Part shown: piece after piece, positions 1-54,854 of the stretch | Position numbering within the stretch: position 1 is the first letter of the stretch | Layout: each line of letters starts with the position of its first letter | Origin: a virus | Virus record (IMG/VR): IMGVR_UViG_3300010149_000026 | Location: 1-54,854 of that record | Length of the DNA stretch: 54,854 bases | Direction: 5' to 3' (one strand) | Notes under the pieces: model-generated | What the model saw: the letters and a program-made list of their open reading frames with translations, nothing else | Told to the model about the DNA's origin: nothing | The model's database searches: none | Position numbers and translations under genes: made by a program

Positions 1-3000
1 AAACCAATTAAGATCAAGGCTGCAACTGAAACCACATTCACTATTAATGTGGGTGGTTATGCAAATGGTACTGCACACACATTCGTACGTGCAACAGAAG
101 GTGCGGTACGTGATGACGTAGTAACATTCTCAGATCCAGCGATGATCGAAGAATTCAAGACTCCAACTGGTGTTGCATACACTGTAGGAACTGGTGTATT
201 TACTCTGACTATTCCAAATCATGGTTTGAGTGCAGGGGATCGTGTAGAACTGATGCCAGGATCGTTCACATTCACATGTGGTTCTGACAACAACCTATCA
301 GAGATCTCTCATCCACGTCCATCAGATCCACCATACAGAAAACCGTTGACAATTACTGCAACGCCTGATATTAATACAATCCAAGTAAATGTGGGTGTTG
401 GTACTGGTGGTGCACATACATTCGTACGTGTCGCAGATAATGCGGTTGCGGTACTTCGTGCAAACGCAGATGAAGTAAACGCATTCGAAACACTTCAAGC
501 GAACCGTGACTTCCTTGCAAATGAAGTTGTCGGATATCTTGCAAACACTTACTTCACTTATGACAGTGCGAAGTGTGAAAGAGATACAGGGTTCCTTATC
601 GATGCAGTAAAACGTGACGTTCTTACTGGTTCTAACTACAACGCTGTTTACATGGGTAAAGGTTATCGTATCGGTACTCAAGGTGCAGACACAGTTGTCA
701 ATGATCAGTTAACTGAAACAGTTGGTGCATTCACATGGTTGAAACAACAGGTATCTGCGAAAATATCAGGTACTGCACAGACACGTGCTGAAGCTGCATT
801 TGATGAAGTTATCGATATCGTAACAAACGGTACAAGTGCCGCAGATGTAATCAACTTCGGTGACTCATATGTGTCTAACGATGCATTGAACACTCGTGGT
901 ATCATTCAATCTAACAAAGCATTCCTACAAGCAGAAATCACTGCATGGTTGGCAGTTGAGTATCCATCGTTCACATACGATGTTGCAAAATGCGAAAGAG
1001 ATGTCGGAATTCTAGTTGACGCTGCATCTTATGATATCCAACATGGTTCAAACGTTGCATCTATCAACGTTGCAAGACTTTATTTTGAAAACGCAGTTTC
1101 TGTTCTTCCAGTAGAACAAAGACATATTACTGCAGAATCGTTCCAGCATATTGCAAACGTTGCCAAGAAACTTGCACGTAACGAAACTGTTACTCCTACA
1201 ACTGGTAATGCTGTTACTCCTACATCTTGGACTAATGTAGAATACACACCAACTGATGTGACATACAATCCAATTTCTGGTATCATGGTTATCGATCTTG
1301 GTGAAGCGCACAACTTTGTACAAGATGATTACATGATCTTTGATCCAGAGTCAATCACATTGTCTTGTGGTTCACCAGTTCAAGAGATTGTACATCCACG
1401 TCCAACTGATCCAGTATACGAAAAACCAGTTCGTGTTCTTGCGACTACTGCAAATACTATCACACTAGATGTGGGTGATGCAGGTGGTTATGAAGAAGAG
1501 CATGGGTTTGTATCTGCAACAACTGGTGCAATCAAGAAATACTTCTCTGACTTTATGGGTCAACGAGTAGAAGATCTTGTCAATATTGTTTCTGACTCTA
1601 TTGAAGAAGATACACTACTACGTCTCCCTGCAGAGATTGAACCAAACGATATTGGAACTGCATTCTATCAGACTGCTGCAAAAGGTACAATTGTCGGTGG
1701 TGGTTCTACTGCACTTGAAGCAGTTGTTAAAGGTGGTTCTGGTGGTATCGATGGTGCACAAGGTGGTCTCATCTCTTACAACGTTGGTGGCCCACAACAG
1801 GCATACAGAACTTCGAAGTTCTCACCATTCGAGTTTGGGCCAGGCAACACTGGATATGCAGAAGAGTTCCAAACTGCAACTAAACTTATCAATGGTCTAA
1901 CAGAGAAACTACAGACAGAAGTAACTGAGTATATTAACGAAACATATAACGGTGTTGGTTTCCAACAGTCTAAATGTACTCGTGACACTGGTTACTTGGT
2001 CGATGCGGTTTCTGAAGATATACTCTACGGTGGTAACGCTGCAACAGTCAAGGCTGCAGAAGCGTACTTCATTAACTCTATCAACTTGTTACCAGAATAT
2101 CAGTACGATGCAACACAGGCGGCATTTACCCACCTCGCAGATCGTGCAGAGAAAGTTGTTTTGGAAACAGTTATTGAACCACACTTCGAAGGTGCATACA
2201 CTCCAACTGATGTCGACTATGATCCAGTAGAAGGATCTATGGTACTGACTCTTGGTGCGCATGATATCTTAGAAGGTGATTTCATCTGGTTCGAAACTGA
2301 AGGTATCACATTCGAGTGTGTAAACACTGCTACTTCATCTACTGTTCAGATTTCACATCCACGTGCAGTCGCAGGGGATGGTTATCCAGATCCAGCATAC
2401 TTGACTCCATGGCCTGTTAAATCAGTTGATGCAACTACTGTTACTTTGACTGGATTCAACGCAGGTGGTTACGCTGGTGCACATACATTCGTAAGTGCAA
2501 CTGCAGACGCAATCAAACATGTACAGTATCAAACTGTTGCACAGAACTTCTCTGGTACTGCAACATCTACACAGGTTGCTCAGAGAGTTCAGGATCTGAT
2601 GTTGGTAATTGCAAATATTGTGGATGATCGTACAAACGAAAACATCCCTGCAGTTGCAGATGCTCCAACATACACTCCACTTAGAACATTTGCACGTGAT
2701 CAAATTCAGTCAAACCGTAAGTTCTTGATTGAAGAAACTGTTGCCTTCTTGAATGATTCATACTATACTTACGATGGTGATAAGTGTTTCAGAGACACAG
2801 GTTTCCTAATCGATGCGGTCAAGTGGACTTCACCGAATACACCATTTACTGGTCAGGAGTATCCACTCGTTCAGGCTGCAACTTCTTACTTGACAGGAAC
2901 TGCAGGTGCAACTCGTACTCGTGAAACTCAGATCAGTGAGTTGGTAGGTGGTCTAAGATTTGTTAAAGATAAACTGAGAGGCATCATCCGCAAAGAAGAG

Positions 3001-6000
3001 AAAGTACTATCTAAGTACGATGATACGTATCTTCTTGAAGAACAACTTGATCAAGGGTTCGAATCAATCATTGATATGATGACAAATCCAAATGCAAACA
3101 CCACACCAATCTGGTCTGCAGAAGGATATATAAACGGTATTCGTGCAAGAGAAAACCTGCAAGCAAACAAAGCATTCTTACAGGCAGAAACAACTGCATA
3201 TATCGCAATCGTTCATCCATCTCTAACATATGATGTTGCGAAGTGTGAAAGAGATATCTCTCACATCCTTGATGCAGTATCTTGGGATATGCAATACGGT
3301 GCTGAAGAAAATGGCACAAACGTGATGACAGTAAACAACGCTAGACTGTATTTCGAAAATGCAGTAAGTGTTCTACCTGTTGATCAACGTGGCCCAACTG
3401 CAGATGTATTCCAACATATCGCAACAATGGCAGATAACATTGTAAGACTTATCGGTGTATCTAAAACTGCAGGTAACGCACTTGATCCAGTAACTTCTGG
3501 TCTGACTGCAACATCCACTGCACATGGTACTAAGGTTGAAGAACTTATCGAAATCATTGCCAATGCAGTTCTTGCAGATGATGGTATCGACGGTCTACCT
3601 GCAATGGTTGACAACAGTGTCTTCCTCAAGTCAACATATCCTGCTGGTGGTGTCATGTATGACATTATCGAAAGAGAAAAAGGAACAATGCAGTCTGCAA
3701 TCAACACTTATATTGCAGATAACTACAATGGTCTTGCATACAGTGAGTCTAAGTGTCGTCGTGATTTGGGTTATATTATCGATGGTATTTCGCACGATCT
3801 TCAGTACGATGGTAACTGGGCAACTCACAAGAATGCAGAAATCTATTTTGAAAATGCAATCAATACACTTCCTAAAGATCAACGTGATCCTACTCGTCGT
3901 GCATTCATGCATCTTGGTAAAACAATGGAGACAGTCTTACAACGTCTTCCAGTTGAACCAACTATATCTAACAGATTTGGTGCACGTTTCACTCCAACCA
4001 CTGCCACATATGATCCATTAACTGGTATCTTTACTGCAGAAGTTGGCCCACACGCACTAAAAGTTGGTGATGCAATCTGGATGGCAGATGAAAGTATCGT
4101 AATGTCATGCGACATGGGTAGTGGTGCAGTAAACCACTCCTCACCCGCTGCACATCATCCTTACTTCAGAAAACCATGTCCGATTACTGGTGTAACACGT
4201 ACATCGATCACAATGAATGTTGGTACTGGTGGTACTGGTAATTATCCTCACACATTTGTGAGTGCTGAAGTTGACGCTCTTGTTCAAGTAATTGGTAATC
4301 ATATACCACAAGACTTCCGTCATCTACCTGCAGTATATCCAGAACGTACTGATCTTAAGGGTGAAGCAATGAAACTTGCAAACATGATTGCAGATGCTGC
4401 ACTTGCAGAGGATCCATCAGGAATTCCTGCCCGTGTATCACCAGACACTTCATGGGTTCCAAGTAACATCATTGCATCTAAGAACTTGATTTCAGATATC
4501 TCTGATGAACTCGCAACGAAGGTTGTGGACTATGTATCTCGTGAGTGGGATGGACTATCATTCCCACGTGGTAAGTGTCGTCGTGATATGGGCTTCTTGG
4601 TTGATGCTGCATCACATGATGTTCAGTACGAAACAAACTATGCATCTCGTATCTCTGCACAGATCTACTTCGAAAACGGTGTATCTGTACTACCAGAAGA
4701 TACTCGCAGACAAACTGCAGATGTATATCGTACAATGAAACTTCTGATGTCTGACATCGTTCAAGAGATCGATACAACAAACACATCTATCACTACGACT
4801 GCACAAGACATCTCTGGTGATCCAGCAACTCCAACTGAGGGTACAGAAGTTGTTAACTTGATTGGTATCGTAGAAGATGTGATTCGTGAAGATAGTGTCG
4901 CTGCAATTCCTGCCCTACAGGAAGCGAATACTGCATGGGTATCAAGTGACTTGGTTGGTGCGAACAAACTTATCGAAGACAATAAAGTAGAACTCGCAGA
5001 CAAGTTAATCGAATTCATCAACACTGAGTTCAATGTACTTGACTATAACAAGTCTAAGTGTCGTCGTGATGTAGGATACCTACTAGATGCATTCTCATAT
5101 GACTTGAACTACGGTGGTAACAGTGCATCTCGTTGGAACGCAGACTTCTACTTCTGGAACTCAGTATATCGTATCCCAGAAGATCAACGTGAAGCGACTG
5201 CGAAGTCCTATCGTGAACTAGGTAGAATTTGTAAGAAGATCGTTACAGGTGATTACAAAGGTCAGTCACTCAAGTATGATACTGCAACTGAAATAGAGGC
5301 CAATAAAGTTGAAGGTCTCGCCAATATGTTCTATCTAACTCAGATAAATAAAGATACAAAAGAACTACAAACACTTATTGAACCAAATTATGATTGGGTT
5401 GAAAAACCATTTAGAGATGCAAAAGAAGTAATTCTGAAGAAACGTGGGCCTCTGCAGTATGATGTTGTAAGATTTGTTAACGCAACTTATAACTTTGTTG
5501 ATATTAACTTGACAAGACGTGATGCAGGTAACTTGTTGCAGACTATCGTCAACGACATCAAGTTTACTAACCCGAATACAGGACAACAAGGTTCGACTAA
5601 AGCGACAAGAACTTTCTCACAATCGTTCTTCGATCAAAAAGGTCAACAGGTATTCCCAGTATTCAATGCAACAACGCCTGGGTTGAGATTCATGGGTACA
5701 GTGGCGGATATCTCTGCACGTAATGCGTTGCAGTCAGATCCAAACCTTACTCTGAAACCAAATATGGCGTGGATCGTTTCTGATGATGCAAATATAAACT
5801 TCTACCAAGGAACTATATACTATTGGAACGGTGGAGCATGGGTTAATGACGGTCAAAATAATACTGATCTTCTATATGCGTTCTATAAAACATGGGATCG
5901 TATGAGAGACTTTATTATTGCGAACTATTCACCAGATGGAGCACACAGTGCATTTATCACTGCTCTGTTTGATGATTGTTTGAAAGGTAACGTCCTAAGA

Positions 6001-6312
6001 CCAGACGTGTTAACATTCGGTTCACTTGTTGAATCAATTGCTCACCAGTTTAACGGTGGTGCTGCAGGTGTTAACAGAACTGCGTTGCCACTGAACTTTA
6101 GAAACCTTGGGCCTGCAACGTCTGCGATTTCTTCGGTTCTCTCTGAAGATGGTGGTCGTGTAAGATGGTCTGGTGCAGACGAATTGAACAACCAGTACTT
6201 CGCAAGAGGTTTGAGAATTAACGGTAGAACAGGTCGAATCGAAGGAAGACCATTTACCTCATCTGTTCGTAAACTCGCAAGACGTGCATCGAACAGTAGA
6301 GCTGTAGTATAA
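1..6312 (+). CDS. Giant repeat-containing virion protein (5'-truncated)
   Basis: The reading frame is open from base 1, so the true start lies outside the window; a GTG at 49 is only the first in-frame start codon inside it. About 2,103 residues are visible. Two modules alternate. One is helical, with the core KCxRDxGxLxDAxxxD, seen eight times plus one degenerate copy lacking Cys. The other is a beta-type module with TFTCG, ISHPRPxDPxYxKP and GGxxHTFV, seen four times plus its tail at the extreme left. The C-terminal 450 residues lack these modules and end in a basic tail. Position before the fibre genes and gene 13, where T4 carries baseplate and fibre genes, suggests a baseplate-attached or fibre-like structural protein. 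No enzyme motif was recognised. Virion location is inferred from context; the family is unnamed to me. Confidence 0.8.
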   Translation, partial: KPIKIKAATETTFTINVGGYANGTAHTFVRATEGAVRDDVVTFSDPAMIEEFKTPTGVAYTVGTGVFTLTIPNHGLSAGDRVELMPGSFTFTCGSDNNLSEISHPRPSDPPYRKPLTITATPDINTIQVNVGVGTGGAHTFVRVADNAVAVLRANADEVNAFETLQANRDFLANEVVGYLANTYFTYDSAKCERDTGFLIDAVKRDVLTGSNYNAVYMGKGYRIGTQGADTVVNDQLTETVGAFTWLKQQVSAKISGTAQTRAEAAFDEVIDIVTNGTSAADVINFGDSYVSNDALNTRGIIQSNKAFLQAEITAWLAVEYPSFTYDVAKCERDVGILVDAASYDIQHGSNVASINVARLYFENAVSVLPVEQRHITAESFQHIANVAKKLARNETVTPTTGNAVTPTSWTNVEYTPTDVTYNPISGIMVIDLGEAHNFVQDDYMIFDPESITLSCGSPVQEIVHPRPTDPVYEKPVRVLATTANTITLDVGDAGGYEEEHGFVSATTGAIKKYFSDFMGQRVEDLVNIVSDSIEEDTLLRLPAEIEPNDIGTAFYQTAAKGTIVGGGSTALEAVVKGGSGGIDGAQGGLISYNVGGPQQAYRTSKFSPFEFGPGNTGYAEEFQTATKLINGLTEKLQTEVTEYINETYNGVGFQQSKCTRDTGYLVDAVSEDILYGGNAATVKAAEAYFINSINLLPEYQYDATQAAFTHLADRAEKVVLETVIEPHFEGAYTPTDVDYDPVEGSMVLTLGAHDILEGDFIWFETEGITFECVNTATSSTVQISHPRAVAGDGYPDPAYLTPWPVKSVDATTVTLTGFNAGGYAGAHTFVSATADAIKHVQYQTVAQNFSGTATSTQVAQRVQDLMLVIANIVDDRTNENIPAVADAPTYTPLRTFARDQIQSNRKFLIEETVAFLNDSYYTYDGDKCFRDTGFLIDAVKWTSPNTPFTGQEYPLVQAATSYLTGTAGATRTRETQISELVGGLRFVKDKLRGIIRKEEKVLSKYDDTYLLEEQLDQGFESIIDMMTNPNANTTPIWSAEGYINGIRARENLQANKAFLQAETTAYIAIVHPSLTYDVAKCERDISHILDAVSWDMQYGAEENGTNVMTVNNARLYFENAVSVLPVDQRGPTADVFQHIATMADNIVRLIGVSKTAGNALDPVTSGLTATSTAHGTKVEELIEIIANAVLADDGIDGLPAMVDNSVFLKSTYPAGGVMYDIIEREKGTMQSAINTYIADNYNGLAYSESKCRRDLGYIIDGISHDLQYDGNWATHKNAEIYFENAINTLPKDQRDPTRRAFMHLGKTMETVLQRLPVEPTISNRFGARFTPTTATYDPLTGIFTAEVGPHALKVGDAIWMADESIVMSCDMGSGAVNHSSPAAHHPYFRKPCPITGVTRTSITMNVGTGGTGNYPHTFVSAEVDALVQVIGNHIPQDFRHLPAVYPERTDLKGEAMKLANMIADAALAEDPSGIPARVSPDTSWVPSNIIASKNLISDISDELATKVVDYVSREWDGLSFPRGKCRRDMGFLVDAASHDVQYETNYASRISAQIYFENGVSVLPEDTRRQTADVYRTMKLLMSDIVQEIDTTNTSITTTAQDISGDPATPTEGTEVVNLIGIVEDVIREDSVAAIPALQEANTAWVSSDLVGANKLIEDNKVELADKLIEFINTEFNVLDYNKSKCRRDVGYLLDAFSYDLNYGGNSASRWNADFYFWNSVYRIPEDQREATAKSYRELGRICKKIVTGDYKGQSLKYDTATEIEANKVEGLANMFYLTQINKDTKELQTLIEPNYDWVEKPFRDAKEVILKKRGPLQYDVVRFVNATYNFVDINLTRRDAGNLLQTIVNDIKFTNPNTGQQGSTKATRTFSQSFFDQKGQQVFPVFNATTPGLRFMGTVADISARNALQSDPNLTLKPNMAWIVSDDANINFYQGTIYYWNGGAWVNDGQNNTDLLYAFYKTWDRMRDFIIANYSPDGAHSAFITALFDDCLKGNVLRPDVLTFGSLVESIAHQFNGGAAGVNRTALPLNFRNLGPATSAISSVLSEDGGRVRWSGADELNNQYFARGLRINGRTGRIEGRPFTSSVRKLARRASNSRAVV
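160..4290. repeat. Beta modules ending in HTFV (coding repeat)
   Basis: Four full modules start near 160, 1237, 2200 and 3991; a fifth ends at about 100. Each begins with a TPT-like stretch, carries a GD (hydrophobic) segment, a Cys in TFTCG or its variants, a HPR/HP-x-x-x-P-x-Y-x-x-P line, then T-I-x-x-N-V-G and GG-x-x-H-T/G-F-V. They interrupt the series of KCxRD modules and probably form small beta domains along the shaft; that is inference. Confidence 0.75.
553..5530. repeat. Nine KCxRD helical modules (coding repeat)
   Basis: The core Y/F-x-x-x-K-C-x-R-D-x-G-x-L-x-D-A recurs near 559, 976, 1960, 2770, 3229, 3742, 4567, 5047 and, without the Cys, 5503. Each is usually followed by a D-x-x-x-G-x-N segment and a Y-F-x-N/E-A/S line. 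Spacing is irregular (about 400-1,000 bases), because beta modules are inserted between some pairs. Eight copies keep one Cys at the same place. Confidence 0.85.
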
Positions 6313-6324
6313 AAGGAAAGAAAC

Positions 6325-6780
6325 ATGGCATACTCACAATATGAAGATGGAAACACAGGGATAACGGTCATTGTGACCTCCCAAGCACCAGATGCTTTGC
6401 CAATTGGATTTAACGCTGTATTAACTACAGAGTTTGATGAAGTTATTACTGTCCCCCAGTTTAGAGTTCCCGAACTTGTTTTCGGGGGTAGTGAAACAAT
6501 TGAGCCTGGCATCGGGGAAGTTATTTCACCACTCATTTTATGCAACACCACAAACGCTACTGCGACAGTTGATGTTAACATTTATAGATTCAGTAATTCG
6601 ATAACTTATGATTTAATTAAAAATTTACCTGTACCTGCTTATGACACAATCCCAATTCCAATTAACGGACAGTTCTTCGCTTCTGGTGATATCATGCAAG
6701 CACGTTGTAGTGCAAACCTTGCAATTACTGCAACGTTGTCATATACGGTAGGCCAGGCGGAGGAATACGATGTCGACTAG
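6325..6780 (+). CDS. Small beta-rich virion-associated protein
   Basis: 151 residues, starting at an ATG with AAGGAAAG just upstream. The sequence is almost entirely beta-type, with a repeated [NT]-x-T-A-T-V-D-V pattern and an L-V-K/P-V-P-x-x-x-T-I-P-I-P segment. This is typical of single-domain beta-sandwich proteins found beside fibre genes in marine T4-like phages. It has no signal peptide or catalytic motif. It sits 12 bases after the giant repeat gene and overlaps the collagen-like fibre gene by 11 bases, so the three are probably co-translated. The likely role is a virion decoration or fibre-connector protein; that is inferred from context and general sequence character only. Confidence 0.65.
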   Translation: MAYSQYEDGNTGITVIVTSQAPDALPIGFNAVLTTEFDEVITVPQFRVPELVFGGSETIEPGIGEVISPLILCNTTNATATVDVNIYRFSNSITYDLIKNLPVPAYDTIPIPINGQFFASGDIMQARCSANLAITATLSYTVGQAEEYDVD

Positions 6781-9700
6781 GTTTCGCACTTTTACTAATC
6801 GTGGATTTTCGATTGGTAATGGTATCCCACAAGATCCAGCGCAGTTAGATCCTGCTGCGTTTAAAGGTTCGGTAATTTACACGATTACCGACGAAATCCG
6901 TTATTCGGATGGAACGTCATGGATACCAGTTTCAGGTGCTCAAGGAACCACAGGTTTTCAAGGCCCAGATGGACTCCAAGGTATTCAAGGTGAATATGGG
7001 CCAGGATTTACAATCATTGGTTCTGTACCAGATGTAGATTCGGGTGGAGATCCACAGGCAACTCTTAATGCTGCGTTTGGATCTGCAAGTGTCGGTGACG
7101 GTGTCATTGATGACGCAGACGAAGAACTATGGATTTATGACGGTGTAAACTGGATTAACATTGGTACGTTTAGAGGTGTCCAAGGTTTCCAAGGCGTACA
7201 AGGCACACAGGGTGTGCAAGGTGATCTTGGCGCAAAAGGTGTCCAAGGTTTCAGAGGATTTAGAGGTTTCCAAGGTGTGCAGGGCGCACAAGGTACTCAG
7301 GGTTTCCAAGGTATTCAAGGAGATCGTGGTTATCAGGGCGTACAAGGTATGCAGGGAACCCAAGGATTACAGGGTGATCAGGGTACTCAAGGATTGCAAG
7401 GCCCACAAGGCCCGCAAGGAACGCAGGGCGTTCAAGGTACACAAGGCCCACAGGGAACTCAAGGGTTCCAAGGTGTTCAGGGTACAGACGGTGCATTCGC
7501 AGGTCAGGGTGTGCAAGGGCCTCAAGGCCCTCAAGGTACTCAGGGACTTCAAGGTGTACAGGGTACACAAGGCCCACAGGCATTCCAAGGTGTACAAGGT
7601 ACGCAAGGTTGGCAAGGTGAGGCGATTCAAGGTATCCAAGGTCAACAAGGCCCGCAGGGAGTACAAGGTACTCAAGGTCTGCAAGGTGATCAGGGTACTC
7701 AAGGCGTACAAGGCCCACAAGGCACAAAAGGTTTTCAAGGAAATCAAGGCGTTCAAGGTACACAAGGTGGAACTGGTGACACTGGTTTGCAGGGTCTTCA
7801 AGGGCCTCAAGGAACACAGGGTGTACAAGGCCTTGAAGGTTATTACGGTGGTCTAACATTCGAGTGGATCAACAACTCAACATCTGGGGATATATTCCCT
7901 GGCGTTGGGTATTTTGCGTTGGTCTCTGGAAGTACAAACTCTTCTACAGATGTTTACGCTGTTGACAAAATCTGGTTCGACGATAAACCATCTGATAGTA
8001 ATAGACGTATTGACGATCTATTCAATTACATAGATTCAAATCCAGGCGTTCCAAAAGGTCAGATGATGATCAGAACGCCTCGTGATACAACTAACAATGA
8101 CTTTGAATTCCTACTCTATCAAATCGATGATTGGACATGGGCAGGTAGTGGTGGTCAAGAAGACAACGGTTGGTTTGATGTTACATTTATTGAAAAATCT
8201 CTTTTAGGTTCTGGTGGTGCAAACACAGTTTCTTGGGATGATGCAACTGCCCGTTATGGTGACACTGCAATCATTTCATTCATGCCTTCTGGCCCAGTTG
8301 GCCCAACAGGTATTCAAGGTGTTCAAGGTGATCTTGGTTTCCAAGGTACACAAGGATCTCAAGGATTCCAAGGATCTCAAGGCGCTCAGGGTATTCAGGG
8401 GTTCCAAGGATTCCAAGGTATTCAAGGGGAAGCCATTCAAGGTGTTCAAGGCCCACAGGGTACACTTGGTATTCAAGGTTTCCAAGGCATTCAAGGTATC
8501 CAAGGTCAAGAGGGATCTCGTGTATTTGAAGTAACCAATAACGGTAACATTGCATACACGATTGATGGACAAGACAACCCAACACTACAGTTGTTGAGAG
8601 GTTTCACATATACATTTGATGTGAATGCGTCTGGACATCCATTCTTTCTTAAGACTTCACGTACACTTGGTACAGGTAACCAGTATACGCAAGGTGTCAC
8701 GAATAACGGTGCTGCAGTTGGTCTAGTAACAATTAGGGTTGCGTATAACGCACCAGATCAGATCTTCTACCAGTGTTCTCTCCATTCTGGTATGGGTGGA
8801 ACAATTAATATTTCTGATCTTGGCCCTCAAGGTGTTCAAGGCCCACAAGGTGTACAGGGTGATCTTGGTTTCCAAGGTGATTCGGGTTCCTTCGGTGGTG
8901 CAACATTTGACTACACATTCGATGGCGCAGGTACGACTGAGATTAACACTGCAGTCGGTGATATTCGTTTCAATAGTTCAACATTCTCTAATGTTACAGA
9001 AATTTATATCGACGAACGTGATGATAACTTCGTAAATTTAGACACTTACTATGCATCACTTGATACGGTAACTGGACTTGTCAAAGGTTCTTTGGTTGTT
9101 AAATCAAAGGCAGATCCTACTAACTTCTTTGTCTTCGATTATGAAGACATTACAGATGGTGGTGGATACTGGAAGTTCGAAGTTAATTATCTGACTGGTG
9201 CAGGTGCAAACTTTGCAGACAACGCAGACATCGTTGTCACATTTGCTCGTGCAGGTTCTACAGGTGCAGGCGTACAGGGTGCGCAAGGTACTGGTGGATT
9301 CCAAGGAACTGCAGGTAATCAGGGTATCCAAGGTGTTCAAGGTATCGGAAACCAAGGTACGCAGGGTATTCAAGGTATACAAGGTGACTTAGGTACACAG
9401 GGTTCAACAGGAACTGGAGCACAGGGTATTCAAGGCCCACAGGGTGCTGACGGTTTCCAAGGTGGATCAGGTTTCCAAGGTGCATCTGGTGCAGGTTCTC
9501 AGGGTGTACAAGGTATCCAAGGCGTTCAAGGTAATCAGGGTATTGCTGGTGAAGGCGCACAAGGTATTCAAGGTGGATTTGGTTCACAAGGTGTCCAAGG
9601 TATGCAGGGTGCTCAAGGCCCAACTGCGCAAGGTTCAGGTGGTTTGCCTGGCCCGCCCGGCGCACAGGGTTTCCAAGGTATCCAAGGTTCTCAGGGTATT

Positions 9701-10669
9701 CAAGGTGGAACTGGATTTGGTAACGTTGGTAACCAAGGTGTACAAGGCCCTCAAGGCCCTCAAGGATTCCAAGGTACTGCTGGATTTATCGGTGGTTCTG
9801 GTGTACAGGGTGTACAGGGTGTTCAAGGCCCACAGGGTGCTGATGGTTCGGATAGTACTGCACAAGGTGCACAAGGCCCACAAGGTATGCAAGGCCCGCC
9901 AGGCATTGGTGAAGAAGGTCTTCAAGGTAATCAGGGTGTCCAAGGTTTCCGTGGATTCCAAGGTGAAGCGATTACTGGTGGAGGCGGTGTCCAAGGCCCT
10001 AGAGGTTTCCAAGGCCCACAAGGTGAAGGTGGTGTTCAAGGTGTGCCAGGATCTGGTGCAGATGGTGTGCAAGGTTTCAGAGGATTCCAAGGTGAGGCTG
10101 GTGAACCAGTTCAAGGCCCTGCAGGTGCAGGGGCGCAAGGTGCACAGGGTTATCAAGGTGTCCAAGGTGGGCCTGGCGTTCAAGGTGGAATCGGTGTAGG
10201 TGATGATGGTGCTCAGGGTGTCCAAGGTATTCAAGGCCCACAAGGTGATCTTGGTATACAGGGTATCCAAGGTGATTTCATACAGGGTGAACAGGGGATC
10301 CAAGGTGAACAAGGTCTCCTCGGTCTTCAAGGTTCAGACGGTCTGCAAGGCCCTGCTGGGCCAGGCAACTCTGCTGCAACTATTGATGTTCAGAACATCT
10401 ATGGTAGTGGACTGGAAGCGTCTAACATGTTTGTCACGTTTGTGGCGGGTGGTTCTGGACAGAGAGATCTGTATGGTACACTTGGCCCGAACTCTGGTGG
10501 ACAACAGAACTTCTTCTATAATACTAATGCCGATCAGATGTATATCGAAAATATCTCTGCAGATGGTAATGTATATGCAGCGGGTGCACTCATTGGTTCC
10601 CATCAGGATCCATCAAACAGAACATTGATTATCAGAGATGCCGCAGGGACTGTTGTGTGGGGTACTTAA
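6770..10669 (+). CDS. Collagen-like tail fibre with cupredoxin-like insert
   Basis: 1,299 residues; ATG preceded by GGAGG at 6 bases and overlapping the previous stop. After an N-terminal segment of about 130 residues come long runs of G-x-x triplets very rich in Gln (GVQGxQG), expected to form a collagen-type triple helix. The runs are broken by three folded inserts: residues about 356-500, 584-685 and 713-835. The second insert resembles a cupredoxin: His623 in GHPFFL, then Cys669, His672 and Met675 in YQCSLHSGM. A non-collagen C-terminal domain of about 85 residues probably trimerises or binds the receptor. Role as a host-recognition fibre is inferred from architecture and neighbours. Confidence 0.85.
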   Translation: MSTRFRTFTNRGFSIGNGIPQDPAQLDPAAFKGSVIYTITDEIRYSDGTSWIPVSGAQGTTGFQGPDGLQGIQGEYGPGFTIIGSVPDVDSGGDPQATLNAAFGSASVGDGVIDDADEELWIYDGVNWINIGTFRGVQGFQGVQGTQGVQGDLGAKGVQGFRGFRGFQGVQGAQGTQGFQGIQGDRGYQGVQGMQGTQGLQGDQGTQGLQGPQGPQGTQGVQGTQGPQGTQGFQGVQGTDGAFAGQGVQGPQGPQGTQGLQGVQGTQGPQAFQGVQGTQGWQGEAIQGIQGQQGPQGVQGTQGLQGDQGTQGVQGPQGTKGFQGNQGVQGTQGGTGDTGLQGLQGPQGTQGVQGLEGYYGGLTFEWINNSTSGDIFPGVGYFALVSGSTNSSTDVYAVDKIWFDDKPSDSNRRIDDLFNYIDSNPGVPKGQMMIRTPRDTTNNDFEFLLYQIDDWTWAGSGGQEDNGWFDVTFIEKSLLGSGGANTVSWDDATARYGDTAIISFMPSGPVGPTGIQGVQGDLGFQGTQGSQGFQGSQGAQGIQGFQGFQGIQGEAIQGVQGPQGTLGIQGFQGIQGIQGQEGSRVFEVTNNGNIAYTIDGQDNPTLQLLRGFTYTFDVNASGHPFFLKTSRTLGTGNQYTQGVTNNGAAVGLVTIRVAYNAPDQIFYQCSLHSGMGGTINISDLGPQGVQGPQGVQGDLGFQGDSGSFGGATFDYTFDGAGTTEINTAVGDIRFNSSTFSNVTEIYIDERDDNFVNLDTYYASLDTVTGLVKGSLVVKSKADPTNFFVFDYEDITDGGGYWKFEVNYLTGAGANFADNADIVVTFARAGSTGAGVQGAQGTGGFQGTAGNQGIQGVQGIGNQGTQGIQGIQGDLGTQGSTGTGAQGIQGPQGADGFQGGSGFQGASGAGSQGVQGIQGVQGNQGIAGEGAQGIQGGFGSQGVQGMQGAQGPTAQGSGGLPGPPGAQGFQGIQGSQGIQGGTGFGNVGNQGVQGPQGPQGFQGTAGFIGGSGVQGVQGVQGPQGADGSDSTAQGAQGPQGMQGPPGIGEEGLQGNQGVQGFRGFQGEAITGGGGVQGPRGFQGPQGEGGVQGVPGSGADGVQGFRGFQGEAGEPVQGPAGAGAQGAQGYQGVQGGPGVQGGIGVGDDGAQGVQGIQGPQGDLGIQGIQGDFIQGEQGIQGEQGLLGLQGSDGLQGPAGPGNSAATIDVQNIYGSGLEASNMFVTFVAGGSGQRDLYGTLGPNSGGQQNFFYNTNADQMYIENISADGNVYAAGALIGSHQDPSNRTLIIRDAAGTVVWGT
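7165..10365. repeat. Collagen-type Gly-x-x triplet tracts
   Basis: Codon triplets encoding G-x-Q/G-x-x run at about 7171-7842, 8306-8515, 8821-8880 and 9268-10365, dominated by GGT/GGC-x-CAA/CAG. At the DNA level this gives a nine-base quasi-repeat that also creates long stop-free frames on the other strand and in other frames; those are not genes. Confidence 0.9.
8519..8818 (+). other. Cupredoxin-like domain inside the collagen fibre
   Basis: About 100 residues (584-685 of the fibre). The order of elements is that of a small blue-copper fold: a hydrophobic strand leading to GHPFFLKT (His623), a V-T-N-N-G-A segment, then YQCSLHSGMGG (Cys669, His672, Met675) and a final beta strand. The Cys-x2-His-x2-Met spacing differs from the Cys-x2-His-x4-Met of plastocyanin and pseudoazurin, so copper binding is possible but not certain. 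A related domain without the ligands occurs in the next large fibre near 14516-14757. Confidence 0.6.
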
Positions 10670-10685
10670 TGTTTTGAGTGCGTTA

Positions 10686-10693
10686 TATAAATA
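10686..10693 (+). promoter_or_regulatory. T4-type late promoter (TATAAATA)
   Basis: Exact match to the T4 late promoter -10 element, lying in the gap between the collagen fibre stop and the next ATG at 10715. Six more exact copies lie in other plus-strand intergenic gaps of this window. Confidence 0.75.
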
Positions 10694-10714
10694 AAAGAAA
10701 AAAAGAGAACGTAG

Positions 10715-11050
10715 ATGGCCACTCAAGCAAACATTTATATAGACCAAGGTACAGATTTTCGTGTCGACTTAAACTTGTTTGACGGCGACGACGATCCGTT
10801 AGCGATATCTGTACTCGATTTCTTCGCTGACATTAAAAAAATATACACGACAGGCAGCCCGCTTACTAGTTTTACTATCGAAAAGGATCTGGCGACAGCA
10901 ACAATAACGCTCGTCCTTACTGATGTTCAAACGCAATCTTTGAAGCCAGGGAAATACCAATATGATGTACTAATGCGAAAACAATCTGGAGAAATGTCGA
11001 AGATACTTGAGGGACTTGCCTTTATCGTAGATACAATTACAGAGGTCTAA
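10715..11050 (+). CDS. Small conserved virion protein ahead of fibre gene
   Basis: 111 residues beginning MATQANIYIDQGTDFRVDL. The pattern (QGTDF, then alternating hydrophobic strands, D-I-K-K, then A-T-I-T-L-x-L-T, then L-K-P-G-K-Y-x-Y-D-V) suggests a single Ig-like or beta-sandwich domain such as is found next to tail fibre genes of marine T4-like phages. It is the first gene behind a TATAAATA late promoter and ends one base before the 2,025-residue fibre gene, so the two are surely co-transcribed. The role is unknown; a fibre adaptor or baseplate-proximal structural protein is plausible. The ribosome-binding site (AGAGAA) is weak. Confidence 0.65.
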   Translation: MATQANIYIDQGTDFRVDLNLFDGDDDPLAISVLDFFADIKKIYTTGSPLTSFTIEKDLATATITLVLTDVQTQSLKPGKYQYDVLMRKQSGEMSKILEGLAFIVDTITEV

Positions 11051-11051
11051 G

Positions 11052-14000
11052 ATGGCAATTAAAGTCGTAGTCGGTTCATCACCACAAAGATCTGTTACGA
11101 CAGTTCTAGAAGGCGAAAAGAAACCCCTCATAACTCCAGATTCAGTTACGCTCGGTGTTGATACCGTTGGCGAATACGTTGCCACGCTCGGTATATCAGG
11201 AAATGGTCTTATTATTACGCCTGAGGATGCGAATACTCGCAACCTTGAAACTTCTAATATCATTCTTGCTCACGCAAACACATCTTCAGAACTTAGTACA
11301 AATAACGATATACTAGGGTTCGTTCAGAACGTTGGTATTGATGAGTTTGGTCACGTAGATCTATTAAGTAGTCTATCATTCGATCCTCAGAACTTTACAA
11401 ATTCTAATGGAGTAATTACCGCCAATCCAATTCAGATTGGTGATCTTATTCTTCAGAACAGTGATAACACTGCCGTCCTTAGTGGATTGACAGAGATTGG
11501 TGTTGGTGATCTTACGATTGCAAACACAACAATTGCATCCCCATCAAATCTACTTCTTGATGTTGCATCGAATGGTTTCATTACCTTCGGAGGCAATGAA
11601 GTTGTTGATCTTCCAACTCCGACATCTAACTCTGCGCCAACGACAAAAGAATATGTAGACTTAGAAATCCTTGCATTGGAAACAGGTCTTCTCTTTGTTG
11701 GAGATCCAATCGATCCAAATGATGGAGCTAACAAACGGTACGTTGATGCGGTTGCAGAGATTGTATCTCGTTCGAAGTCTGTCAAGGCTGCAACAACTGC
11801 AGATCTTGGTGGGACGTTTGATTCGGGTAACACCACCTATGGTGCGACAATCACACTGGATCCTGCCACACAACTCAATATCGATGATGTTGTAATCTGG
11901 TCTAAAGGAGATAGTCTACTTGTAAAAGATCAGACTAATCCATTAGAAAATGGTACATATGATATTCTAACAGTTGGTAATCAATTTGTCAACTGGGTAA
12001 TTCAAAGAAATATTTTTGAAGACGATAGTAATGAGTTGCCAGGCTCGTTTGAATTTGTTACAGATGGTACAACAAACAGAGATAAAGGTTTCGTTGCAAC
12101 TGTTGTTGATGCAGAAACTTTTGTTATTGACCAAGACGATGTTGTATATCAACAGTTCTTTGGTGGCGGTAACCTCTCTGCAGGTAAAGATCTCACACTG
12201 ATTGATGATAGAGAATTTGCTTTAAATTCAAATGTCACATTAGAGTCTATCACTTCTTTAGATCTTGAAGATCTTGTCATTACATCTAACACTGTTACGA
12301 TTGACTCCACTGGTGGATTTGTCATCCCTGCTGGTACAACAGATCAAAGAACCACTCCACAACAAGGTATGATTCGTTACAATATTACGGACTCAAGATT
12401 TGAGGCGTATAATGGTAATGTGTGGACTGGACTTGGTGGAACAGTTGATGCTGATCAGGATACATTTGTTCGTGCAGAATCTTCTTCTGGTGCAGACAAT
12501 GATGAACTAGAATTCGTTACTGCTGGTACACTAAGGTTAAACCTCGCCAATACTGGTAACCTTACCTTTGGTCACGCTCAGAATAAATTTACTGTTGACT
12601 ATGATAACGGTAACACTATAATTGGTGGTTCCTTAACTATCAACACTGATACTATTCTTGGTGCAGGGGAAGTTTCTTACTTCAATCAACTTGGTGCGAT
12701 AAAACTACCAAACGGTGCGACTTATCAGAGACCATCTCCACCTGCGCCTGGCATGATCAGGTTCAATACAACTGATTCACGTTTCGAAGGTTATGATGGT
12801 AGTATCTGGTCAGGACTAGCAGGTTCTGTTATTGACGTTGACCAAGATACAAAGATTATTGCGGAATCATCTCCAAACGCAGATAACGATCAGATCCAGT
12901 TCTTCACTCAGAATGCGAACAGACTGACTATCGAAGCGAATGGTATGATCACAACGCCTGGCGCTGATACTGATTTAGAGATAGTACCTAGTGGTAATCT
13001 TTTAGTGGGTAACACTATTATATCGCAAGTTGCTGACCCTGTCAACCCCCAAGATGCAGTTACTTTAAATTATTTGGAGAATGGTGGTTTTGCATCCACA
13101 CTAACAATCATCGATGGTGCAAACTCATCTAACTTTGCAATCCTTGAAGATCCTCAGATTACTCTTGGACAAGGTCTTGAACTTAAAGGCGTTGATGAAA
13201 TTGGAAATGAGATGGAACTGGCAGTTGCAAACACTGGTGTCCAAGCAGGTATGTACGGTAACGATGGGTTCTCACCTCGTATTCGTGTCACACCAGATGG
13301 ACGTGTTGACTTTGCGACAGAGATTCCAGTAGAACTACAAGCGAACGCTATTCCAGACTTTACAGAGACCTCTCGTGACATCATCGGTTTGATGTTCACA
13401 GATGGTTTCAATGCAGGTCTTCACAACGGTGTTGTAATTACTCACAACGATGGTGGCGACTTGTTCGAAGTCGATCTTGTTGCGAATACAGTTTCACGTG
13501 TAATTGCAGGTAACGATGGTGTCCTTGTTGACAATGGTCAGACAGGTAATAACGCACCAACTCCTTTGGCGACTGCAAGAATTTATCACAACGATACATC
13601 TACTGTTGCGAACACTGCGAACTTTGGTGGCAACTTTATTCAGAACATGTCCTTCGATCAATACGGACACGTTGCAGATCTTGCGACTGCGAACACAGAT
13701 AACCTTTACTATAGGTTAGATGGTGCAGTTGAGGGTACAGGAGTTCTGGTTGCGGCATCATTTGCAGACTCTGCGAACACAGATTATTATCTTAACCCAT
13801 TCGAAACTTCTCGTATCAAAAACCTTATTCTTGGTTATGGTGCACCCAACTCATTCCTTGAGATGTCAGATGGGCCTCTGGAAACAGATAAGTCTTTCAT
13901 CTATGCGTCTGGTGGTGAAATCGGATTTGTTGACAATTCCTTAAATTACTTTGCGAAGGCAAACCGTTCAACTGGTGACTTCACAATCACTGGTGCGTTG

Positions 14001-17000
14001 ATTGCTGGTGGTTTTGCAGATACGCAAGACACATCATTCGTAATCAACCCTGCTGCAAACTCAAACGTTTACAACTTCTTTGTTGAAAATGCAATGTATC
14101 TCAAAGACAATGTCAATGAGATGGTATGGGATAGTACATCAGTTTCTTCAAATAATGGTATTCTTGAATTTAACGGAACTATTCTACGTAACATTGGTGC
14201 GGCAGAACTCGACAACGATGCGGTTACACTTGGTTATCTGAATGCCCAGTTGTTGGGTGGTGAAGGTATTAGTCTTTCTAATACATTTACTGTTGATGCC
14301 AACGTTGACGATAGTACACTTACTATTATTAATGACGTAATCCAAGTCAAAGATCAGGGTATCACAAACCAACAAATCTTTGAACCATTTATCAAACTGA
14401 CTGGTGAAACAAATCCAGTCATTCCAGAAAGTTTTGTCACTGCAAACTTGACTTTGTTTGATGGTTCAAACTGGTTGGTGAATGGTTCTCTACGTGATGA
14501 AACTTATTCTGCACAATCAGAACCAGAACTAACAATATACATTGGTGACACAGTCAACTTCTCTGTTTCTGGTGCAAACACTATTGCGTTATACATCAAA
14601 ACCTCAGAAACTGCAGGTAGTGGAGATCAGGCATCTGGTGTAACAAACCAAGGTGCGACTGGTGGAGAAACACTTACATTCGTTCCAGACACTGTCGGTA
14701 CATTCTATTACATTGATGGTGCAGACACAAACCGTTCTGGTGTAATTAATGTTCTACAACAATACACACCAGACGAAAACGTTTATCTTGGTGAGACAAT
14801 TAACTTTGTCGCTGGTGAGGGTATTAACACAGTAGTATCCAATAACACCATTACGATATCTGCAGAACTCGCTACAGAATTTGCATCAAATGATAACAGG
14901 GGTGTCGCCGCATTTGTCGATACTGACTTCGTTGTTTCGAATGGTGTTGTTGAACTGGCGAATACTGGTGTGACTGCAGGGACTTATGGTTCTGCCTCTC
15001 AAATTCCAGTTCTAGAAATAGATGAACATGGTCTCATTCGTGTTGCAAACACATCTGCAGTTGCAGGCGTGGACAACATGCAGTGGAATACTGCGAACAA
15101 CACACTTACCACTGAAACTGGTGACGGCTCATCATTCCACACATTCATTAATACCTTCGGTGCAAATACATTCTTCTCAGACAATGTTGGGATTACAGGT
15201 AGTCTATTTATAGGTGGATTGGTCGACGGACGTGACATTGCACTGGATGGTGCAAAACTAGATCTTCTTGAAGATGGTCTTGAACTAACACTTGACGGTA
15301 AGGTAACAGGAACTGCCACTTCTAACACAGGAGTGATGACACTTACAACTGAACTTGCCAACACTGGTGTGGTTGCAGACACTTATGGTTCATCTACTGA
15401 GATTCCAATTATTACAATTGACGAAGACGGTAGAATTACTCTTGCAAACACTGCTGCTGTTGCAGGGGTTGACTCGTTCTCATACGAACCTGCAAACAAT
15501 ACAATCACTCTGGTTACTGGTGATGGATCTGAATTCCATCTTCAAACACAGACAACTGTAACACTTGGTGGTGATGTAACTGGTACTGCAACGTCTTCGA
15601 ATGGTAGTGTAGAAATTACTACAGACATATCGACTACTGGTGTTGTTGCAGGGGTTTACGGTACTGCATCTCAGATTCCTGTGGTTACAGTCGCTGCGGA
15701 TGGTCGTATCACATCTATGTCCAACACTGCAGTGGCGGGTGTTGAAGACTTCTTCTATTCATCTGGAAACAATACTCTACACTTGGAGACAGGTGATGGT
15801 TCTGAGTTCCTCGCAAGAATTGATCTGTTCGGTGAAACAATCGACGGTGATGTATCATTCAATGGTGACATGTCTGTTAATGGCGACATTACTGCTACAG
15901 GAAATGTTTCGGTTGGAGAGACACTCACAGTTAATGGAACTGAAGTACTCGTAACAAATACAGAAATCCTAGAGGGTATTAAAACAGTTGATGGTGCAGG
16001 TTCATCACTTGATGCAGACTTACTTGACGGACTTCATGCATCAGACATCTTGGCACAGGCTGCAAACACTGCAACTGGAAGTATCGGTAACGGTACAATT
16101 GATATTGATACTGGTGATGGTCTGGATGGTAGTGGTACATTTAACCTAAATGATTTCACAAATACATCCATTACATTTGCACATAGTAATACTTCTGGTG
16201 TGGTTGATGTTTCTCTAAACCAAGGGCGTGTTCTTACTGGTTTAACGTTTGACCAGTTCGGTCATGTACAAACACATACAAATGCAAATCTTGACGATAG
16301 ATATTATACAGAAACTGAACTTGACAATGGTGCACTAGACTCTTTGTACTTCAATGTAACAGGTGACACTGTAACTGGCAACAGCGTATTTGAAGAAAAT
16401 GTTGACATAGATGGTAACCTTGTTGTAGATGGTACAATAAATCGTGATCCTCGCATTACCCTCAATGGTTTTGTTAATGGTTTCACAGATCTGGTAAACC
16501 TCGCAAACGGTTCGATGACTACATCTACTGACACAGAGATCCTCGTTGGTGATGGTCTAACAGGTGGTGGGTCTATCAATGCGAACGTTACTATTTCTCA
16601 TGCAGATACTTCCTCAGTAGCGAACGTTGCAGGTGTCGCAGAGAAAGAAGTTCTTAACGAGATCTCATTCGACGAGTTCGGACACGTAGTCGCTGCAAAT
16701 ACAAAAACACTTGAATTCATTTCTCAGACAGAGGCGGATGCAAGATACGTAAATGAAGATGGGGATGTAATGACAGGGAACCTAGAGGTTCAGGCTGTCA
16801 TCTCTCAAGAACATTCTGCATTCTTTAACGCAACACTCACGACAACTGCAACCAGTTCACAAATATTGTTTTCATTTGATGAAACAGCATATTGTGGCGG
16901 TGAAGTTGTTATCACTGCAACTCGTGGTATAAATAGACATATCACAAAGATGATGATTGCGCACAATGGTACAACTCTGAATGCAACTGAGTTTGCAACA

Positions 17001-17129
17001 GTAACTACCAGTGTAGAATTCGCTGATTACGATGTATTACTTCAAAGTGGTGAAGGTAGAATTTACTGTACCCCAGATGCGACAACGTCAACTGAATTTA
17101 AAGTATTTGCTACACTGATAAAAGCATAG
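11052..17129 (+). CDS. Large tail fibre protein (2,025 aa)
   Basis: A modular fibre. Residues about 240-395 form a domain typical of phage fibres, with A-T-T-A-D-L-G-G-T, D-x-V-L/I-V-K-D-Q-T and N-G-x-Y. The body carries at least four H-x-x-T-S-x-V-x-N ... FDxFGHV repeats and four T-G-V-x-A-G-x-Y-G-x-x-x-x-I-P ... D-G-R-I repeats, the last three within 700 bases. Two YYLNP-like motifs near 13780 match those of the next fibre. Residues about 1156-1236 form a degenerate cupredoxin-like domain lacking His, Cys and Met ligands. The C-terminal 110 residues form a beta domain often found at the tip of marine phage fibres. No chaperone domain is present. The role is host adsorption, inferred from architecture. 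Confidence 0.8.
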   Translation: MAIKVVVGSSPQRSVTTVLEGEKKPLITPDSVTLGVDTVGEYVATLGISGNGLIITPEDANTRNLETSNIILAHANTSSELSTNNDILGFVQNVGIDEFGHVDLLSSLSFDPQNFTNSNGVITANPIQIGDLILQNSDNTAVLSGLTEIGVGDLTIANTTIASPSNLLLDVASNGFITFGGNEVVDLPTPTSNSAPTTKEYVDLEILALETGLLFVGDPIDPNDGANKRYVDAVAEIVSRSKSVKAATTADLGGTFDSGNTTYGATITLDPATQLNIDDVVIWSKGDSLLVKDQTNPLENGTYDILTVGNQFVNWVIQRNIFEDDSNELPGSFEFVTDGTTNRDKGFVATVVDAETFVIDQDDVVYQQFFGGGNLSAGKDLTLIDDREFALNSNVTLESITSLDLEDLVITSNTVTIDSTGGFVIPAGTTDQRTTPQQGMIRYNITDSRFEAYNGNVWTGLGGTVDADQDTFVRAESSSGADNDELEFVTAGTLRLNLANTGNLTFGHAQNKFTVDYDNGNTIIGGSLTINTDTILGAGEVSYFNQLGAIKLPNGATYQRPSPPAPGMIRFNTTDSRFEGYDGSIWSGLAGSVIDVDQDTKIIAESSPNADNDQIQFFTQNANRLTIEANGMITTPGADTDLEIVPSGNLLVGNTIISQVADPVNPQDAVTLNYLENGGFASTLTIIDGANSSNFAILEDPQITLGQGLELKGVDEIGNEMELAVANTGVQAGMYGNDGFSPRIRVTPDGRVDFATEIPVELQANAIPDFTETSRDIIGLMFTDGFNAGLHNGVVITHNDGGDLFEVDLVANTVSRVIAGNDGVLVDNGQTGNNAPTPLATARIYHNDTSTVANTANFGGNFIQNMSFDQYGHVADLATANTDNLYYRLDGAVEGTGVLVAASFADSANTDYYLNPFETSRIKNLILGYGAPNSFLEMSDGPLETDKSFIYASGGEIGFVDNSLNYFAKANRSTGDFTITGALIAGGFADTQDTSFVINPAANSNVYNFFVENAMYLKDNVNEMVWDSTSVSSNNGILEFNGTILRNIGAAELDNDAVTLGYLNAQLLGGEGISLSNTFTVDANVDDSTLTIINDVIQVKDQGITNQQIFEPFIKLTGETNPVIPESFVTANLTLFDGSNWLVNGSLRDETYSAQSEPELTIYIGDTVNFSVSGANTIALYIKTSETAGSGDQASGVTNQGATGGETLTFVPDTVGTFYYIDGADTNRSGVINVLQQYTPDENVYLGETINFVAGEGINTVVSNNTITISAELATEFASNDNRGVAAFVDTDFVVSNGVVELANTGVTAGTYGSASQIPVLEIDEHGLIRVANTSAVAGVDNMQWNTANNTLTTETGDGSSFHTFINTFGANTFFSDNVGITGSLFIGGLVDGRDIALDGAKLDLLEDGLELTLDGKVTGTATSNTGVMTLTTELANTGVVADTYGSSTEIPIITIDEDGRITLANTAAVAGVDSFSYEPANNTITLVTGDGSEFHLQTQTTVTLGGDVTGTATSSNGSVEITTDISTTGVVAGVYGTASQIPVVTVAADGRITSMSNTAVAGVEDFFYSSGNNTLHLETGDGSEFLARIDLFGETIDGDVSFNGDMSVNGDITATGNVSVGETLTVNGTEVLVTNTEILEGIKTVDGAGSSLDADLLDGLHASDILAQAANTATGSIGNGTIDIDTGDGLDGSGTFNLNDFTNTSITFAHSNTSGVVDVSLNQGRVLTGLTFDQFGHVQTHTNANLDDRYYTETELDNGALDSLYFNVTGDTVTGNSVFEENVDIDGNLVVDGTINRDPRITLNGFVNGFTDLVNLANGSMTTSTDTEILVGDGLTGGGSINANVTISHADTSSVANVAGVAEKEVLNEISFDEFGHVVAANTKTLEFISQTEADARYVNEDGDVMTGNLEVQAVISQEHSAFFNATLTTTATSSQILFSFDETAYCGGEVVITATRGINRHITKMMIAHNGTTLNATEFATVTTSVEFADYDVLLQSGEGRIYCTPDATTSTEFKVFATLIKA

Positions 17130-17168
17130 TAAAGAAAATAATGCCTAATTCTGGGGAGAGTGAACCGA

Positions 17169-20100
17169 ATGGCAAACGATAAGAAATTTATAGTCAAAAA
17201 CGGCCTTGAGACTGAAGGCGATGTACTCATTGGTGGTGTAACTGATGATGGTATCAGTAAACTTCAGACTGAAGGTGCGGTAAAATTTACTGCTACTTTC
17301 CCATCCTATCCAACACTTCATGTTATTAATAACACTGGAACTGCAGATTCTCCAATCGTAGAATTTGAAGGCCCTTCTGGTGCACTCTCCATTCGTAACA
17401 TTGACACAAATGATTTTGGGATCTTCAACGGAACGCAGGCAGCTGGTAGTGGTATAGAGTTCCACCAAGGTGGCGCAGGGAATGGTGAACTCATTCTCAA
17501 ACGTGCAGGCAGTGAAGTACTATCTTTCTCAAATGGTAACACATCTTTCACTGGTTTGTCAACCACTAATATCGAAGGTCGTCGTATTATTACCACAGAC
17601 GATCAGGCAAGTCAAGGGGGTTCTTTCGACGCCGCAACACTCGACGGTTTAGATTCAACTCAATTCGTACGTTCTGATGAAAATGATACGATGGATGGTT
17701 CTTATATCATCACAGGTAACTTGACTGTACAAGGCGTAACTACATCAATTAATTCAGAAGTCGTAACGATTGCAGATAATATTCTACAGTTGAATAGTAA
17801 TGTTACAGGCGCACCTACAGAAAATTCTGGTATTGAGATTGTACGTGGCACATCCGATAATGTTTCTTTAATTTGGAATGAAACATCTGATTGGTGGTCA
17901 GTAGGAACCTATTCCTTTGAGTCAGACGAAATAAGATCCACAGACGGAAGTGATCTATCTCTTCGTGCTGCATCCTCTTCATCGGCGAATGTTAATATCA
18001 CTGCAGGGTTTGGTAGTAACTATATTGGTTTGAAATCAGTATTTACTGGTTCTGAAGGATATGGTGAGGTTCTTTACGGAAACGATGCAAAACTTCAGGC
18101 GGTTACAGACGGTATATTAATTGGTGAAAACCTAGACGTTAATGGTGACATTACAGTAGGTGATAACTCCAACGCTGCACAAATTAACTTTGACGGTGTG
18201 GGAATTAATAGAACAATATATTCCAACAACGGCGAAATCGGTTTCCTTAAAGGTAACCTAAACTACGGTGCATATTTAAATACAAATGAAGACTGGATCG
18301 TTGCTGGTAATAACGAAGTACAGGGAAATATAGTTTCAGAAGGCGACATCACTGCGAAAGATGATATCTTTGCGGATGGTGACATCACTTCAAACAATAA
18401 TATTACTGCGACTAACGGAAACATTACTGCATCAGCAGGTGCGGTAACTGCACAAACAAGTGTAACTGCAATCACAGGAAACGTTACTGCTGCGGCAGGA
18501 AACGTTACTGCAGGTAACGATGTCACAGCGGCAAATGATGTGACTGCACTCGCAGGTGATGTGACTGCAGGTCAAGACGTTATTGCAACAAGAGATATCA
18601 CTGCAGGTAGAAATGCGGCGATTACAGGTGATTTAACCGCAAATAATGCGTACATTACCAATGATTTGACTGCTGACGATATTATATCTCAGACTATCAA
18701 CGCCAACAGTGCAATCATTGGTGACATCACTGCGAATAATATTACTGCAGATCAGGATATCCGTTCTGGTCGTTTCGTTGATAACGATGATGACACTTAC
18801 TACTTCGATGGTGATAAGACAACTGTTGCAAATACTATTGGTATTGATACTGAGTTGTTCCACAATGGAGATACAGATACAAAACTTAGATTCGAAACGG
18901 ATCAAGTAGATTTTTACGCTGGATCAAACACACCAAAACTAAGAGTTGAAAATACTAAAGTAACATCTGTTGAAATTCATGCACCACTCTATTATGATAG
19001 TGATGATACCAACTACTATTTGAATCCAGCTGCAAGTTCCGTATTGTCGAATATTTACATCGATGATTATATCTTGCACAATGGTGACGCTGACACTTAC
19101 TTTGGATTTAGTGCAGATGATCAGTTTAGAGTTACAACAGGCAACAACCTTGGATTCTTAGTTACAAATTCGGTTGTTCGTGCATATAACGAAATGCGTG
19201 CTCCATCCTTTAAAGGAGAATTGGGCGGTACTACAAACTTCTTAGATTTTGAAAGTAACACATCAGGAGCCGCATCTCTTGCAGTATCTGGTGTTATTCA
19301 AGTAGGTAACACATCCGATTACGATAGAATGGATGACACTACTGGGACTGGTGGTGTTACTATCAACCCAGCTGGCGGTATACAAGTTGCTCAGTCAGGT
19401 GTTACAGGTACTGAGGCTAACAAACCATCTCTTGGTTTAAATAGAATTAGTATGGGGTTCAACCCATTTGCTGCAAGTAACAGATTTATAACATTTGCGG
19501 CAACTGCAACCAATGGTCAACATGTAGCGGGTGATAGTGCAGGTAATCTAAACTTCATTCCAGACCAAGACACAACTGCAATCAAATTCTGGAACTCTAG
19601 TGCAGATAACGTATTCACAATTAATCATGGTGGAGATGTTGTTGTTGGTGGTGAAACTGCGTCATACGCTTCGTCTGATGCAACTGCATCTGTTGGTGCT
19701 ATCAATGCAAATAAACTTCACGTACAAGGTTCTATTCAGTTAAACCGTGATGATGATGCAATTGTCCTTGGACGTAGTACTTCAGGTTTCTTAAAGAATA
19801 ACGAACTTAAGTTTGGTCTTGGTGGTGGTTTCTATCAGGCTGCGGCGGCAACTATCACAGTTCATGGTGGGAAAGATCTTGCAACCACTGGAGACATGTA
19901 TGCAGGTCGTTTCTATGATGATGACGATAATAACTATTACATTGACGCTGCAGGTGATTCGCAACTCAATACAATAGATATTGATGACTCTATCAGACAT
20001 CGTGGAGACTTAACAACTCTTATTGGTTTCCCTAATGCGGATCAGTTTGAAGTTAAAACAAATAATGTTCAACGTTTGTTAGTAGAGAATAGTAAAGCAA

Positions 20101-23100
20101 CATTCTCAATTCCAGTATATGCACCACGTTATTACGATTCACAAAACAATTCATATTACGTAGATCCAGCTTCTACGTCTATCATGAACCGTATTGACCT
20201 TGATGACTTTATTCGTCACAATGGTGATACAAATACTTACTTTGGATTCAGCGCTGCAGATACTTTCCGTATCTTCACAGGTGGTTCTCAAAGAGTTAAC
20301 GTAGACAATAACTCAGTAGACTTCTCAGTTAATGATACTGGTACAAACGCATATCGTAATATCTACTATGACAATAACGACACTGCATTCTACATTGATG
20401 GTAACTCTGAGTCAAGATTGAATACTCTTCGTCTGAGAAAGACAGGAGATCCAGCTAATGACTTTAATGCGCTTTGGATTGATAACGGTACTGGTGCAAC
20501 TGGTGACATTGATACACCTGAGTCTTGGGTTAACTTCCAGTTTGAAGACAGTAATGCAAACTTTAAACCACAAGTTCGTATCGGTGCGACAACTGGTTAC
20601 AACGATGGTACTTCTTCAGACACGCAAGACAAAGAAGGTTCTGGTAACTTCATCGTTCAGACTGCAGAAGGTACTGGTGGCGCAGGCGCAGGTGCACTCG
20701 CAACAACATTCTATGTAAACTATCGTGGTGACGCATACGCAAAACGATCTATGAGATCACCGATCTTCTATGATCAAGACAACGACAGTTTCTTTGGTAA
20801 CTTCGCTAGTGAATCTAGAATGGCAACCATCAAACTTGATGATGGTGTGGTTCTAAGATCACCAAATGGTACTTACGGTTCGTTTGCAATTGATGGACAG
20901 GCACGTGGTGGTTGGGAAGGTTTCTCAATCGGTGATCGTTCTGTATTCATGCATGACAATGCAAATAGAACTGGTCTTTTCAACGATGTGGATGATCAAT
21001 GGTTCTTGTACGCTGACAGACAGAACTCATTGCGTTTCATGTACAACGGTGTAGAACAAGCACGTACAGAAAACGGTTACTTCCTTGCGAATAACCAAAT
21101 GCATTCACCAATCTATTATGACTCAAATAATACTTCATTCTACTTAGATCCAGCTTCTACATCTATTACAAATACGATGAGGGCAAATAGATACCAAGTA
21201 GAAGGTTCGACATATTACATTGATGTTGCATCAGGAGATTATGGTTCGATTAGAGTTGAAGGTGCGAAGAATGGTTGGGCGGGTTATGCAATCCGTGACG
21301 ACTGGGTCTTCATGGCGAATGGGCCATCTGAAGCAGGTATCTACAACGACACCAACAACGAATGGGCAATCAAGTTCTTCCAGAACAATCGTGCAGAAAT
21401 TATGTACAATGGTGGGATTCAGGCACGAACACAGTCAAATCACTTTGACATGATCAATCAGGCACGTGCGCCAATTTACTACGATAGAAATAATACTGGT
21501 TATTACGGAGACTTTGCATCTCATTCACGTATGAACAGTGTGTCGTTTGGTAACCAAGGTGCGATTGCAAACAGCACTTATGCAATGTCTGCATATCACA
21601 ACAACAGATACTTGTTGGGATTACGTTATAGTGGTGCAAATAGTGACTATCCTTGGATTGTACATGATAACTGGAATGGTTATGATGGCACAAATAGATC
21701 ATCATTCATCATTCACTTTAATGGTGTTGCAGATAGATTCCATTTCGATAGTCAAGGTAACTTCAAAGCAGCTAAATCTGTAACTGCACCAGAGATCAAC
21801 CTCAACGGTGGTAATGGTAACCTCAACCTTTCACCTGCATATGGTTCTGGTGTGGCAGATAGTGTTCTCTTTGATGCTACAGAATATTTTGACAAACGAG
21901 TTATTAATCCACTTGCACCAAACGAAAATAGTTTAACAACGACTACATCAGAATTTGTTCGTGCAACGACTGGCCCATTTGCAGGTTCTTACGTTCTACA
22001 AACTTCTGCAAATCGTGACTTTTACACTGCATACATGCCTGTTGAACCAGGCGAAGAACTTTACGGTGAAATGTCTGTTCGTCGTATCTCTGGTTCTGGT
22101 GGTGTTGTTTACTATGGTATTGAACGTTATGATCAAAACTTATCACCGATTGCAAGTAACTCAGGTACAACTTACTTCGTAGTAAGTGGTGCAAACCAAA
22201 CAAGTACCTCTTGGCAAACATATAGAGGATACACAACAATCCCATCGAACTGTTATTACGTTCGTATTCGTGTATTGATGAACTACTCCAGTGGTGGTGC
22301 GTTGCGTCAATATGCAGGGATCATGTTGAAACGTTCAAACTATCATGGACGTTTACGTGGTGATGATATCATCGTATCAGGTGACGTAACTGCAGATCGT
22401 TACTATGACAATAACAACACAGCTTTCTATCTTGATCCGGCATCAACATCTATTCTAAATGATGTTCGTGGTTCGATCTTCTATGATCGTGATAACACAA
22501 GCTATTATGTGAATCCAGCTTCGACATCACGTATTGCGAACATTGACATTGCACCTACTTTGTCAAATGGTCAAGCACGTATTCGTTCCATTATGTCAGG
22601 AGGTTATCCTGCACTTGAATTTAGTGACAGTGCGCCAGGCAACTCTTCTGGTGATCAACACTTTGTTTGGGGTGCAAATGATGTAAACGTTGGTCGTATG
22701 GAACTTCGATTTAGAGGTGGTACTGCGTTTGGTAGTGCATGGTACAATGAAGGTACAGTTCTTGCCAGCTTTATTGGTGACAACAACGCAGTTGAATTCC
22801 CACAATCTGCAGGTGTTAGAACACCAATCTTATACGACTACAATAACACATCTTACTATGTAGATCCAGCGTCGACTTCACGTATGGTTCATATGCGATT
22901 GAGTTCTGGTGATTCGTATTTGAAAATTGGTTCAAACGCTGCAACGCAGACAACACGTGATACTAACAGACCACAGATTGAAATTGGTGCAAACAATGCA
23001 TACCCACACTTCACTCTAAGTTCTTGGGGCACAAACACGACTCACGGTGGTGTTATGTCGTTCCGTTCAAGACTAAACTCTTCGAACAACGTTCGTCGTT

Positions 23101-26100
23101 GGAACATTGGTACTGCAAACTATCAGGCGAACTCTATTCAGATTGGTTACTTCGATAACCAAGAAAACCCACACTACGGTGTTGGTGTCAACGGATGGAC
23201 TTATGACAGTTACTCACGTTTTGTAATCTACACAGGTTACTCTGAAGCACGTGGATCTATGCGGGCTCCTATCTTCTATGATGTGAACAACACTGGATAC
23301 TACGGTGACTTTGCATCCACTTCACGTATGAATGCTATTAACTATAATAACATCTATGCGATTAGTGGTGGTGTTGCACATTTCTATACAAGTTCAGGTA
23401 GTTTGCGTGGTTACATTCAGGCGACTGAATCAAATGATGCACACCTTAAAATTGCTACATCGGGCGGTGAGGATATTCAATTCCTTGACGGCGGTCTAGG
23501 TGGTCAGTGGAATATGATCATTCGTGGTGATGGTGATGTTCTTACAAATAGAAACCATTATGCACAAATTTTCTATGACAGAAATAACTCAGGTTATTAC
23601 CTTAACCCGAATGGTACGTCTCGTCTGGGTACAGTTCGTGTTGATAGAATCGACATGGCTGATCGTGGTGACTTCATCACATTCTATGGAGACGATTCAA
23701 CATATCACAGTATTTCATCTAGAGATAATGGTGGTGGTGTAACTGATGATTTGAGATTCAACTCTTATCACGATATCTTCTTTAACCTAGACTCGAACAA
23801 TAATAACAGTTCTGGTACAACAGGTTTCTATGTTGGTCAACACGGTGCTGCCACTGGTAGTATCGCAGGTTGGTACTTCCAAGCAATGGCAGATGGTAAC
23901 TCTTACGCATCAAGTTCATTCAGAGCACCGATCTTCTATGACAGAAATAACACAGGTTACTATGCAGACCCTGCGTCAACCTCACGCTTTAACACACTAC
24001 GTACCAACAGACTGTATACAGGTTATGATAGTAGTACTGACGATTACCTAGATTACCCAACAAGCGATTATGGTTCGGTACAGGTTAACGGTGGCGGTAA
24101 GAATGGTTGGGAAGGTTACAACATTGCTGGCCGTTACAACTTCATGTCTGCAGATAATAACCAAGTTGGTATCTACAACGATATTGACAATGAGTGGATG
24201 TGGTATGGTGAACGTAATGGTCGCACATACTTCTACTACAATGGTCGTTGGGAAGCACGTACAGATTCTGGATACTTCCGTGCAGAACGTCAAATGCGAG
24301 CACCAATTTATTATGACTTGAATAACACAGGTTATTACGGTGATTTTGCTGGCACATCTGTATTCAACACTGTTAACTTTAACGGTAAGGCCTTCTTTAA
24401 AGCACGTCAAAACGACTCTGCAGGGTCTCACTCTTCATATGACGTTACAGGTACTGACTATCTAAACAACGTTGCCGCAGAATTCTGGTCAGGTAATGAT
24501 GCACCTGTAACAATCTACTTCCGTTCTGGTGTCAACGCACCATCTGATCACGGTTACATCACGTTTGACCCAGACTTCAACAACACTGGTGAAAACGCTG
24601 CAATGGTTATCGGTGTTGACAACGATGGTACAGGATCTTCTGACTACATCCGACTACAAGGTCGTGTAGAACTTCACTCAAACCTTTCTTCTTCTGATAA
24701 CTCAGAGATGCAGGGTTGGTGGTATCAGACTACAAAGTATGCTCGTCTAAACACAGACTACTTTGACCACATTTCTGATATTCGTTCGCCTATCTTCTAC
24801 GATAGGAACAATACTGGGTATTATGCAGACCCTGCATCGACTTCACGTTTCAATACTCTGCGTACAAACCGTTTGTATTTTGCGTATGACAATGACACAG
24901 ACGTATATTTTGACTATCCAACAGGTAACTATGGTTCAGTACAGGTTAACGGTAGTGGACGAGGTGATTGGGAAGGTTATTCGATCAGAGGTGAATACGT
25001 CTTCATGTCTGCAGATAGTGGTCAGGTTGGTATTTACAATGATGTCGATAATGAGTGGATGTTGTATGCAAATAGAAACTCACACCTCTATCAGTACTAT
25101 AATGGACGTTGGGAAACACGTACAGAAAATGGTTGGTTCAGAGTTGAACGTTCTTCACGTTCTCCAATCTTCTATGATCTAAACAACACTGGTTATTACT
25201 TTAACGGTGCCTCAACTTCACGTTCTAACTATCATAGACTTAACAACGCCTATGACTCTCAGGAACGTCGATTCTTTGCACCAGATGGTGGTACATATAC
25301 TACTTCATCTTCAAGTGTCAATGGTGCATGTACTATTTACTTGCCAACTAACAGACGTGGTGGTAACACCATGTTGCACTTCACTGTTAATATCTACGAA
25401 TACAATACTGGTCGTATGACTCAGTTTAGAATTGGTGGTTATGCATATTCAAGTGGTCGTTGGACAAACGTTTCTGCAACACAAATCAGTGATTCAGATG
25501 ACGCACCATATATTGTAAGGTTCTGTGATGACGGTTCTCGTCATATGGTTTGTATTGGTTCAACAGGTGACAACTGGACATATCCACAGGTTCAAGTTGT
25601 TGATGTTCACACTGGTTATAGTAGTTTCTCTACAAACTGGGGTTCTGGTTGGTCAGTTGGTTTCCGTACAACTAACTATGGTACTCAGCGTACAACTCGT
25701 ACTGCATCTTATATGTTGGGTACAAACAATAGAACTAATTGGAACACAGATCTTCGTGCGACAATCTTCTATGATAGAAACAACACTGCTTACTATGTAG
25801 ATCCAGCGTCGACTTCTCGTCTCGCAAACATCACTGCGAACTTCATTCAGTGGGACAATGGATTTGACATCTATGATGATGATGCTGACACTATCAGTCT
25901 TCGTTCCAACAACTCTGACCACGGTGAACTTATCTTTAGAGATAGTAACTCTACCGCTTGTGGACGTATCTACTGGGATGACGATGGACAACACTTTGGT
26001 TTGAAACATGCGAACAATGAATGGGCAGTTTACATGTATGAGAACTCTTATACCTACCTATACTATAATGGTAGATGGGAGGCTCGTGCAGACTCAGGTT

Positions 26101-27011
26101 ACTGGCGTGCAGAGAGATCATCACGTGCACCTCTGTTCTATGATCTGAACAGTACTGCATACTATGTGAACCCTGCGTCTGATACATCAATGAGACTCAA
26201 CGGTGGTATTCACTTTGGTGCAACTAACGCAGAATCACGTGGTGGTTTCATTGGTCGTCACGGTTCTAACTCTGGTGGTCTAAACACAGATAGATATCCA
26301 TCGCCTGGTTACTCTATTGGTTACAACTATCGCCCATCTGGTACAGGTTTGTCAAACCACTATGGTTATGGTTACGCACATACTAACTCACCATTCTTTA
26401 GTTTGTCTGGTCAGTCTGGTTGGGGTTTCTATGTTTCTGCAGACGGTGACGCTCGTGTTCAGTTGTCTGGTTCAAACGGTGCAGTCTCTGCGACTGGTAA
26501 CATTGTTGCATATGCATCTGATGGCCGTTTGAAAGAAAACGTAACACCTATCACTGCAGCACTCGAAAAACTACATAAGATTCGTGGTGTTGAGTACGAC
26601 TGGGTAGAAAACATTAAAGAGGAGTATGACTTCCACCCGACTAAGATGCACGAAGTTGGTGTTATCGCACAAGAGGTTGAAGAAGTACTTCCAGAAGTAG
26701 TCAACGAAGCACCTTTCAATGCCAATTACAATATGCAGAAAGCACGTATTGCATATAAAGAGTTCCTTGAGGAACGTGATGATAAAGAATGGGATAAGAA
26801 AGAGGCTAAAGAAGAGTTCGAAAAACTTACGTTTGATGAACAAAGAGAACTGGCTGCGGTACATGATCAACAGTACCTCACAGTCGATTATGAACGAATC
26901 ACTTCACTACTGATCGAAGCGGTCAAAGAAGTTGATAATAAATATAAGGAAGAAGTCTCTTCTTTGCGTAATGAGATCGCAGAACTCAAAAAGTTGATTT
27001 TGAATAAATAA
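17169..27011 (+). CDS. Giant tail fibre with S74 intramolecular chaperone
   Basis: About 3,280 residues. I prefer the ATG at 17169, eight bases after GGGGAGAG, to the GTG at 17160. The N-terminus (ANDKKFIVKNGLETEG) is like other marine myovirus fibres. A low-complexity D/N-I/V-T-A tract follows, then about 19 copies of the motif Y-D-x-N-N-T-x-Y-Y-x-D-P-A-S-T-S-R separating different beta domains, several of which are repeated. The C-terminus has the peptidase S74 / intramolecular chaperone signature SDGRLKEN (predicted nucleophile Ser3117, partner Lys3122), then G-V-I-A-Q-E-V-E-E-V-L-P and a coiled coil. In this family the chaperone trimerises the fibre and cuts itself off; release of the last 160 or so residues is expected. 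The probable role is the long adsorption fibre. Confidence 0.88.
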   Translation: MANDKKFIVKNGLETEGDVLIGGVTDDGISKLQTEGAVKFTATFPSYPTLHVINNTGTADSPIVEFEGPSGALSIRNIDTNDFGIFNGTQAAGSGIEFHQGGAGNGELILKRAGSEVLSFSNGNTSFTGLSTTNIEGRRIITTDDQASQGGSFDAATLDGLDSTQFVRSDENDTMDGSYIITGNLTVQGVTTSINSEVVTIADNILQLNSNVTGAPTENSGIEIVRGTSDNVSLIWNETSDWWSVGTYSFESDEIRSTDGSDLSLRAASSSSANVNITAGFGSNYIGLKSVFTGSEGYGEVLYGNDAKLQAVTDGILIGENLDVNGDITVGDNSNAAQINFDGVGINRTIYSNNGEIGFLKGNLNYGAYLNTNEDWIVAGNNEVQGNIVSEGDITAKDDIFADGDITSNNNITATNGNITASAGAVTAQTSVTAITGNVTAAAGNVTAGNDVTAANDVTALAGDVTAGQDVIATRDITAGRNAAITGDLTANNAYITNDLTADDIISQTINANSAIIGDITANNITADQDIRSGRFVDNDDDTYYFDGDKTTVANTIGIDTELFHNGDTDTKLRFETDQVDFYAGSNTPKLRVENTKVTSVEIHAPLYYDSDDTNYYLNPAASSVLSNIYIDDYILHNGDADTYFGFSADDQFRVTTGNNLGFLVTNSVVRAYNEMRAPSFKGELGGTTNFLDFESNTSGAASLAVSGVIQVGNTSDYDRMDDTTGTGGVTINPAGGIQVAQSGVTGTEANKPSLGLNRISMGFNPFAASNRFITFAATATNGQHVAGDSAGNLNFIPDQDTTAIKFWNSSADNVFTINHGGDVVVGGETASYASSDATASVGAINANKLHVQGSIQLNRDDDAIVLGRSTSGFLKNNELKFGLGGGFYQAAAATITVHGGKDLATTGDMYAGRFYDDDDNNYYIDAAGDSQLNTIDIDDSIRHRGDLTTLIGFPNADQFEVKTNNVQRLLVENSKATFSIPVYAPRYYDSQNNSYYVDPASTSIMNRIDLDDFIRHNGDTNTYFGFSAADTFRIFTGGSQRVNVDNNSVDFSVNDTGTNAYRNIYYDNNDTAFYIDGNSESRLNTLRLRKTGDPANDFNALWIDNGTGATGDIDTPESWVNFQFEDSNANFKPQVRIGATTGYNDGTSSDTQDKEGSGNFIVQTAEGTGGAGAGALATTFYVNYRGDAYAKRSMRSPIFYDQDNDSFFGNFASESRMATIKLDDGVVLRSPNGTYGSFAIDGQARGGWEGFSIGDRSVFMHDNANRTGLFNDVDDQWFLYADRQNSLRFMYNGVEQARTENGYFLANNQMHSPIYYDSNNTSFYLDPASTSITNTMRANRYQVEGSTYYIDVASGDYGSIRVEGAKNGWAGYAIRDDWVFMANGPSEAGIYNDTNNEWAIKFFQNNRAEIMYNGGIQARTQSNHFDMINQARAPIYYDRNNTGYYGDFASHSRMNSVSFGNQGAIANSTYAMSAYHNNRYLLGLRYSGANSDYPWIVHDNWNGYDGTNRSSFIIHFNGVADRFHFDSQGNFKAAKSVTAPEINLNGGNGNLNLSPAYGSGVADSVLFDATEYFDKRVINPLAPNENSLTTTTSEFVRATTGPFAGSYVLQTSANRDFYTAYMPVEPGEELYGEMSVRRISGSGGVVYYGIERYDQNLSPIASNSGTTYFVVSGANQTSTSWQTYRGYTTIPSNCYYVRIRVLMNYSSGGALRQYAGIMLKRSNYHGRLRGDDIIVSGDVTADRYYDNNNTAFYLDPASTSILNDVRGSIFYDRDNTSYYVNPASTSRIANIDIAPTLSNGQARIRSIMSGGYPALEFSDSAPGNSSGDQHFVWGANDVNVGRMELRFRGGTAFGSAWYNEGTVLASFIGDNNAVEFPQSAGVRTPILYDYNNTSYYVDPASTSRMVHMRLSSGDSYLKIGSNAATQTTRDTNRPQIEIGANNAYPHFTLSSWGTNTTHGGVMSFRSRLNSSNNVRRWNIGTANYQANSIQIGYFDNQENPHYGVGVNGWTYDSYSRFVIYTGYSEARGSMRAPIFYDVNNTGYYGDFASTSRMNAINYNNIYAISGGVAHFYTSSGSLRGYIQATESNDAHLKIATSGGEDIQFLDGGLGGQWNMIIRGDGDVLTNRNHYAQIFYDRNNSGYYLNPNGTSRLGTVRVDRIDMADRGDFITFYGDDSTYHSISSRDNGGGVTDDLRFNSYHDIFFNLDSNNNNSSGTTGFYVGQHGAATGSIAGWYFQAMADGNSYASSSFRAPIFYDRNNTGYYADPASTSRFNTLRTNRLYTGYDSSTDDYLDYPTSDYGSVQVNGGGKNGWEGYNIAGRYNFMSADNNQVGIYNDIDNEWMWYGERNGRTYFYYNGRWEARTDSGYFRAERQMRAPIYYDLNNTGYYGDFAGTSVFNTVNFNGKAFFKARQNDSAGSHSSYDVTGTDYLNNVAAEFWSGNDAPVTIYFRSGVNAPSDHGYITFDPDFNNTGENAAMVIGVDNDGTGSSDYIRLQGRVELHSNLSSSDNSEMQGWWYQTTKYARLNTDYFDHISDIRSPIFYDRNNTGYYADPASTSRFNTLRTNRLYFAYDNDTDVYFDYPTGNYGSVQVNGSGRGDWEGYSIRGEYVFMSADSGQVGIYNDVDNEWMLYANRNSHLYQYYNGRWETRTENGWFRVERSSRSPIFYDLNNTGYYFNGASTSRSNYHRLNNAYDSQERRFFAPDGGTYTTSSSSVNGACTIYLPTNRRGGNTMLHFTVNIYEYNTGRMTQFRIGGYAYSSGRWTNVSATQISDSDDAPYIVRFCDDGSRHMVCIGSTGDNWTYPQVQVVDVHTGYSSFSTNWGSGWSVGFRTTNYGTQRTTRTASYMLGTNNRTNWNTDLRATIFYDRNNTAYYVDPASTSRLANITANFIQWDNGFDIYDDDADTISLRSNNSDHGELIFRDSNSTACGRIYWDDDGQHFGLKHANNEWAVYMYENSYTYLYYNGRWEARADSGYWRAERSSRAPLFYDLNSTAYYVNPASDTSMRLNGGIHFGATNAESRGGFIGRHGSNSGGLNTDRYPSPGYSIGYNYRPSGTGLSNHYGYGYAHTNSPFFSLSGQSGWGFYVSADGDARVQLSGSNGAVSATGNIVAYASDGRLKENVTPITAALEKLHKIRGVEYDWVENIKEEYDFHPTKMHEVGVIAQEVEEVLPEVVNEAPFNANYNMQKARIAYKEFLEERDDKEWDKKEAKEEFEKLTFDEQRELAAVHDQQYLTVDYERITSLLIEAVKEVDNKYKEEVSSLRNEIAELKKLILNK
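18340..18770. repeat. DITA/NVTA low-complexity tract
   Basis: In the giant fibre, [D/N]-[I/V/L]-T-A recurs about every 6-9 residues for roughly 140 residues, with short Gly/Asn/Ala turns between. The regular period suggests stacked beta rungs, such as a triple-stranded beta-helix. Confidence 0.7.
18769..26190. repeat. About 19 copies of the YDxNNTxYYxDPASTS motif
   Basis: A motif of about 23 residues recurs through the giant fibre; examples start near 18769, 20128, 21106, 22831, 23931, 24792, 25768 and 26134. Some copies carry YYGDFAS in place of YYxDPAS. Between motifs, a module with G-x-Y/D-N-D-x-x-N-E-W and Y-N-G-R-W-E-A-R-T occurs about five times. Confidence 0.85.
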
Positions 27012-27046
27012 AACAAGATATTTTAATTTAAATCGGAGAAAAAATT

Positions 27047-27472
27047 ATGTCACTTACATATGCATGGACAATCAACAGTCTTAAACTTAAAGACGAAACT
27101 AACCACGAGGGTGCAACACTCAATCGTGCCGTATACCAAACACATTGGACTATCACAGGTACTAACTCTGCAGGTCAGAGTGGATCTTGGGCTGGTGCAA
27201 CACCTCTTTCTGCAGCAAACGTACCTGCAGGGTCTTTCGTCGCATTCGACGACTTGACTGAGGATACAGTCATCGGGTGGATCAGAAACATTGTAGAAAA
27301 TGATGAAGCTTACATGGAGCACATCACTGAACGTCTCACACTCGACATCGAAGAAAAGTTCGGTACTACAGAAGAGATTGAAGAGAAAGCACTACCTTGG
27401 GCAGCTCCAGCGGATGCAGAAGCAGAAGCAGAAGCACCTGCAGACGATTCTGCTGACGATGGCGAAGAATAA
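27047..27472 (+). CDS. Conserved phage protein, paralogue 1, acidic tail
   Basis: 141 residues; ATG after CGGAGAAAAAATT. The core Y-x-W-x-I-x-S-L-x-x-K-D-x-T-N-x-x-G-A-T-L, then a Trp-containing strand and F-x-D-L-T-x-x-T-V-I-G-W, is shared with the next gene. It is recognisable as a small uncharacterised domain frequently encoded near fibre genes of marine phages. The last 35 residues are a low-complexity acidic/Ala tail (repeated EA and AD, ending DDGEE) that the paralogue lacks. It follows the giant fibre by 35 bases and probably shares its transcript. Function is unknown; a virion component or fibre-assembly factor would fit its position. Confidence 0.65.
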   Translation: MSLTYAWTINSLKLKDETNHEGATLNRAVYQTHWTITGTNSAGQSGSWAGATPLSAANVPAGSFVAFDDLTEDTVIGWIRNIVENDEAYMEHITERLTLDIEEKFGTTEEIEEKALPWAAPADAEAEAEAPADDSADDGEE

Positions 27473-27483
27473 GGTAGAATGTC

Positions 27484-27816
27484 ATGAACTTTACTTGGGA
27501 AATTGTGAGTATGGAAACGAAGGATCAAACCAACAGTGATGGTGCGACTCTTCAGAATGCCGTTGTTCGTGCCGTTTGGAAACGAATTGGTACTGATACG
27601 GATGGCGTAACTCACAATTTCTTGGGTAACACATGGTTTACTGCAGAGGAAGTTGAAGAAGGAGATTTTGTTAACTTCTTTGATCTTACACAGGAAACTG
27701 TTGTGGGATGGTTGGAAAACAAACTAACTGCAGGCGAGATCGCTAAGATCGATGATATAATTATAAGAAGAGTTGATAAGAAAAACTCTATTGTAAGAAC
27801 GCCACCTTGGTCTTGA
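27484..27816 (+). CDS. Conserved phage protein, paralogue 2
   Basis: 110 residues, starting 12 bases after its paralogue; AAGG lies 8 bases before the ATG. It keeps the same core (F-x-W-x-I-x-S-M-x-x-K-D-x-T-N-x-x-G-A-T-L, D-L-T-Q-E-T-V-V-G-W) but ends in a basic stretch (RRVDKKNS) and a short PPWS tail, whereas paralogue 1 has PWAAP followed by the acidic tail. The two look like a tandem duplication that has diverged strongly. Its stop codon overlaps the -35 box of the downstream sigma70 promoter. Function is unknown. Confidence 0.62.
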   Translation: MNFTWEIVSMETKDQTNSDGATLQNAVVRAVWKRIGTDTDGVTHNFLGNTWFTAEEVEEGDFVNFFDLTQETVVGWLENKLTAGEIAKIDDIIIRRVDKKNSIVRTPPWS

Positions 27817-27841
27817 CAAACCTATTTTAATCTGTTATAAT
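27813..27841 (+). promoter_or_regulatory. Perfect-consensus sigma70 promoter
   Basis: TTGACA (27813-27818), a 17-base spacer and TATAAT (27836-27841): both boxes match the bacterial housekeeping consensus exactly with optimal spacing. It directs transcription into the three-gene cassette at 27875. The -35 box overlaps the stop of the previous gene. This is an early/host-type promoter set between late genes. Confidence 0.85.
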
Positions 27842-27874
27842 TCAATTTGATGAAACTTTAATAATGGAGGTGTC

Positions 27875-28912
27875 ATGCACGACATGCATCTGTATGGGCT
27901 TGCAACTTTTGCCTTGAAAAGAGGTGGGAAGTTACACCCAATTACACTCCCCAAAGAACTGACGGGCGAAACAGGGATTATGAATCCCTCTCTCTATCTA
28001 CACGATGGAAGATTGTTGATGAACATTCGTCACGTCAACTATACCCTGTATCATAGTGAAGGAAAGAAGTTCCCTCACCAGTTTGGGCCTCTCGCTTATA
28101 TCCATCCAGAAACTGATGTCACGCTTACCACATATAATGTTATGTGTGAACTGGACAATGACTGTAATGTTATTTCTGCAGGTAGAATTGATACCTCAGA
28201 ATTGGACACAGATCCTACTTGGAACTTTATCGGACTTGAAGATGGTAGACTATTCTCATGGGATAATAGAATCTTCTTGTGTGGAGTAAGACGTGATTGT
28301 TATGATTCAAACGGCAAAGGTCGTATGGAGATGCAAGAGATAGTACAGGATGAATGGGGTAACTGGAAAGAGATTGCACGACACCCAATTCCCGCTCCCC
28401 CACCTAATGAAACTTATTGTGAAAAGAACTGGGTTCCTGTTCTTGACATGCCTTATCACTTTGTTAAATGGACAAACCCTACAGAAGTAATCAAGTTTAA
28501 TATTGATGAGGGTACTACTGAAACTGCAGTTTTAGATGAGAACAGTAAGATCCCAATGCCTAGAGATGTTCGAGGTGGGACGCAAGTCCTTCGATTGTCT
28601 GAAGATAGACGTATTACAATATCACATGAAGTAGATCTTGGCAAGGATGTTTTTGGAAGAAAAGATGGACACTATGTACATCGGGCGATTGTTTGGGATA
28701 ACGATTGGAATATTGTTCACCACACACAAGAATTTCATTTCATGGGCACTCAGACAGATCCAGTGACAGGAAATAGTTTTCATATTGAATTCGCCACTGG
28801 AATGGTTTTTCATAATAATAAAGTATACATATCTTATGGGTTGCAAGACAACGCATGTTTTGTTCTTGAATTACCTGCAGAGGTCTTTCATGAGTTTTTG
28901 ATGAGAGGGTGA
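27875..28912 (+). CDS. Beta-propeller glycosidase-like protein (GH130-like)
   Basis: 345 residues; GGAGG five bases before the ATG. Repeated blade-like units (N-P-S-L-Y-x-x-D-G-R, G-L-E-D-G-R-L-F-x-W, F-A-T-G-M-V-F-x-x-x-x-V-Y-I-S-Y-G-x-x-D-N) resemble five-bladed beta-propeller glycoside hydrolases and phosphorylases, especially GH130, in which a late Y-G-x-x-D is common. Conserved-looking polar residues include RHVNYT, GVRRD and CEKNWVP. There is no signal peptide, so it should act in the cytoplasm. It is the first gene of a cassette with a methyltransferase and a cytidylyltransferase, which suggests sugar-chain or nucleotide-sugar chemistry, perhaps glycan decoration of phage or host. The GH130 assignment is tentative; other propeller families are possible. 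Confidence 0.5.
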   Translation: MHDMHLYGLATFALKRGGKLHPITLPKELTGETGIMNPSLYLHDGRLLMNIRHVNYTLYHSEGKKFPHQFGPLAYIHPETDVTLTTYNVMCELDNDCNVISAGRIDTSELDTDPTWNFIGLEDGRLFSWDNRIFLCGVRRDCYDSNGKGRMEMQEIVQDEWGNWKEIARHPIPAPPPNETYCEKNWVPVLDMPYHFVKWTNPTEVIKFNIDEGTTETAVLDENSKIPMPRDVRGGTQVLRLSEDRRITISHEVDLGKDVFGRKDGHYVHRAIVWDNDWNIVHHTQEFHFMGTQTDPVTGNSFHIEFATGMVFHNNKVYISYGLQDNACFVLELPAEVFHEFLMRG

Positions 28913-28914
28913 TA

Positions 28915-30144
28915 ATGGATCTACAACAACTATTAAATGAACACGTATTTGATCCAAAGAATACGCAGAAGATGTATGAACTCGCATGTGAGTATGATAG
29001 ACTAGAACAGGGCGCTGCCGCTGTGTCATTCTACATTCGTGCGGCAGATCTTGAAGAAAAAGATAAACTACTCCAGTACAGGTGTATGATTGGTGCAGCT
29101 CTATGTTATCAAAGACAGGGTGGACGTAATCACACAGTAACTGGTCTTTTACAACATGCTATTGCACTTCAACCTGCCAGACCAGAGGGACATTTCTTTC
29201 TCGCCAAACATGGAGAGAATATGAGTGACTGGAGAGTTGTTCTTGTACACGCAAACTTAGCGTTACAGTTTAGAAACGCACCAGACGTTGGTATTGACTG
29301 GCCAGGCGACAGAGAGTTGTGGTATCTTCAGGCACATGCAACTTGGCAGATTTCTGGTGTGGAGAGTGGTCGTCGATTGTTCTTCGACTTGATATATAGA
29401 AAAAGATATAAGAAAGATGATACTTACGACGAGTTTAAAGAATACATTCTTCAAGTCCTAGAAAAGATTGGTTGGCCAGATGCAGTCCCATATCAACTAG
29501 GAGATCAAAAGAGATTTGCAGCTCCGTTTAATGGAATCGAATCTATTGAAGAGAACTACTCTAAACACATGCAAGACATGTTTGTTCTCGCTTGTTTAGA
29601 TGGTAAACGTAATGGTACATATCTTGAAATTGGATCTGGTAATCCTTTTACTCACAATAACACTGCACTACTTGAAACTAAGTTCGACTGGAAAGGCATA
29701 TCTATAGAATGGTCTGCACATCTTGCATATGATTTTGCACAACGCAGAAACAACACTATTATCAATGCAAACGCTTTGGAAATTGACTTTGAGGATCTAC
29801 TCGTAAAACATTGTATGGAAAGTACCATTGACTTTCTTCAGATAGATACTGATGAAACTTCTATACAAGTTCTAAGGAACATGCCGTTTGGAAGATTTAA
29901 ATTTAATGTCGTTCAGTTCGAACATGATGCTTACAGACTTGATCCCGCCATTCGTGCAGAAGCAAGACAGATAATGCATGATAATGGTTATGAGATTGTT
30001 TGTCAAAACCTTTGTTTCAGGCCAGGCGTTCCTTACGAGGATTGGTTTGTTCATAAGTCTATTGCAAACAAAATTCCACAGAGACTTTTCTCTGCATCAG
30101 AAAGTAACTTCTTTTGGGAATATCTCGTCAACAGAGAGGAGTAA
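28915..30144 (+). CDS. TPR-FkbM-type SAM methyltransferase
   Basis: 409 residues. I prefer the ATG at 28915 (GAGAGGG close upstream) to a GTG two codons earlier that overlaps the previous stop. Residues about 1-190 are helical with TPR-like character (A-x-x-Y-x-R-A-A-D-L, A-L-C-Y-x-R-Q-G). Residues about 210-400 are a Rossmann methyltransferase: GTYLEIGSGNPF (about 234-245) is motif I, the adenosylmethionine-binding glycine loop, followed by the acidic end of strand 2 in I-S-I-E-W, and a late D-x-L-Q-I-D-T-D-E segment typical of FkbM enzymes. FkbM enzymes O-methylate sugars or polyketides. Between a glycosidase-like and a nucleotidyltransferase gene, a sugar O-methyltransferase is the best guess. 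Confidence 0.65.
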   Translation: MDLQQLLNEHVFDPKNTQKMYELACEYDRLEQGAAAVSFYIRAADLEEKDKLLQYRCMIGAALCYQRQGGRNHTVTGLLQHAIALQPARPEGHFFLAKHGENMSDWRVVLVHANLALQFRNAPDVGIDWPGDRELWYLQAHATWQISGVESGRRLFFDLIYRKRYKKDDTYDEFKEYILQVLEKIGWPDAVPYQLGDQKRFAAPFNGIESIEENYSKHMQDMFVLACLDGKRNGTYLEIGSGNPFTHNNTALLETKFDWKGISIEWSAHLAYDFAQRRNNTIINANALEIDFEDLLVKHCMESTIDFLQIDTDETSIQVLRNMPFGRFKFNVVQFEHDAYRLDPAIRAEARQIMHDNGYEIVCQNLCFRPGVPYEDWFVHKSIANKIPQRLFSASESNFFWEYLVNREE

Positions 30145-30920
30145 TGAATTTGAAAGTTGTTTTGGTATCGGGTGGATTTGATCCCCTACACTCTGGACAT
30201 ATTGAATACTTTAAAAAAGCACGTGCACTTGGTGATCATCTAATTGTAGGTATCAACAGTGATGCATGGTTGGAGAGAAAGAAGGGGCGTTCCTTCATGC
30301 CTGTCCAAGAACGTGCATCCATTGTTAAAGAATTATCATGTGTAGATAATATCTGTATCTTTACGGATGAGTATGATGCAGACGGTAGTTGTAAAAAGTT
30401 CGTGGAGGACATGTGTGAGGAATATAAGACAGATGATGTCATATTTGCGAATGGTGGAGATAGAACTTCGGGTAACATACCTGAGATGGAAGTTGAAGCT
30501 TCTAATCTATCTTTCCAATTCGGAGTTGGTGGCGAAGATAAAAAGAACTCTTCGTCTTGGATCTTAAAAGAATGGAAGAACCCAAGAGTAAATCGTAAGT
30601 GGGGAACTTATACTGTTCTTGATACAAACGGTTACTGGAGAGTTAAAGAACTTTCAATTGATGTAGGTAAGTCTCTATCAGATCAACGTCACTTCATTCG
30701 TTCAGAACACTGGCACATTGTTAGTGGTGAACTTAAAATGCAATTGGAGTTTGCGAACGAATACAAAACCTCAAAGATATATAAAAGAGGTGATAGTATT
30801 GACATTCCTGTTAGAACGTGGCATAAAGCAACCAATGTTGGTTTAGTTCCTGTCAAAGTTATCGAAGTATGGCAAGGAAATGAATTAAGTGAAGAGGACA
30901 TAGAACGCCGTCTATTATAA
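30144..30920 (+). CDS. Cytidylyltransferase-cupin fusion
   Basis: 258 residues; ATG at 30144 overlaps the previous stop (TAATG) behind AGAGGAG. Residues 1-140 are a nucleotidyltransferase of the glycerol-3-phosphate cytidylyltransferase / HldE type: V-S-G-G-F-D-P-L-H16-S-G-H19 carries the HxGH motif, and N-G-G-D-R-T follows later. These enzymes join CMP or AMP to a phosphorylated alcohol or sugar. Residues about 150-258 are a cupin like the C-terminal half of type II mannose-6-phosphate isomerases (K-W-G-x-Y, H-W-H-I-V-S-G, D-S-I-D-I-P-V-R-T-W-H). The fusion suggests activation and isomerisation or binding of one sugar phosphate by one polypeptide. It closes the sigma70-driven cassette. The substrate cannot be read from the sequence. 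Confidence 0.75.
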   Translation: MNLKVVLVSGGFDPLHSGHIEYFKKARALGDHLIVGINSDAWLERKKGRSFMPVQERASIVKELSCVDNICIFTDEYDADGSCKKFVEDMCEEYKTDDVIFANGGDRTSGNIPEMEVEASNLSFQFGVGGEDKKNSSSWILKEWKNPRVNRKWGTYTVLDTNGYWRVKELSIDVGKSLSDQRHFIRSEHWHIVSGELKMQLEFANEYKTSKIYKRGDSIDIPVRTWHKATNVGLVPVKVIEVWQGNELSEEDIERRLL

Positions 30921-30923
30921 ATA
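30916..30923 (+). promoter_or_regulatory. T4-type late promoter (TATAAATA)
   Basis: Exact late -10 element overlapping the stop codon of the cytidylyltransferase-cupin gene and 37 bases before the gene 13 ATG. It marks where the early-type cassette ends and late morphogenesis genes begin. Confidence 0.8.
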
Positions 30924-30959
30924 TCTAGAAAGCAAATAAAAGTTCATAGGGAACGTATC

Positions 30960-31703
30960 ATGGCACAGCCAACCACAAGGCAAGAATTTGTAGAACACAT
31001 CCTTCGTAAAATCGGCGCACCAGTTATCGAAGTCAATGTTTCTGAGGAACAAGTAGAAGACCGTATAGACGAAGCAGTCTCATTCTGGCGTGACTATCAT
31101 TATAATGGTAGTCAACTTGTTTATCTCAAACACCAAATTACACAGGACGATATCGACAATGGGTATTTCCCATTGCCTCAGGATATTCTGGGTATCTCTC
31201 GTGTGTTCGATTTAAAGTCTGCAATCTCTTCAGGCACTGGTATCTTTAACGTTTCCTATCAATACGTACTCAACAACCTTGAAGATATTACAGGTTATAA
31301 TATCACAAACTATTACATGAGTATGCAACACCTAGACATGTTGCAAGAAGTGTTAGTTGGAAAACCACTCATTCGTTATAATAGACACGTTAATAGACTT
31401 CACATAGATATTGAGAAAGATCTCTTTGTTGTGGGTGATTACATTGTTGTTGAAGCATATGATGTAATTGATGCTGGCACATATCCAGATGTCTGGAGTG
31501 ACAGATGGTTGCAGAACTATGCATCAGTACTTGTTCGTGAACAATGGGGAATGAACCTTACTAAGTTCACAAACATGCAACTTGTGGGTGGGGTTCAGTT
31601 TAACGGCGAACAGATCCTACAGGAGGCACGTGCAGAACGAGAGAAGATGGAAGAAGAAGCAATCTCCAATCTTCAACCCCTCACATATAACTTTATTGGT
31701 TAA
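30960..31703 (+). CDS. 13: Neck protein gp13
   Basis: 247 residues. The N-terminal R-Q-E-F-V-E-H-I-L-R-K-I-G-A-P-V-I-E-V-N-V and V-E-D-R-I-D-E-A pattern and the late N-R-L-H-I-D-I, Y-I-V-V-E-A-Y and Q-W-G-M-N-L-x-K-F segments are those of T4-type gp13. gp13 and gp14 form the neck that closes the filled head and offers the tail attachment site. T4 gp13 is longer (about 309 residues); the shorter form is usual in marine relatives. It is the first gene behind a late promoter and starts the conserved order 13-14-15-16-17. Confidence 0.9.
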   Translation: MAQPTTRQEFVEHILRKIGAPVIEVNVSEEQVEDRIDEAVSFWRDYHYNGSQLVYLKHQITQDDIDNGYFPLPQDILGISRVFDLKSAISSGTGIFNVSYQYVLNNLEDITGYNITNYYMSMQHLDMLQEVLVGKPLIRYNRHVNRLHIDIEKDLFVVGDYIVVEAYDVIDAGTYPDVWSDRWLQNYASVLVREQWGMNLTKFTNMQLVGGVQFNGEQILQEARAEREKMEEEAISNLQPLTYNFIG

Positions 31704-31706
31704 GAC

Positions 31707-32414
31707 ATGGCAACGAACGCATTCTTCCGTAACTACGGACATTTCAATGAACAGAATCTCATTGACGATCTGGTGATCGAATCTATCCGTATGTACGGTG
31801 TGGATGTTGAATTCTTGCCTCGTACTGCAGGTTCTGTCGATAATATTTTAAATGAGGATGACACACCTCTTTACAACCGTCTGTTCAAGATGGAAATGTA
31901 TGTCAAAAATGTCGAAGGTTTTGAAGGTGAAGGTGACTTCCTATCGAAGTTTGGTTTGCAGATCAGAGACCAAGTTACCTTTTCTGTGGCGGTTCGTACA
32001 TTCGAACGTTATGTCACTAAAGATGAACCACAACAGAAACGCCCATTGGAAGGGGATCTAATCTACTTCCCACTTAATGGAAAACTGTTTAAGGTCATGC
32101 ATGTAGAACATGAGTCTGTATTCTACCAGATGGGATCTCTACAGACATATGATTTGAAATGCGAGTTGATGGAATACAGTAACGAACGTATCGAAACTGG
32201 TTATCAACACATCGACAATATAATGAAGGATATCGTTACTACAACTGGTGGTACTGCAAATGTTGCAACTCTTGAAGCACTTGCGAACACAGATCCAATT
32301 GCAGATAACTTCTTCTTCGAAAAAGATGCAGATGGTATTATCGACTTCTCAGAGATCGATCCGTTCAGTGAATTGATTTCGATACCAGATGATAATCCAG
32401 TATCTAACACATAG
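31707..32414 (+). CDS. 14: Neck protein gp14
   Basis: 235 residues, three bases after gene 13. N-A-F-F-R-N-Y-x-H-F-x-x-E-Q-N-L-I-x-D-L-V-I-E-S-I at the N-terminus, then G-D-L-I-Y-F-P-L-x-x-x-L-F-x-V-x-x-V-E-H, is characteristic of T4-type gp14, the partner of gp13 in the head-completion/neck complex. The end is acidic and contains a D-A-D-G-I-I-D-F-S-E-I-D-P-F segment. The size is close to T4 gp14 (256). Confidence 0.9.
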   Translation: MATNAFFRNYGHFNEQNLIDDLVIESIRMYGVDVEFLPRTAGSVDNILNEDDTPLYNRLFKMEMYVKNVEGFEGEGDFLSKFGLQIRDQVTFSVAVRTFERYVTKDEPQQKRPLEGDLIYFPLNGKLFKVMHVEHESVFYQMGSLQTYDLKCELMEYSNERIETGYQHIDNIMKDIVTTTGGTANVATLEALANTDPIADNFFFEKDADGIIDFSEIDPFSELISIPDDNPVSNT

Positions 32415-32422
32415 GTGACCAG

Positions 32423-33247
32423 ATGGCAATAGCAAATTATTTCTATAATCAAACTACAAGAAAATATGTAGCCCTCTTTGGTACTTATTTTAATCAGTTA
32501 AAAATTCAGAGAACGAATAGTGCAGGTGCGCAGATCCAAGAGATGATCGTACCAATTTCTTATGCGCCGTTCCAGAAAATTCTTGCGAGATCTACGCAAG
32601 ATCCAGAATTGAATCAACCCTCAGCAATTACGTTGCCAAGAATGTCGTTCGAACTGAACAGTATGCAATACGATGGCGAACGTAAAATCAACCCAACGAT
32701 GAAGATCAGAAAACAAACCATTGAAAGTGGTGCAACTGGTCGAGGCTTTGTTTACGCAGGTACTCCATACAACCTTGAATTCTCCCTATATATTATGACC
32801 AAGTATTCAGAAGATGCTGCGAAACTAATGGAACAGATTGTTCCGTTTTTCAATCCAGACTTTACGTCTACTGTAAAGATTATTGATGATATCGAACCAG
32901 TCGATATTCCTTTGATTCTAAACAGTGTGACCACAGAAGAGATTTATGAAGGCGACTTTACAGAGAGACAGTCAGTCCTTTATACACTAGGATTTACTAT
33001 GAAGGCATGGTACTTCGGGCCAGACAGAGAGAAACCAGTGATTAAGTTTGTAGATGTTAAGGTTACTCAAAACACTAGTCCAACTGCCTCTATCGACGAC
33101 ACTTATCAAGAAAGGTACACAACACAGCCAGGTCTAACAGCAAACGGAACTCCAACAACAGACGTTACGAATACAATCCCATATACGCAGATCGAATTCG
33201 ATGACGACTGGGGAGTTATTAATGTGATAGAGGTGAACACGCCATGA
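32423..33247 (+). CDS. 15: Tail sheath stabiliser / tail completion protein gp15
   Basis: 274 residues, almost exactly the length of T4 gp15 (272). A-N-Y-F-Y-N-Q-T-x-R-K-Y-V-A-L-F-G-T-x-F-N at the start and I-x-V-P-I-x-Y-A-P-x-Q-K-x-L are diagnostic. gp15 forms a hexameric ring at the top of the tail, stabilises sheath and tube, and joins the tail to the neck. The stop overlaps the start of gene 16 (ATGA). Confidence 0.9.
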   Translation: MAIANYFYNQTTRKYVALFGTYFNQLKIQRTNSAGAQIQEMIVPISYAPFQKILARSTQDPELNQPSAITLPRMSFELNSMQYDGERKINPTMKIRKQTIESGATGRGFVYAGTPYNLEFSLYIMTKYSEDAAKLMEQIVPFFNPDFTSTVKIIDDIEPVDIPLILNSVTTEEIYEGDFTERQSVLYTLGFTMKAWYFGPDREKPVIKFVDVKVTQNTSPTASIDDTYQERYTTQPGLTANGTPTTDVTNTIPYTQIEFDDDWGVINVIEVNTP

Positions 33248-33906
33248 TTGACGATACAATTTCATCAACATTGGGAGTACGAACACTTGCAGAAGCTCAA
33301 GCAGAGGACACTATACAACCAGATACGGATAATCGATCTACTGGAGGATTCGGATCTAATAGAAAACAGAGTCAAACTGACGAGGATAGACAAGAGGGTT
33401 CCACAGTACATGAGGAATCTGAATTGGCGTCGAATAAGGAAACAAAAGGATCGACGCAGACGCAAGACGGTATTGAGGTTACTAAAGGAGAGGTACGCTT
33501 AGAAGACCACCCACATTGTGGAACTGAAAATTGTTGTGGTGAGTGTGAAACTGCTGTAACAGTAACAGGAGACACCAATGTGGTTCTACCTGCAGAGTCA
33601 GACGAGAATCTCAAAGATATTGAACTCGCTAAACAGAATGTTCAAAACATCATTGAGATGGGAGACGATGCAGTACAAGAAATGGTTTCAATTGCAAAAC
33701 AGTCGGAATCGCCTCGTGCATTCGAGGTGGTTTCGACTCTCATGAAGACACTACTAGATGCAAACAAGGAATTTGTAGATCTTTCTTCTAAAAAGAAATT
33801 TGCAGAGGAAGAGAAGGTACATGGCCCGAAAGAGACTAATATCACAAACAATAACTTAATTGTATCTACTGCAGATCTCTTGAAAATGATCAAGGATGGT
33901 GGATAG
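33244..33906 (+). CDS. 16: Terminase small subunit gp16, with Cys cluster
   Basis: 220 residues; the start overlaps the gene 15 stop. The C-terminal half is the conserved gp16 part: N-I-I-E-M-G-D-D-A-V-Q-E-M, then S-E-S-P-R-A-F-E-V-V-S-T-L-M-K-T and L-I-V-S-T-A-D-L-L-K-M-I. This subunit regulates the packaging motor gp17. The first 85 residues are polar and probably disordered. They lead into an unusual metal-ligand-like cluster, HPHCGTENCCGEC (bases about 33508-33546), with four Cys and two His in 13 residues. T4 gp16 (164 residues) is shorter, so the N-terminal half looks like an extension. Zinc binding is inferred only from spacing. Confidence 0.85.
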   Translation: MIDDTISSTLGVRTLAEAQAEDTIQPDTDNRSTGGFGSNRKQSQTDEDRQEGSTVHEESELASNKETKGSTQTQDGIEVTKGEVRLEDHPHCGTENCCGECETAVTVTGDTNVVLPAESDENLKDIELAKQNVQNIIEMGDDAVQEMVSIAKQSESPRAFEVVSTLMKTLLDANKEFVDLSSKKKFAEEEKVHGPKETNITNNNLIVSTADLLKMIKDGG

Positions 33907-33911
33907 AAACC

Positions 33912-35522
33912 ATGCAAGGTTATCTTGGTAATGTAAACTTAAAACGAATTGGCGAACAAATAGAATGGACACCTGATATGCTCAAAGAGTATATGAAGTG
34001 TGCAGACGATCCTATTTACTTTGCAAAAACATATATTAAAATTGTACACGTTGACAAAGGATTGGTTCCTTTTGATATGTACGATTACCAAGAAGACATC
34101 ACAAACAAAATTACTAATGGTCGCCGTGTTGCAGTTCTAACTGCACGACAGTCTGGTAAGACAACAACAGCGACTGCAGTTATTCTTCATTACATTTTAT
34201 TCAACGAGTTCAAGACAGTCGCAATCCTTGCGAACAAAGGTGACGCTGCCAAAGAAGTTATGGCACGTGTCAAACTCGCATACGAAGCATTACCAAAGTG
34301 GATGCAACAAGGTGTTGAAGAATGGAACAAAGGAAATATCGCATTAGAGAATGGATGTCAAGTCCTCGCAGGGACAACATCTTCTAGTGCAATTCGTGGT
34401 AAATCTGTGAACTTCCTCTATCTTGATGAGGTTGCATTCATTGAAGGATACGATGAGTTCTTCGCATCTGTTTACCCAACTATCTCATCTGGTGAGTCAA
34501 CAAAACTTTTGATGACATCAACACCAAATGGGTTGAATCACTTCTATAAAACCTGTAAGGGTGCAAAAGAAGGTACGAATGGTTATGATTATGTTGAAGT
34601 CAACTGGTCAGATGTGCCAGGACGTGACGAGGCTTGGAGACAAGAAACTCTTGAAGCGTTAGATCATGATGAACAGAAATTCAGACAAGAATATTGTTGC
34701 GAGTTTCTGGGCAGTTCTGGTACGTTGATCAATGGTGCAAAGTTAAAAACCTTGACATACAATCAACCAATAGCAGAACAAGAAGGTCTCGTCCAGTACG
34801 AAAAACCTTTACAAGACCACACTTATGTTATTACCGTGGACGTATCTAGAGGCAAAGGATTGGATTACTCTACATTCTGTGTTATTGATATATCGGAAAT
34901 GCCTTATAAACAAATATGCGTTTTTCGTGATAACTTCATCACGCCGGTGGACTATGCGTCTATTATATATAGAGTAGGAATGTTATATCACGAGGCCGCT
35001 GTTCTTGTCGAGATCAATGATATCGGAGAACAGGTTGCAGATGTTTTATTGATGGACTACGGATATGAAAATATTCTTTATACAGAAAACGCTGGGCGAA
35101 TGGGAAAGAGGATATCAAGTGGATTCGGACGTGGCGTAGACAATGGCATAAGAACAACAAAAAGTGTAAAATCGGTGGGATGTTCTATCTTAAAAATGTT
35201 GATAGAGCAAGAACAATTGATCTTACAAGACTTTAATACAATTCAGGAATTATCACGTTTCTCGAAAAAGGGTGTATCTTACGAAGCAGAATCTGGCGCA
35301 CATGATGATTTGGTAATGAATTTGGTAATATTCTCGTGGTTAACTGATCAACTTTACTTTAAAGATTTGACAGATATCAACACGATGATGAAGTTGAGAG
35401 AAAAGACAGATGAACAAATAGAAGAAGATTTACTTCCATTTGGATTTATAGACGTAGGTGAAGACTTGCCACAGGCTGGATTCCAACCTGTGAAGAGACA
35501 GGATGAGGACTGGTTATTTTAA
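33912..35522 (+). CDS. 17: Terminase large subunit gp17 (packaging ATPase/nuclease)
   Basis: 536 residues. Walker A is A-R-Q-S-G-K83-T-T (residues 78-85); Walker B with the catalytic glutamate is F-L-Y-L-D172-E173 (168-173). The C-terminal nuclease domain has I-T-V-D310-V-S-R-G-K-G-L-D-Y-S as its first acidic site and S-G-A-H-D-D-L-V as the last, as in T4 gp17. The protein translocates DNA into the prohead through the gp20 portal and makes the headful cut. It is somewhat shorter than T4 gp17 (610), mostly at the termini. The start is the ATG five bases after the gp16 stop. Confidence 0.95.
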   Translation: MQGYLGNVNLKRIGEQIEWTPDMLKEYMKCADDPIYFAKTYIKIVHVDKGLVPFDMYDYQEDITNKITNGRRVAVLTARQSGKTTTATAVILHYILFNEFKTVAILANKGDAAKEVMARVKLAYEALPKWMQQGVEEWNKGNIALENGCQVLAGTTSSSAIRGKSVNFLYLDEVAFIEGYDEFFASVYPTISSGESTKLLMTSTPNGLNHFYKTCKGAKEGTNGYDYVEVNWSDVPGRDEAWRQETLEALDHDEQKFRQEYCCEFLGSSGTLINGAKLKTLTYNQPIAEQEGLVQYEKPLQDHTYVITVDVSRGKGLDYSTFCVIDISEMPYKQICVFRDNFITPVDYASIIYRVGMLYHEAAVLVEINDIGEQVADVLLMDYGYENILYTENAGRMGKRISSGFGRGVDNGIRTTKSVKSVGCSILKMLIEQEQLILQDFNTIQELSRFSKKGVSYEAESGAHDDLVMNLVIFSWLTDQLYFKDLTDINTMMKLREKTDEQIEEDLLPFGFIDVGEDLPQAGFQPVKRQDEDWLF

Positions 35523-35534
35523 ACCTTTTGTTTT

Positions 35535-35542
35535 TATAAATA
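35535..35542 (+). promoter_or_regulatory. T4-type late promoter (TATAAATA)
   Basis: Exact late -10 element in the 73-base gap between genes 17 and 18, giving strong independent expression of the sheath and tube genes, which are needed in many copies. Confidence 0.82.
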
Positions 35543-35595
35543 AAAACAGTGATATGAACTGATAAAAAAACTAAATTTATTCAAAGGAGAAAAAT

Positions 35596-37557
35596 ATGGC
35601 TTTTTCCGTAAGTCCTTCCGTCATAGTTCGAGAAGTAGATGCGAGCCAAGTCGTCCCAGCCATTGCAACGCCCCCAGCTGCAATTGCGGGCGTATTTCGC
35701 TGGGGCCCTACTAACGAACCAATTCTTATTACTTCAGAGACTCAACTCGTAGATCGTTTTGGTAAGCCAGGCGATGACAACTACGAAACATTCTTTACAG
35801 CAGCTGACTATCTTGCATATTCCAACGCATTGTTCGTTGCACGTGCAGAAACCTCTGGCTCCGCTAAGGCAGATGCATACGACTATGTATTCTTCCCAGC
35901 AAACACAATTATCGCAAACACAGACGTGTCTGGAACTTTAGATACTGCAAACTCAACGTTTGCTGCATTCGAAGCGAAACATATCGGTGATTTGGGTAAC
36001 GCAATTGATGTTGCATACGTAAAGGGCGCAGAGTTTGAAGAATCGGTAATAGATGTAGGCGATATTCCAAATCAACAGATCTTATATACAGGAACTGTTG
36101 CACAACAGACTATCGGATTTGCTGGAACAACAATGACGTTCCAAGTTGCAAATACCTCACAACTGACATCAATTAATAGCGGTGATACAATTGTTATTGG
36201 TAACGACTCAGTCGGTTATCAACAGTTGAACATTACTACACTAGTAGAAACAGCGTATGACGCAACATACACACCAACTGCAAACTCTGCAGCGATTGCG
36301 ATATACGAATACGATTTCACATTCGACAGAAAGTATACTCTTGCAGAAACTGCATTGAATAAACTGAAAATCGATAGAGAGTGGAAATACGCAAACCTAT
36401 TTGGTAAAGCGGCAGACGCAAACAACTACCACATTGCAGTCATCGACAGAACTGGTGATATCGGTGGAGTAAGAGGTTCAGTACTAGAAAAGTTCGAAAA
36501 CCTTTCAACTACTCCAGGCGCTACAACCTCAGATGGACGCACAAACTACTACAATGATGTGATTACAAATCTCTCAGCGTGGGTAAATGTGGCAAACAAC
36601 GCACACTTCGAAGCAGCAACAACTGCATACGAAGTTCTTTCTGGTGGATCTGATGGTACTGCAGAAGGTTCTGCATCATTCGGTGCAACTGCTCTTGCAA
36701 TTGATTCATTCCAGAGTGCAAACGAAATCGACATCTCTTTCATCCTACAGGGTAAAGGTGATGACAATGGTCAGATCGCAAACTACATCATTTCAAATAT
36801 CGCAGACACTAGACGTGACTGTGTTGCATTTGTTTCACCTTCGAAAGAAGCAGTGGTAGATACACTGAAAACAAACGCTAAAATGACGAAGGTAATTGAA
36901 TATCGAAATAAACTTACTGCATCATCTTATATGATGATGGATAGTGGGTATAAATATCGGTATGACAAATACAATGATCAATATCGTTGGACTCCATTGA
37001 ACGGTGACATGGCAGGTCTGTGTTCACGAGTTCAAGTCTTTGAATCTCCGGCAGGTTATCGTAAGGGTGTAATCAAGAATGTTATCAAACTTGCATTCAA
37101 CCCGAACAAATCACAAAGAGATCAACTGTACAGTTCAGATGTGAACCCAGTTATTTCACAGGTAGGACAAGGTATTTTGTTGTTTGGTGACAAGACTGGA
37201 CAAGGTTTTGCAAGTGCATTTGATAGGATTAACGTACGTAGATTGTTTATCGCAGTCGAAAAATCAATTGCAACTGCAGCGCAATCGTTCTTGTTTGAAC
37301 TTAATGACGAGTTTACGCAAACTCAGTTCCGCAACATTGTAGAACCGTTCTTGCGTGAGATACAAGGTAGACGAGGAATCATCGATTTCAGAGTCGTATC
37401 AGATGCAACTGTGAACACACCACAGGTCATTGATGCAAACATGTTTAAAGCGAGTATCTTCATTAAACCTGCCCGTTCAATTAACGTAATCGAACTTACA
37501 TTTGTCGCAACAAGATCTGGAGTCGAATTCGACGAGATCGTTGGACAGTTGACTTAA
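35596..37557 (+). CDS. 18: Tail sheath protein gp18
   Basis: 653 residues (T4 gp18: 659). The start M-A-F-S-V-S-P-S-V-I-V-R-E-V-D, then A-A-I-A-G-V-F-R-W-G-P, and the C-terminal R-N-I-V-E-P-F-L-R-E-I-Q-G-R-R-G-I and I-F-I-K-P-A-R-S-I-N are characteristic. Subunits form the contractile sheath around the tube. A variable central domain (residues about 100-350) is beta-rich, as in other sheaths. Strong ribosome-binding site AAAGGAG. Confidence 0.95.
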   Translation: MAFSVSPSVIVREVDASQVVPAIATPPAAIAGVFRWGPTNEPILITSETQLVDRFGKPGDDNYETFFTAADYLAYSNALFVARAETSGSAKADAYDYVFFPANTIIANTDVSGTLDTANSTFAAFEAKHIGDLGNAIDVAYVKGAEFEESVIDVGDIPNQQILYTGTVAQQTIGFAGTTMTFQVANTSQLTSINSGDTIVIGNDSVGYQQLNITTLVETAYDATYTPTANSAAIAIYEYDFTFDRKYTLAETALNKLKIDREWKYANLFGKAADANNYHIAVIDRTGDIGGVRGSVLEKFENLSTTPGATTSDGRTNYYNDVITNLSAWVNVANNAHFEAATTAYEVLSGGSDGTAEGSASFGATALAIDSFQSANEIDISFILQGKGDDNGQIANYIISNIADTRRDCVAFVSPSKEAVVDTLKTNAKMTKVIEYRNKLTASSYMMMDSGYKYRYDKYNDQYRWTPLNGDMAGLCSRVQVFESPAGYRKGVIKNVIKLAFNPNKSQRDQLYSSDVNPVISQVGQGILLFGDKTGQGFASAFDRINVRRLFIAVEKSIATAAQSFLFELNDEFTQTQFRNIVEPFLREIQGRRGIIDFRVVSDATVNTPQVIDANMFKASIFIKPARSINVIELTFVATRSGVEFDEIVGQLT

Positions 37558-37570
37558 GGAGAGGTAAGAT

Positions 37571-38104
37571 ATGGCTTTTAACATAAACGAGTTTAAATCG
37601 GAACTGACAGGTGGAGGCGCACGCCCCACCCTGTTCCAATGTCAGATCACAAACCCGATTGTTCCAGCCGCAGACTTTAAATTCCCTTTCATGGCAAAGG
37701 CAGCAGGGATCCCAGAATCAACTCTGGGAACCTACACTGTTCCTTACTTTGGACGAGAAGTTAAATATGCAGGTGACAGAACATTCGGTGATTGGACAGT
37801 GACGATTATCAACGATGAAGACTTCTTGATTCGTAACGCAATGGAAACATGGTCTAACAGTATCGCAGCACATGATGCGAACACTAGAACACTTCCACAA
37901 GATTACAAATCAAATGGTTTGATAACACAGTATTCAAAAGATGGATCTCCATTACGTACATACATTTTTGAAGGTATGTTCCCATTGTCAATCTCAGAGA
38001 TTGCGATGGACTGGAGTTCTACAGACCAGATCGAAGAATTTACCGTCACGTTCCAGTACGACTTTTGGCGAGTAGAGGGTGCGACTGGTATTTCTACTTC
38101 TTAA
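37571..38104 (+). CDS. 19: Tail tube protein gp19
   Basis: 177 residues (T4 gp19: 163), 13 bases after gene 18 with AGGAGAGG upstream. F-N-I-N-E-F-K-S-x-L at the start, P-Y-F-G-R-E-V-K-Y-A-G-D-R-T-F, W-T-V-T-I-I-N-D-E-D-F and V-T-F-Q-Y-D-F-W are typical of the T4 tube. It forms the hexameric inner tube through which DNA passes. Confidence 0.95.
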   Translation: MAFNINEFKSELTGGGARPTLFQCQITNPIVPAADFKFPFMAKAAGIPESTLGTYTVPYFGREVKYAGDRTFGDWTVTIINDEDFLIRNAMETWSNSIAAHDANTRTLPQDYKSNGLITQYSKDGSPLRTYIFEGMFPLSISEIAMDWSSTDQIEEFTVTFQYDFWRVEGATGISTS

Positions 38105-38123
38105 TATTTTATAGGATGATATA

Positions 38124-39647
38124 ATGCGAATTTTTGGTTTTGAAATCAAGAGGCAATTAGACGGAGAGGAACAGGCGCAACCTGTTTCTTTCGTCGAGCC
38201 TCAAAATGATGACGGTGCGATTACAGTCGGTAACGCACTTGGTGGATTTTATGGTACTATGTTGGACATGGAAGGTTCTGCTAAAACAGAATCTGAACTT
38301 GTCACAAAGTATCGACATATGGCAATGCAGCCTGAGATTGCACAGGCGATTGACGAAGTTATCAACGAAGCAATTTCGGTAGATAGTTACGATCAAGTTG
38401 TCGAAATCATCTTGGATGAAATCGATTTGCCAGACAAAATCAAAGAAGCTGTACAAGAAGAATTTGAAAACGTGTTGAGTCTTATGGACTTTACTAATAC
38501 CGCATATGATTTATTCAGTAGGTTCTACGTAGATGGAAGACTTAATTTTCACATTATCATTGATGAAGAAGATCTTAAAAGAGGAGTTGTGGAACTCCGA
38601 TACGTTGACCCAAGAAAAATCAAACTCATTCGTGAGATTGACAAGAAGGCAAGAGATGGCGCCTCAGGCATCCCTACCAAGAAAGTAAAGAACGAATACT
38701 ACATTTATTCGGACACAGGTTTTGGAAACAGTTCAACCAATATGGGTGGACGTGATAACACACACAGAATATCAAAAGACTCAGTAGCTCGTGTGACATC
38801 TGGTTTGATGAATGAAAGTAACTCTTTGGTTCTTGGTCAATTGCACCCAGCAATCAAACCTCTCAACCAGTTAAGAATGTTGGAAGACGCAACTGTCATT
38901 TATACGTTGACTCGTGCACCAGAGAGACGAATCTTTTATATCGACGTTGGTAACCTTCCAAAGGCGAAGGCAGAACAATACCTACGTGATATGATGGTAC
39001 GTCATAAGAACAAACTGCAGTATAACTCTGCAACTGGTGAAATCACTGATGCCCGTAAGATGATGACAATGACAGAAGACTTCTGGTTCCCTCGTCGTGG
39101 TGGTGAGAGATCTACAGAGGTTGATACTCTTGCAGGCGGTGGTGCACAGGCACTTTCAACTGACGAGAACCTACAGTATTTCCAACGTAAATTATACAAA
39201 TCACTTAAGGTTCCAATTTCGAGACTTGAACCAGAAACTATGGCTACATTTGGTCGTGTATCTGAGATCACTCGTGATGAACTTAAGTTTGGTAAATTTA
39301 TTCGTCGTGTTCGTGCTCGTTTCTCTGGAATATTCAATATCATCCTAGAGAAACAATTGATTCTTAAGGGTGTAATGGGCCCAGAAGAATTTGAAGAAAT
39401 CAAAAACCAAATTCGTTATGATTTCATAAAGGACAACTACTTCGAAGAACTCAAACAGTCTGAGATTATTCGTGAACGTATGACAACTCTAAGAGATGTT
39501 GAAGAACATGTTGGTGTTTACTATTCACGTAGTTGGGTAGTCAAGAATATCTTGATGATGTCTGAAGAAGAATTCAAAGACGAACGTGAACAGATTGAAA
39601 CTGAAAAAGAAGAATTCGGTTCAGCCGAAGATGAATTTGACGTTTAA
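38124..39647 (+). CDS. 20: Portal vertex protein gp20
   Basis: 507 residues (T4 gp20: 524). Y-R-x-M-A-M-Q-P-E-I-A-Q-A-I-D-E-V-I-N-E-A-I, F-Y-V-D-G-R-L, R-A-P-E-R-R-I-F-Y-I-D-V-G-N-L-P and D-F-W-F-P-R-R-G-G-x-R-S-T-E-V-D-T-L are hallmark portal segments. The dodecamer nucleates prohead assembly, docks the terminase and later the neck. The C-terminal 35 residues are highly acidic. Confidence 0.95.
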   Translation: MRIFGFEIKRQLDGEEQAQPVSFVEPQNDDGAITVGNALGGFYGTMLDMEGSAKTESELVTKYRHMAMQPEIAQAIDEVINEAISVDSYDQVVEIILDEIDLPDKIKEAVQEEFENVLSLMDFTNTAYDLFSRFYVDGRLNFHIIIDEEDLKRGVVELRYVDPRKIKLIREIDKKARDGASGIPTKKVKNEYYIYSDTGFGNSSTNMGGRDNTHRISKDSVARVTSGLMNESNSLVLGQLHPAIKPLNQLRMLEDATVIYTLTRAPERRIFYIDVGNLPKAKAEQYLRDMMVRHKNKLQYNSATGEITDARKMMTMTEDFWFPRRGGERSTEVDTLAGGGAQALSTDENLQYFQRKLYKSLKVPISRLEPETMATFGRVSEITRDELKFGKFIRRVRARFSGIFNIILEKQLILKGVMGPEEFEEIKNQIRYDFIKDNYFEELKQSEIIRERMTTLRDVEEHVGVYYSRSWVVKNILMMSEEEFKDEREQIETEKEEFGSAEDEFDV

Positions 39648-39687
39648 TAAATAAAACTAATAGATTAAGAGATATAGGAACAGAACA

Positions 39688-40605
39688 ATGAAATCCTTTA
39701 AAGACATATTCACGGTTAAAGAGGTTGCACAACCTAACAACCCAGAGGAACAAAAGTTCAAAGATCAACACAAGATTCAAGTCTTTGATCATCCTGTGGC
39801 CGAACCTAGTCAGTTCACTGGAGAGATTCAGGGCAAAGGTCGTGCATTGAAACGTCTTTCTGATTATGTTGCAGGCGAAGATGAAAAGGTCTATGACCAA
39901 GCATACGAAGAAAGTGCAGATGCAGAAGACGACGATGAGGAGTCTGAGAGTCTACAGGAAAAAGCTGTATCTAAGTCACAACAGAAGTTGATGGCGATGG
40001 CTCTTGCCTTTAAACGTGGTGAGATGGAAGACGACGAAGCATCTGATGAGGTCAAAGAACTTGCGAAGTCTATGTCTGAAAAAGACTTAGAGGATTTTGC
40101 AAAGACCAAACATAAAGGGATGCCAGATAAAGTCGCAGAGGCAATTGATGCGTTGGTTATGGAAAATCCACAACAGGAAATTCCAATGATGCGTCAACAG
40201 TTGGCATTCATCGTATACGCTGCGAGAGAAATCGATGACTATCTAATGGAAGTATCGGATCCAGAAGAATGGTATCAAAACAAACTTGCATATGCTTTTG
40301 CACAGATGAAAAGTCTACATGCATATGCAGAAGGTGAAATGTCTATGATGGATCGTCCATCAGACGAAGACCAGTACAATGCATCTTATGGTGGTTACTA
40401 CGAGTCAATCCAAGAAGCATTTAAACAGGGTAAGATGAAACTGAAAGACGGTAAGACTGTTAATCTATCTAAAGACGATGCAGCTGCATTGGAAAGTATG
40501 ATGAAATCAGTCGGTGCTAAAAACCGTAAACAGATGGAAGCGGATCTGATGAAGAACGCAAAGACGTTCGCAGAGATGTTGAAGTTTGCGAAGGAAGCAT
40601 CCTAA
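39688..40605 (+). CDS. Prohead core protein in the gene 67/68 position
   Basis: 305 residues, charged and mostly helical, between genes 20 and 21 where T4 has the small prohead core genes 67 and 68. Residues about 70-92 are strongly acidic. Residues about 93-147 (S-K-S-Q-Q-K-L-M-A-M-A, then A-K-S-M-S-E-K-D-L-E-D-F-A-x-T-K-H-K-G-M-P-D-K-V) match the small DUF3008-type domain common in phage proteins. The C-terminal 60 residues are lysine-rich. An L-Q-E|K sequence just before the DUF3008-like part fits the (L/I)xE cutting rule of the gp21 protease, so internal processing is plausible. A scaffold/core role is inferred from position and composition. Confidence 0.7.
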   Translation: MKSFKDIFTVKEVAQPNNPEEQKFKDQHKIQVFDHPVAEPSQFTGEIQGKGRALKRLSDYVAGEDEKVYDQAYEESADAEDDDEESESLQEKAVSKSQQKLMAMALAFKRGEMEDDEASDEVKELAKSMSEKDLEDFAKTKHKGMPDKVAEAIDALVMENPQQEIPMMRQQLAFIVYAAREIDDYLMEVSDPEEWYQNKLAYAFAQMKSLHAYAEGEMSMMDRPSDEDQYNASYGGYYESIQEAFKQGKMKLKDGKTVNLSKDDAAALESMMKSVGAKNRKQMEADLMKNAKTFAEMLKFAKEAS

Positions 40606-40839
40606 ATGGCATACGTTGTAGTCCCAGGCAGTAACAATATTTGGGAATACGACAACGCTGCACTTGCGAGTGACAGTGACACATATGACGATATGAACGG
40701 AACAGTGTCGGGTGGAGTTAGATCTTTCACCCCACCAAATGGTGGTAATACACAAGAAACCTACATTAGATGTAGGAAGGTGGGTGAGACAACCGTTCGT
40801 GGAGAATTGAATAAGAATTACTACGATGCACGTGTTTAG
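40606..40839 (+). CDS. Small protein between core gene and gene 21
   Basis: 77 residues, starting directly after the preceding stop (TAAATG) with AAGGAAG eight bases upstream. The sequence A-Y-V-V-V-P-G-S-N-N-I-W-E-Y-D-N is reminiscent of short beta-type proteins in marine phage head-gene clusters. There is no signal peptide, membrane segment or catalytic motif. Its place inside the head operon suggests a virion or prohead component; the function is unknown. Confidence 0.6.
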   Translation: MAYVVVPGSNNIWEYDNAALASDSDTYDDMNGTVSGGVRSFTPPNGGNTQETYIRCRKVGETTVRGELNKNYYDARV

Positions 40840-40860
40840 TGGCATATAAGTCGTAAAATT

Positions 40861-40868
40861 TATAAATA
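40861..40868 (+). promoter_or_regulatory. T4-type late promoter (TATAAATA)
   Basis: Exact late -10 element, 33 bases before the gene 21 ATG. Confidence 0.82.
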
Positions 40869-40900
40869 AAAGAAATTAATTCGTTGAGAGGAATAGAGAC

Positions 40901-41587
40901 ATGAAGCTCATTTCAGAAGTTACAGAGGACATGAATGTTCTCACAGAACTAGATGAAGCGACTAATAAAAAGAACTTCTTTATTGAGGGTATCTTCATGC
41001 AAGGTAACCTCAAGAATCGTAATGGTCGTATCTATCCTAGTGAGGTTCTAGAATCAGAAATGAACCGTTATCAAAAAGACTTCATTGACACGAAGCGTGC
41101 CCTTGGTGAGTTAGGTCACCCAGACGGCCCTCAAATCAATGGAGATAGAGTTTCTCACCTGATCACACAGATGAATAGGGAAGGAAATGATTTCTACGGA
41201 AAGGCCAAGATTCTTGGTACTCCTATGGGAGAAATCGTAAAGACGTTTATCGACGAAGGTGTTCGTTGTGGAGTATCCACACGTGGACTAGGATCTGTTA
41301 AACAGAAGAATGGCGTAATGGAAGTCCAACCAGACTTTCATCTTGCAACAGTAGATATCGTTACAGACCCATCAGCGCCTAATGCGTTTGTAAATGGTAT
41401 TATGGAAAATACAGAATTCTACTATGATGTTGCGTCTAGCAACTGGATTGCAACCCAACCAGTTGAGGAAGTAATTGAAGAAATTCAAGAAACTGTTGAA
41501 AAGACATACAGGACGGTAACGAAGCGTATCGACGAGTCAACAGCGGCAAGGATGTTTGAAACATTTATTCGTTCGTTAAGAAACTGA
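40901..41587 (+). CDS. 21: Prohead core protease gp21
   Basis: 228 residues (T4 gp21: 212). The serine protease residues expected for this family are visible: His73 in L-G-H-P-D, Ser126 in C-G-V-S-T-R-G, and D156 in V-T-D-P-S-A-P as third-residue candidate. The enzyme matures the prohead by cutting scaffold and capsid proteins after (L/I)xE. Candidate self-cleavage sites L-T-E and L-D-E lie at residues 14-19. It has its own late promoter and ribosome-binding site GAGAGG. Confidence 0.93.
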   Translation: MKLISEVTEDMNVLTELDEATNKKNFFIEGIFMQGNLKNRNGRIYPSEVLESEMNRYQKDFIDTKRALGELGHPDGPQINGDRVSHLITQMNREGNDFYGKAKILGTPMGEIVKTFIDEGVRCGVSTRGLGSVKQKNGVMEVQPDFHLATVDIVTDPSAPNAFVNGIMENTEFYYDVASSNWIATQPVEEVIEEIQETVEKTYRTVTKRIDESTAARMFETFIRSLRN

Positions 41588-41592
41588 ATTTT

Positions 41593-41600
41593 TATAAATA
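41593..41600 (+). promoter_or_regulatory. T4-type late promoter (TATAAATA)
   Basis: Exact late -10 element between genes 21 and 22, 45 bases before the gene 22 ATG. Confidence 0.82.
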
Positions 41601-41644
41601 CTTTTTGTAATAAATAAATCAAATCAGATTTAAGGAGAAAAACA

Positions 41645-42619
41645 ATGGCAGATGAAAAGAAAATTGTCTCTGACGATGGTGTTTCAACAGCTGCAGGCGC
41701 AGTTACACCTGAAGGCGGTTCAGACAAAAAAAGAAAAGCTGATTCTGCAAAAGGCGATAAAGCACCTAAAACTTTGAAAGCAGGATACAAAGAAGACGCT
41801 GATGTATCTGAAAATGAAGAAGTAGTTGCTGAGTCACCAGAGTCAGAAGAAGTAATCGAAGAGATCGTTGTAGAAGAGTCAATTGCTGACATCTTCGAAG
41901 GCATGGATCTCTCAGAAGAATTCAGAAACAAGGTAACAGTTGTTTTTGAGGCTGCAGTTAACGAAAGTGTTTCGCAGAAAGTTCAGAAGATTGAAGAAGA
42001 ACTTAACGAGAGACTAGAGTCAGAGTTGGCTGAAGCAGTGGAATCTAAAGTTGGCGACATGGTCGAAAACTTGGATGCATATCTTGACTATGTGGTTTCA
42101 GAATGGATGGAGGAAAATGAAGTTGCTATCGAAGCTGGAATTAAAGTAGAGATGGCAGAGTCTTTGATGGACGGTTTGAAAGATTTGTTCTCAGAACACA
42201 ACATCAAAGTAGACGAAGAAACATATGATATCGTTTCAGAACTCGAAGAAGAAATGAAAGATCTTGAAGAGAAGTCAAACAAAGTTGTAGACGAAAATAT
42301 CCGTCTTACAAAAGAAGTTTCTGATCTTCATGCTGGAGTTGTTTTCGAGGAAATGACGAGTGAGCTCAATATGTCTCAGCGTGAAAGACTGAAAGTTCTT
42401 TCTGAGAATTTAGATGCAAGTGATCTAGATGCTTATAAAGAGAATCTTTCTACTATTAAAGAGTCATTCTTCAAGGAAACGAATGTTTCTCCGAAAGACG
42501 ATGTTGTTGACGAAGAAGACGAAGTAATGATTGAAGAGACAGAGATTAAAAAACCAATCTCTGAAGATCGCACAATCAATGCTCTCGTTGAGGCTCTCAA
42601 CTCAAGAAAATCTAAATAA
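41645..42619 (+). CDS. 22: Prohead scaffold protein gp22
   Basis: 324 residues, very rich in Glu and Lys, predicted almost wholly helical with coiled-coil stretches (E-E-L-N-E-R-L-E-S-E-L-A-E-A-V-E). The order 21-22-23 and composition identify it as the scaffold core that is degraded by gp21 during maturation. A possible cut site L-S-E lies in M-D-L-S-E-E-F. Longer than T4 gp22 (269), with an extra Lys/Gly-rich N-terminus. Ribosome-binding site AAGGAG. Confidence 0.88.
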   Translation: MADEKKIVSDDGVSTAAGAVTPEGGSDKKRKADSAKGDKAPKTLKAGYKEDADVSENEEVVAESPESEEVIEEIVVEESIADIFEGMDLSEEFRNKVTVVFEAAVNESVSQKVQKIEEELNERLESELAEAVESKVGDMVENLDAYLDYVVSEWMEENEVAIEAGIKVEMAESLMDGLKDLFSEHNIKVDEETYDIVSELEEEMKDLEEKSNKVVDENIRLTKEVSDLHAGVVFEEMTSELNMSQRERLKVLSENLDASDLDAYKENLSTIKESFFKETNVSPKDDVVDEEDEVMIEETEIKKPISEDRTINALVEALNSRKSK

Positions 42620-42642
42620 TTTAAAACTGAAAAAATAAATTT

Positions 42643-42650
42643 TATAAATA
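42643..42650 (+). promoter_or_regulatory. T4-type late promoter (TATAAATA)
   Basis: Exact late -10 element, 36 bases before the major capsid gene. Confidence 0.83.
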
Positions 42651-42686
42651 AATTCAGTAAATAATCTACTAAGGAGATAGAAACAA

Positions 42687-44015
42687 ATGACACAGTCAAA
42701 CTATCAAAAACTTGTGGAAAAGTGGGGCCCAATCCTTGAGCACGAATCTTTTTCACCAATTGCAGATCAACACCGTAAAAGTGTAACTGCAACCATCCTT
42801 GAAAACACAGAGTCAGCTCTGCGCCAAGAGGGTGACGCTTCAGCAAACATGACTGCACTTCTTTCAGAAGCGCCTGCAAACGATGTAGGTACTGATGGCG
42901 GATTTACAGGTGCGGCAACAGACGCAGGGCCAGGAGCAGGTTACGATCCAGTACTTGTATCTTTGATCAGACGTTCTATGCCAAACTTGATTGCATATGA
43001 CATTGCTGGTGTACAGCCAATGACAGGCCCAACTGGTCTGATCTTCGCAATGCGTTCACGTGAGACATCTCAGTCAGGTACTGAGGTATTCCACGGTGAA
43101 GCAGACACTACCTTCGCAGGTGCAGGTGCAGAAGCCGGTTCAACTGGTGGTGCAGTTCCTAACACTTCAATCTTCGACACTGGTACTGGTATGACCACTG
43201 CCGCTGGTGAAGCATTGGGTGACGGCAACGGAACCAACTTTGCAGAGATGGCGTTCTCAATTGAGAAAGTAACAGTCGCTGCGAAAACACGTGCGTTGAA
43301 AGCGGAATACACCACTGAACTCGCACAGGATCTTAAAGCAGTTCACGGTCTCGACGCAGAGACAGAACTTGCGAACATCTTGCAGTCAGAAATTCTGACT
43401 GAAATCAACCGTGAAGTTGTACGTACAATCTACGGTACTGCTGTTGCAGGTGCTGCGGCAACTGCTGCTGCTGGTATCTTCGATCTTGACGTTGACGCAA
43501 ACGGACGTTGGTCAGTCGAGAAGTTCAAAGGTCTGATGTTCCAAATCGAACAGGAAGCAAACGCAATTGCAACTGCTACACGCAGAGGTAAAGGTAACAT
43601 TGTGATCTGTTCTTCAGACGTTGCATCTGCTCTGCAGATGGCAGGTGTACTTGATTACACTCCTGCTCTTAACAGCAACTCACTGGAAGTTGACACAACT
43701 GGTAACACATTCGCTGGTGTTCTTAACGGACGTTACAGAGTGTACATTGATCCATATGCTGGTTCAAACTACATGGTTGTTGGATACAAAGGTTCATCTG
43801 CATTCGATGCAGGTCTGTTCTACTGCCCATACGTACCACTACAGATGGTTCGTGCCGTGGGTGAGAACTCATTCCAGCCAAAAATCGGGTTCAAAACTCG
43901 TTACGGTATGGTATCGAACCCATTCGCAGACGGTACTTCTGCTGCAACACAGGGTGCTCTTACACAGAACACCAACCAGTACTACAGAAGAGTTCGCATC
44001 AGCAACTTGTTCTGA
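42687..44015 (+). CDS. 23: Major capsid protein gp23
   Basis: 442 residues. L-V-E-K-W-G-P-I-L near the start, L-I-R-R-S-M-P-N-L-I-A-Y-D-I-x-G-V-Q-P-M-x-G-P-T-G-L-I-F, and the C-terminal F-Q-P-K-I-G-F-K-T-R-Y-G are gp23 hallmarks. Residues 59-61 (L-S-E) followed by Ala62 form a gp21 cleavage site at nearly the same place as the Glu65/Ala66 cut of T4 gp23, so the mature protein should begin A-P-A-N-D. It is shorter than T4 gp23 (521), as in other marine T4-like phages. Strong ribosome-binding site and own late promoter; terminator hairpins follow directly. Confidence 0.95.
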   Translation: MTQSNYQKLVEKWGPILEHESFSPIADQHRKSVTATILENTESALRQEGDASANMTALLSEAPANDVGTDGGFTGAATDAGPGAGYDPVLVSLIRRSMPNLIAYDIAGVQPMTGPTGLIFAMRSRETSQSGTEVFHGEADTTFAGAGAEAGSTGGAVPNTSIFDTGTGMTTAAGEALGDGNGTNFAEMAFSIEKVTVAAKTRALKAEYTTELAQDLKAVHGLDAETELANILQSEILTEINREVVRTIYGTAVAGAAATAAAGIFDLDVDANGRWSVEKFKGLMFQIEQEANAIATATRRGKGNIVICSSDVASALQMAGVLDYTPALNSNSLEVDTTGNTFAGVLNGRYRVYIDPYAGSNYMVVGYKGSSAFDAGLFYCPYVPLQMVRAVGENSFQPKIGFKTRYGMVSNPFADGTSAATQGALTQNTNQYYRRVRISNLF

Positions 44016-44030
44016 TCCAAATAAAAAGAA

Positions 44031-44048
44031 GGGCGGATATAACCGCCC
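44031..44048 (-). terminator. Terminator for minus-strand transcripts
   Basis: Six-bp perfect stem GGGCGG/CCGCCC with a six-base loop. Read on the minus strand it is followed by TTCTTTTTATTT, the U-rich tail needed for intrinsic termination; on the plus strand no U-run follows. It would end the minus-strand operon. Confidence 0.65.
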
Positions 44049-44067
44049 CACTTTACTACCAGAATTG

Positions 44068-44094
44068 GGGAGATCTTCGGATCTCCCTTTTTTT
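44068..44094 (+). terminator. Intrinsic terminator after gene 23
   Basis: Perfect 8-bp stem GGGAGATC/GATCTCCC closed by a UUCG tetraloop and followed by seven T. A textbook rho-independent terminator for the late head operon. Its T-run overlaps the stop codon of the convergent minus-strand gene. Confidence 0.92.
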
Positions 44095-44272
44095 ATCGAC
44101 TAACTAATGGCATGTTGTTTTGACTATCGTGGTAATCACCTGATTCATAATAGTCTCGACACGCAGATTCCTTTACCATCATACCGTTCTTCATACGATA
44201 TGTGACAATCTCTCTACGAACAACACCGTCTGTGTCTGCATCGAATGCGGCTTTAAATGGGCCGTCTGTCAT
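44093..44272 (-). CDS. Small conserved phage protein, 59 aa
   Basis: 59 residues, M-T-D-G-P-F-K-A-A-F-D-A-D-T-D-G-V-V-R-R then a Tyr/Asp-rich tail. AAGGAG precedes the ATG, which overlaps the stop of the upstream gene (ATGA). Coding is supported by the overlap architecture shared with all neighbours and by a protein-like composition. It is the last gene of the minus-strand operon; its stop lies in the T-run of the opposite-strand terminator. No known function; small proteins of this type occur next to gene 23 in marine T4-like phages. Confidence 0.7.
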   Translation of the reverse strand: MTDGPFKAAFDADTDGVVRREIVTYRMKNGMMVKESACRDYYESGDYHDSQNNMPLVSR

Positions 44273-44505
44273 CTTTCACTTCTCCTTACTGTAACGAAAC
44301 TTCCTTCTGGAGAATGAATTGCGTTTATCAACTCTTCCCACATCTGAGGATTGATTTCTAATATATTCGGTATATCACTTTCATCATCTTCTTGGCAAAT
44401 ATAGACGAGGTCATCATATGCGAGAATTTTTAAATCACCATGATTACCTGTGTCGTCTAATATTGTAATTGCCACTTCATCCATATCAAACTCGACGGTG
44501 TACAT
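44269..44505 (-). CDS. Conserved small acidic phage protein, 78 aa
   Basis: 78 residues: Y-T-V-E-F-D-M-D-E-V-A-I-T-I-L-D-D-T-G-N, then Y-D-D-L-V-Y-I-C-Q-E-D-D and a C-terminal P-Q-M-W-E-E-L-I-N-A-I-x-x-P-E-G. This pattern is familiar from uncharacterised proteins encoded beside the capsid gene of marine T4-like phages. No signal peptide or membrane segment. The stop overlaps the next start by four bases; the start overlaps the stop of the membrane gene upstream (TAATG). Function unknown. Confidence 0.75.
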   Translation of the reverse strand: MYTVEFDMDEVAITILDDTGNHGDLKILAYDDLVYICQEDDESDIPNILEINPQMWEELINAIHSPEGSFVTVRRSER

Positions 44506-44654
44506 TACATCTTCCTTCTATATTCACAATATCCCTGCACCCATCCCTCATATATTCCATATGCAAGAATAGGGCCGATAAATGGGACGAAAAAGAAATT
44601 CATCATAAACCACGAACAAATTATTGCCGCAACAATGTCATACCATTGTATCAA
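44505..44654 (-). CDS. Small membrane protein, 49 aa (TTG start)
   Basis: 49 residues with one or two hydrophobic stretches (I-V-A-A-I-I-C-S-W-F-M-M-N-F-F-F-V-P-F-I-G-P-I-L) and a basic C-terminus (E-Y-R-R-K-M). No ATG gives the full frame; a TTG with AGAGG nine bases upstream is the best start, and that site lies inside the end of the pseudoazurin gene, suggesting coupling. The stop overlaps the next ATG (TAATG). It would sit in the inner membrane beside the exported pseudoazurin's gene. Function unknown; the non-ATG start lowers certainty. Confidence 0.55.
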   Translation of the reverse strand: MIQWYDIVAAIICSWFMMNFFFVPFIGPILAYGIYEGWVQGYCEYRRKM

Positions 44655-44667
44655 GTTCTATTACCTC

Positions 44668-45084
44668 TTATAGATCAGCCAATAATGCCTTTAGTTTCTT
44701 TTTTGATTTACCCTTTACTTTAGCTTTTGAGATATCGTTATCTCCATCACCCACAACTACAATGGCAATCATACCCATTGACTTGTGTGGTGAACACTGA
44801 TACAAGTAAACGCCTGGCGTGTCAAATGTAATTGCCACTTCTTTATTAAGTTTTGATTTCTTTGGTGCATCCCATCCATCTGGGCCAGCAATGAATTCTA
44901 CATTGTGTCCTTTTGAAGTTGGAACCCACGTGATTGTATCACCTACATCAATACGTGCGATATCTTCACTGTATACCATCTTTGCACCATCGTCACGTTT
45001 ATTCAACATTTCAATAGTCATATCTTCAGCGTATGCTGATGTTGCGAAAAGTGCCATAAGACTAGCAGTAATTAGATTTTTCAT
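44668..45084 (-). CDS. Pseudoazurin, secreted type 1 copper protein
   Basis: 138 residues; ATG six bases after AGGA. Residues 1-19 form a signal peptide ending T-S-A-Y-A|E-D, so the product should be periplasmic. The four type 1 copper ligands are present: His60 in K-G-H-N-V-E-F, then Cys97, His100 and Met105 in YQCSPHKSMGM. With the signal removed, Cys, His and Met fall at 78, 81 and 86, the numbers of pseudoazurin of Alcaligenes faecalis, and a lysine-rich helical C-terminus follows as in that family. Pseudoazurins carry single electrons to nitrite or nitrous oxide reductases, cytochrome oxidases or peroxidases. It lies among phage-type genes, with overlaps typical of the operon, so it appears to be a phage-borne auxiliary metabolic gene rather than host DNA at a junction. 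Confidence 0.9.
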   Translation of the reverse strand: MKNLITASLMALFATSAYAEDMTIEMLNKRDDGAKMVYSEDIARIDVGDTITWVPTSKGHNVEFIAGPDGWDAPKKSKLNKEVAITFDTPGVYLYQCSPHKSMGMIAIVVVGDGDNDISKAKVKGKSKKKLKALLADL

Positions 45085-45098
45085 TTTGTTTCCTATCT

Positions 45099-45305
45099 TT
45101 ATTTCTTTACATTAAGATTGGACGGATTATATTGTTCGCCATTATAGGCAGGATAGGTGTCGTCCTCTACCCCAAAGTTACACGATGCCACAATCAATAA
45201 GAATGCGATTGAGGCATAGGTAGTTCTTTTAGACCATAATATAAAACCTTCAAATGTTTTCTCCGCTTCTTTCTGAGCGGCTGCACGTACTTCATCATCG
45301 GTCAT
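45099..45305 (-). CDS. Membrane protein resembling aa3 oxidase subunit IV
   Basis: 68 residues, immediately upstream of the pseudoazurin gene in the same operon. A charged helix of about 16 residues leads to E-K-T-F-E-G-F-I-L-W-S-K and one membrane segment (about residues 29-45), then a polar tail. The arrangement acid/Glu-x-T-F/Y-x-G-F before a single helix is that of the small bacterial aa3-type cytochrome c oxidase subunit IV found mainly in Alphaproteobacteria. The tail of about 25 residues after the helix is longer than in that family. A V-A-S-C sequence resembles a lipobox, but it lies 40 residues in, at the end of the helix. The start overlaps the previous stop (ATGA). The assignment is by motif only. 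Confidence 0.5.
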   Translation of the reverse strand: MTDDEVRAAAQKEAEKTFEGFILWSKRTTYASIAFLLIVASCNFGVEDDTYPAYNGEQYNPSNLNVKK

Positions 45306-45481
45306 AGTGATCTCGTTCCATAATAAGATCGATAGACTTCTGCGAGTTCTTGTTGGTCAGTAGACTCTTGAACTACGTAGTCGGTTTTATCAATTCTTGT
45401 TCCATCTGCAATTGCAATAGCATCTTCATATCGTGATGCGATTGCAATAATTTCACCAGATTTTTTTCTAACGATATGCAT
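45302..45481 (-). CDS. Small soluble protein, 59 aa
   Basis: 59 residues starting M-H-I-V-R-K-K-S-G-E-I-I-A-I-A-S-R-Y-E-D-A-I-A-I-A. I chose the ATG overlapping the upstream stop (TAATG) over an in-frame TTG six codons earlier. The beta-beta-alpha-like opening recalls small uncharacterised proteins of marine phages. It ends by overlapping the next start (ATGA). No catalytic motif; function unknown. Confidence 0.65.
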   Translation of the reverse strand: MHIVRKKSGEIIAIASRYEDAIAIADGTRIDKTDYVVQESTDQQELAEVYRSYYGTRSL

Positions 45482-45651
45482 TAGTTCAGACCAAAGCAAG
45501 GTAAGATGTTGACATTGCAGTAACGTCCATATTCTTCAAGTCCTACCATTGCCATTAACATTAATACTGGTACAACAGCAATCATTAAAACAACAACTAA
45601 GAATGCCCAACCCAAACCTTTGGTTGTGCAATAGTTTGTTTGTTCACTCAT
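45481..45651 (-). CDS. Single-span membrane protein, 56 aa
   Basis: 56 residues: a short polar start with Cys8, one long hydrophobic segment (about residues 14-37, A-F-L-V-V-V-L-M-I-A-V-V), then a C-terminal stretch with two more Cys (Y-C-N-V-N-I-L-P-C-F). The ATG at 45651 overlaps the upstream stop by eight bases (ATGAGTGA) and has GGTGGCGAG upstream, so it is preferred over an ATG eight codons earlier. Paired Cys after the membrane segment could form a periplasmic disulfide. Function unknown. Confidence 0.68.
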   Translation of the reverse strand: MSEQTNYCTTKGLGWAFLVVVLMIAVVPVLMLMAMVGLEEYGRYCNVNILPCFGLN

Positions 45652-46015
45652 GCTCGCCACCGTTTGCTCGTCCATTATATTTACGGCCTGATTTCAAAAT
45701 GTTGTTGAGTGATTCTGGATTGTTTTCTGCTTGACGGAATGTTATAACAGTAATTGTAATACCACTGATAAGCAGTAAGTGAAAGGCCGCACTGATACCA
45801 AACGCAAGATAACTTCCTACCATCAGGGCAAAGATACCACTCCAGATAAAGAATAGACACTGAAAGATCATGTGTCCTACCATAGGGTCTAGATTACGTA
45901 GTGGTGACTTTTCTATTGTCATGACGCTGTCCCACATATCACGTGGAATACTTGCAATTTCAGTTAGTGTGGTTGCCCATCCAATGGGTCTCTGTGTGTT
46001 CTGTTTTTTTGACAT
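45644..46015 (-). CDS. Two-span membrane protein, 123 aa
   Basis: 123 residues: a cytoplasm-like N-terminal half, then two adjacent hydrophobic segments (about 46-70 and 73-92), and a polar Asn/Gly-rich tail. The start follows the GapR-like gene by two bases (TAATC-ATG); the end overlaps the next gene. It belongs to a run of small membrane proteins around the pseudoazurin gene. No family recognised; a membrane anchor, transport accessory or envelope protein are all possible. Confidence 0.7.
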   Translation of the reverse strand: MSKKQNTQRPIGWATTLTEIASIPRDMWDSVMTIEKSPLRNLDPMVGHMIFQCLFFIWSGIFALMVGSYLAFGISAAFHLLLISGITITVITFRQAENNPESLNNILKSGRKYNGRANGGEHE

Positions 46016-46017
46016 GA

Positions 46018-46266
46018 TTACATTCCTATTGCTTTCATATATGTTTCCAACAACGCCTCTTCATTAGCGATGTCATCTGCATCACGTTTCCTTAGTGATA
46101 CAATTTTTTTGAGGATCTTAGGTTCGTATCCTCGTGCCTTTGCTTCTTCGCATACAGATTTTACATCTCCACGAAGATCAAGTAACTGTTCATCTAAACG
46201 TTCGAGACGTTCGATGAAAGACATGACTTCTGCCTCAGCACTATCGAAGTCTTGTTCATCACTCAT
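46018..46266 (-). CDS. GapR-like (DUF2312) nucleoid protein
   Basis: 82 residues. After an acidic lead, F-I-E-R-L-E-R-L-D-E-Q, D-V-K-S-V-C-E-E-A-K-A-R-G-Y-E, I-L-K-K-I-V-S-L-R-K-R-D-A-D-D and the end L-L-E-T-Y-M-K-A-I-G-M follow the GapR/DUF2312 pattern. GapR of Caulobacter and relatives is a coiled-coil dimer or tetramer that clamps overtwisted DNA ahead of polymerases and helps topoisomerases. Family members are largely alphaproteobacterial or from their phages, which supports the host inference. The ATG at 46266 overlaps the previous stop by eight bases (ATGAGTGA); an in-frame GTG lies three codons earlier. The likely role is phage DNA topology or replication/transcription support. Confidence 0.85.
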   Translation of the reverse strand: MSDEQDFDSAEAEVMSFIERLERLDEQLLDLRGDVKSVCEEAKARGYEPKILKKIVSLRKRDADDIANEEALLETYMKAIGM

Positions 46267-46519
46267 CGTCTTCACGCTCTTCCATTTCCCACATTTCAGA
46301 TTCGTGAGAGTTGATTAGATTACTGAATCCAATTTGGAATGGTGAGTATTCATTCAGTTCATGATCACGGAAGTTTTCAATTTCACGGATCTGTTCTTCG
46401 GTAATTTCAGTGATCTCTGAAACACCATAATGTTCAAACACATATTCATAAACCGTATCAGTAACTTCCGATTCAATGCGTTCTTCCCATTTATAAATTC
46501 GAGGCCATTCAAACGACAT
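46259..46519 (-). CDS. Small acidic protein, 86 aa
   Basis: 86 residues, strongly acidic, helical, ending E-E-R-E-D-D-E; contains repeated E-I-T-E-I-T-E-E-Q. AAAGGAGA lies six bases before the ATG. The start overlaps the end of the sulfotransferase gene by 11 bases. No membrane segment or motif. Acidic small early proteins of phages often bind host proteins or mimic DNA, but nothing specific supports that here. Function unknown. Confidence 0.65.
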   Translation of the reverse strand: MSFEWPRIYKWEERIESEVTDTVYEYVFEHYGVSEITEITEEQIREIENFRDHELNEYSPFQIGFSNLINSHESEMWEMEEREDDE

Positions 46520-47120
46520 TTTTGTCTCCTTTTACATAAAAATTAGGGTTAAATTGTTTTGAAAATGGAACAGTATGTTTATCAACGTTTTCCCATTTTG
46601 CAGTTGATGGTTTCCATCCAGTGATGTTCTGAATATCTCTCAGATATATATTCCAGTTTTCGAACCAGTCTTGGTAATCCCTGTAATAGAAATTAGGTTT
46701 ACTCATTGAGTCCTGTCTCCAACTTTCCCAAGAATTCCAGACGCAGTTTAAAGATGCTTCCATTAAATGTTTTGCAGCTCCTTTGTCTGGGTGGTTGTGA
46801 GTTTGAATAAAATCAACTTTCCGTCTACGGATTGAAGACTTCCAAACATCTAACGTTTTGTGTGTTCCAATAAACAGAATTGATTGATTTTCAAGTTCTA
46901 GGTTCTGAAGATCAAATGCGCCTGGAAAATATCCAAACGCTTTCTGTTCTTTACCATGCCTGTTTTCAACCCAATCTGGATTGATACCCAATGGTGTGAG
47001 ATGTTTCCAATGAGCCTGATTTGAGTAACATGGAATATCTGGAAAGTTGTGTTCCATCAATCTGTGTATCCAATTCGTACCAGATCGTTGTAACCCAACT
47101 ACGTGGTAATTGGTGAACAT
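46509..47120 (-). CDS. Small P-loop sulfotransferase-like protein
   Basis: 203 residues from the ATG that overlaps the preceding stop (TAATG); a TTG seven codons earlier is less likely. The N-terminal Y-H-V-V-G-L-Q-R-S-G-T-N-W-I-H-R-L-M is the 5'-phosphosulfate-binding loop of PAPS-dependent sulfotransferases. I-L-F-I-G-T-H-K-T-L-D-V-W-K-S-S-I-R-R-R resembles the 3'-phosphate-binding segment with its Ser and Arg. At 203 residues it is smaller than most carbohydrate sulfotransferases (over 250) but similar to compact phage versions. It could sulfate a cell-surface glycan or a small molecule; the substrate is unknown. Confidence 0.7.
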   Translation of the reverse strand: MFTNYHVVGLQRSGTNWIHRLMEHNFPDIPCYSNQAHWKHLTPLGINPDWVENRHGKEQKAFGYFPGAFDLQNLELENQSILFIGTHKTLDVWKSSIRRRKVDFIQTHNHPDKGAAKHLMEASLNCVWNSWESWRQDSMSKPNFYYRDYQDWFENWNIYLRDIQNITGWKPSTAKWENVDKHTVPFSKQFNPNFYVKGDKNVV

Positions 47121-47248
47121 TAACGAAGCATCCTCATACAAGTAAATATTGAATGATCATTAAGACAGTCTCTCCACATATGCATTAGTAGTGCAACTAC
47201 CAAACCTATTGTTATCACCCCAGCGACGATATAAATCAAATCCTTCAT
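47120..47248 (-). CDS. Tiny membrane protein, 42 aa
   Basis: 42 residues: M-K-D-L-I-Y-I-V-A-G-V-I-T-I-G-L-V-V-A-L-L, one membrane segment, then a Cys- and Arg-containing tail. The ATG overlaps the upstream stop (ATGA) and the stop overlaps the sulfotransferase ATG (TAATG), so it exactly fills the gap between two real genes. GGAAGGA lies about ten bases upstream. Function unknown. Confidence 0.68.
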   Translation of the reverse strand: MKDLIYIVAGVITIGLVVALLMHMWRDCLNDHSIFTCMRMLR

Positions 47249-47754
47249 AACACAAAAGTCCTTCCTTCAGACAGATGCAAAGGCAATTCTCTTACCTTGT
47301 CTGACACGTTTTTCTTTTTGAATTTTTTAGTGATCGTCGGGTACTGTAGTATAACTTCTTTTTCTACAACTAGACATTTCGTACGAGAGTAATTCAAGAA
47401 AACCATGAAGAACGGACGATCCTCGAGCAAGTATTTATTCTTTCGGCCGAGGAAGTGAATGTGACGATAGTACGCAGGCCACTCTTTATCCCATGCAGAC
47501 CATCTTTCAAATTCAAAGTCTACCACTGGATTGTTGTTTTCGTCGACTAAAGATAAATCAACACCATACTGCCCATAGAAGTGAGGCCTGAAATACATTG
47601 GTTCACGTCCAACCGCATCACCAATGTGATCCAACAAACTGGAGTTCTTCTTTACGCCTCTGATGAATGCATCAATTTCTTTTTCATCATCAAAAGAGTC
47701 TTTCCTATCACCATAGGAACCCCATTTGGTTCTATCTGTATTCGATACTAACAT
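47245..47754 (-). CDS. Unknown protein with possible PD-(D/E)xK nuclease core
   Basis: 169 residues, mixed alpha/beta. G-Q-Y-G-V-D66-L-S-L-V, then a turn D-E-N-N-N-P, then V-V-D79-F-E81-F-E83-R-W resembles the Asp ... Glu-x-Glu/Lys core of small PD-(D/E)xK nucleases, followed by two hydrophobic strands (F-F-M-V-F-L-N-Y, K-C-L-V-V). The catalytic Lys is not obvious, so it may be a non-nuclease relative. The start is separated from the previous stop by no bases (TAAATG). If a nuclease, it could degrade host or competing DNA; this is speculative. Confidence 0.55.
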   Translation of the reverse strand: MLVSNTDRTKWGSYGDRKDSFDDEKEIDAFIRGVKKNSSLLDHIGDAVGREPMYFRPHFYGQYGVDLSLVDENNNPVVDFEFERWSAWDKEWPAYYRHIHFLGRKNKYLLEDRPFFMVFLNYSRTKCLVVEKEVILQYPTITKKFKKKNVSDKVRELPLHLSEGRTFVL

Positions 47755-47931
47755 TTAAGAATAGGCGAATTGTTCTGGATCTGGTTCGTATGAGAACTCA
47801 CCATTCATTTCTTTTTGAACCTGTTCCCAAACATCTTGTTGGGTAACACCATGTTTACGAACGAAGACAGGTTTAGACATCCATGCAGCGTCTTCTTGCA
47901 TCTCCATTACCCATTGTCCAACTTTACTCAT
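47755..47931 (-). CDS. Small protein, 58 aa
   Basis: 58 residues; the ATG at 47931 has GAGGAG about eight bases upstream, better than a TTG five codons earlier. M-S-K-V-G-Q-W-V-M-E-M-Q-E-D-A, then V-R-K-H-G, then a helical E-Q-V-Q-K-E-M. Soluble, no recognised family. It lies between the AbrB-like and the nuclease-like gene and is co-transcribed. A possible internal promoter lies upstream, inside the AbrB-like gene. Confidence 0.62.
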   Translation of the reverse strand: MSKVGQWVMEMQEDAAWMSKPVFVRKHGVTQQDVWEQVQKEMNGEFSYEPDPEQFAYS

Positions 47932-47942
47932 TATATATCTCC

Positions 47943-48200
47943 TCAATCAAATTCTGGTGGGACGTTCTTATCTATTAGATTTCCCCGAGCAGTTTCATAT
48001 TCTTTAGTGGGATGTTCTTCTTTCTTTCGAATTACCAAACCATTTGTGCCATATTCTACCACAAGAGTATCACCAATGTCAAGCCCTAAAGATTCCATTA
48101 TTATAGGTGGAAGTTTCATAATGACATTGTCTGGATCACCTTCGATTTCTTCGAAGAGATCCTCTGCCTTTATAGTACCCACTTCAGCTGGTTTGACCAT
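47943..48200 (-). CDS. AbrB/SpoVT-like DNA-binding protein
   Basis: 85 residues. The middle (about residues 26-60) reads V-I-M-K-L-P-P-I-I-M-E-S-L-G-L-D-I-G-D-T-L-V-V-E-Y-G-x-x-G-L-V-I-R-K, the swapped-hairpin AbrB pattern (beta, L-P, short helix, L-x-L-x-x-G-D, two beta strands). Such proteins dimerise and bind AT-rich DNA as regulators or as MazE-type antitoxins. No toxin gene is evident next to it, which favours a transcriptional regulator. It overlaps the upstream gene by 17 bases. The palindromic promoter elements at 49485 and 50144 would be natural binding sites to test. Confidence 0.72.
   Translation of the reverse strand: MVKPAEVGTIKAEDLFEEIEGDPDNVIMKLPPIIMESLGLDIGDTLVVEYGTNGLVIRKKEEHPTKEYETARGNLIDKNVPPEFD
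48053..48082 (-). promoter_or_regulatory. Possible internal sigma70 promoter
   Basis: On the minus strand: GGGCTTGACATT, an 18-base spacer and TAGAAT, inside the AbrB-like gene. The -35 context equals that of the three intergenic promoters of this operon. It would serve the genes from 47931 downward. It also encodes L-D-I-G-D in frame, so chance is possible. Confidence 0.4.
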
Positions 48201-48357
48201 TTTCTACATCCTCATCGTTCATGTATGCACTGACAAGTGCGTCCAACTTTTCCTTCGCCTGGCCTGTAAGTTCGAGAACAGAATCGGGTAGACCCTCAAT
48301 CTCTTCTCGTTCTTGCATTTTACGAAGATTTTCTACCAACTCCGAAAAGTCACTCAT
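48184..48357 (-). CDS. Small helical protein, 57 aa
   Basis: 57 residues: M-S-D-F-S-E-L-V-E-N-L-R-K-M-Q-E-R-E-E-I, then L-T-G-Q-A-K-E-K-L-D-A-L, an acidic end. The ATG overlaps the upstream stop (ATGA) with AAGGA ten bases before it; the 3' end overlaps the AbrB-like gene by 17 bases. Likely a small coiled-coil protein. Its tight fit between neighbours supports coding. Function unknown. Confidence 0.62.
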   Translation of the reverse strand: MSDFSELVENLRKMQEREEIEGLPDSVLELTGQAKEKLDALVSAYMNDEDVENGQTS

Positions 48358-48569
48358 AGACCAAGAATCCTTCCAGCGTCACTAGTGATTTTTTTACCCG
48401 AACGTAACCATTCTTCACACTGTTCAAAATAGAATGCAGTGTCTTCATGACCTTCACGTTCAAGAACTTCTTTTGCGGATTTGAAGAATGTGACAAGAGT
48501 CATATCATTGATCTGACCCCCATCATTCATCGATGCTGGTTTCCACTTACCACTACGTTGATTACTCAT
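48354..48569 (-). CDS. Small conserved-looking protein, 71 aa
   Basis: 71 residues from the ATG at 48569, which has a perfect AGGAGG nine bases upstream; the frame is open further but without a good start. S-N-Q-R-S-G-K-W-K-P-A-S-M-N-D-G-G-Q-I-N-D-M-T-L, then helices with F-Y-F-E-Q-C-E-E-W-L-R-S-G-K-K-I. Soluble, no family recognised. It follows the 179-residue gene, whose stop lies two bases before the start. Confidence 0.65.
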   Translation of the reverse strand: MSNQRSGKWKPASMNDGGQINDMTLVTFFKSAKEVLEREGHEDTAFYFEQCEEWLRSGKKITSDAGRILGL

Positions 48570-48570
48570 A

Positions 48571-49110
48571 TTAAGCTGCCTCCTTCGCAGGTTCCATAGT
48601 TGACATAATAGAATTGAACTCATCCTCATACGAGTAAGGAAGGTTCATATCGTAACAGGCATAACTGCCTCCATACATGAGGTCATACTCAGTGAAACAC
48701 TGAGCCTCAAGTAACCAACGGATCGCTGTCTCACGATCAACAGAGTTAGATGTCATAAGTTCGGTAACAGTACCTTCGAACTTTGCAACATTCTCCTCTT
48801 CAATTCTTTTGTCTTCATCGAACTGACGAGAGGCGGCATCACCATATTCATCTGCCATCTCTTCAAGTTGTGAAGTGGTGTAAGTGTCCCAATCAAGATT
48901 GATCTTGGAACCGTATGCAGCTTTACTGCATTCACGAATAGTACAGACCAACTGATCACGTACGTAATCGTCGACTGTGAAAATACCACCTTCATTCCAG
49001 AAGGCTTCATCAGTGGTAATCATACCACCCCAACGGTTGTCTGGATCTTCGTCCATCCAAGCCTGAGTTTTGGCGTTCTGCGCCTCGATATAATTGATAA
49101 GTTCTGACAT
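48571..49110 (-). CDS. Uncharacterised acidic protein, 179 aa
   Basis: 179 residues, acidic, largely helical; W-M-D-E-D-P-D-N-R-W-G-G-M-I-T-T-D-E-A-F-W near the start and E-T-A-I-R-W-L-L-E-A-Q near the end. No signal peptide, membrane segment or catalytic signature. The start overlaps the previous stop (TAATG). Its size and place among early-type genes suggest a host-interaction protein, but the function is unknown. Confidence 0.7.
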   Translation of the reverse strand: MSELINYIEAQNAKTQAWMDEDPDNRWGGMITTDEAFWNEGGIFTVDDYVRDQLVCTIRECSKAAYGSKINLDWDTYTTSQLEEMADEYGDAASRQFDEDKRIEEENVAKFEGTVTELMTSNSVDRETAIRWLLEAQCFTEYDLMYGGSYACYDMNLPYSYEDEFNSIMSTMEPAKEAA

Positions 49111-49415
49111 TATGCAAGCTCCTCAAATCCAACCATTGCAACTTTGTATTTGGTGTTTCCCAACAACATATGGTCACCCATAGATGTCGAACGCAAACCA
49201 AACTTTCTACCTTCGTGTTCTGGAAGTTCACCGACAACAGTAACGTCATCGTTACCATCGGCTTCCATCTTCAAAGACCAAGAGTCCATGATGTTCTGTG
49301 TCCAACGATACGCATATTCCAAAGCGGAAGTACCGTCACGATCACCGACTTCTACCAACGCAACAGTACGTGGTGTTTCTTCGAAGGCGGCGTGGATAAC
49401 TGCAACTTGTGTCAT
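49110..49415 (-). CDS. Uncharacterised protein, 101 aa
   Basis: 101 residues, alpha/beta: M-T-Q-V-A-V-I-H-A-A-F, T-V-A-L-V-E-V-G-D-R-D-G-T-S-A-L-E-Y-A-Y-R-W-T-Q-N-I-M, then a beta-rich end with K-Y-K-V-A-M-V-G-F. It is the first gene after one of the stem-promoter modules (49446-49474), and AAAAGGAA precedes its ATG. No family recognised. Confidence 0.7.
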   Translation of the reverse strand: MTQVAVIHAAFEETPRTVALVEVGDRDGTSALEYAYRWTQNIMDSWSLKMEADGNDDVTVVGELPEHEGRKFGLRSTSMGDHMLLGNTKYKVAMVGFEELA

Positions 49416-49445
49416 GATGTGTTCCTTTTCTCAACTTACAAACAT

Positions 49446-49474
49446 ATTCTACGACATTTTAGAGGCAATGTCAA
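49446..49474 (-). promoter_or_regulatory. Sigma70-type early promoter P1
   Basis: Minus strand: TTGACA (49474-49469), 17 bases, TAGAAT (49451-49446), 31 bases before the 49415 ATG. A 21-bp palindrome lies 10 bp upstream of the -35 box. Confidence 0.82.
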
Positions 49475-49484
49475 GCCTTTATTT

Positions 49485-49505
49485 GAATTAATTTCAAATT
49501 AATTC
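49485..49505. repeat. 21-bp AT-rich palindrome upstream of P1
   Basis: Half-site GAATTAATTT, one central base, then its exact inverted complement. It overlaps the stop codon of the upstream gene and lies exactly 10 bp before the -35 box of P1; a close copy has the same position before P2. Confidence 0.8.
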
Positions 49506-49807
49506 GCAGGTTCATAGTCATCAACCCCAATGATTATTTTGGGAAAGGCACTATTGCTTTCTGGGAAAACCAGACCGAAATCTTCGATCATGATGTCACG
49601 TACCTTTTCACGGTCAAGTGAGTCACCAGCAAAAGAGAAACTGTCCTCTGGATTTGTACCGACTTGATCGATGTATTTTTGAGTGGCTTCAATGATGTGC
49701 GCAGGTGTCGCACCCATGTCATAAACCCCACCTGCACCGTAGAAGTCTTCTACATAGGCACAGAAGTCGATAATACCGTCGACGATGTTTTCTACTGAAT
49801 TAGTCAT
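49499..49807 (-). CDS. Uncharacterised acidic protein, 102 aa
   Basis: 102 residues: an N-terminal helix (V-E-N-I-V-D-G-I-I-D-F-C-A-Y-V-E-D-F-Y-G-A-G-G), a middle with E-A-T-Q-K-Y-I-D-Q-V-G, then V-R-D-I-M-I-E-D-F-G-L. Soluble. The start overlaps the preceding stop (TAATG); the stop lies within the palindrome of P1. No family recognised. Confidence 0.7.
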   Translation of the reverse strand: MTNSVENIVDGIIDFCAYVEDFYGAGGVYDMGATPAHIIEATQKYIDQVGTNPEDSFSFAGDSLDREKVRDIMIEDFGLVFPESNSAFPKIIIGVDDYEPAN

Positions 49808-49980
49808 TATTCATACTCCATAGCTGATTCAAGTTGTTGTAACATTATTTCGAATTCGTTTTTCATTGACTCTGCAGCCGCAATCGCAGCGTGATCAACA
49901 TCTTCCATACTTCTATAAGAGGCGATGTTGTTGTCACAGGCAGAGATATAATTTTGAAGTTCTTGTTGCATAGCGTCCAT
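49807..49980 (-). CDS. Small helical protein, 57 aa
   Basis: 57 residues: M-D-A-M-Q-Q-E-L-Q-N-Y-I-S-A-C-D-N-N-I-A, then A-A-I-A-A-A-E-S-M-K and M-L-Q-Q-L-E-S-A-M-E. AAGGA lies seven bases before the ATG and the stop overlaps the next ATG (TAATG). Predicted coiled coil; function unknown. Confidence 0.65.
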   Translation of the reverse strand: MDAMQQELQNYISACDNNIASYRSMEDVDHAAIAAAESMKNEFEIMLQQLESAMEYE

Positions 49981-49990
49981 GATATATTCC

Positions 49991-50074
49991 TTAAGACATG
50001 AAGTAGATTACGAGACCAGCGATACACGCAATGGTCATTAGATCAGAGGCAAAATTGATAACTAGGTTTTTCAT
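49991..50074 (-). CDS. Tiny membrane peptide, 27 aa
   Basis: 27 residues: M-K-N-L-V-I-N-F-A-S-D-L-M-T-I-A-C-I-A-G-L-V-I-Y-F-M-S, essentially one membrane helix. It is the first frame after promoter P2 and has a purine-rich AAGAGAAAG upstream. Its stop supplies the ribosome-binding site (TAAGGA) of the next gene. Such short frames can be chance, but its position directly behind a promoter supports translation. Confidence 0.5.
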   Translation of the reverse strand: MKNLVINFASDLMTIACIAGLVIYFMS

Positions 50075-50105
50075 TGGTGATTCGCTTTCTCTTGATTACA
50101 GTACT

Positions 50106-50133
50106 AATATACACGTTTTTCTGGGAATGTCAA
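50106..50133 (-). promoter_or_regulatory. Sigma70-type early promoter P2
   Basis: Minus strand: TTGACA (50133-50128), 16 bases, TATATT (50111-50106); TATTAG with an 18-base spacer is an alternative. The sequence around the -35 box, GGGCTTGACATTC, is the same as in P3. Confidence 0.78.
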
Positions 50134-50143
50134 GCCCTTTTTT

Positions 50144-50164
50144 GAAATTATTTTAAATTAATTC
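50144..50164. repeat. 21-bp AT-rich near-palindrome upstream of P2
   Basis: Near copy (three differences) of the P1 palindrome, again 10 bp upstream of TTGACA and again overlapping the stop codon of the gene before it. Confidence 0.75.
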
Positions 50165-50383
50165 CATAGCGTCATCCCAGATCTTTTTCGCATCATCGTG
50201 ATGATCAAAACCTTCTTCGTCTGCAAAGTCCATGCTACTCTGGAAGTAGACATCGTAGTCATTAACTTTGTGAGTCGCAAGGATCCATGCAAGACCCTTT
50301 GCAGTCTTTGCACCACCAACAACATTGTTAACGCCTTTGTAGACTTTGACAAAACCGTGTTCTGCACTGATAAACATTTTCAT
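50153..50383 (-). CDS. Uncharacterised protein, 76 aa
   Basis: 76 residues: M-K-M-F-I-S-A-E-H-G-F-V-K-V-Y-K-G-V, a beta opening, then helices and an acidic His-rich end (E-G-F-D-H-H-D-D-A-K-K). It is the first gene of the minus-strand block, directly behind promoter P3, with AAAGAGAG before the ATG. No recognised family; likely an early protein. Confidence 0.68.
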   Translation of the reverse strand: MKMFISAEHGFVKVYKGVNNVVGGAKTAKGLAWILATHKVNDYDVYFQSSMDFADEEGFDHHDDAKKIWDDAMELI

Positions 50384-50418
50384 ATGAGACTCTCTTTCTT
50401 TTTTTAACTTACACTCTT

Positions 50419-50446
50419 AATATAATCATTTTTTCAAGAATGTCAA
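50419..50446 (-). promoter_or_regulatory. Sigma70-type early promoter P3
   Basis: Minus strand: TTGACA (50446-50441), 16 bases, TATATT (50424-50419). It starts the whole minus-strand block. Upstream of it the palindrome seen at P1/P2 is reduced to a degenerate AT-rich tract. Confidence 0.8.
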
Positions 50447-50474
50447 GCCCTTTTTTAACTTTTTTTGAAAATAA

Positions 50475-50541
50475 TTTGACACTCTCTTGTCAAAAAATTG
50501 AATGGTCTATATTTGTCACTACGTCTGTCAAACTATTGACA
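50475..50541. repeat. Cluster of TTGACA/TGTCAA inverted repeats
   Basis: Between divergent promoters: TTTGACA at 50475-50481 with TGTCAAA at 50488-50494, and TGTCAA at 50526-50531 with TTGACA at 50536-50541. No good -10 box accompanies most of them, so an operator is as likely as stacked promoters. The rest of 50384-50633 holds no gene that I can support. Confidence 0.55.
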
Positions 50542-50567
50542 ATATTGATAGGTGGGGTATTCAATGG

Positions 50568-50575
50568 TATAAATA
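50568..50575 (+). promoter_or_regulatory. T4-type late promoter (TATAAATA)
   Basis: Exact late -10 element, 58 bases before the first gene of the exported-protein cassette. Confidence 0.78.
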
Positions 50576-50633
50576 GTTCGACAAGTGCGTTGATTTGCAA
50601 AATTATACATGGTCAGATAGAATGGAGAAAATT

Positions 50634-51200
50634 ATGTTCAGACTTTTGCTAGGTGTGTTGGTTTTATACCTTGGTTTATCAGTTCCTGTTCAAGCGGAAG
50701 ATGTGACGTGTCCAGAGGGATACGTATGTACAAGATCCGATACGGACAGTACTGTTACTACACAAGGTAACATGACGACGAGAATCGAACAACCACCCCC
50801 ATCAGCAATCTCACCACAATTTAGTGCAGGTAACAATAGTGACCTCTGTACTATTGGTGTCGCTGGTGCAGTGCAGACTCAGATCTTAGGTATCTCTGCA
50901 GGGGGAACGTTCACTGAAGAAAACTGTAAGCGACTAAAAAATGCAAAGACACTTTATGATATGGGCATGAAAGTGGCGGCGGTAAGCACCATGTGTCAAG
51001 ATCCTTTAGTGTTTGATGCGATGATGAATGCAGGGACGCCCTGCCCATATCAAGGATTGATAGGCGAGGCGGCGAAACTAGGATGGGAAACTCACGTTGA
51101 AGAAACTAAAAAAGAACTTAAGGAAATGGGCCCGATAGATGCTGAGAAAGCTGCTCCTCTCATTGGTGGTGGTCTTTTGGCCCTCTTACTCTTACTCTGA
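50634..51200 (+). CDS. Exported Cys-containing protein with C-terminal membrane tail
   Basis: 188 residues from the ATG at 50634, preceded by GGAG at six bases; this start puts a clean signal peptide first (L-L-L-G-V-L-V-L-Y-L-G-L-S-V-P-V-Q-A|E-D). The exported part has six Cys, with C-T-I-G-V-A-G-A-V-Q-T-Q-I-L-G and M-C-Q-D-P-L-V-F-D-A-M-M-x-A-G-T-P-C-P, a pattern I associate with a recurrent phage protein family of unknown role. The last 15 residues are a hydrophobic tail (G-G-G-L-L-A-L-L-L-L-L) that could anchor it. It is the first gene of a run of five exported proteins. Confidence 0.72.
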   Translation: MFRLLLGVLVLYLGLSVPVQAEDVTCPEGYVCTRSDTDSTVTTQGNMTTRIEQPPPSAISPQFSAGNNSDLCTIGVAGAVQTQILGISAGGTFTEENCKRLKNAKTLYDMGMKVAAVSTMCQDPLVFDAMMNAGTPCPYQGLIGEAAKLGWETHVEETKKELKEMGPIDAEKAAPLIGGGLLALLLLL

Positions 51201-52047
51201 GAGTATTGCACCTTATTATGGGTATACAGGAAATGCCATTGTTGACAATCATCTGAATTGGGTGATGAACAATGTGTTACCTGATCCAGAAGGTGTTTTT
51301 GTTGATAACGTAATATACAGTTATCAGATGCAAAAAGAGACTGGAGAATGGGTGACTGTTACTGTTGCAAATAAAACTGCAGACGGAACAGGGTTCATCT
51401 TTCGTGAAGTAGACGAGTGGAAGCCAGGAAGTGTTACTGGACAGACGATTAATAAAGTCGTTCCTTTGGGACGAATACACAGAGATTTAATAGGTGACGG
51501 TTCTATCACTGTTGAAGGCGAAGGCACAGTTGTTGATGCAAGAGTGATATACACATATAGAGTTGAACCATGTTACAACCCACAGTTTGATCCAAACTGT
51601 CCTAACTATGAAGTTCCTTATGTGGAACCGCCAGAAGTAGATTACGAGATTTATGATGCGCTGAATAATGGTGATGCAGATAGACGAGATTACGAGGGTG
51701 ATGATAAAAGATATGAAGATGATGAGTCACTAACTGAAGAAGAAAAAGCCGAGTTGAAAGAAAAAGAAGACGAGGAAAGAAACGATAGATTAGAAAAAGC
51801 ACTCGCTGCTGCAGGGACATCAGAAATGTTTGCTCTAGCGGTTGCGAAGTCACAGATAATTGATGCGATGAATTTAGCTGTCAGTATGAATCAATATTAT
51901 GGCCAATCCATCCCAGGCGGGAATTATAATGATACGGTTGTTCTACTGGATAAACAACTACCAGAGAATAAACGTGGATTGAGGAATGGACTAGCGCAAC
52001 AACTGCTGCATGAACAGATGATTGACATGCAGTATAATAATAGATGA
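51139..52047 (+). CDS. Exported acidic coiled-coil protein, 302 aa
   Basis: 302 residues; the ATG lies inside the previous gene, giving a 62-base overlap in another frame. Residues 1-20 form a signal peptide (L-L-L-S-L-V-V-V-F-W-P-S-Y-S-Y-S|E). A beta-rich half of about 150 residues (with two Cys in E-P-C-Y-N-P-Q-F-D-P-N-C) is followed by an acidic linker, a highly charged helix (E-E-E-K-A-E-L-K-E-K-E-D-E-E-R) and a helical end. No enzyme motif. It may be a periplasmic or surface protein or a virion component; the family is unknown to me. Confidence 0.7.
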   Translation: MLRKLLLSLVVVFWPSYSYSESIAPYYGYTGNAIVDNHLNWVMNNVLPDPEGVFVDNVIYSYQMQKETGEWVTVTVANKTADGTGFIFREVDEWKPGSVTGQTINKVVPLGRIHRDLIGDGSITVEGEGTVVDARVIYTYRVEPCYNPQFDPNCPNYEVPYVEPPEVDYEIYDALNNGDADRRDYEGDDKRYEDDESLTEEEKAELKEKEDEERNDRLEKALAAAGTSEMFALAVAKSQIIDAMNLAVSMNQYYGQSIPGGNYNDTVVLLDKQLPENKRGLRNGLAQQLLHEQMIDMQYNNR

Positions 52048-52083
52048 TGGTTATGCCATCAGAAAAAGGAACAGGAGAATTCC

Positions 52084-52599
52084 ATGTTTAAAAAACTAAG
52101 ACTACCTTTATTTTTAACTGCAATAGCAGTTTCTGGTGTTTCTTATGCGGCGGCTGAAGACACACCAATCAACGGAACAGTACAGTCTCGTTGTATAATC
52201 CAGACAGATACGGCGGGTACTTACGCTAACCCTAATGCCTACACATTGACAACTTCGTCAAATGATGGTGGTGAAGATGCACGTATTCGTGTGGACGTAT
52301 CACTCGCTGATGCATATTACGTAGAAATTACGCCACCAACTGAATTCAGTTCATCCCCAAATCTACCAGACGTAGTAACTTGGACTGGTGATACTGAAGT
52401 AGATGCAATGTCTGATGCCACAGGTATGGGATCGTACGAAACAAACAAGGTAGAACTTGGAATGACAGATCGTTATGATCTGACTGCAACTGGATCTACA
52501 TGGTTTGAGACTTCATCTGTTGCGACTATGGGTGGATCTAAAGCATTTCCAGGCGGTAACTATACTGCGCTTGTAACTGCTGAGTGCATTGCCCAATGA
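52084..52599 (+). CDS. Exported pilin-like beta-sandwich protein
   Basis: 171 residues; AGGAGA before the ATG. Signal peptide to about residue 22 (A-V-S-G-V-S-Y-A|A-A-E). The mature part is all beta, with I-N-G-T-V-Q-S-R-C at the start and G-G-N-Y-T-A-L-V-T-A-E-C at the end. Two Cys at the extremities and a Y-x-A-x-V-T-x-x-C final strand recall fimbrial subunits and spore-coat-U-type domains. Whether it polymerises or caps the cell surface cannot be told. The neighbour downstream has some features of a periplasmic pilus chaperone. Confidence 0.6.
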   Translation: MFKKLRLPLFLTAIAVSGVSYAAAEDTPINGTVQSRCIIQTDTAGTYANPNAYTLTTSSNDGGEDARIRVDVSLADAYYVEITPPTEFSSSPNLPDVVTWTGDTEVDAMSDATGMGSYETNKVELGMTDRYDLTATGSTWFETSSVATMGGSKAFPGGNYTALVTAECIAQ

Positions 52600-52688
52600 A
52601 AGGGAGGATCTAGCGGAACCCCTTCTTCCCCTTCTCCAACATGTAGAAGATTAGGTGGATGTCCGTGATGATACTTAAGAAAGAGATT

Positions 52689-53081
52689 ATGAAAAAAACA
52701 TTATACATTTTATTGGCACTGGTTTTTACAACCAGTGTCAATGCACACGAAATGGTGCCAACATATCCTAAGTTTAAACCATCTTTCATGGACGGGCTTT
52801 ATGCTACCACCATGACGATGTTTAATAAACGTAGTGATGTGGAATATTATGAGGTGGGTGTTTTTGATGGAGATTGGCAACCAATCCCATTTGTATCTAA
52901 ATATAAGGTATATAAGATACCATATTTAACAAGTGCGACAATAGAAATTTATATACAACGAGAGGATGTAAAAAGAGTTGTGTACATTTGTTCGAAGTCT
53001 AAACTGAGGAAAGAAAATCTGAAACGAACTGCAATTAAGTCTAGGATTTGTTCCAAGGTCAAAGAGAGAAGGCTATATTAA
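52689..53081 (+). CDS. Exported basic protein, possibly chaperone-like
   Basis: 130 residues from the ATG at 52689, which starts a typical signal peptide (M-K-K-T-L-Y-I-L-L-A-L-V-F-T-T-S-V-N-A|H); ATGs ten and seven codons earlier are possible but less natural. The middle, F-N-K-R-S-D-V-E-Y-Y-E-V-G-V-F-D, has the look of the N-terminal strand of fimbrial chaperones (N-x-S-x-x-x-Y-x-V). The C-terminus is Lys/Arg-rich with two Cys. Sequence likeness is weak; an unrelated periplasmic beta protein is equally possible. Confidence 0.6.
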   Translation: MKKTLYILLALVFTTSVNAHEMVPTYPKFKPSFMDGLYATTMTMFNKRSDVEYYEVGVFDGDWQPIPFVSKYKVYKIPYLTSATIEIYIQREDVKRVVYICSKSKLRKENLKRTAIKSRICSKVKERRLY

Positions 53082-53522
53082 ATGAAACGGTTTATTATGA
53101 GTGCATTAATGATTATGTTTGTTTCATCAACTGCACAATCAGAAACAAGTGGCATCAACCTTGCGATTCCCAACTCAGGTGGTTCCTATGGACAAGACAG
53201 TATCAGAACTCCTGATGGTTTGGATTGTAAGAACTCAATAGGTGGTTCTACTAATTTAGAATTTGGCGTGACTGGTATTATAGATAACTATGAAAGTCCA
53301 TTTGGCAGCAACGGTGCGGATGGGTTTAAGAGTTCGAGAGACGTGGGTGTGTATGCAAGGATAACAATACCTCTCGACAAACCAAAACAGAGAATCAACT
53401 GCAATTCATTATATGAATTAGAGTTGAGGAAAAAAAGATTAGAAGTTTTAAAGTTACAAGCAGAATTAGATGCACTACGCAAATTAAACAATGGCGGAGG
53501 CATAGAGTTCGAAACGGACTAG
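53082..53522 (+). CDS. Exported protein with C-terminal coiled coil
   Basis: 146 residues, starting directly after the previous stop. Signal peptide to about residue 20 (M-F-V-S-S-T-A-Q-S|E). Then T-P-D-G-L-D-C-K-N-S-I-G-G-S and N-L-E-F-G-V-T-G-I, G-V-Y-A-R-I-T-I-P-L, and an amphipathic helix after R-I-N-C-N-S-L-Y-E-L-E-L. The layout (conserved Cys, short barrel-like strands, then R/L-rich helix) recurs in exported proteins of large phages. Function unknown; two Cys may pair in the periplasm. Confidence 0.68.
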   Translation: MKRFIMSALMIMFVSSTAQSETSGINLAIPNSGGSYGQDSIRTPDGLDCKNSIGGSTNLEFGVTGIIDNYESPFGSNGADGFKSSRDVGVYARITIPLDKPKQRINCNSLYELELRKKRLEVLKLQAELDALRKLNNGGGIEFETD

Positions 53523-53530
53523 GAGAGTAA

Positions 53531-54262
53531 ATGTCAGAAGTTTGTCACAAAATGGCCAAGTTGGCCGCTTTAGCGTACCTTGACGGTAAAGAAGCAAAAC
53601 CACGTATGAAAGAACTTGGATATACTGGACACAAGTTTTTCGAAAAGGGTGGTGCACAATGCCACGCAATTTGGAATAAAAACGAATATGTACTCGCATT
53701 TAGAGGAACAGAACCCTCAGAACTTTCAGATGTTCTTGCAGATCTTAATGCGATTCCACGTGGCGCAATGACTCACGGTTTAGTCCACTCAGGTTTTAGA
53801 GGAGAGACTGATAAACTCTGGAATCCAATCATGAAACATTGGGGCGGAGATAACGGTAAGACTAAAGGACACCAAGGTAAAAAGATCTATATTACTGGTC
53901 ACTCACTTGGTGCAGCAATGGCAACGATTGCGACTTCTCGTTTAGAGGAAGCAGTAAAGGTAGAACAGTTAACAACTTTCGGTTCACCCAGAGTTGGTAC
54001 ACGTAAATTCGTTAAACACATCTCAACTCCACACATGAGATATGTAAACAATAACGACATTGTAACAAAAGTTCCATTGTTTATTATGGGATACAAACAC
54101 CACGGTAAGTTACAGTATATAAACTTTTATGGTAATATCCGTAAGTTAACTACGTGGCAGATGATCAAAGATAAGTGGAGAGGATGGAAATCAGGAATAC
54201 TCGACGGTGCAAAAGATCACGGCATGGATAACTATGTCGCCGCAACGAAGGGTTTAGTGTAA
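53531..54262 (+). CDS. Class 3 lipase (alpha/beta hydrolase)
   Basis: 243 residues; AGGAG before the ATG. V-L-A-F-R-G-T-E is the family's oxyanion-side strand; I-T-G-H-S125-L-G-A-A is the nucleophile elbow; Asp176 in N-N-D-I-V-T-K-V-P and His230 in D-H-G-M-D-N-Y complete a lipase class 3 triad. H-S-G-F and F-G-S-P-R-V-G are also typical. The family cleaves triglycerides or phospholipids. No signal peptide is present, so it is cytoplasmic, released at lysis, or carried in the virion. Position between exported proteins and two membrane proteins suggests attack on host membranes, perhaps for lysis. Confidence 0.88.
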   Translation: MSEVCHKMAKLAALAYLDGKEAKPRMKELGYTGHKFFEKGGAQCHAIWNKNEYVLAFRGTEPSELSDVLADLNAIPRGAMTHGLVHSGFRGETDKLWNPIMKHWGGDNGKTKGHQGKKIYITGHSLGAAMATIATSRLEEAVKVEQLTTFGSPRVGTRKFVKHISTPHMRYVNNNDIVTKVPLFIMGYKHHGKLQYINFYGNIRKLTTWQMIKDKWRGWKSGILDGAKDHGMDNYVAATKGLV

Positions 54263-54564
54263 TGTGGGATATGATTACACAGATGACAGGGGATCGACTA
54301 TGGATCTATACTGCAATAGCAGGATCAATTATTGGTCTTGCATTTTCAACTTGGTTCTCAACGACACGTATGGCGTTGTGGTTGTATGCGAAGTTTGATA
54401 ATGCAATGGACTTCTTAGTAGAACGTTGGGGTTGGACTTGGTTAGAACAACCAGAAGACGCTTGGAGAAAGAAGTATCCAAAGATCACTAAGAAGATCGA
54501 TGATATTGAAAAACGTTTAGATGCGGTTGAGTCTAAAAAAAGAAAGACTACAAAGGGAAAATAA
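54262..54564 (+). CDS. Single-span membrane protein with coiled coil
   Basis: 100 residues; the ATG overlaps the lipase stop (TAATG). One membrane segment (about residues 14-32, I-Y-T-A-I-A-G-S-I-I-G-L-A-F), a Trp-rich amphipathic middle (W-L-Y-A-K-F, E-R-W-G-W-T-W-L) and a basic helix ending K-R-K-T-T-K-G-K. It could be a holin-like or envelope-linked accessory of the lipase; no family assigned. Confidence 0.65.
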   Translation: MWDMITQMTGDRLWIYTAIAGSIIGLAFSTWFSTTRMALWLYAKFDNAMDFLVERWGWTWLEQPEDAWRKKYPKITKKIDDIEKRLDAVESKKRKTTKGK

Positions 54565-54854
54565 ATGGCTGAAAAAGACTTAGGTGACGGTCTTGAAGCA
54601 TTTGAGAATGAGGTTGAAGAATTAAAGAATAAGAAGATGAAAATCTTCGGTATTACAATGACCCCTACTACTATCGGGGCATTGTTCGCACTACTTGGTG
54701 CGATAGGTGGTTCGTTATACGGTGCATTTGAAGTATATAAAGATTATACTGACATGAAAGAGATCGTACAGAACATAGATGTAGACGCAATTGCGGCTGA
54801 GAACGAAAAGGTCATCCTTAAGATGGATGAGAACCTAGTTCGTATCGAAGAGGC
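54565..54854 (+). CDS. Membrane protein, 3'-truncated by window end
   Basis: At least 96 residues, open at the right edge; ATG directly after the previous stop (TAAATG). An acidic helix (D-L-G-D-G-L-E-A-F-E-N-E-V-E-E-L-K-N-K-K), one membrane segment (about 35-56, T-I-G-A-L-F-A-L-L-G-A-I-G-G-S-L-Y-G), then a predicted coiled coil. It resembles small membrane proteins encoded near lysis or lipase genes in marine T4-like phages; the role is unknown. Confidence 0.68.
   Translation, partial: MAEKDLGDGLEAFENEVEELKNKKMKIFGITMTPTTIGALFALLGAIGGSLYGAFEVYKDYTDMKEIVQNIDVDAIAAENEKVILKMDENLVRIEE

Follow-up and report, generated by a model that had tools for sequence, protein, structure and literature searches.

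A pseudoazurin-family gene in a putative respiratory gene cassette of marine T4-like phages

The linear virus contig analyzed here, taken at its full length of 54,854 bases (hereafter the window), encodes a predicted secreted member of the pseudoazurin family in a T4-like phage contig. With moderate confidence, we favor the explanation that this protein is a working pseudoazurin-type electron shuttle within a small mobile respiratory cassette carried by T4-like phages of marine Rhodobacteraceae. The evidence consists of the identity and conservation of the protein, its linkage to a gene resembling a subunit of aa3-type cytochrome c oxidase, and the apparent exchange of copper and heme carriers beside a DoxX-like membrane protein.

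The gene occupies exactly positions 44668-45084 on the minus strand, starts with ATG and encodes a blue copper protein of 138 amino acids, with a predicted signal peptide at about residues 1-19 and putative ligands H60, C97, H100 and M105. The preliminary description had read it as a complete pseudoazurin, and Pfam, NCBIfam and PDB searches all agree on the family, ranking blue copper proteins or pseudoazurins first. PF00127 was matched at E 3.2e-16 (60 bits; cut-off 21.2) and the NCBIfam pseudoazurin model TIGR02375 at E 9.4e-31 (106 bits, missing the curated equivalog cut-off of 109.85 by about 4 bits), and the PDB search placed pseudoazurins at the top (E 4e-25), followed by amicyanin and plastocyanin. 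The profile comparison of pseudoazurin and plastocyanin families that had been proposed gave the same outcome: among the NCBIfam cupredoxin families pseudoazurin was best, ahead of amicyanin (E 4.4e-12) and plastocyanin (E 7e-9), and the plastocyanin model TIGR02656 was matched with 36 bits, below its cut-off of 87.85. This score, together with the distant match to cyanophage P-RSM6 described below, rules out cyanophage plastocyanin as the family of the window protein. One of six further phage members exceeded the TIGR02375 cut-off (113.6) and the other five scored 97-105; among cell relatives, a marine Rhodobacteraceae protein (L085, 101.7) and a Pelagibacteraceae relative of the window protein (L091, 100) lie below it, and the HTCC9565 protein (L106, 119.8) lies above. 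Because the window protein misses the equivalog cut-off, we keep to the designations pseudoazurin-family and pseudoazurin-type.

By reading of the sequence, the hydrophobic N-terminus is followed by an AYA/E site compatible with a signal peptide. Cleavage after AYA places Cys97, His100 and Met105 at mature positions 78, 81 and 86, precisely as first described, and the N-terminal ligand His60 at position 41. All four ligands expected of a type 1 copper site (His, Cys, His and Met) are in place, and the C-x2-H-x4-M spacing is kept. That they are intact had been noted from the window alone; across phages they never change, either in an alignment (15 of 15 sequences) or among distinct proteins (38 of 38). 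An AlphaFold2 model built from 15 phage sequences predicts, with modest confidence (mean pLDDT 66.7; residues 1-37 below 50), a cupredoxin fold of strands and a C-terminal helix at residues 126-137. Structure prediction had been suggested as a check, and the model points the same way as the profiles, its PDB matches at ranks 1-27 all being pseudoazurin structures.

The T4-like character of the contig, already proposed in the preliminary description, is supported by the major capsid protein gp23, a convergent neighbor at 42687..44015 (+) matching PF07068 at E 1.5e-146, by the gp20 portal (E 7.4e-156) and by a matched sheath gene. Misassembly of host DNA, the concern raised at that stage, is ruled out by synteny shared with four other IMG/VR contigs of differing lengths (L001-L004), in which the gene is 100% identical and the neighbors on both sides are 98-100% identical. 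In a plasmid scan, 394 of 72,556 records matched pseudoazurin, every one below 60% identity, so plasmids offer no near source. Elsewhere in the window, a class 3 lipase is encoded at 53531-54262 (+) (PF01764, E 5.1e-21), with relatives in several cassette phages, and an apparent fusion of a nucleotidyltransferase, heptose adenylyltransferase-like, with a cysteine dioxygenase-like part lies at 30114-30920 (+). A GapR-like DNA-binding protein (PF10073, E 2.8e-24) is encoded at 46018-46275 (-); GapR is a nucleoid protein type of alphaproteobacteria.

The occurrence of the gene in other phages had been left as a question, and two IMG/VR scans answer it, with 336 and 362 stretches that encode pseudoazurin relatives. 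The best 80 contigs, identical in both scans, were examined; dropping contained pieces left 73 loci, 72 of them with a pseudoazurin ORF, in 35 sequence lineages, and the locus counts are not independent, since many are near copies of a single phage. Among 50,697 named phage records, the sole match was cyanophage P-RSM6 (two records), a distant PetE with 26.5% identity. One contig (L048/L164) carries an IMG number type unlike the others and may derive from an isolate or a single cell. The phage pseudoazurin genes evolve under purifying selection: across 38 distinct genes, with pairwise comparison restricted to pairs with dS 0.1-1.5, median dN/dS was 0.088 for the mature part (515 pairs) and 0.396 for the signal part (349 pairs), and therefore the signal peptide drifts whereas the copper domain is constrained. 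Host derivation, a true phage genome and selection, which together characterize an auxiliary metabolic gene, are found here in the tree placement given below, the phage context and the dN/dS of 0.088, respectively.

Capsid lineage does not explain the distribution of the cassette, because pseudoazurin is absent from 16 larger contigs with related gp23 (among the best 80 of at least 600 matches, a set of fragments with no control signal); one of these, L276, the contig of L380, has a COX4-like match. Gp23 was seen in just 2 of 22 larger pseudoazurin records. At the other loci the T4-like status rests on helicase, primase, clamp loader and DNA polymerase families, read from one protein sampled at each of five loci, including one with gp23.

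The pseudoazurin gene belongs to a minus-strand run in which the genes from 46015 down to pseudoazurin are tightly packed, overlapping or at most 14 bases apart. We counted profile matches over the 73 non-redundant viral loci found through pseudoazurin in the best 80 contigs. Directly upstream, 14 bases away, lies the gene for a 68-aa protein resembling aa3-type cytochrome c oxidase subunit IV (PF07835; 45099..45305, -), hereafter COX4-like, matched in 58 of the 73 loci. It is preceded by genes for a 65-aa protein of no assigned function (45302..45499, -; 39 loci), with no Pfam family at E <= 1 and no PHROG below E 0.1; a 64-aa protein with one strongly hydrophobic stretch by hydropathy (45481..45675, -; 49 loci), with no Pfam family above its cut-off; and a 123-aa protein with two hydrophobic stretches (45644..46015, -; 48 loci), for which neither Pfam nor PHROG gave a family at E <= 1. 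Immediately downstream of pseudoazurin follow a 49-aa protein with one hydrophobic stretch (44505..44654, -; 5 of 73), a 78-aa protein of no assigned function and no Pfam match (44269..44505, -; 7 of 73) and a 59-aa protein, likewise of no assigned function (44093..44272, -; 12 of 73), the final gene of the run, which ends at a terminator-like stem of 7 pairs, 6 of them G-C, with a T run (44030..44049, -).

These small genes travel with pseudoazurin across phages, even where little or nothing else resembles the window. The linkage is not just an artifact of the query, because it also holds when the search starts from the COX4-like gene, with pseudoazurin within 3-kb flanks in 62 of the best 80 of 394 relatives, or from the DoxX-like gene described below, with pseudoazurin within 3-kb flanks in 69 of the best 80 of 288 relatives. 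Against our preferred explanation, the association is incomplete on both sides. A recognizable COX4-like gene is missing in 15 of the 73 loci found through pseudoazurin, and the cassette also exists without the carrier: pseudoazurin was not seen in the piece for 18 of the best 80 COX4 loci, some of these pieces ending nearby, and in seven of the 18 read by eye no periplasmic carrier was seen, although this absence is not proven because several pieces stop close to the gene. One such locus is L379 (3001-3356, +), closely related to the window and, by eye, adjacent to gp23: here the COX4-like gene runs straight on to a 49/50-aa gene, similar by eye to the 49-aa gene of the window, and no pseudoazurin gene separates the two. 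This reads as a clean gain or loss of the carrier.

The COX4-like protein of the window matches PF07835 at E 1.1e-5 with 25.9 bits, above the gathering cut-off of 22. When 21 members, the window's included, were scanned singly, 20 matched this family at E <= 0.1, and no other family was matched by more than one member. When the viral profile was applied to eight cell loci with 200 ORFs, the eight true subunits IV came first (at least 9.1 bits; all others at most 3.1); a PDB-wide profile search gave three sequences within E 1, all aa3 subunit IV. Several features nevertheless weigh against our preferred explanation. PF07835 is short, some members fall under its cut-off (L013 with 21.6 and L417 with 19.5, just below it; L183 gave no match), and the PDB matches have E 0.2-0.58. 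A loose pattern finds a lipobox-like Cys behind the hydrophobic stretch in all but one of 28 distinct sequences, so the COX4-like proteins may be lipoproteins, and the window copy lies below a strict hydropathy threshold for a membrane helix. After the hydrophobic stretch, the phage form continues into a conserved C-terminal tail of about 25 extra residues with CN[FS]G...YNGEQY, the first motif present in 27 and the second in 26 of the 28 distinct sequences. A true aa3 subunit IV is encoded in 8 of 11 cell genomes searched, and no COX4-like gene was detected (E 1e-4) at any of 59 pseudoazurin loci from the genome collection.

A further frequent neighbor is a DoxX-like membrane protein of 133-135 residues, present in 28 of the 35 pseudoazurin lineages from the best 80 contigs and in 17 of the 22 larger pseudoazurin records. 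DoxX is named for a subunit of a thiosulfate:quinone oxidoreductase. The gathering cut-off of PF07681 (23.6) was exceeded by four of five members (L186 36, L428 31.3, L511 27.8, L499 25.9), with L016 below it at 20.7, and a fold model of the protein was unreliable (mean pLDDT 50.5). Neither the window nor the 119-kb record of its phage contains the DoxX-like gene, which counts against our preferred explanation. Eleven DoxX loci among the best 80 have no pseudoazurin in the piece, and in five of them (L498-L502, of which L498 and L502 are cut off) a cytochrome c gene stands directly behind DoxX; in L511 and L512, read by eye, no cytochrome is found beside DoxX. The phage cytochrome c, predicted to be secreted, matches PF00034 at E 7.6e-10; its nearest NCBIfam model is cytochrome c550 CycA, at E 1.5e-12 yet with 47.8 of 240 bits, and one such c550-like gene lies at L499 3402-3764 (+). 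A dedicated cytochrome c scan gave 21 viral loci (L517-L537, the five DoxX contigs included), 13 of them with DoxX and three of these 13 also with the two-stretch membrane gene. None of the 21 has pseudoazurin in the piece, and none has a COX4-like gene, the latter another point against the explanation that we prefer. In the named phage records, one query each for the cytochrome, COX4-like and DoxX-like proteins gave no match. Apparently, a single carrier slot beside DoxX is filled by either a copper or a heme protein, and this shared position is the strongest hint of respiratory electron transfer.

Various other genes were noticed around the cassettes. A DUF1127 protein (L170 6816-7037, +; PF06568, E 2.5e-12) and a second small family (L155 9802-9990, +) each occur near the cassette in 13 of the 35 lineages, and single loci have other redox or stress genes near cassette genes, namely PsiE (L186 9357-9761, +), a ferredoxin (L402 4774-5112, +) or a glutaredoxin (L512 2777-3001, +). 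Two loci also have heme-synthesis genes close by, which fits the preferred explanation. A 5-aminolevulinate synthase is encoded near the pseudoazurin cassette at L187 11570-12757 (-) (TIGR01821, E 5.2e-168). At L417 4130-4945 (+), a coproporphyrinogen III oxidase (PF01218, E 9.1e-81) lies downstream of a COX4-like gene with no pseudoazurin, and L418 has, by eye, a similar arrangement.

With regard to expression, the minus strand of the run holds four sigma-70-like promoters matching 11 of 12 positions: TTGACA-16-TATATT at 50419..50446 and 50106..50133, TTGACA-17-TAGAAT at 49446..49474 and TTGACA-18-TAGAAT at 48053..48082, all (-). The last lies within the ORF 47943-48200 (-), which encodes a MazE-type antitoxin domain (PF04014, E 4.4e-6). 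Shuffled sequences gave a mean of 0.17 such sites, and none of 300 shuffles reached four. The promoter claim depends on this strict threshold, which was picked after a looser scan that showed no enrichment (19 sites against 20.7 by chance); five more sites with 11 or 12 of 12 in the other 48 kb of the window also speak against an argument for early promoters. The motif TATAAATA, the T4 late promoter, occurs 10 times against 1.98 in shuffles; seven of the 10 sites precede a plus-strand gene by 27 to 61 bases, whereas the minus-strand run is free of the motif. This arrangement suggests that the run is expressed early by the host polymerase.

The host is likely a member of the marine Rhodobacteraceae, as judged from sequence comparison, and the heterotrophic alphaproteobacterium supposed in the preliminary description is accordingly probable. 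A 124-column alignment of 85 cell and 37 phage sequences gave a tree with many unresolved forks, in which all phage sequences group with one MED-G08 Rhodobacteraceae protein (95/90), and this group stands beside Ascidiaceihabitans-type Rhodobacteraceae and SAR116 (94/89). The MED-G08 MAG sequence (L083) is placed inside the phage group, which may reflect either transfer back to a host or mis-binning. The best cell partner of the 37 phage sequences was L084 or L085 for 36 and L083 for one, and the mature window protein is 80% identical to L085. Permuted tmRNA genes were found in 10 of the best 80 viral contigs (e.g., L149, L170, L172, L185); eight of these have the tag ANDNRAPAMAIAA, from just two pseudoazurin sequence types. 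The same tag occurs in one genome of the L085 family (L231), 19 tags being readable among 30 loci, and the genome of L085 itself has the tag ANNNRAPMAMAA. Three SAR11 genomes have ANES-type tags, and G010 gave no tmRNA match and hence no SAR116 tag for comparison. Because the window holds no tmRNA or tRNA, its own host assignment rests on relatives. SAR116 is a possible host, and SAR11 stays among the candidates given the GC of 0.33-0.41 of the viral loci.

Near chromosomal copies are rare, which counts against a simple host origin. In the L085 family, 26 of 80 genomes have any match, the near one being just that of L085's own genome (75%) and the next reaching 50%, and G080 is without any; in the HTCC9565 family, 20 of 79 genomes match, with a best identity of 53%. 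The gp23 ranking, headed by Sinorhizobium phages (65%), is of little use for naming the host because cyanophages trail closely. Two genome-collection matches (L082, L087) are, by eye, phage contigs within bacterial bins, and the MAG with L087 (G005) shows eight alpha-tmRNA matches, seven of them far weaker, perhaps from co-binned phage contigs.

From these data we infer copper binding, electron partners, expression timing and an effect on infection as follows. The pseudoazurin would reach the periplasm by secretion, be loaded with copper and accept electrons one at a time from the bc1 complex or from dehydrogenases of the periplasm and deliver them to a terminal oxidase, working beside or in place of the host cytochrome c. 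The subunit IV-like protein would sit in the inner membrane and join or modify the host aa3 oxidase, and the DoxX-like protein, where present, would act in the membrane, possibly on the quinone pool. Early reading from host-type promoters could sustain or redirect respiration as host gene expression fails, and a phage that halts host expression early might benefit from bringing those components of the chain that are small or costly in iron. A blue copper protein requires no heme export and maturation. A functional objection to this scheme is that pseudoazurin of Paracoccus is described, in the available part of PMC12848317, as a donor to nitrite, NO and N2O reductases and not to aa3 oxidase.

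More tentatively, and in our estimate with somewhat less than an even chance, the cassette may be modular and rewire aerobic respiration in marine heterotrophs: an exchangeable carrier slot, held by pseudoazurin in most phages and by a c550-like cytochrome c in others, would be combined with the DoxX-like protein and often with a modified aa3 subunit IV, whose tail may dock the carrier. Such an exchange would be a copper-for-iron swap of the plastocyanin/cytochrome c6 kind, and the cassette a respiratory counterpart of cyanophage photosynthesis genes. This extended reading is weakened by the COX4-like gene, which the pieces of all 21 cytochrome loci lack and which occurs elsewhere without a carrier.

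A different source of electrons is conceivable, although we regard it as improbable: the pseudoazurin might accept electrons from a host sulfite dehydrogenase of the SoxCD or SorT type and feed them into the chain; sulfite from sulfonates or thiosulfate would then yield energy to the infected cell or do it less harm. This is a serious rival because some chromosomal relatives adjoin SoxC or SorT-like genes and because a Sinorhizobium pseudoazurin belongs, together with a cytochrome c, to the sorT operon (PMC3511301, in the part available). SoxC is above its cut-off beside the relatives L094 and L095, accompanied by SoxZ in L094 (above cut-off) and SoxY in L095 (122.1 of 125, just under), and L091 has a pair of genes resembling SorT (541 of 570) and SorU (67 of 100), each short of its cut-off. 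Of 11 genomes from candidate hosts or their relatives, 5 also have SoxC above its cut-off, and the name of DoxX itself recalls thiosulfate oxidation. On the other hand, no sulfur enzyme was found among the phage neighbors scanned, and the nearest chromosomal relatives, L084-L086, are by eye not beside sulfur genes. The sulfite-linked role need not exclude our preferred explanation, as the electrons would still finish at the oxidase.

Still less probable is a role in copper buffering or redox protection, in which the protein would be a periplasmic copper binder or oxidant scavenger, its neighbors unrelated membrane or lysis proteins, and the COX4-like protein a small lipoprotein whose likeness to subunit IV is due to chance or to distant ancestry. 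The lipobox-like Cys (27 of 28) and the phage-only tail would suit this role, as would the several cassette genes with no known family and the COX4-like genes with no recognized carrier; however, cytochrome c beside DoxX in five loci without pseudoazurin fits electron transfer and not copper storage, and 20 of 21 COX4-like members point to PF07835, with eight true subunits IV at the top of the viral profile's ranking.

Least likely, and not supported for the phage protein, is a shuttle feeding host nitrite or N2O reductase in low-oxygen water in the style of Paracoccus or nirK-bearing SAR11: this is the classical role of pseudoazurin (PMC12848317, available part, where the Paracoccus protein is described as anaerobically expressed), the Benguela SAR11 pseudoazurin sits between nirK and cbb3 oxidase genes (PMC12816887, available part), and NirK is carried by G080, a genome with the same tmRNA tag as the most frequent phage tag. 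Against it, profile libraries found no nitrite, NO or N2O reductase among the cassette neighbors scanned, one of the 11 genomes from candidate hosts or their relatives (some incomplete) has NirK above the cut-off, and the partner conserved beside the gene looks like a subunit of an oxygen-reducing enzyme, the aa3 oxidase. The earlier suggestion that the gene extends phage electron-transfer functions to respiration or denitrification is thus supported in its first part and not in its second.

Under the preferred explanation of a respiratory cassette, phages of marine heterotrophs seem to apply a cyanophage-style strategy to aerobic respiration, by means of a conserved mobile gene set that is found in hundreds of related viral stretches and has no close named phage record. 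If true, infection would alter how much oxygen Rhodobacteraceae use, how much ATP they gain and how much copper and iron they need, and the shared copper/heme slot would allow one to ask whether the choice of carrier tracks iron or copper supply.

Cyanophages are the textbook viruses with electron-transport genes. Phage electron carriers are thus already known, and it is the phage pseudoazurin and the respiratory cassette that seem to be new; in the open-licence literature we found no report of a phage pseudoazurin, a phage COX subunit IV or such a cassette. Cyanophage plastocyanin (petE; P-RSM6, PHROG 515) resembles the window protein in being a small secreted blue copper carrier of T4-like marine phages and, by inference for both, a host electron-transport gene used in infection. 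It differs in sequence (26.5% identity; PHROG 515 at E 1.9e-7), the window protein being pseudoazurin-type, and in setting, as the host of the window phage is probably heterotrophic and the neighboring genes look respiratory rather than photosynthetic. With the pseudoazurins of alphaproteobacteria (Paracoccus, Achromobacter, Sinorhizobium and some marine Rhodobacteraceae), the window protein shares the family, the ligand set and the C-x2-H-x4-M spacing, whereas its gene is phage-borne and stands beside a COX4-like gene. Similarly, the COX4-like protein corresponds to aa3 subunit IV (PF07835; 1qle chain D) in its N-terminal part and hydrophobic stretch, whereas eight cell proteins end right after the helix and the phage form adds its tail of about 25 residues. 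The vAlaS phages, as presented in the available part of PMC11480375, are comparable in that phage support of heme and respiration is proposed, and the cassette contig L187 also has AlaS; unlike the present phages, their marine contigs are assigned to pelagiphages, and the term plastocyanin does not appear in the main text of that article as available. Respiratory genes have been seen in the viral fraction before, in a 2012 report on Indian Ocean viromes with viral cbb3-type cytochrome oxidase and NADH dehydrogenase sequences (PMC3474794, available part); those, as far as that part tells, are large catalytic subunits tallied in virome sequences, whereas the genes described here encode small carrier and accessory proteins, kept in conserved order on phage contigs.
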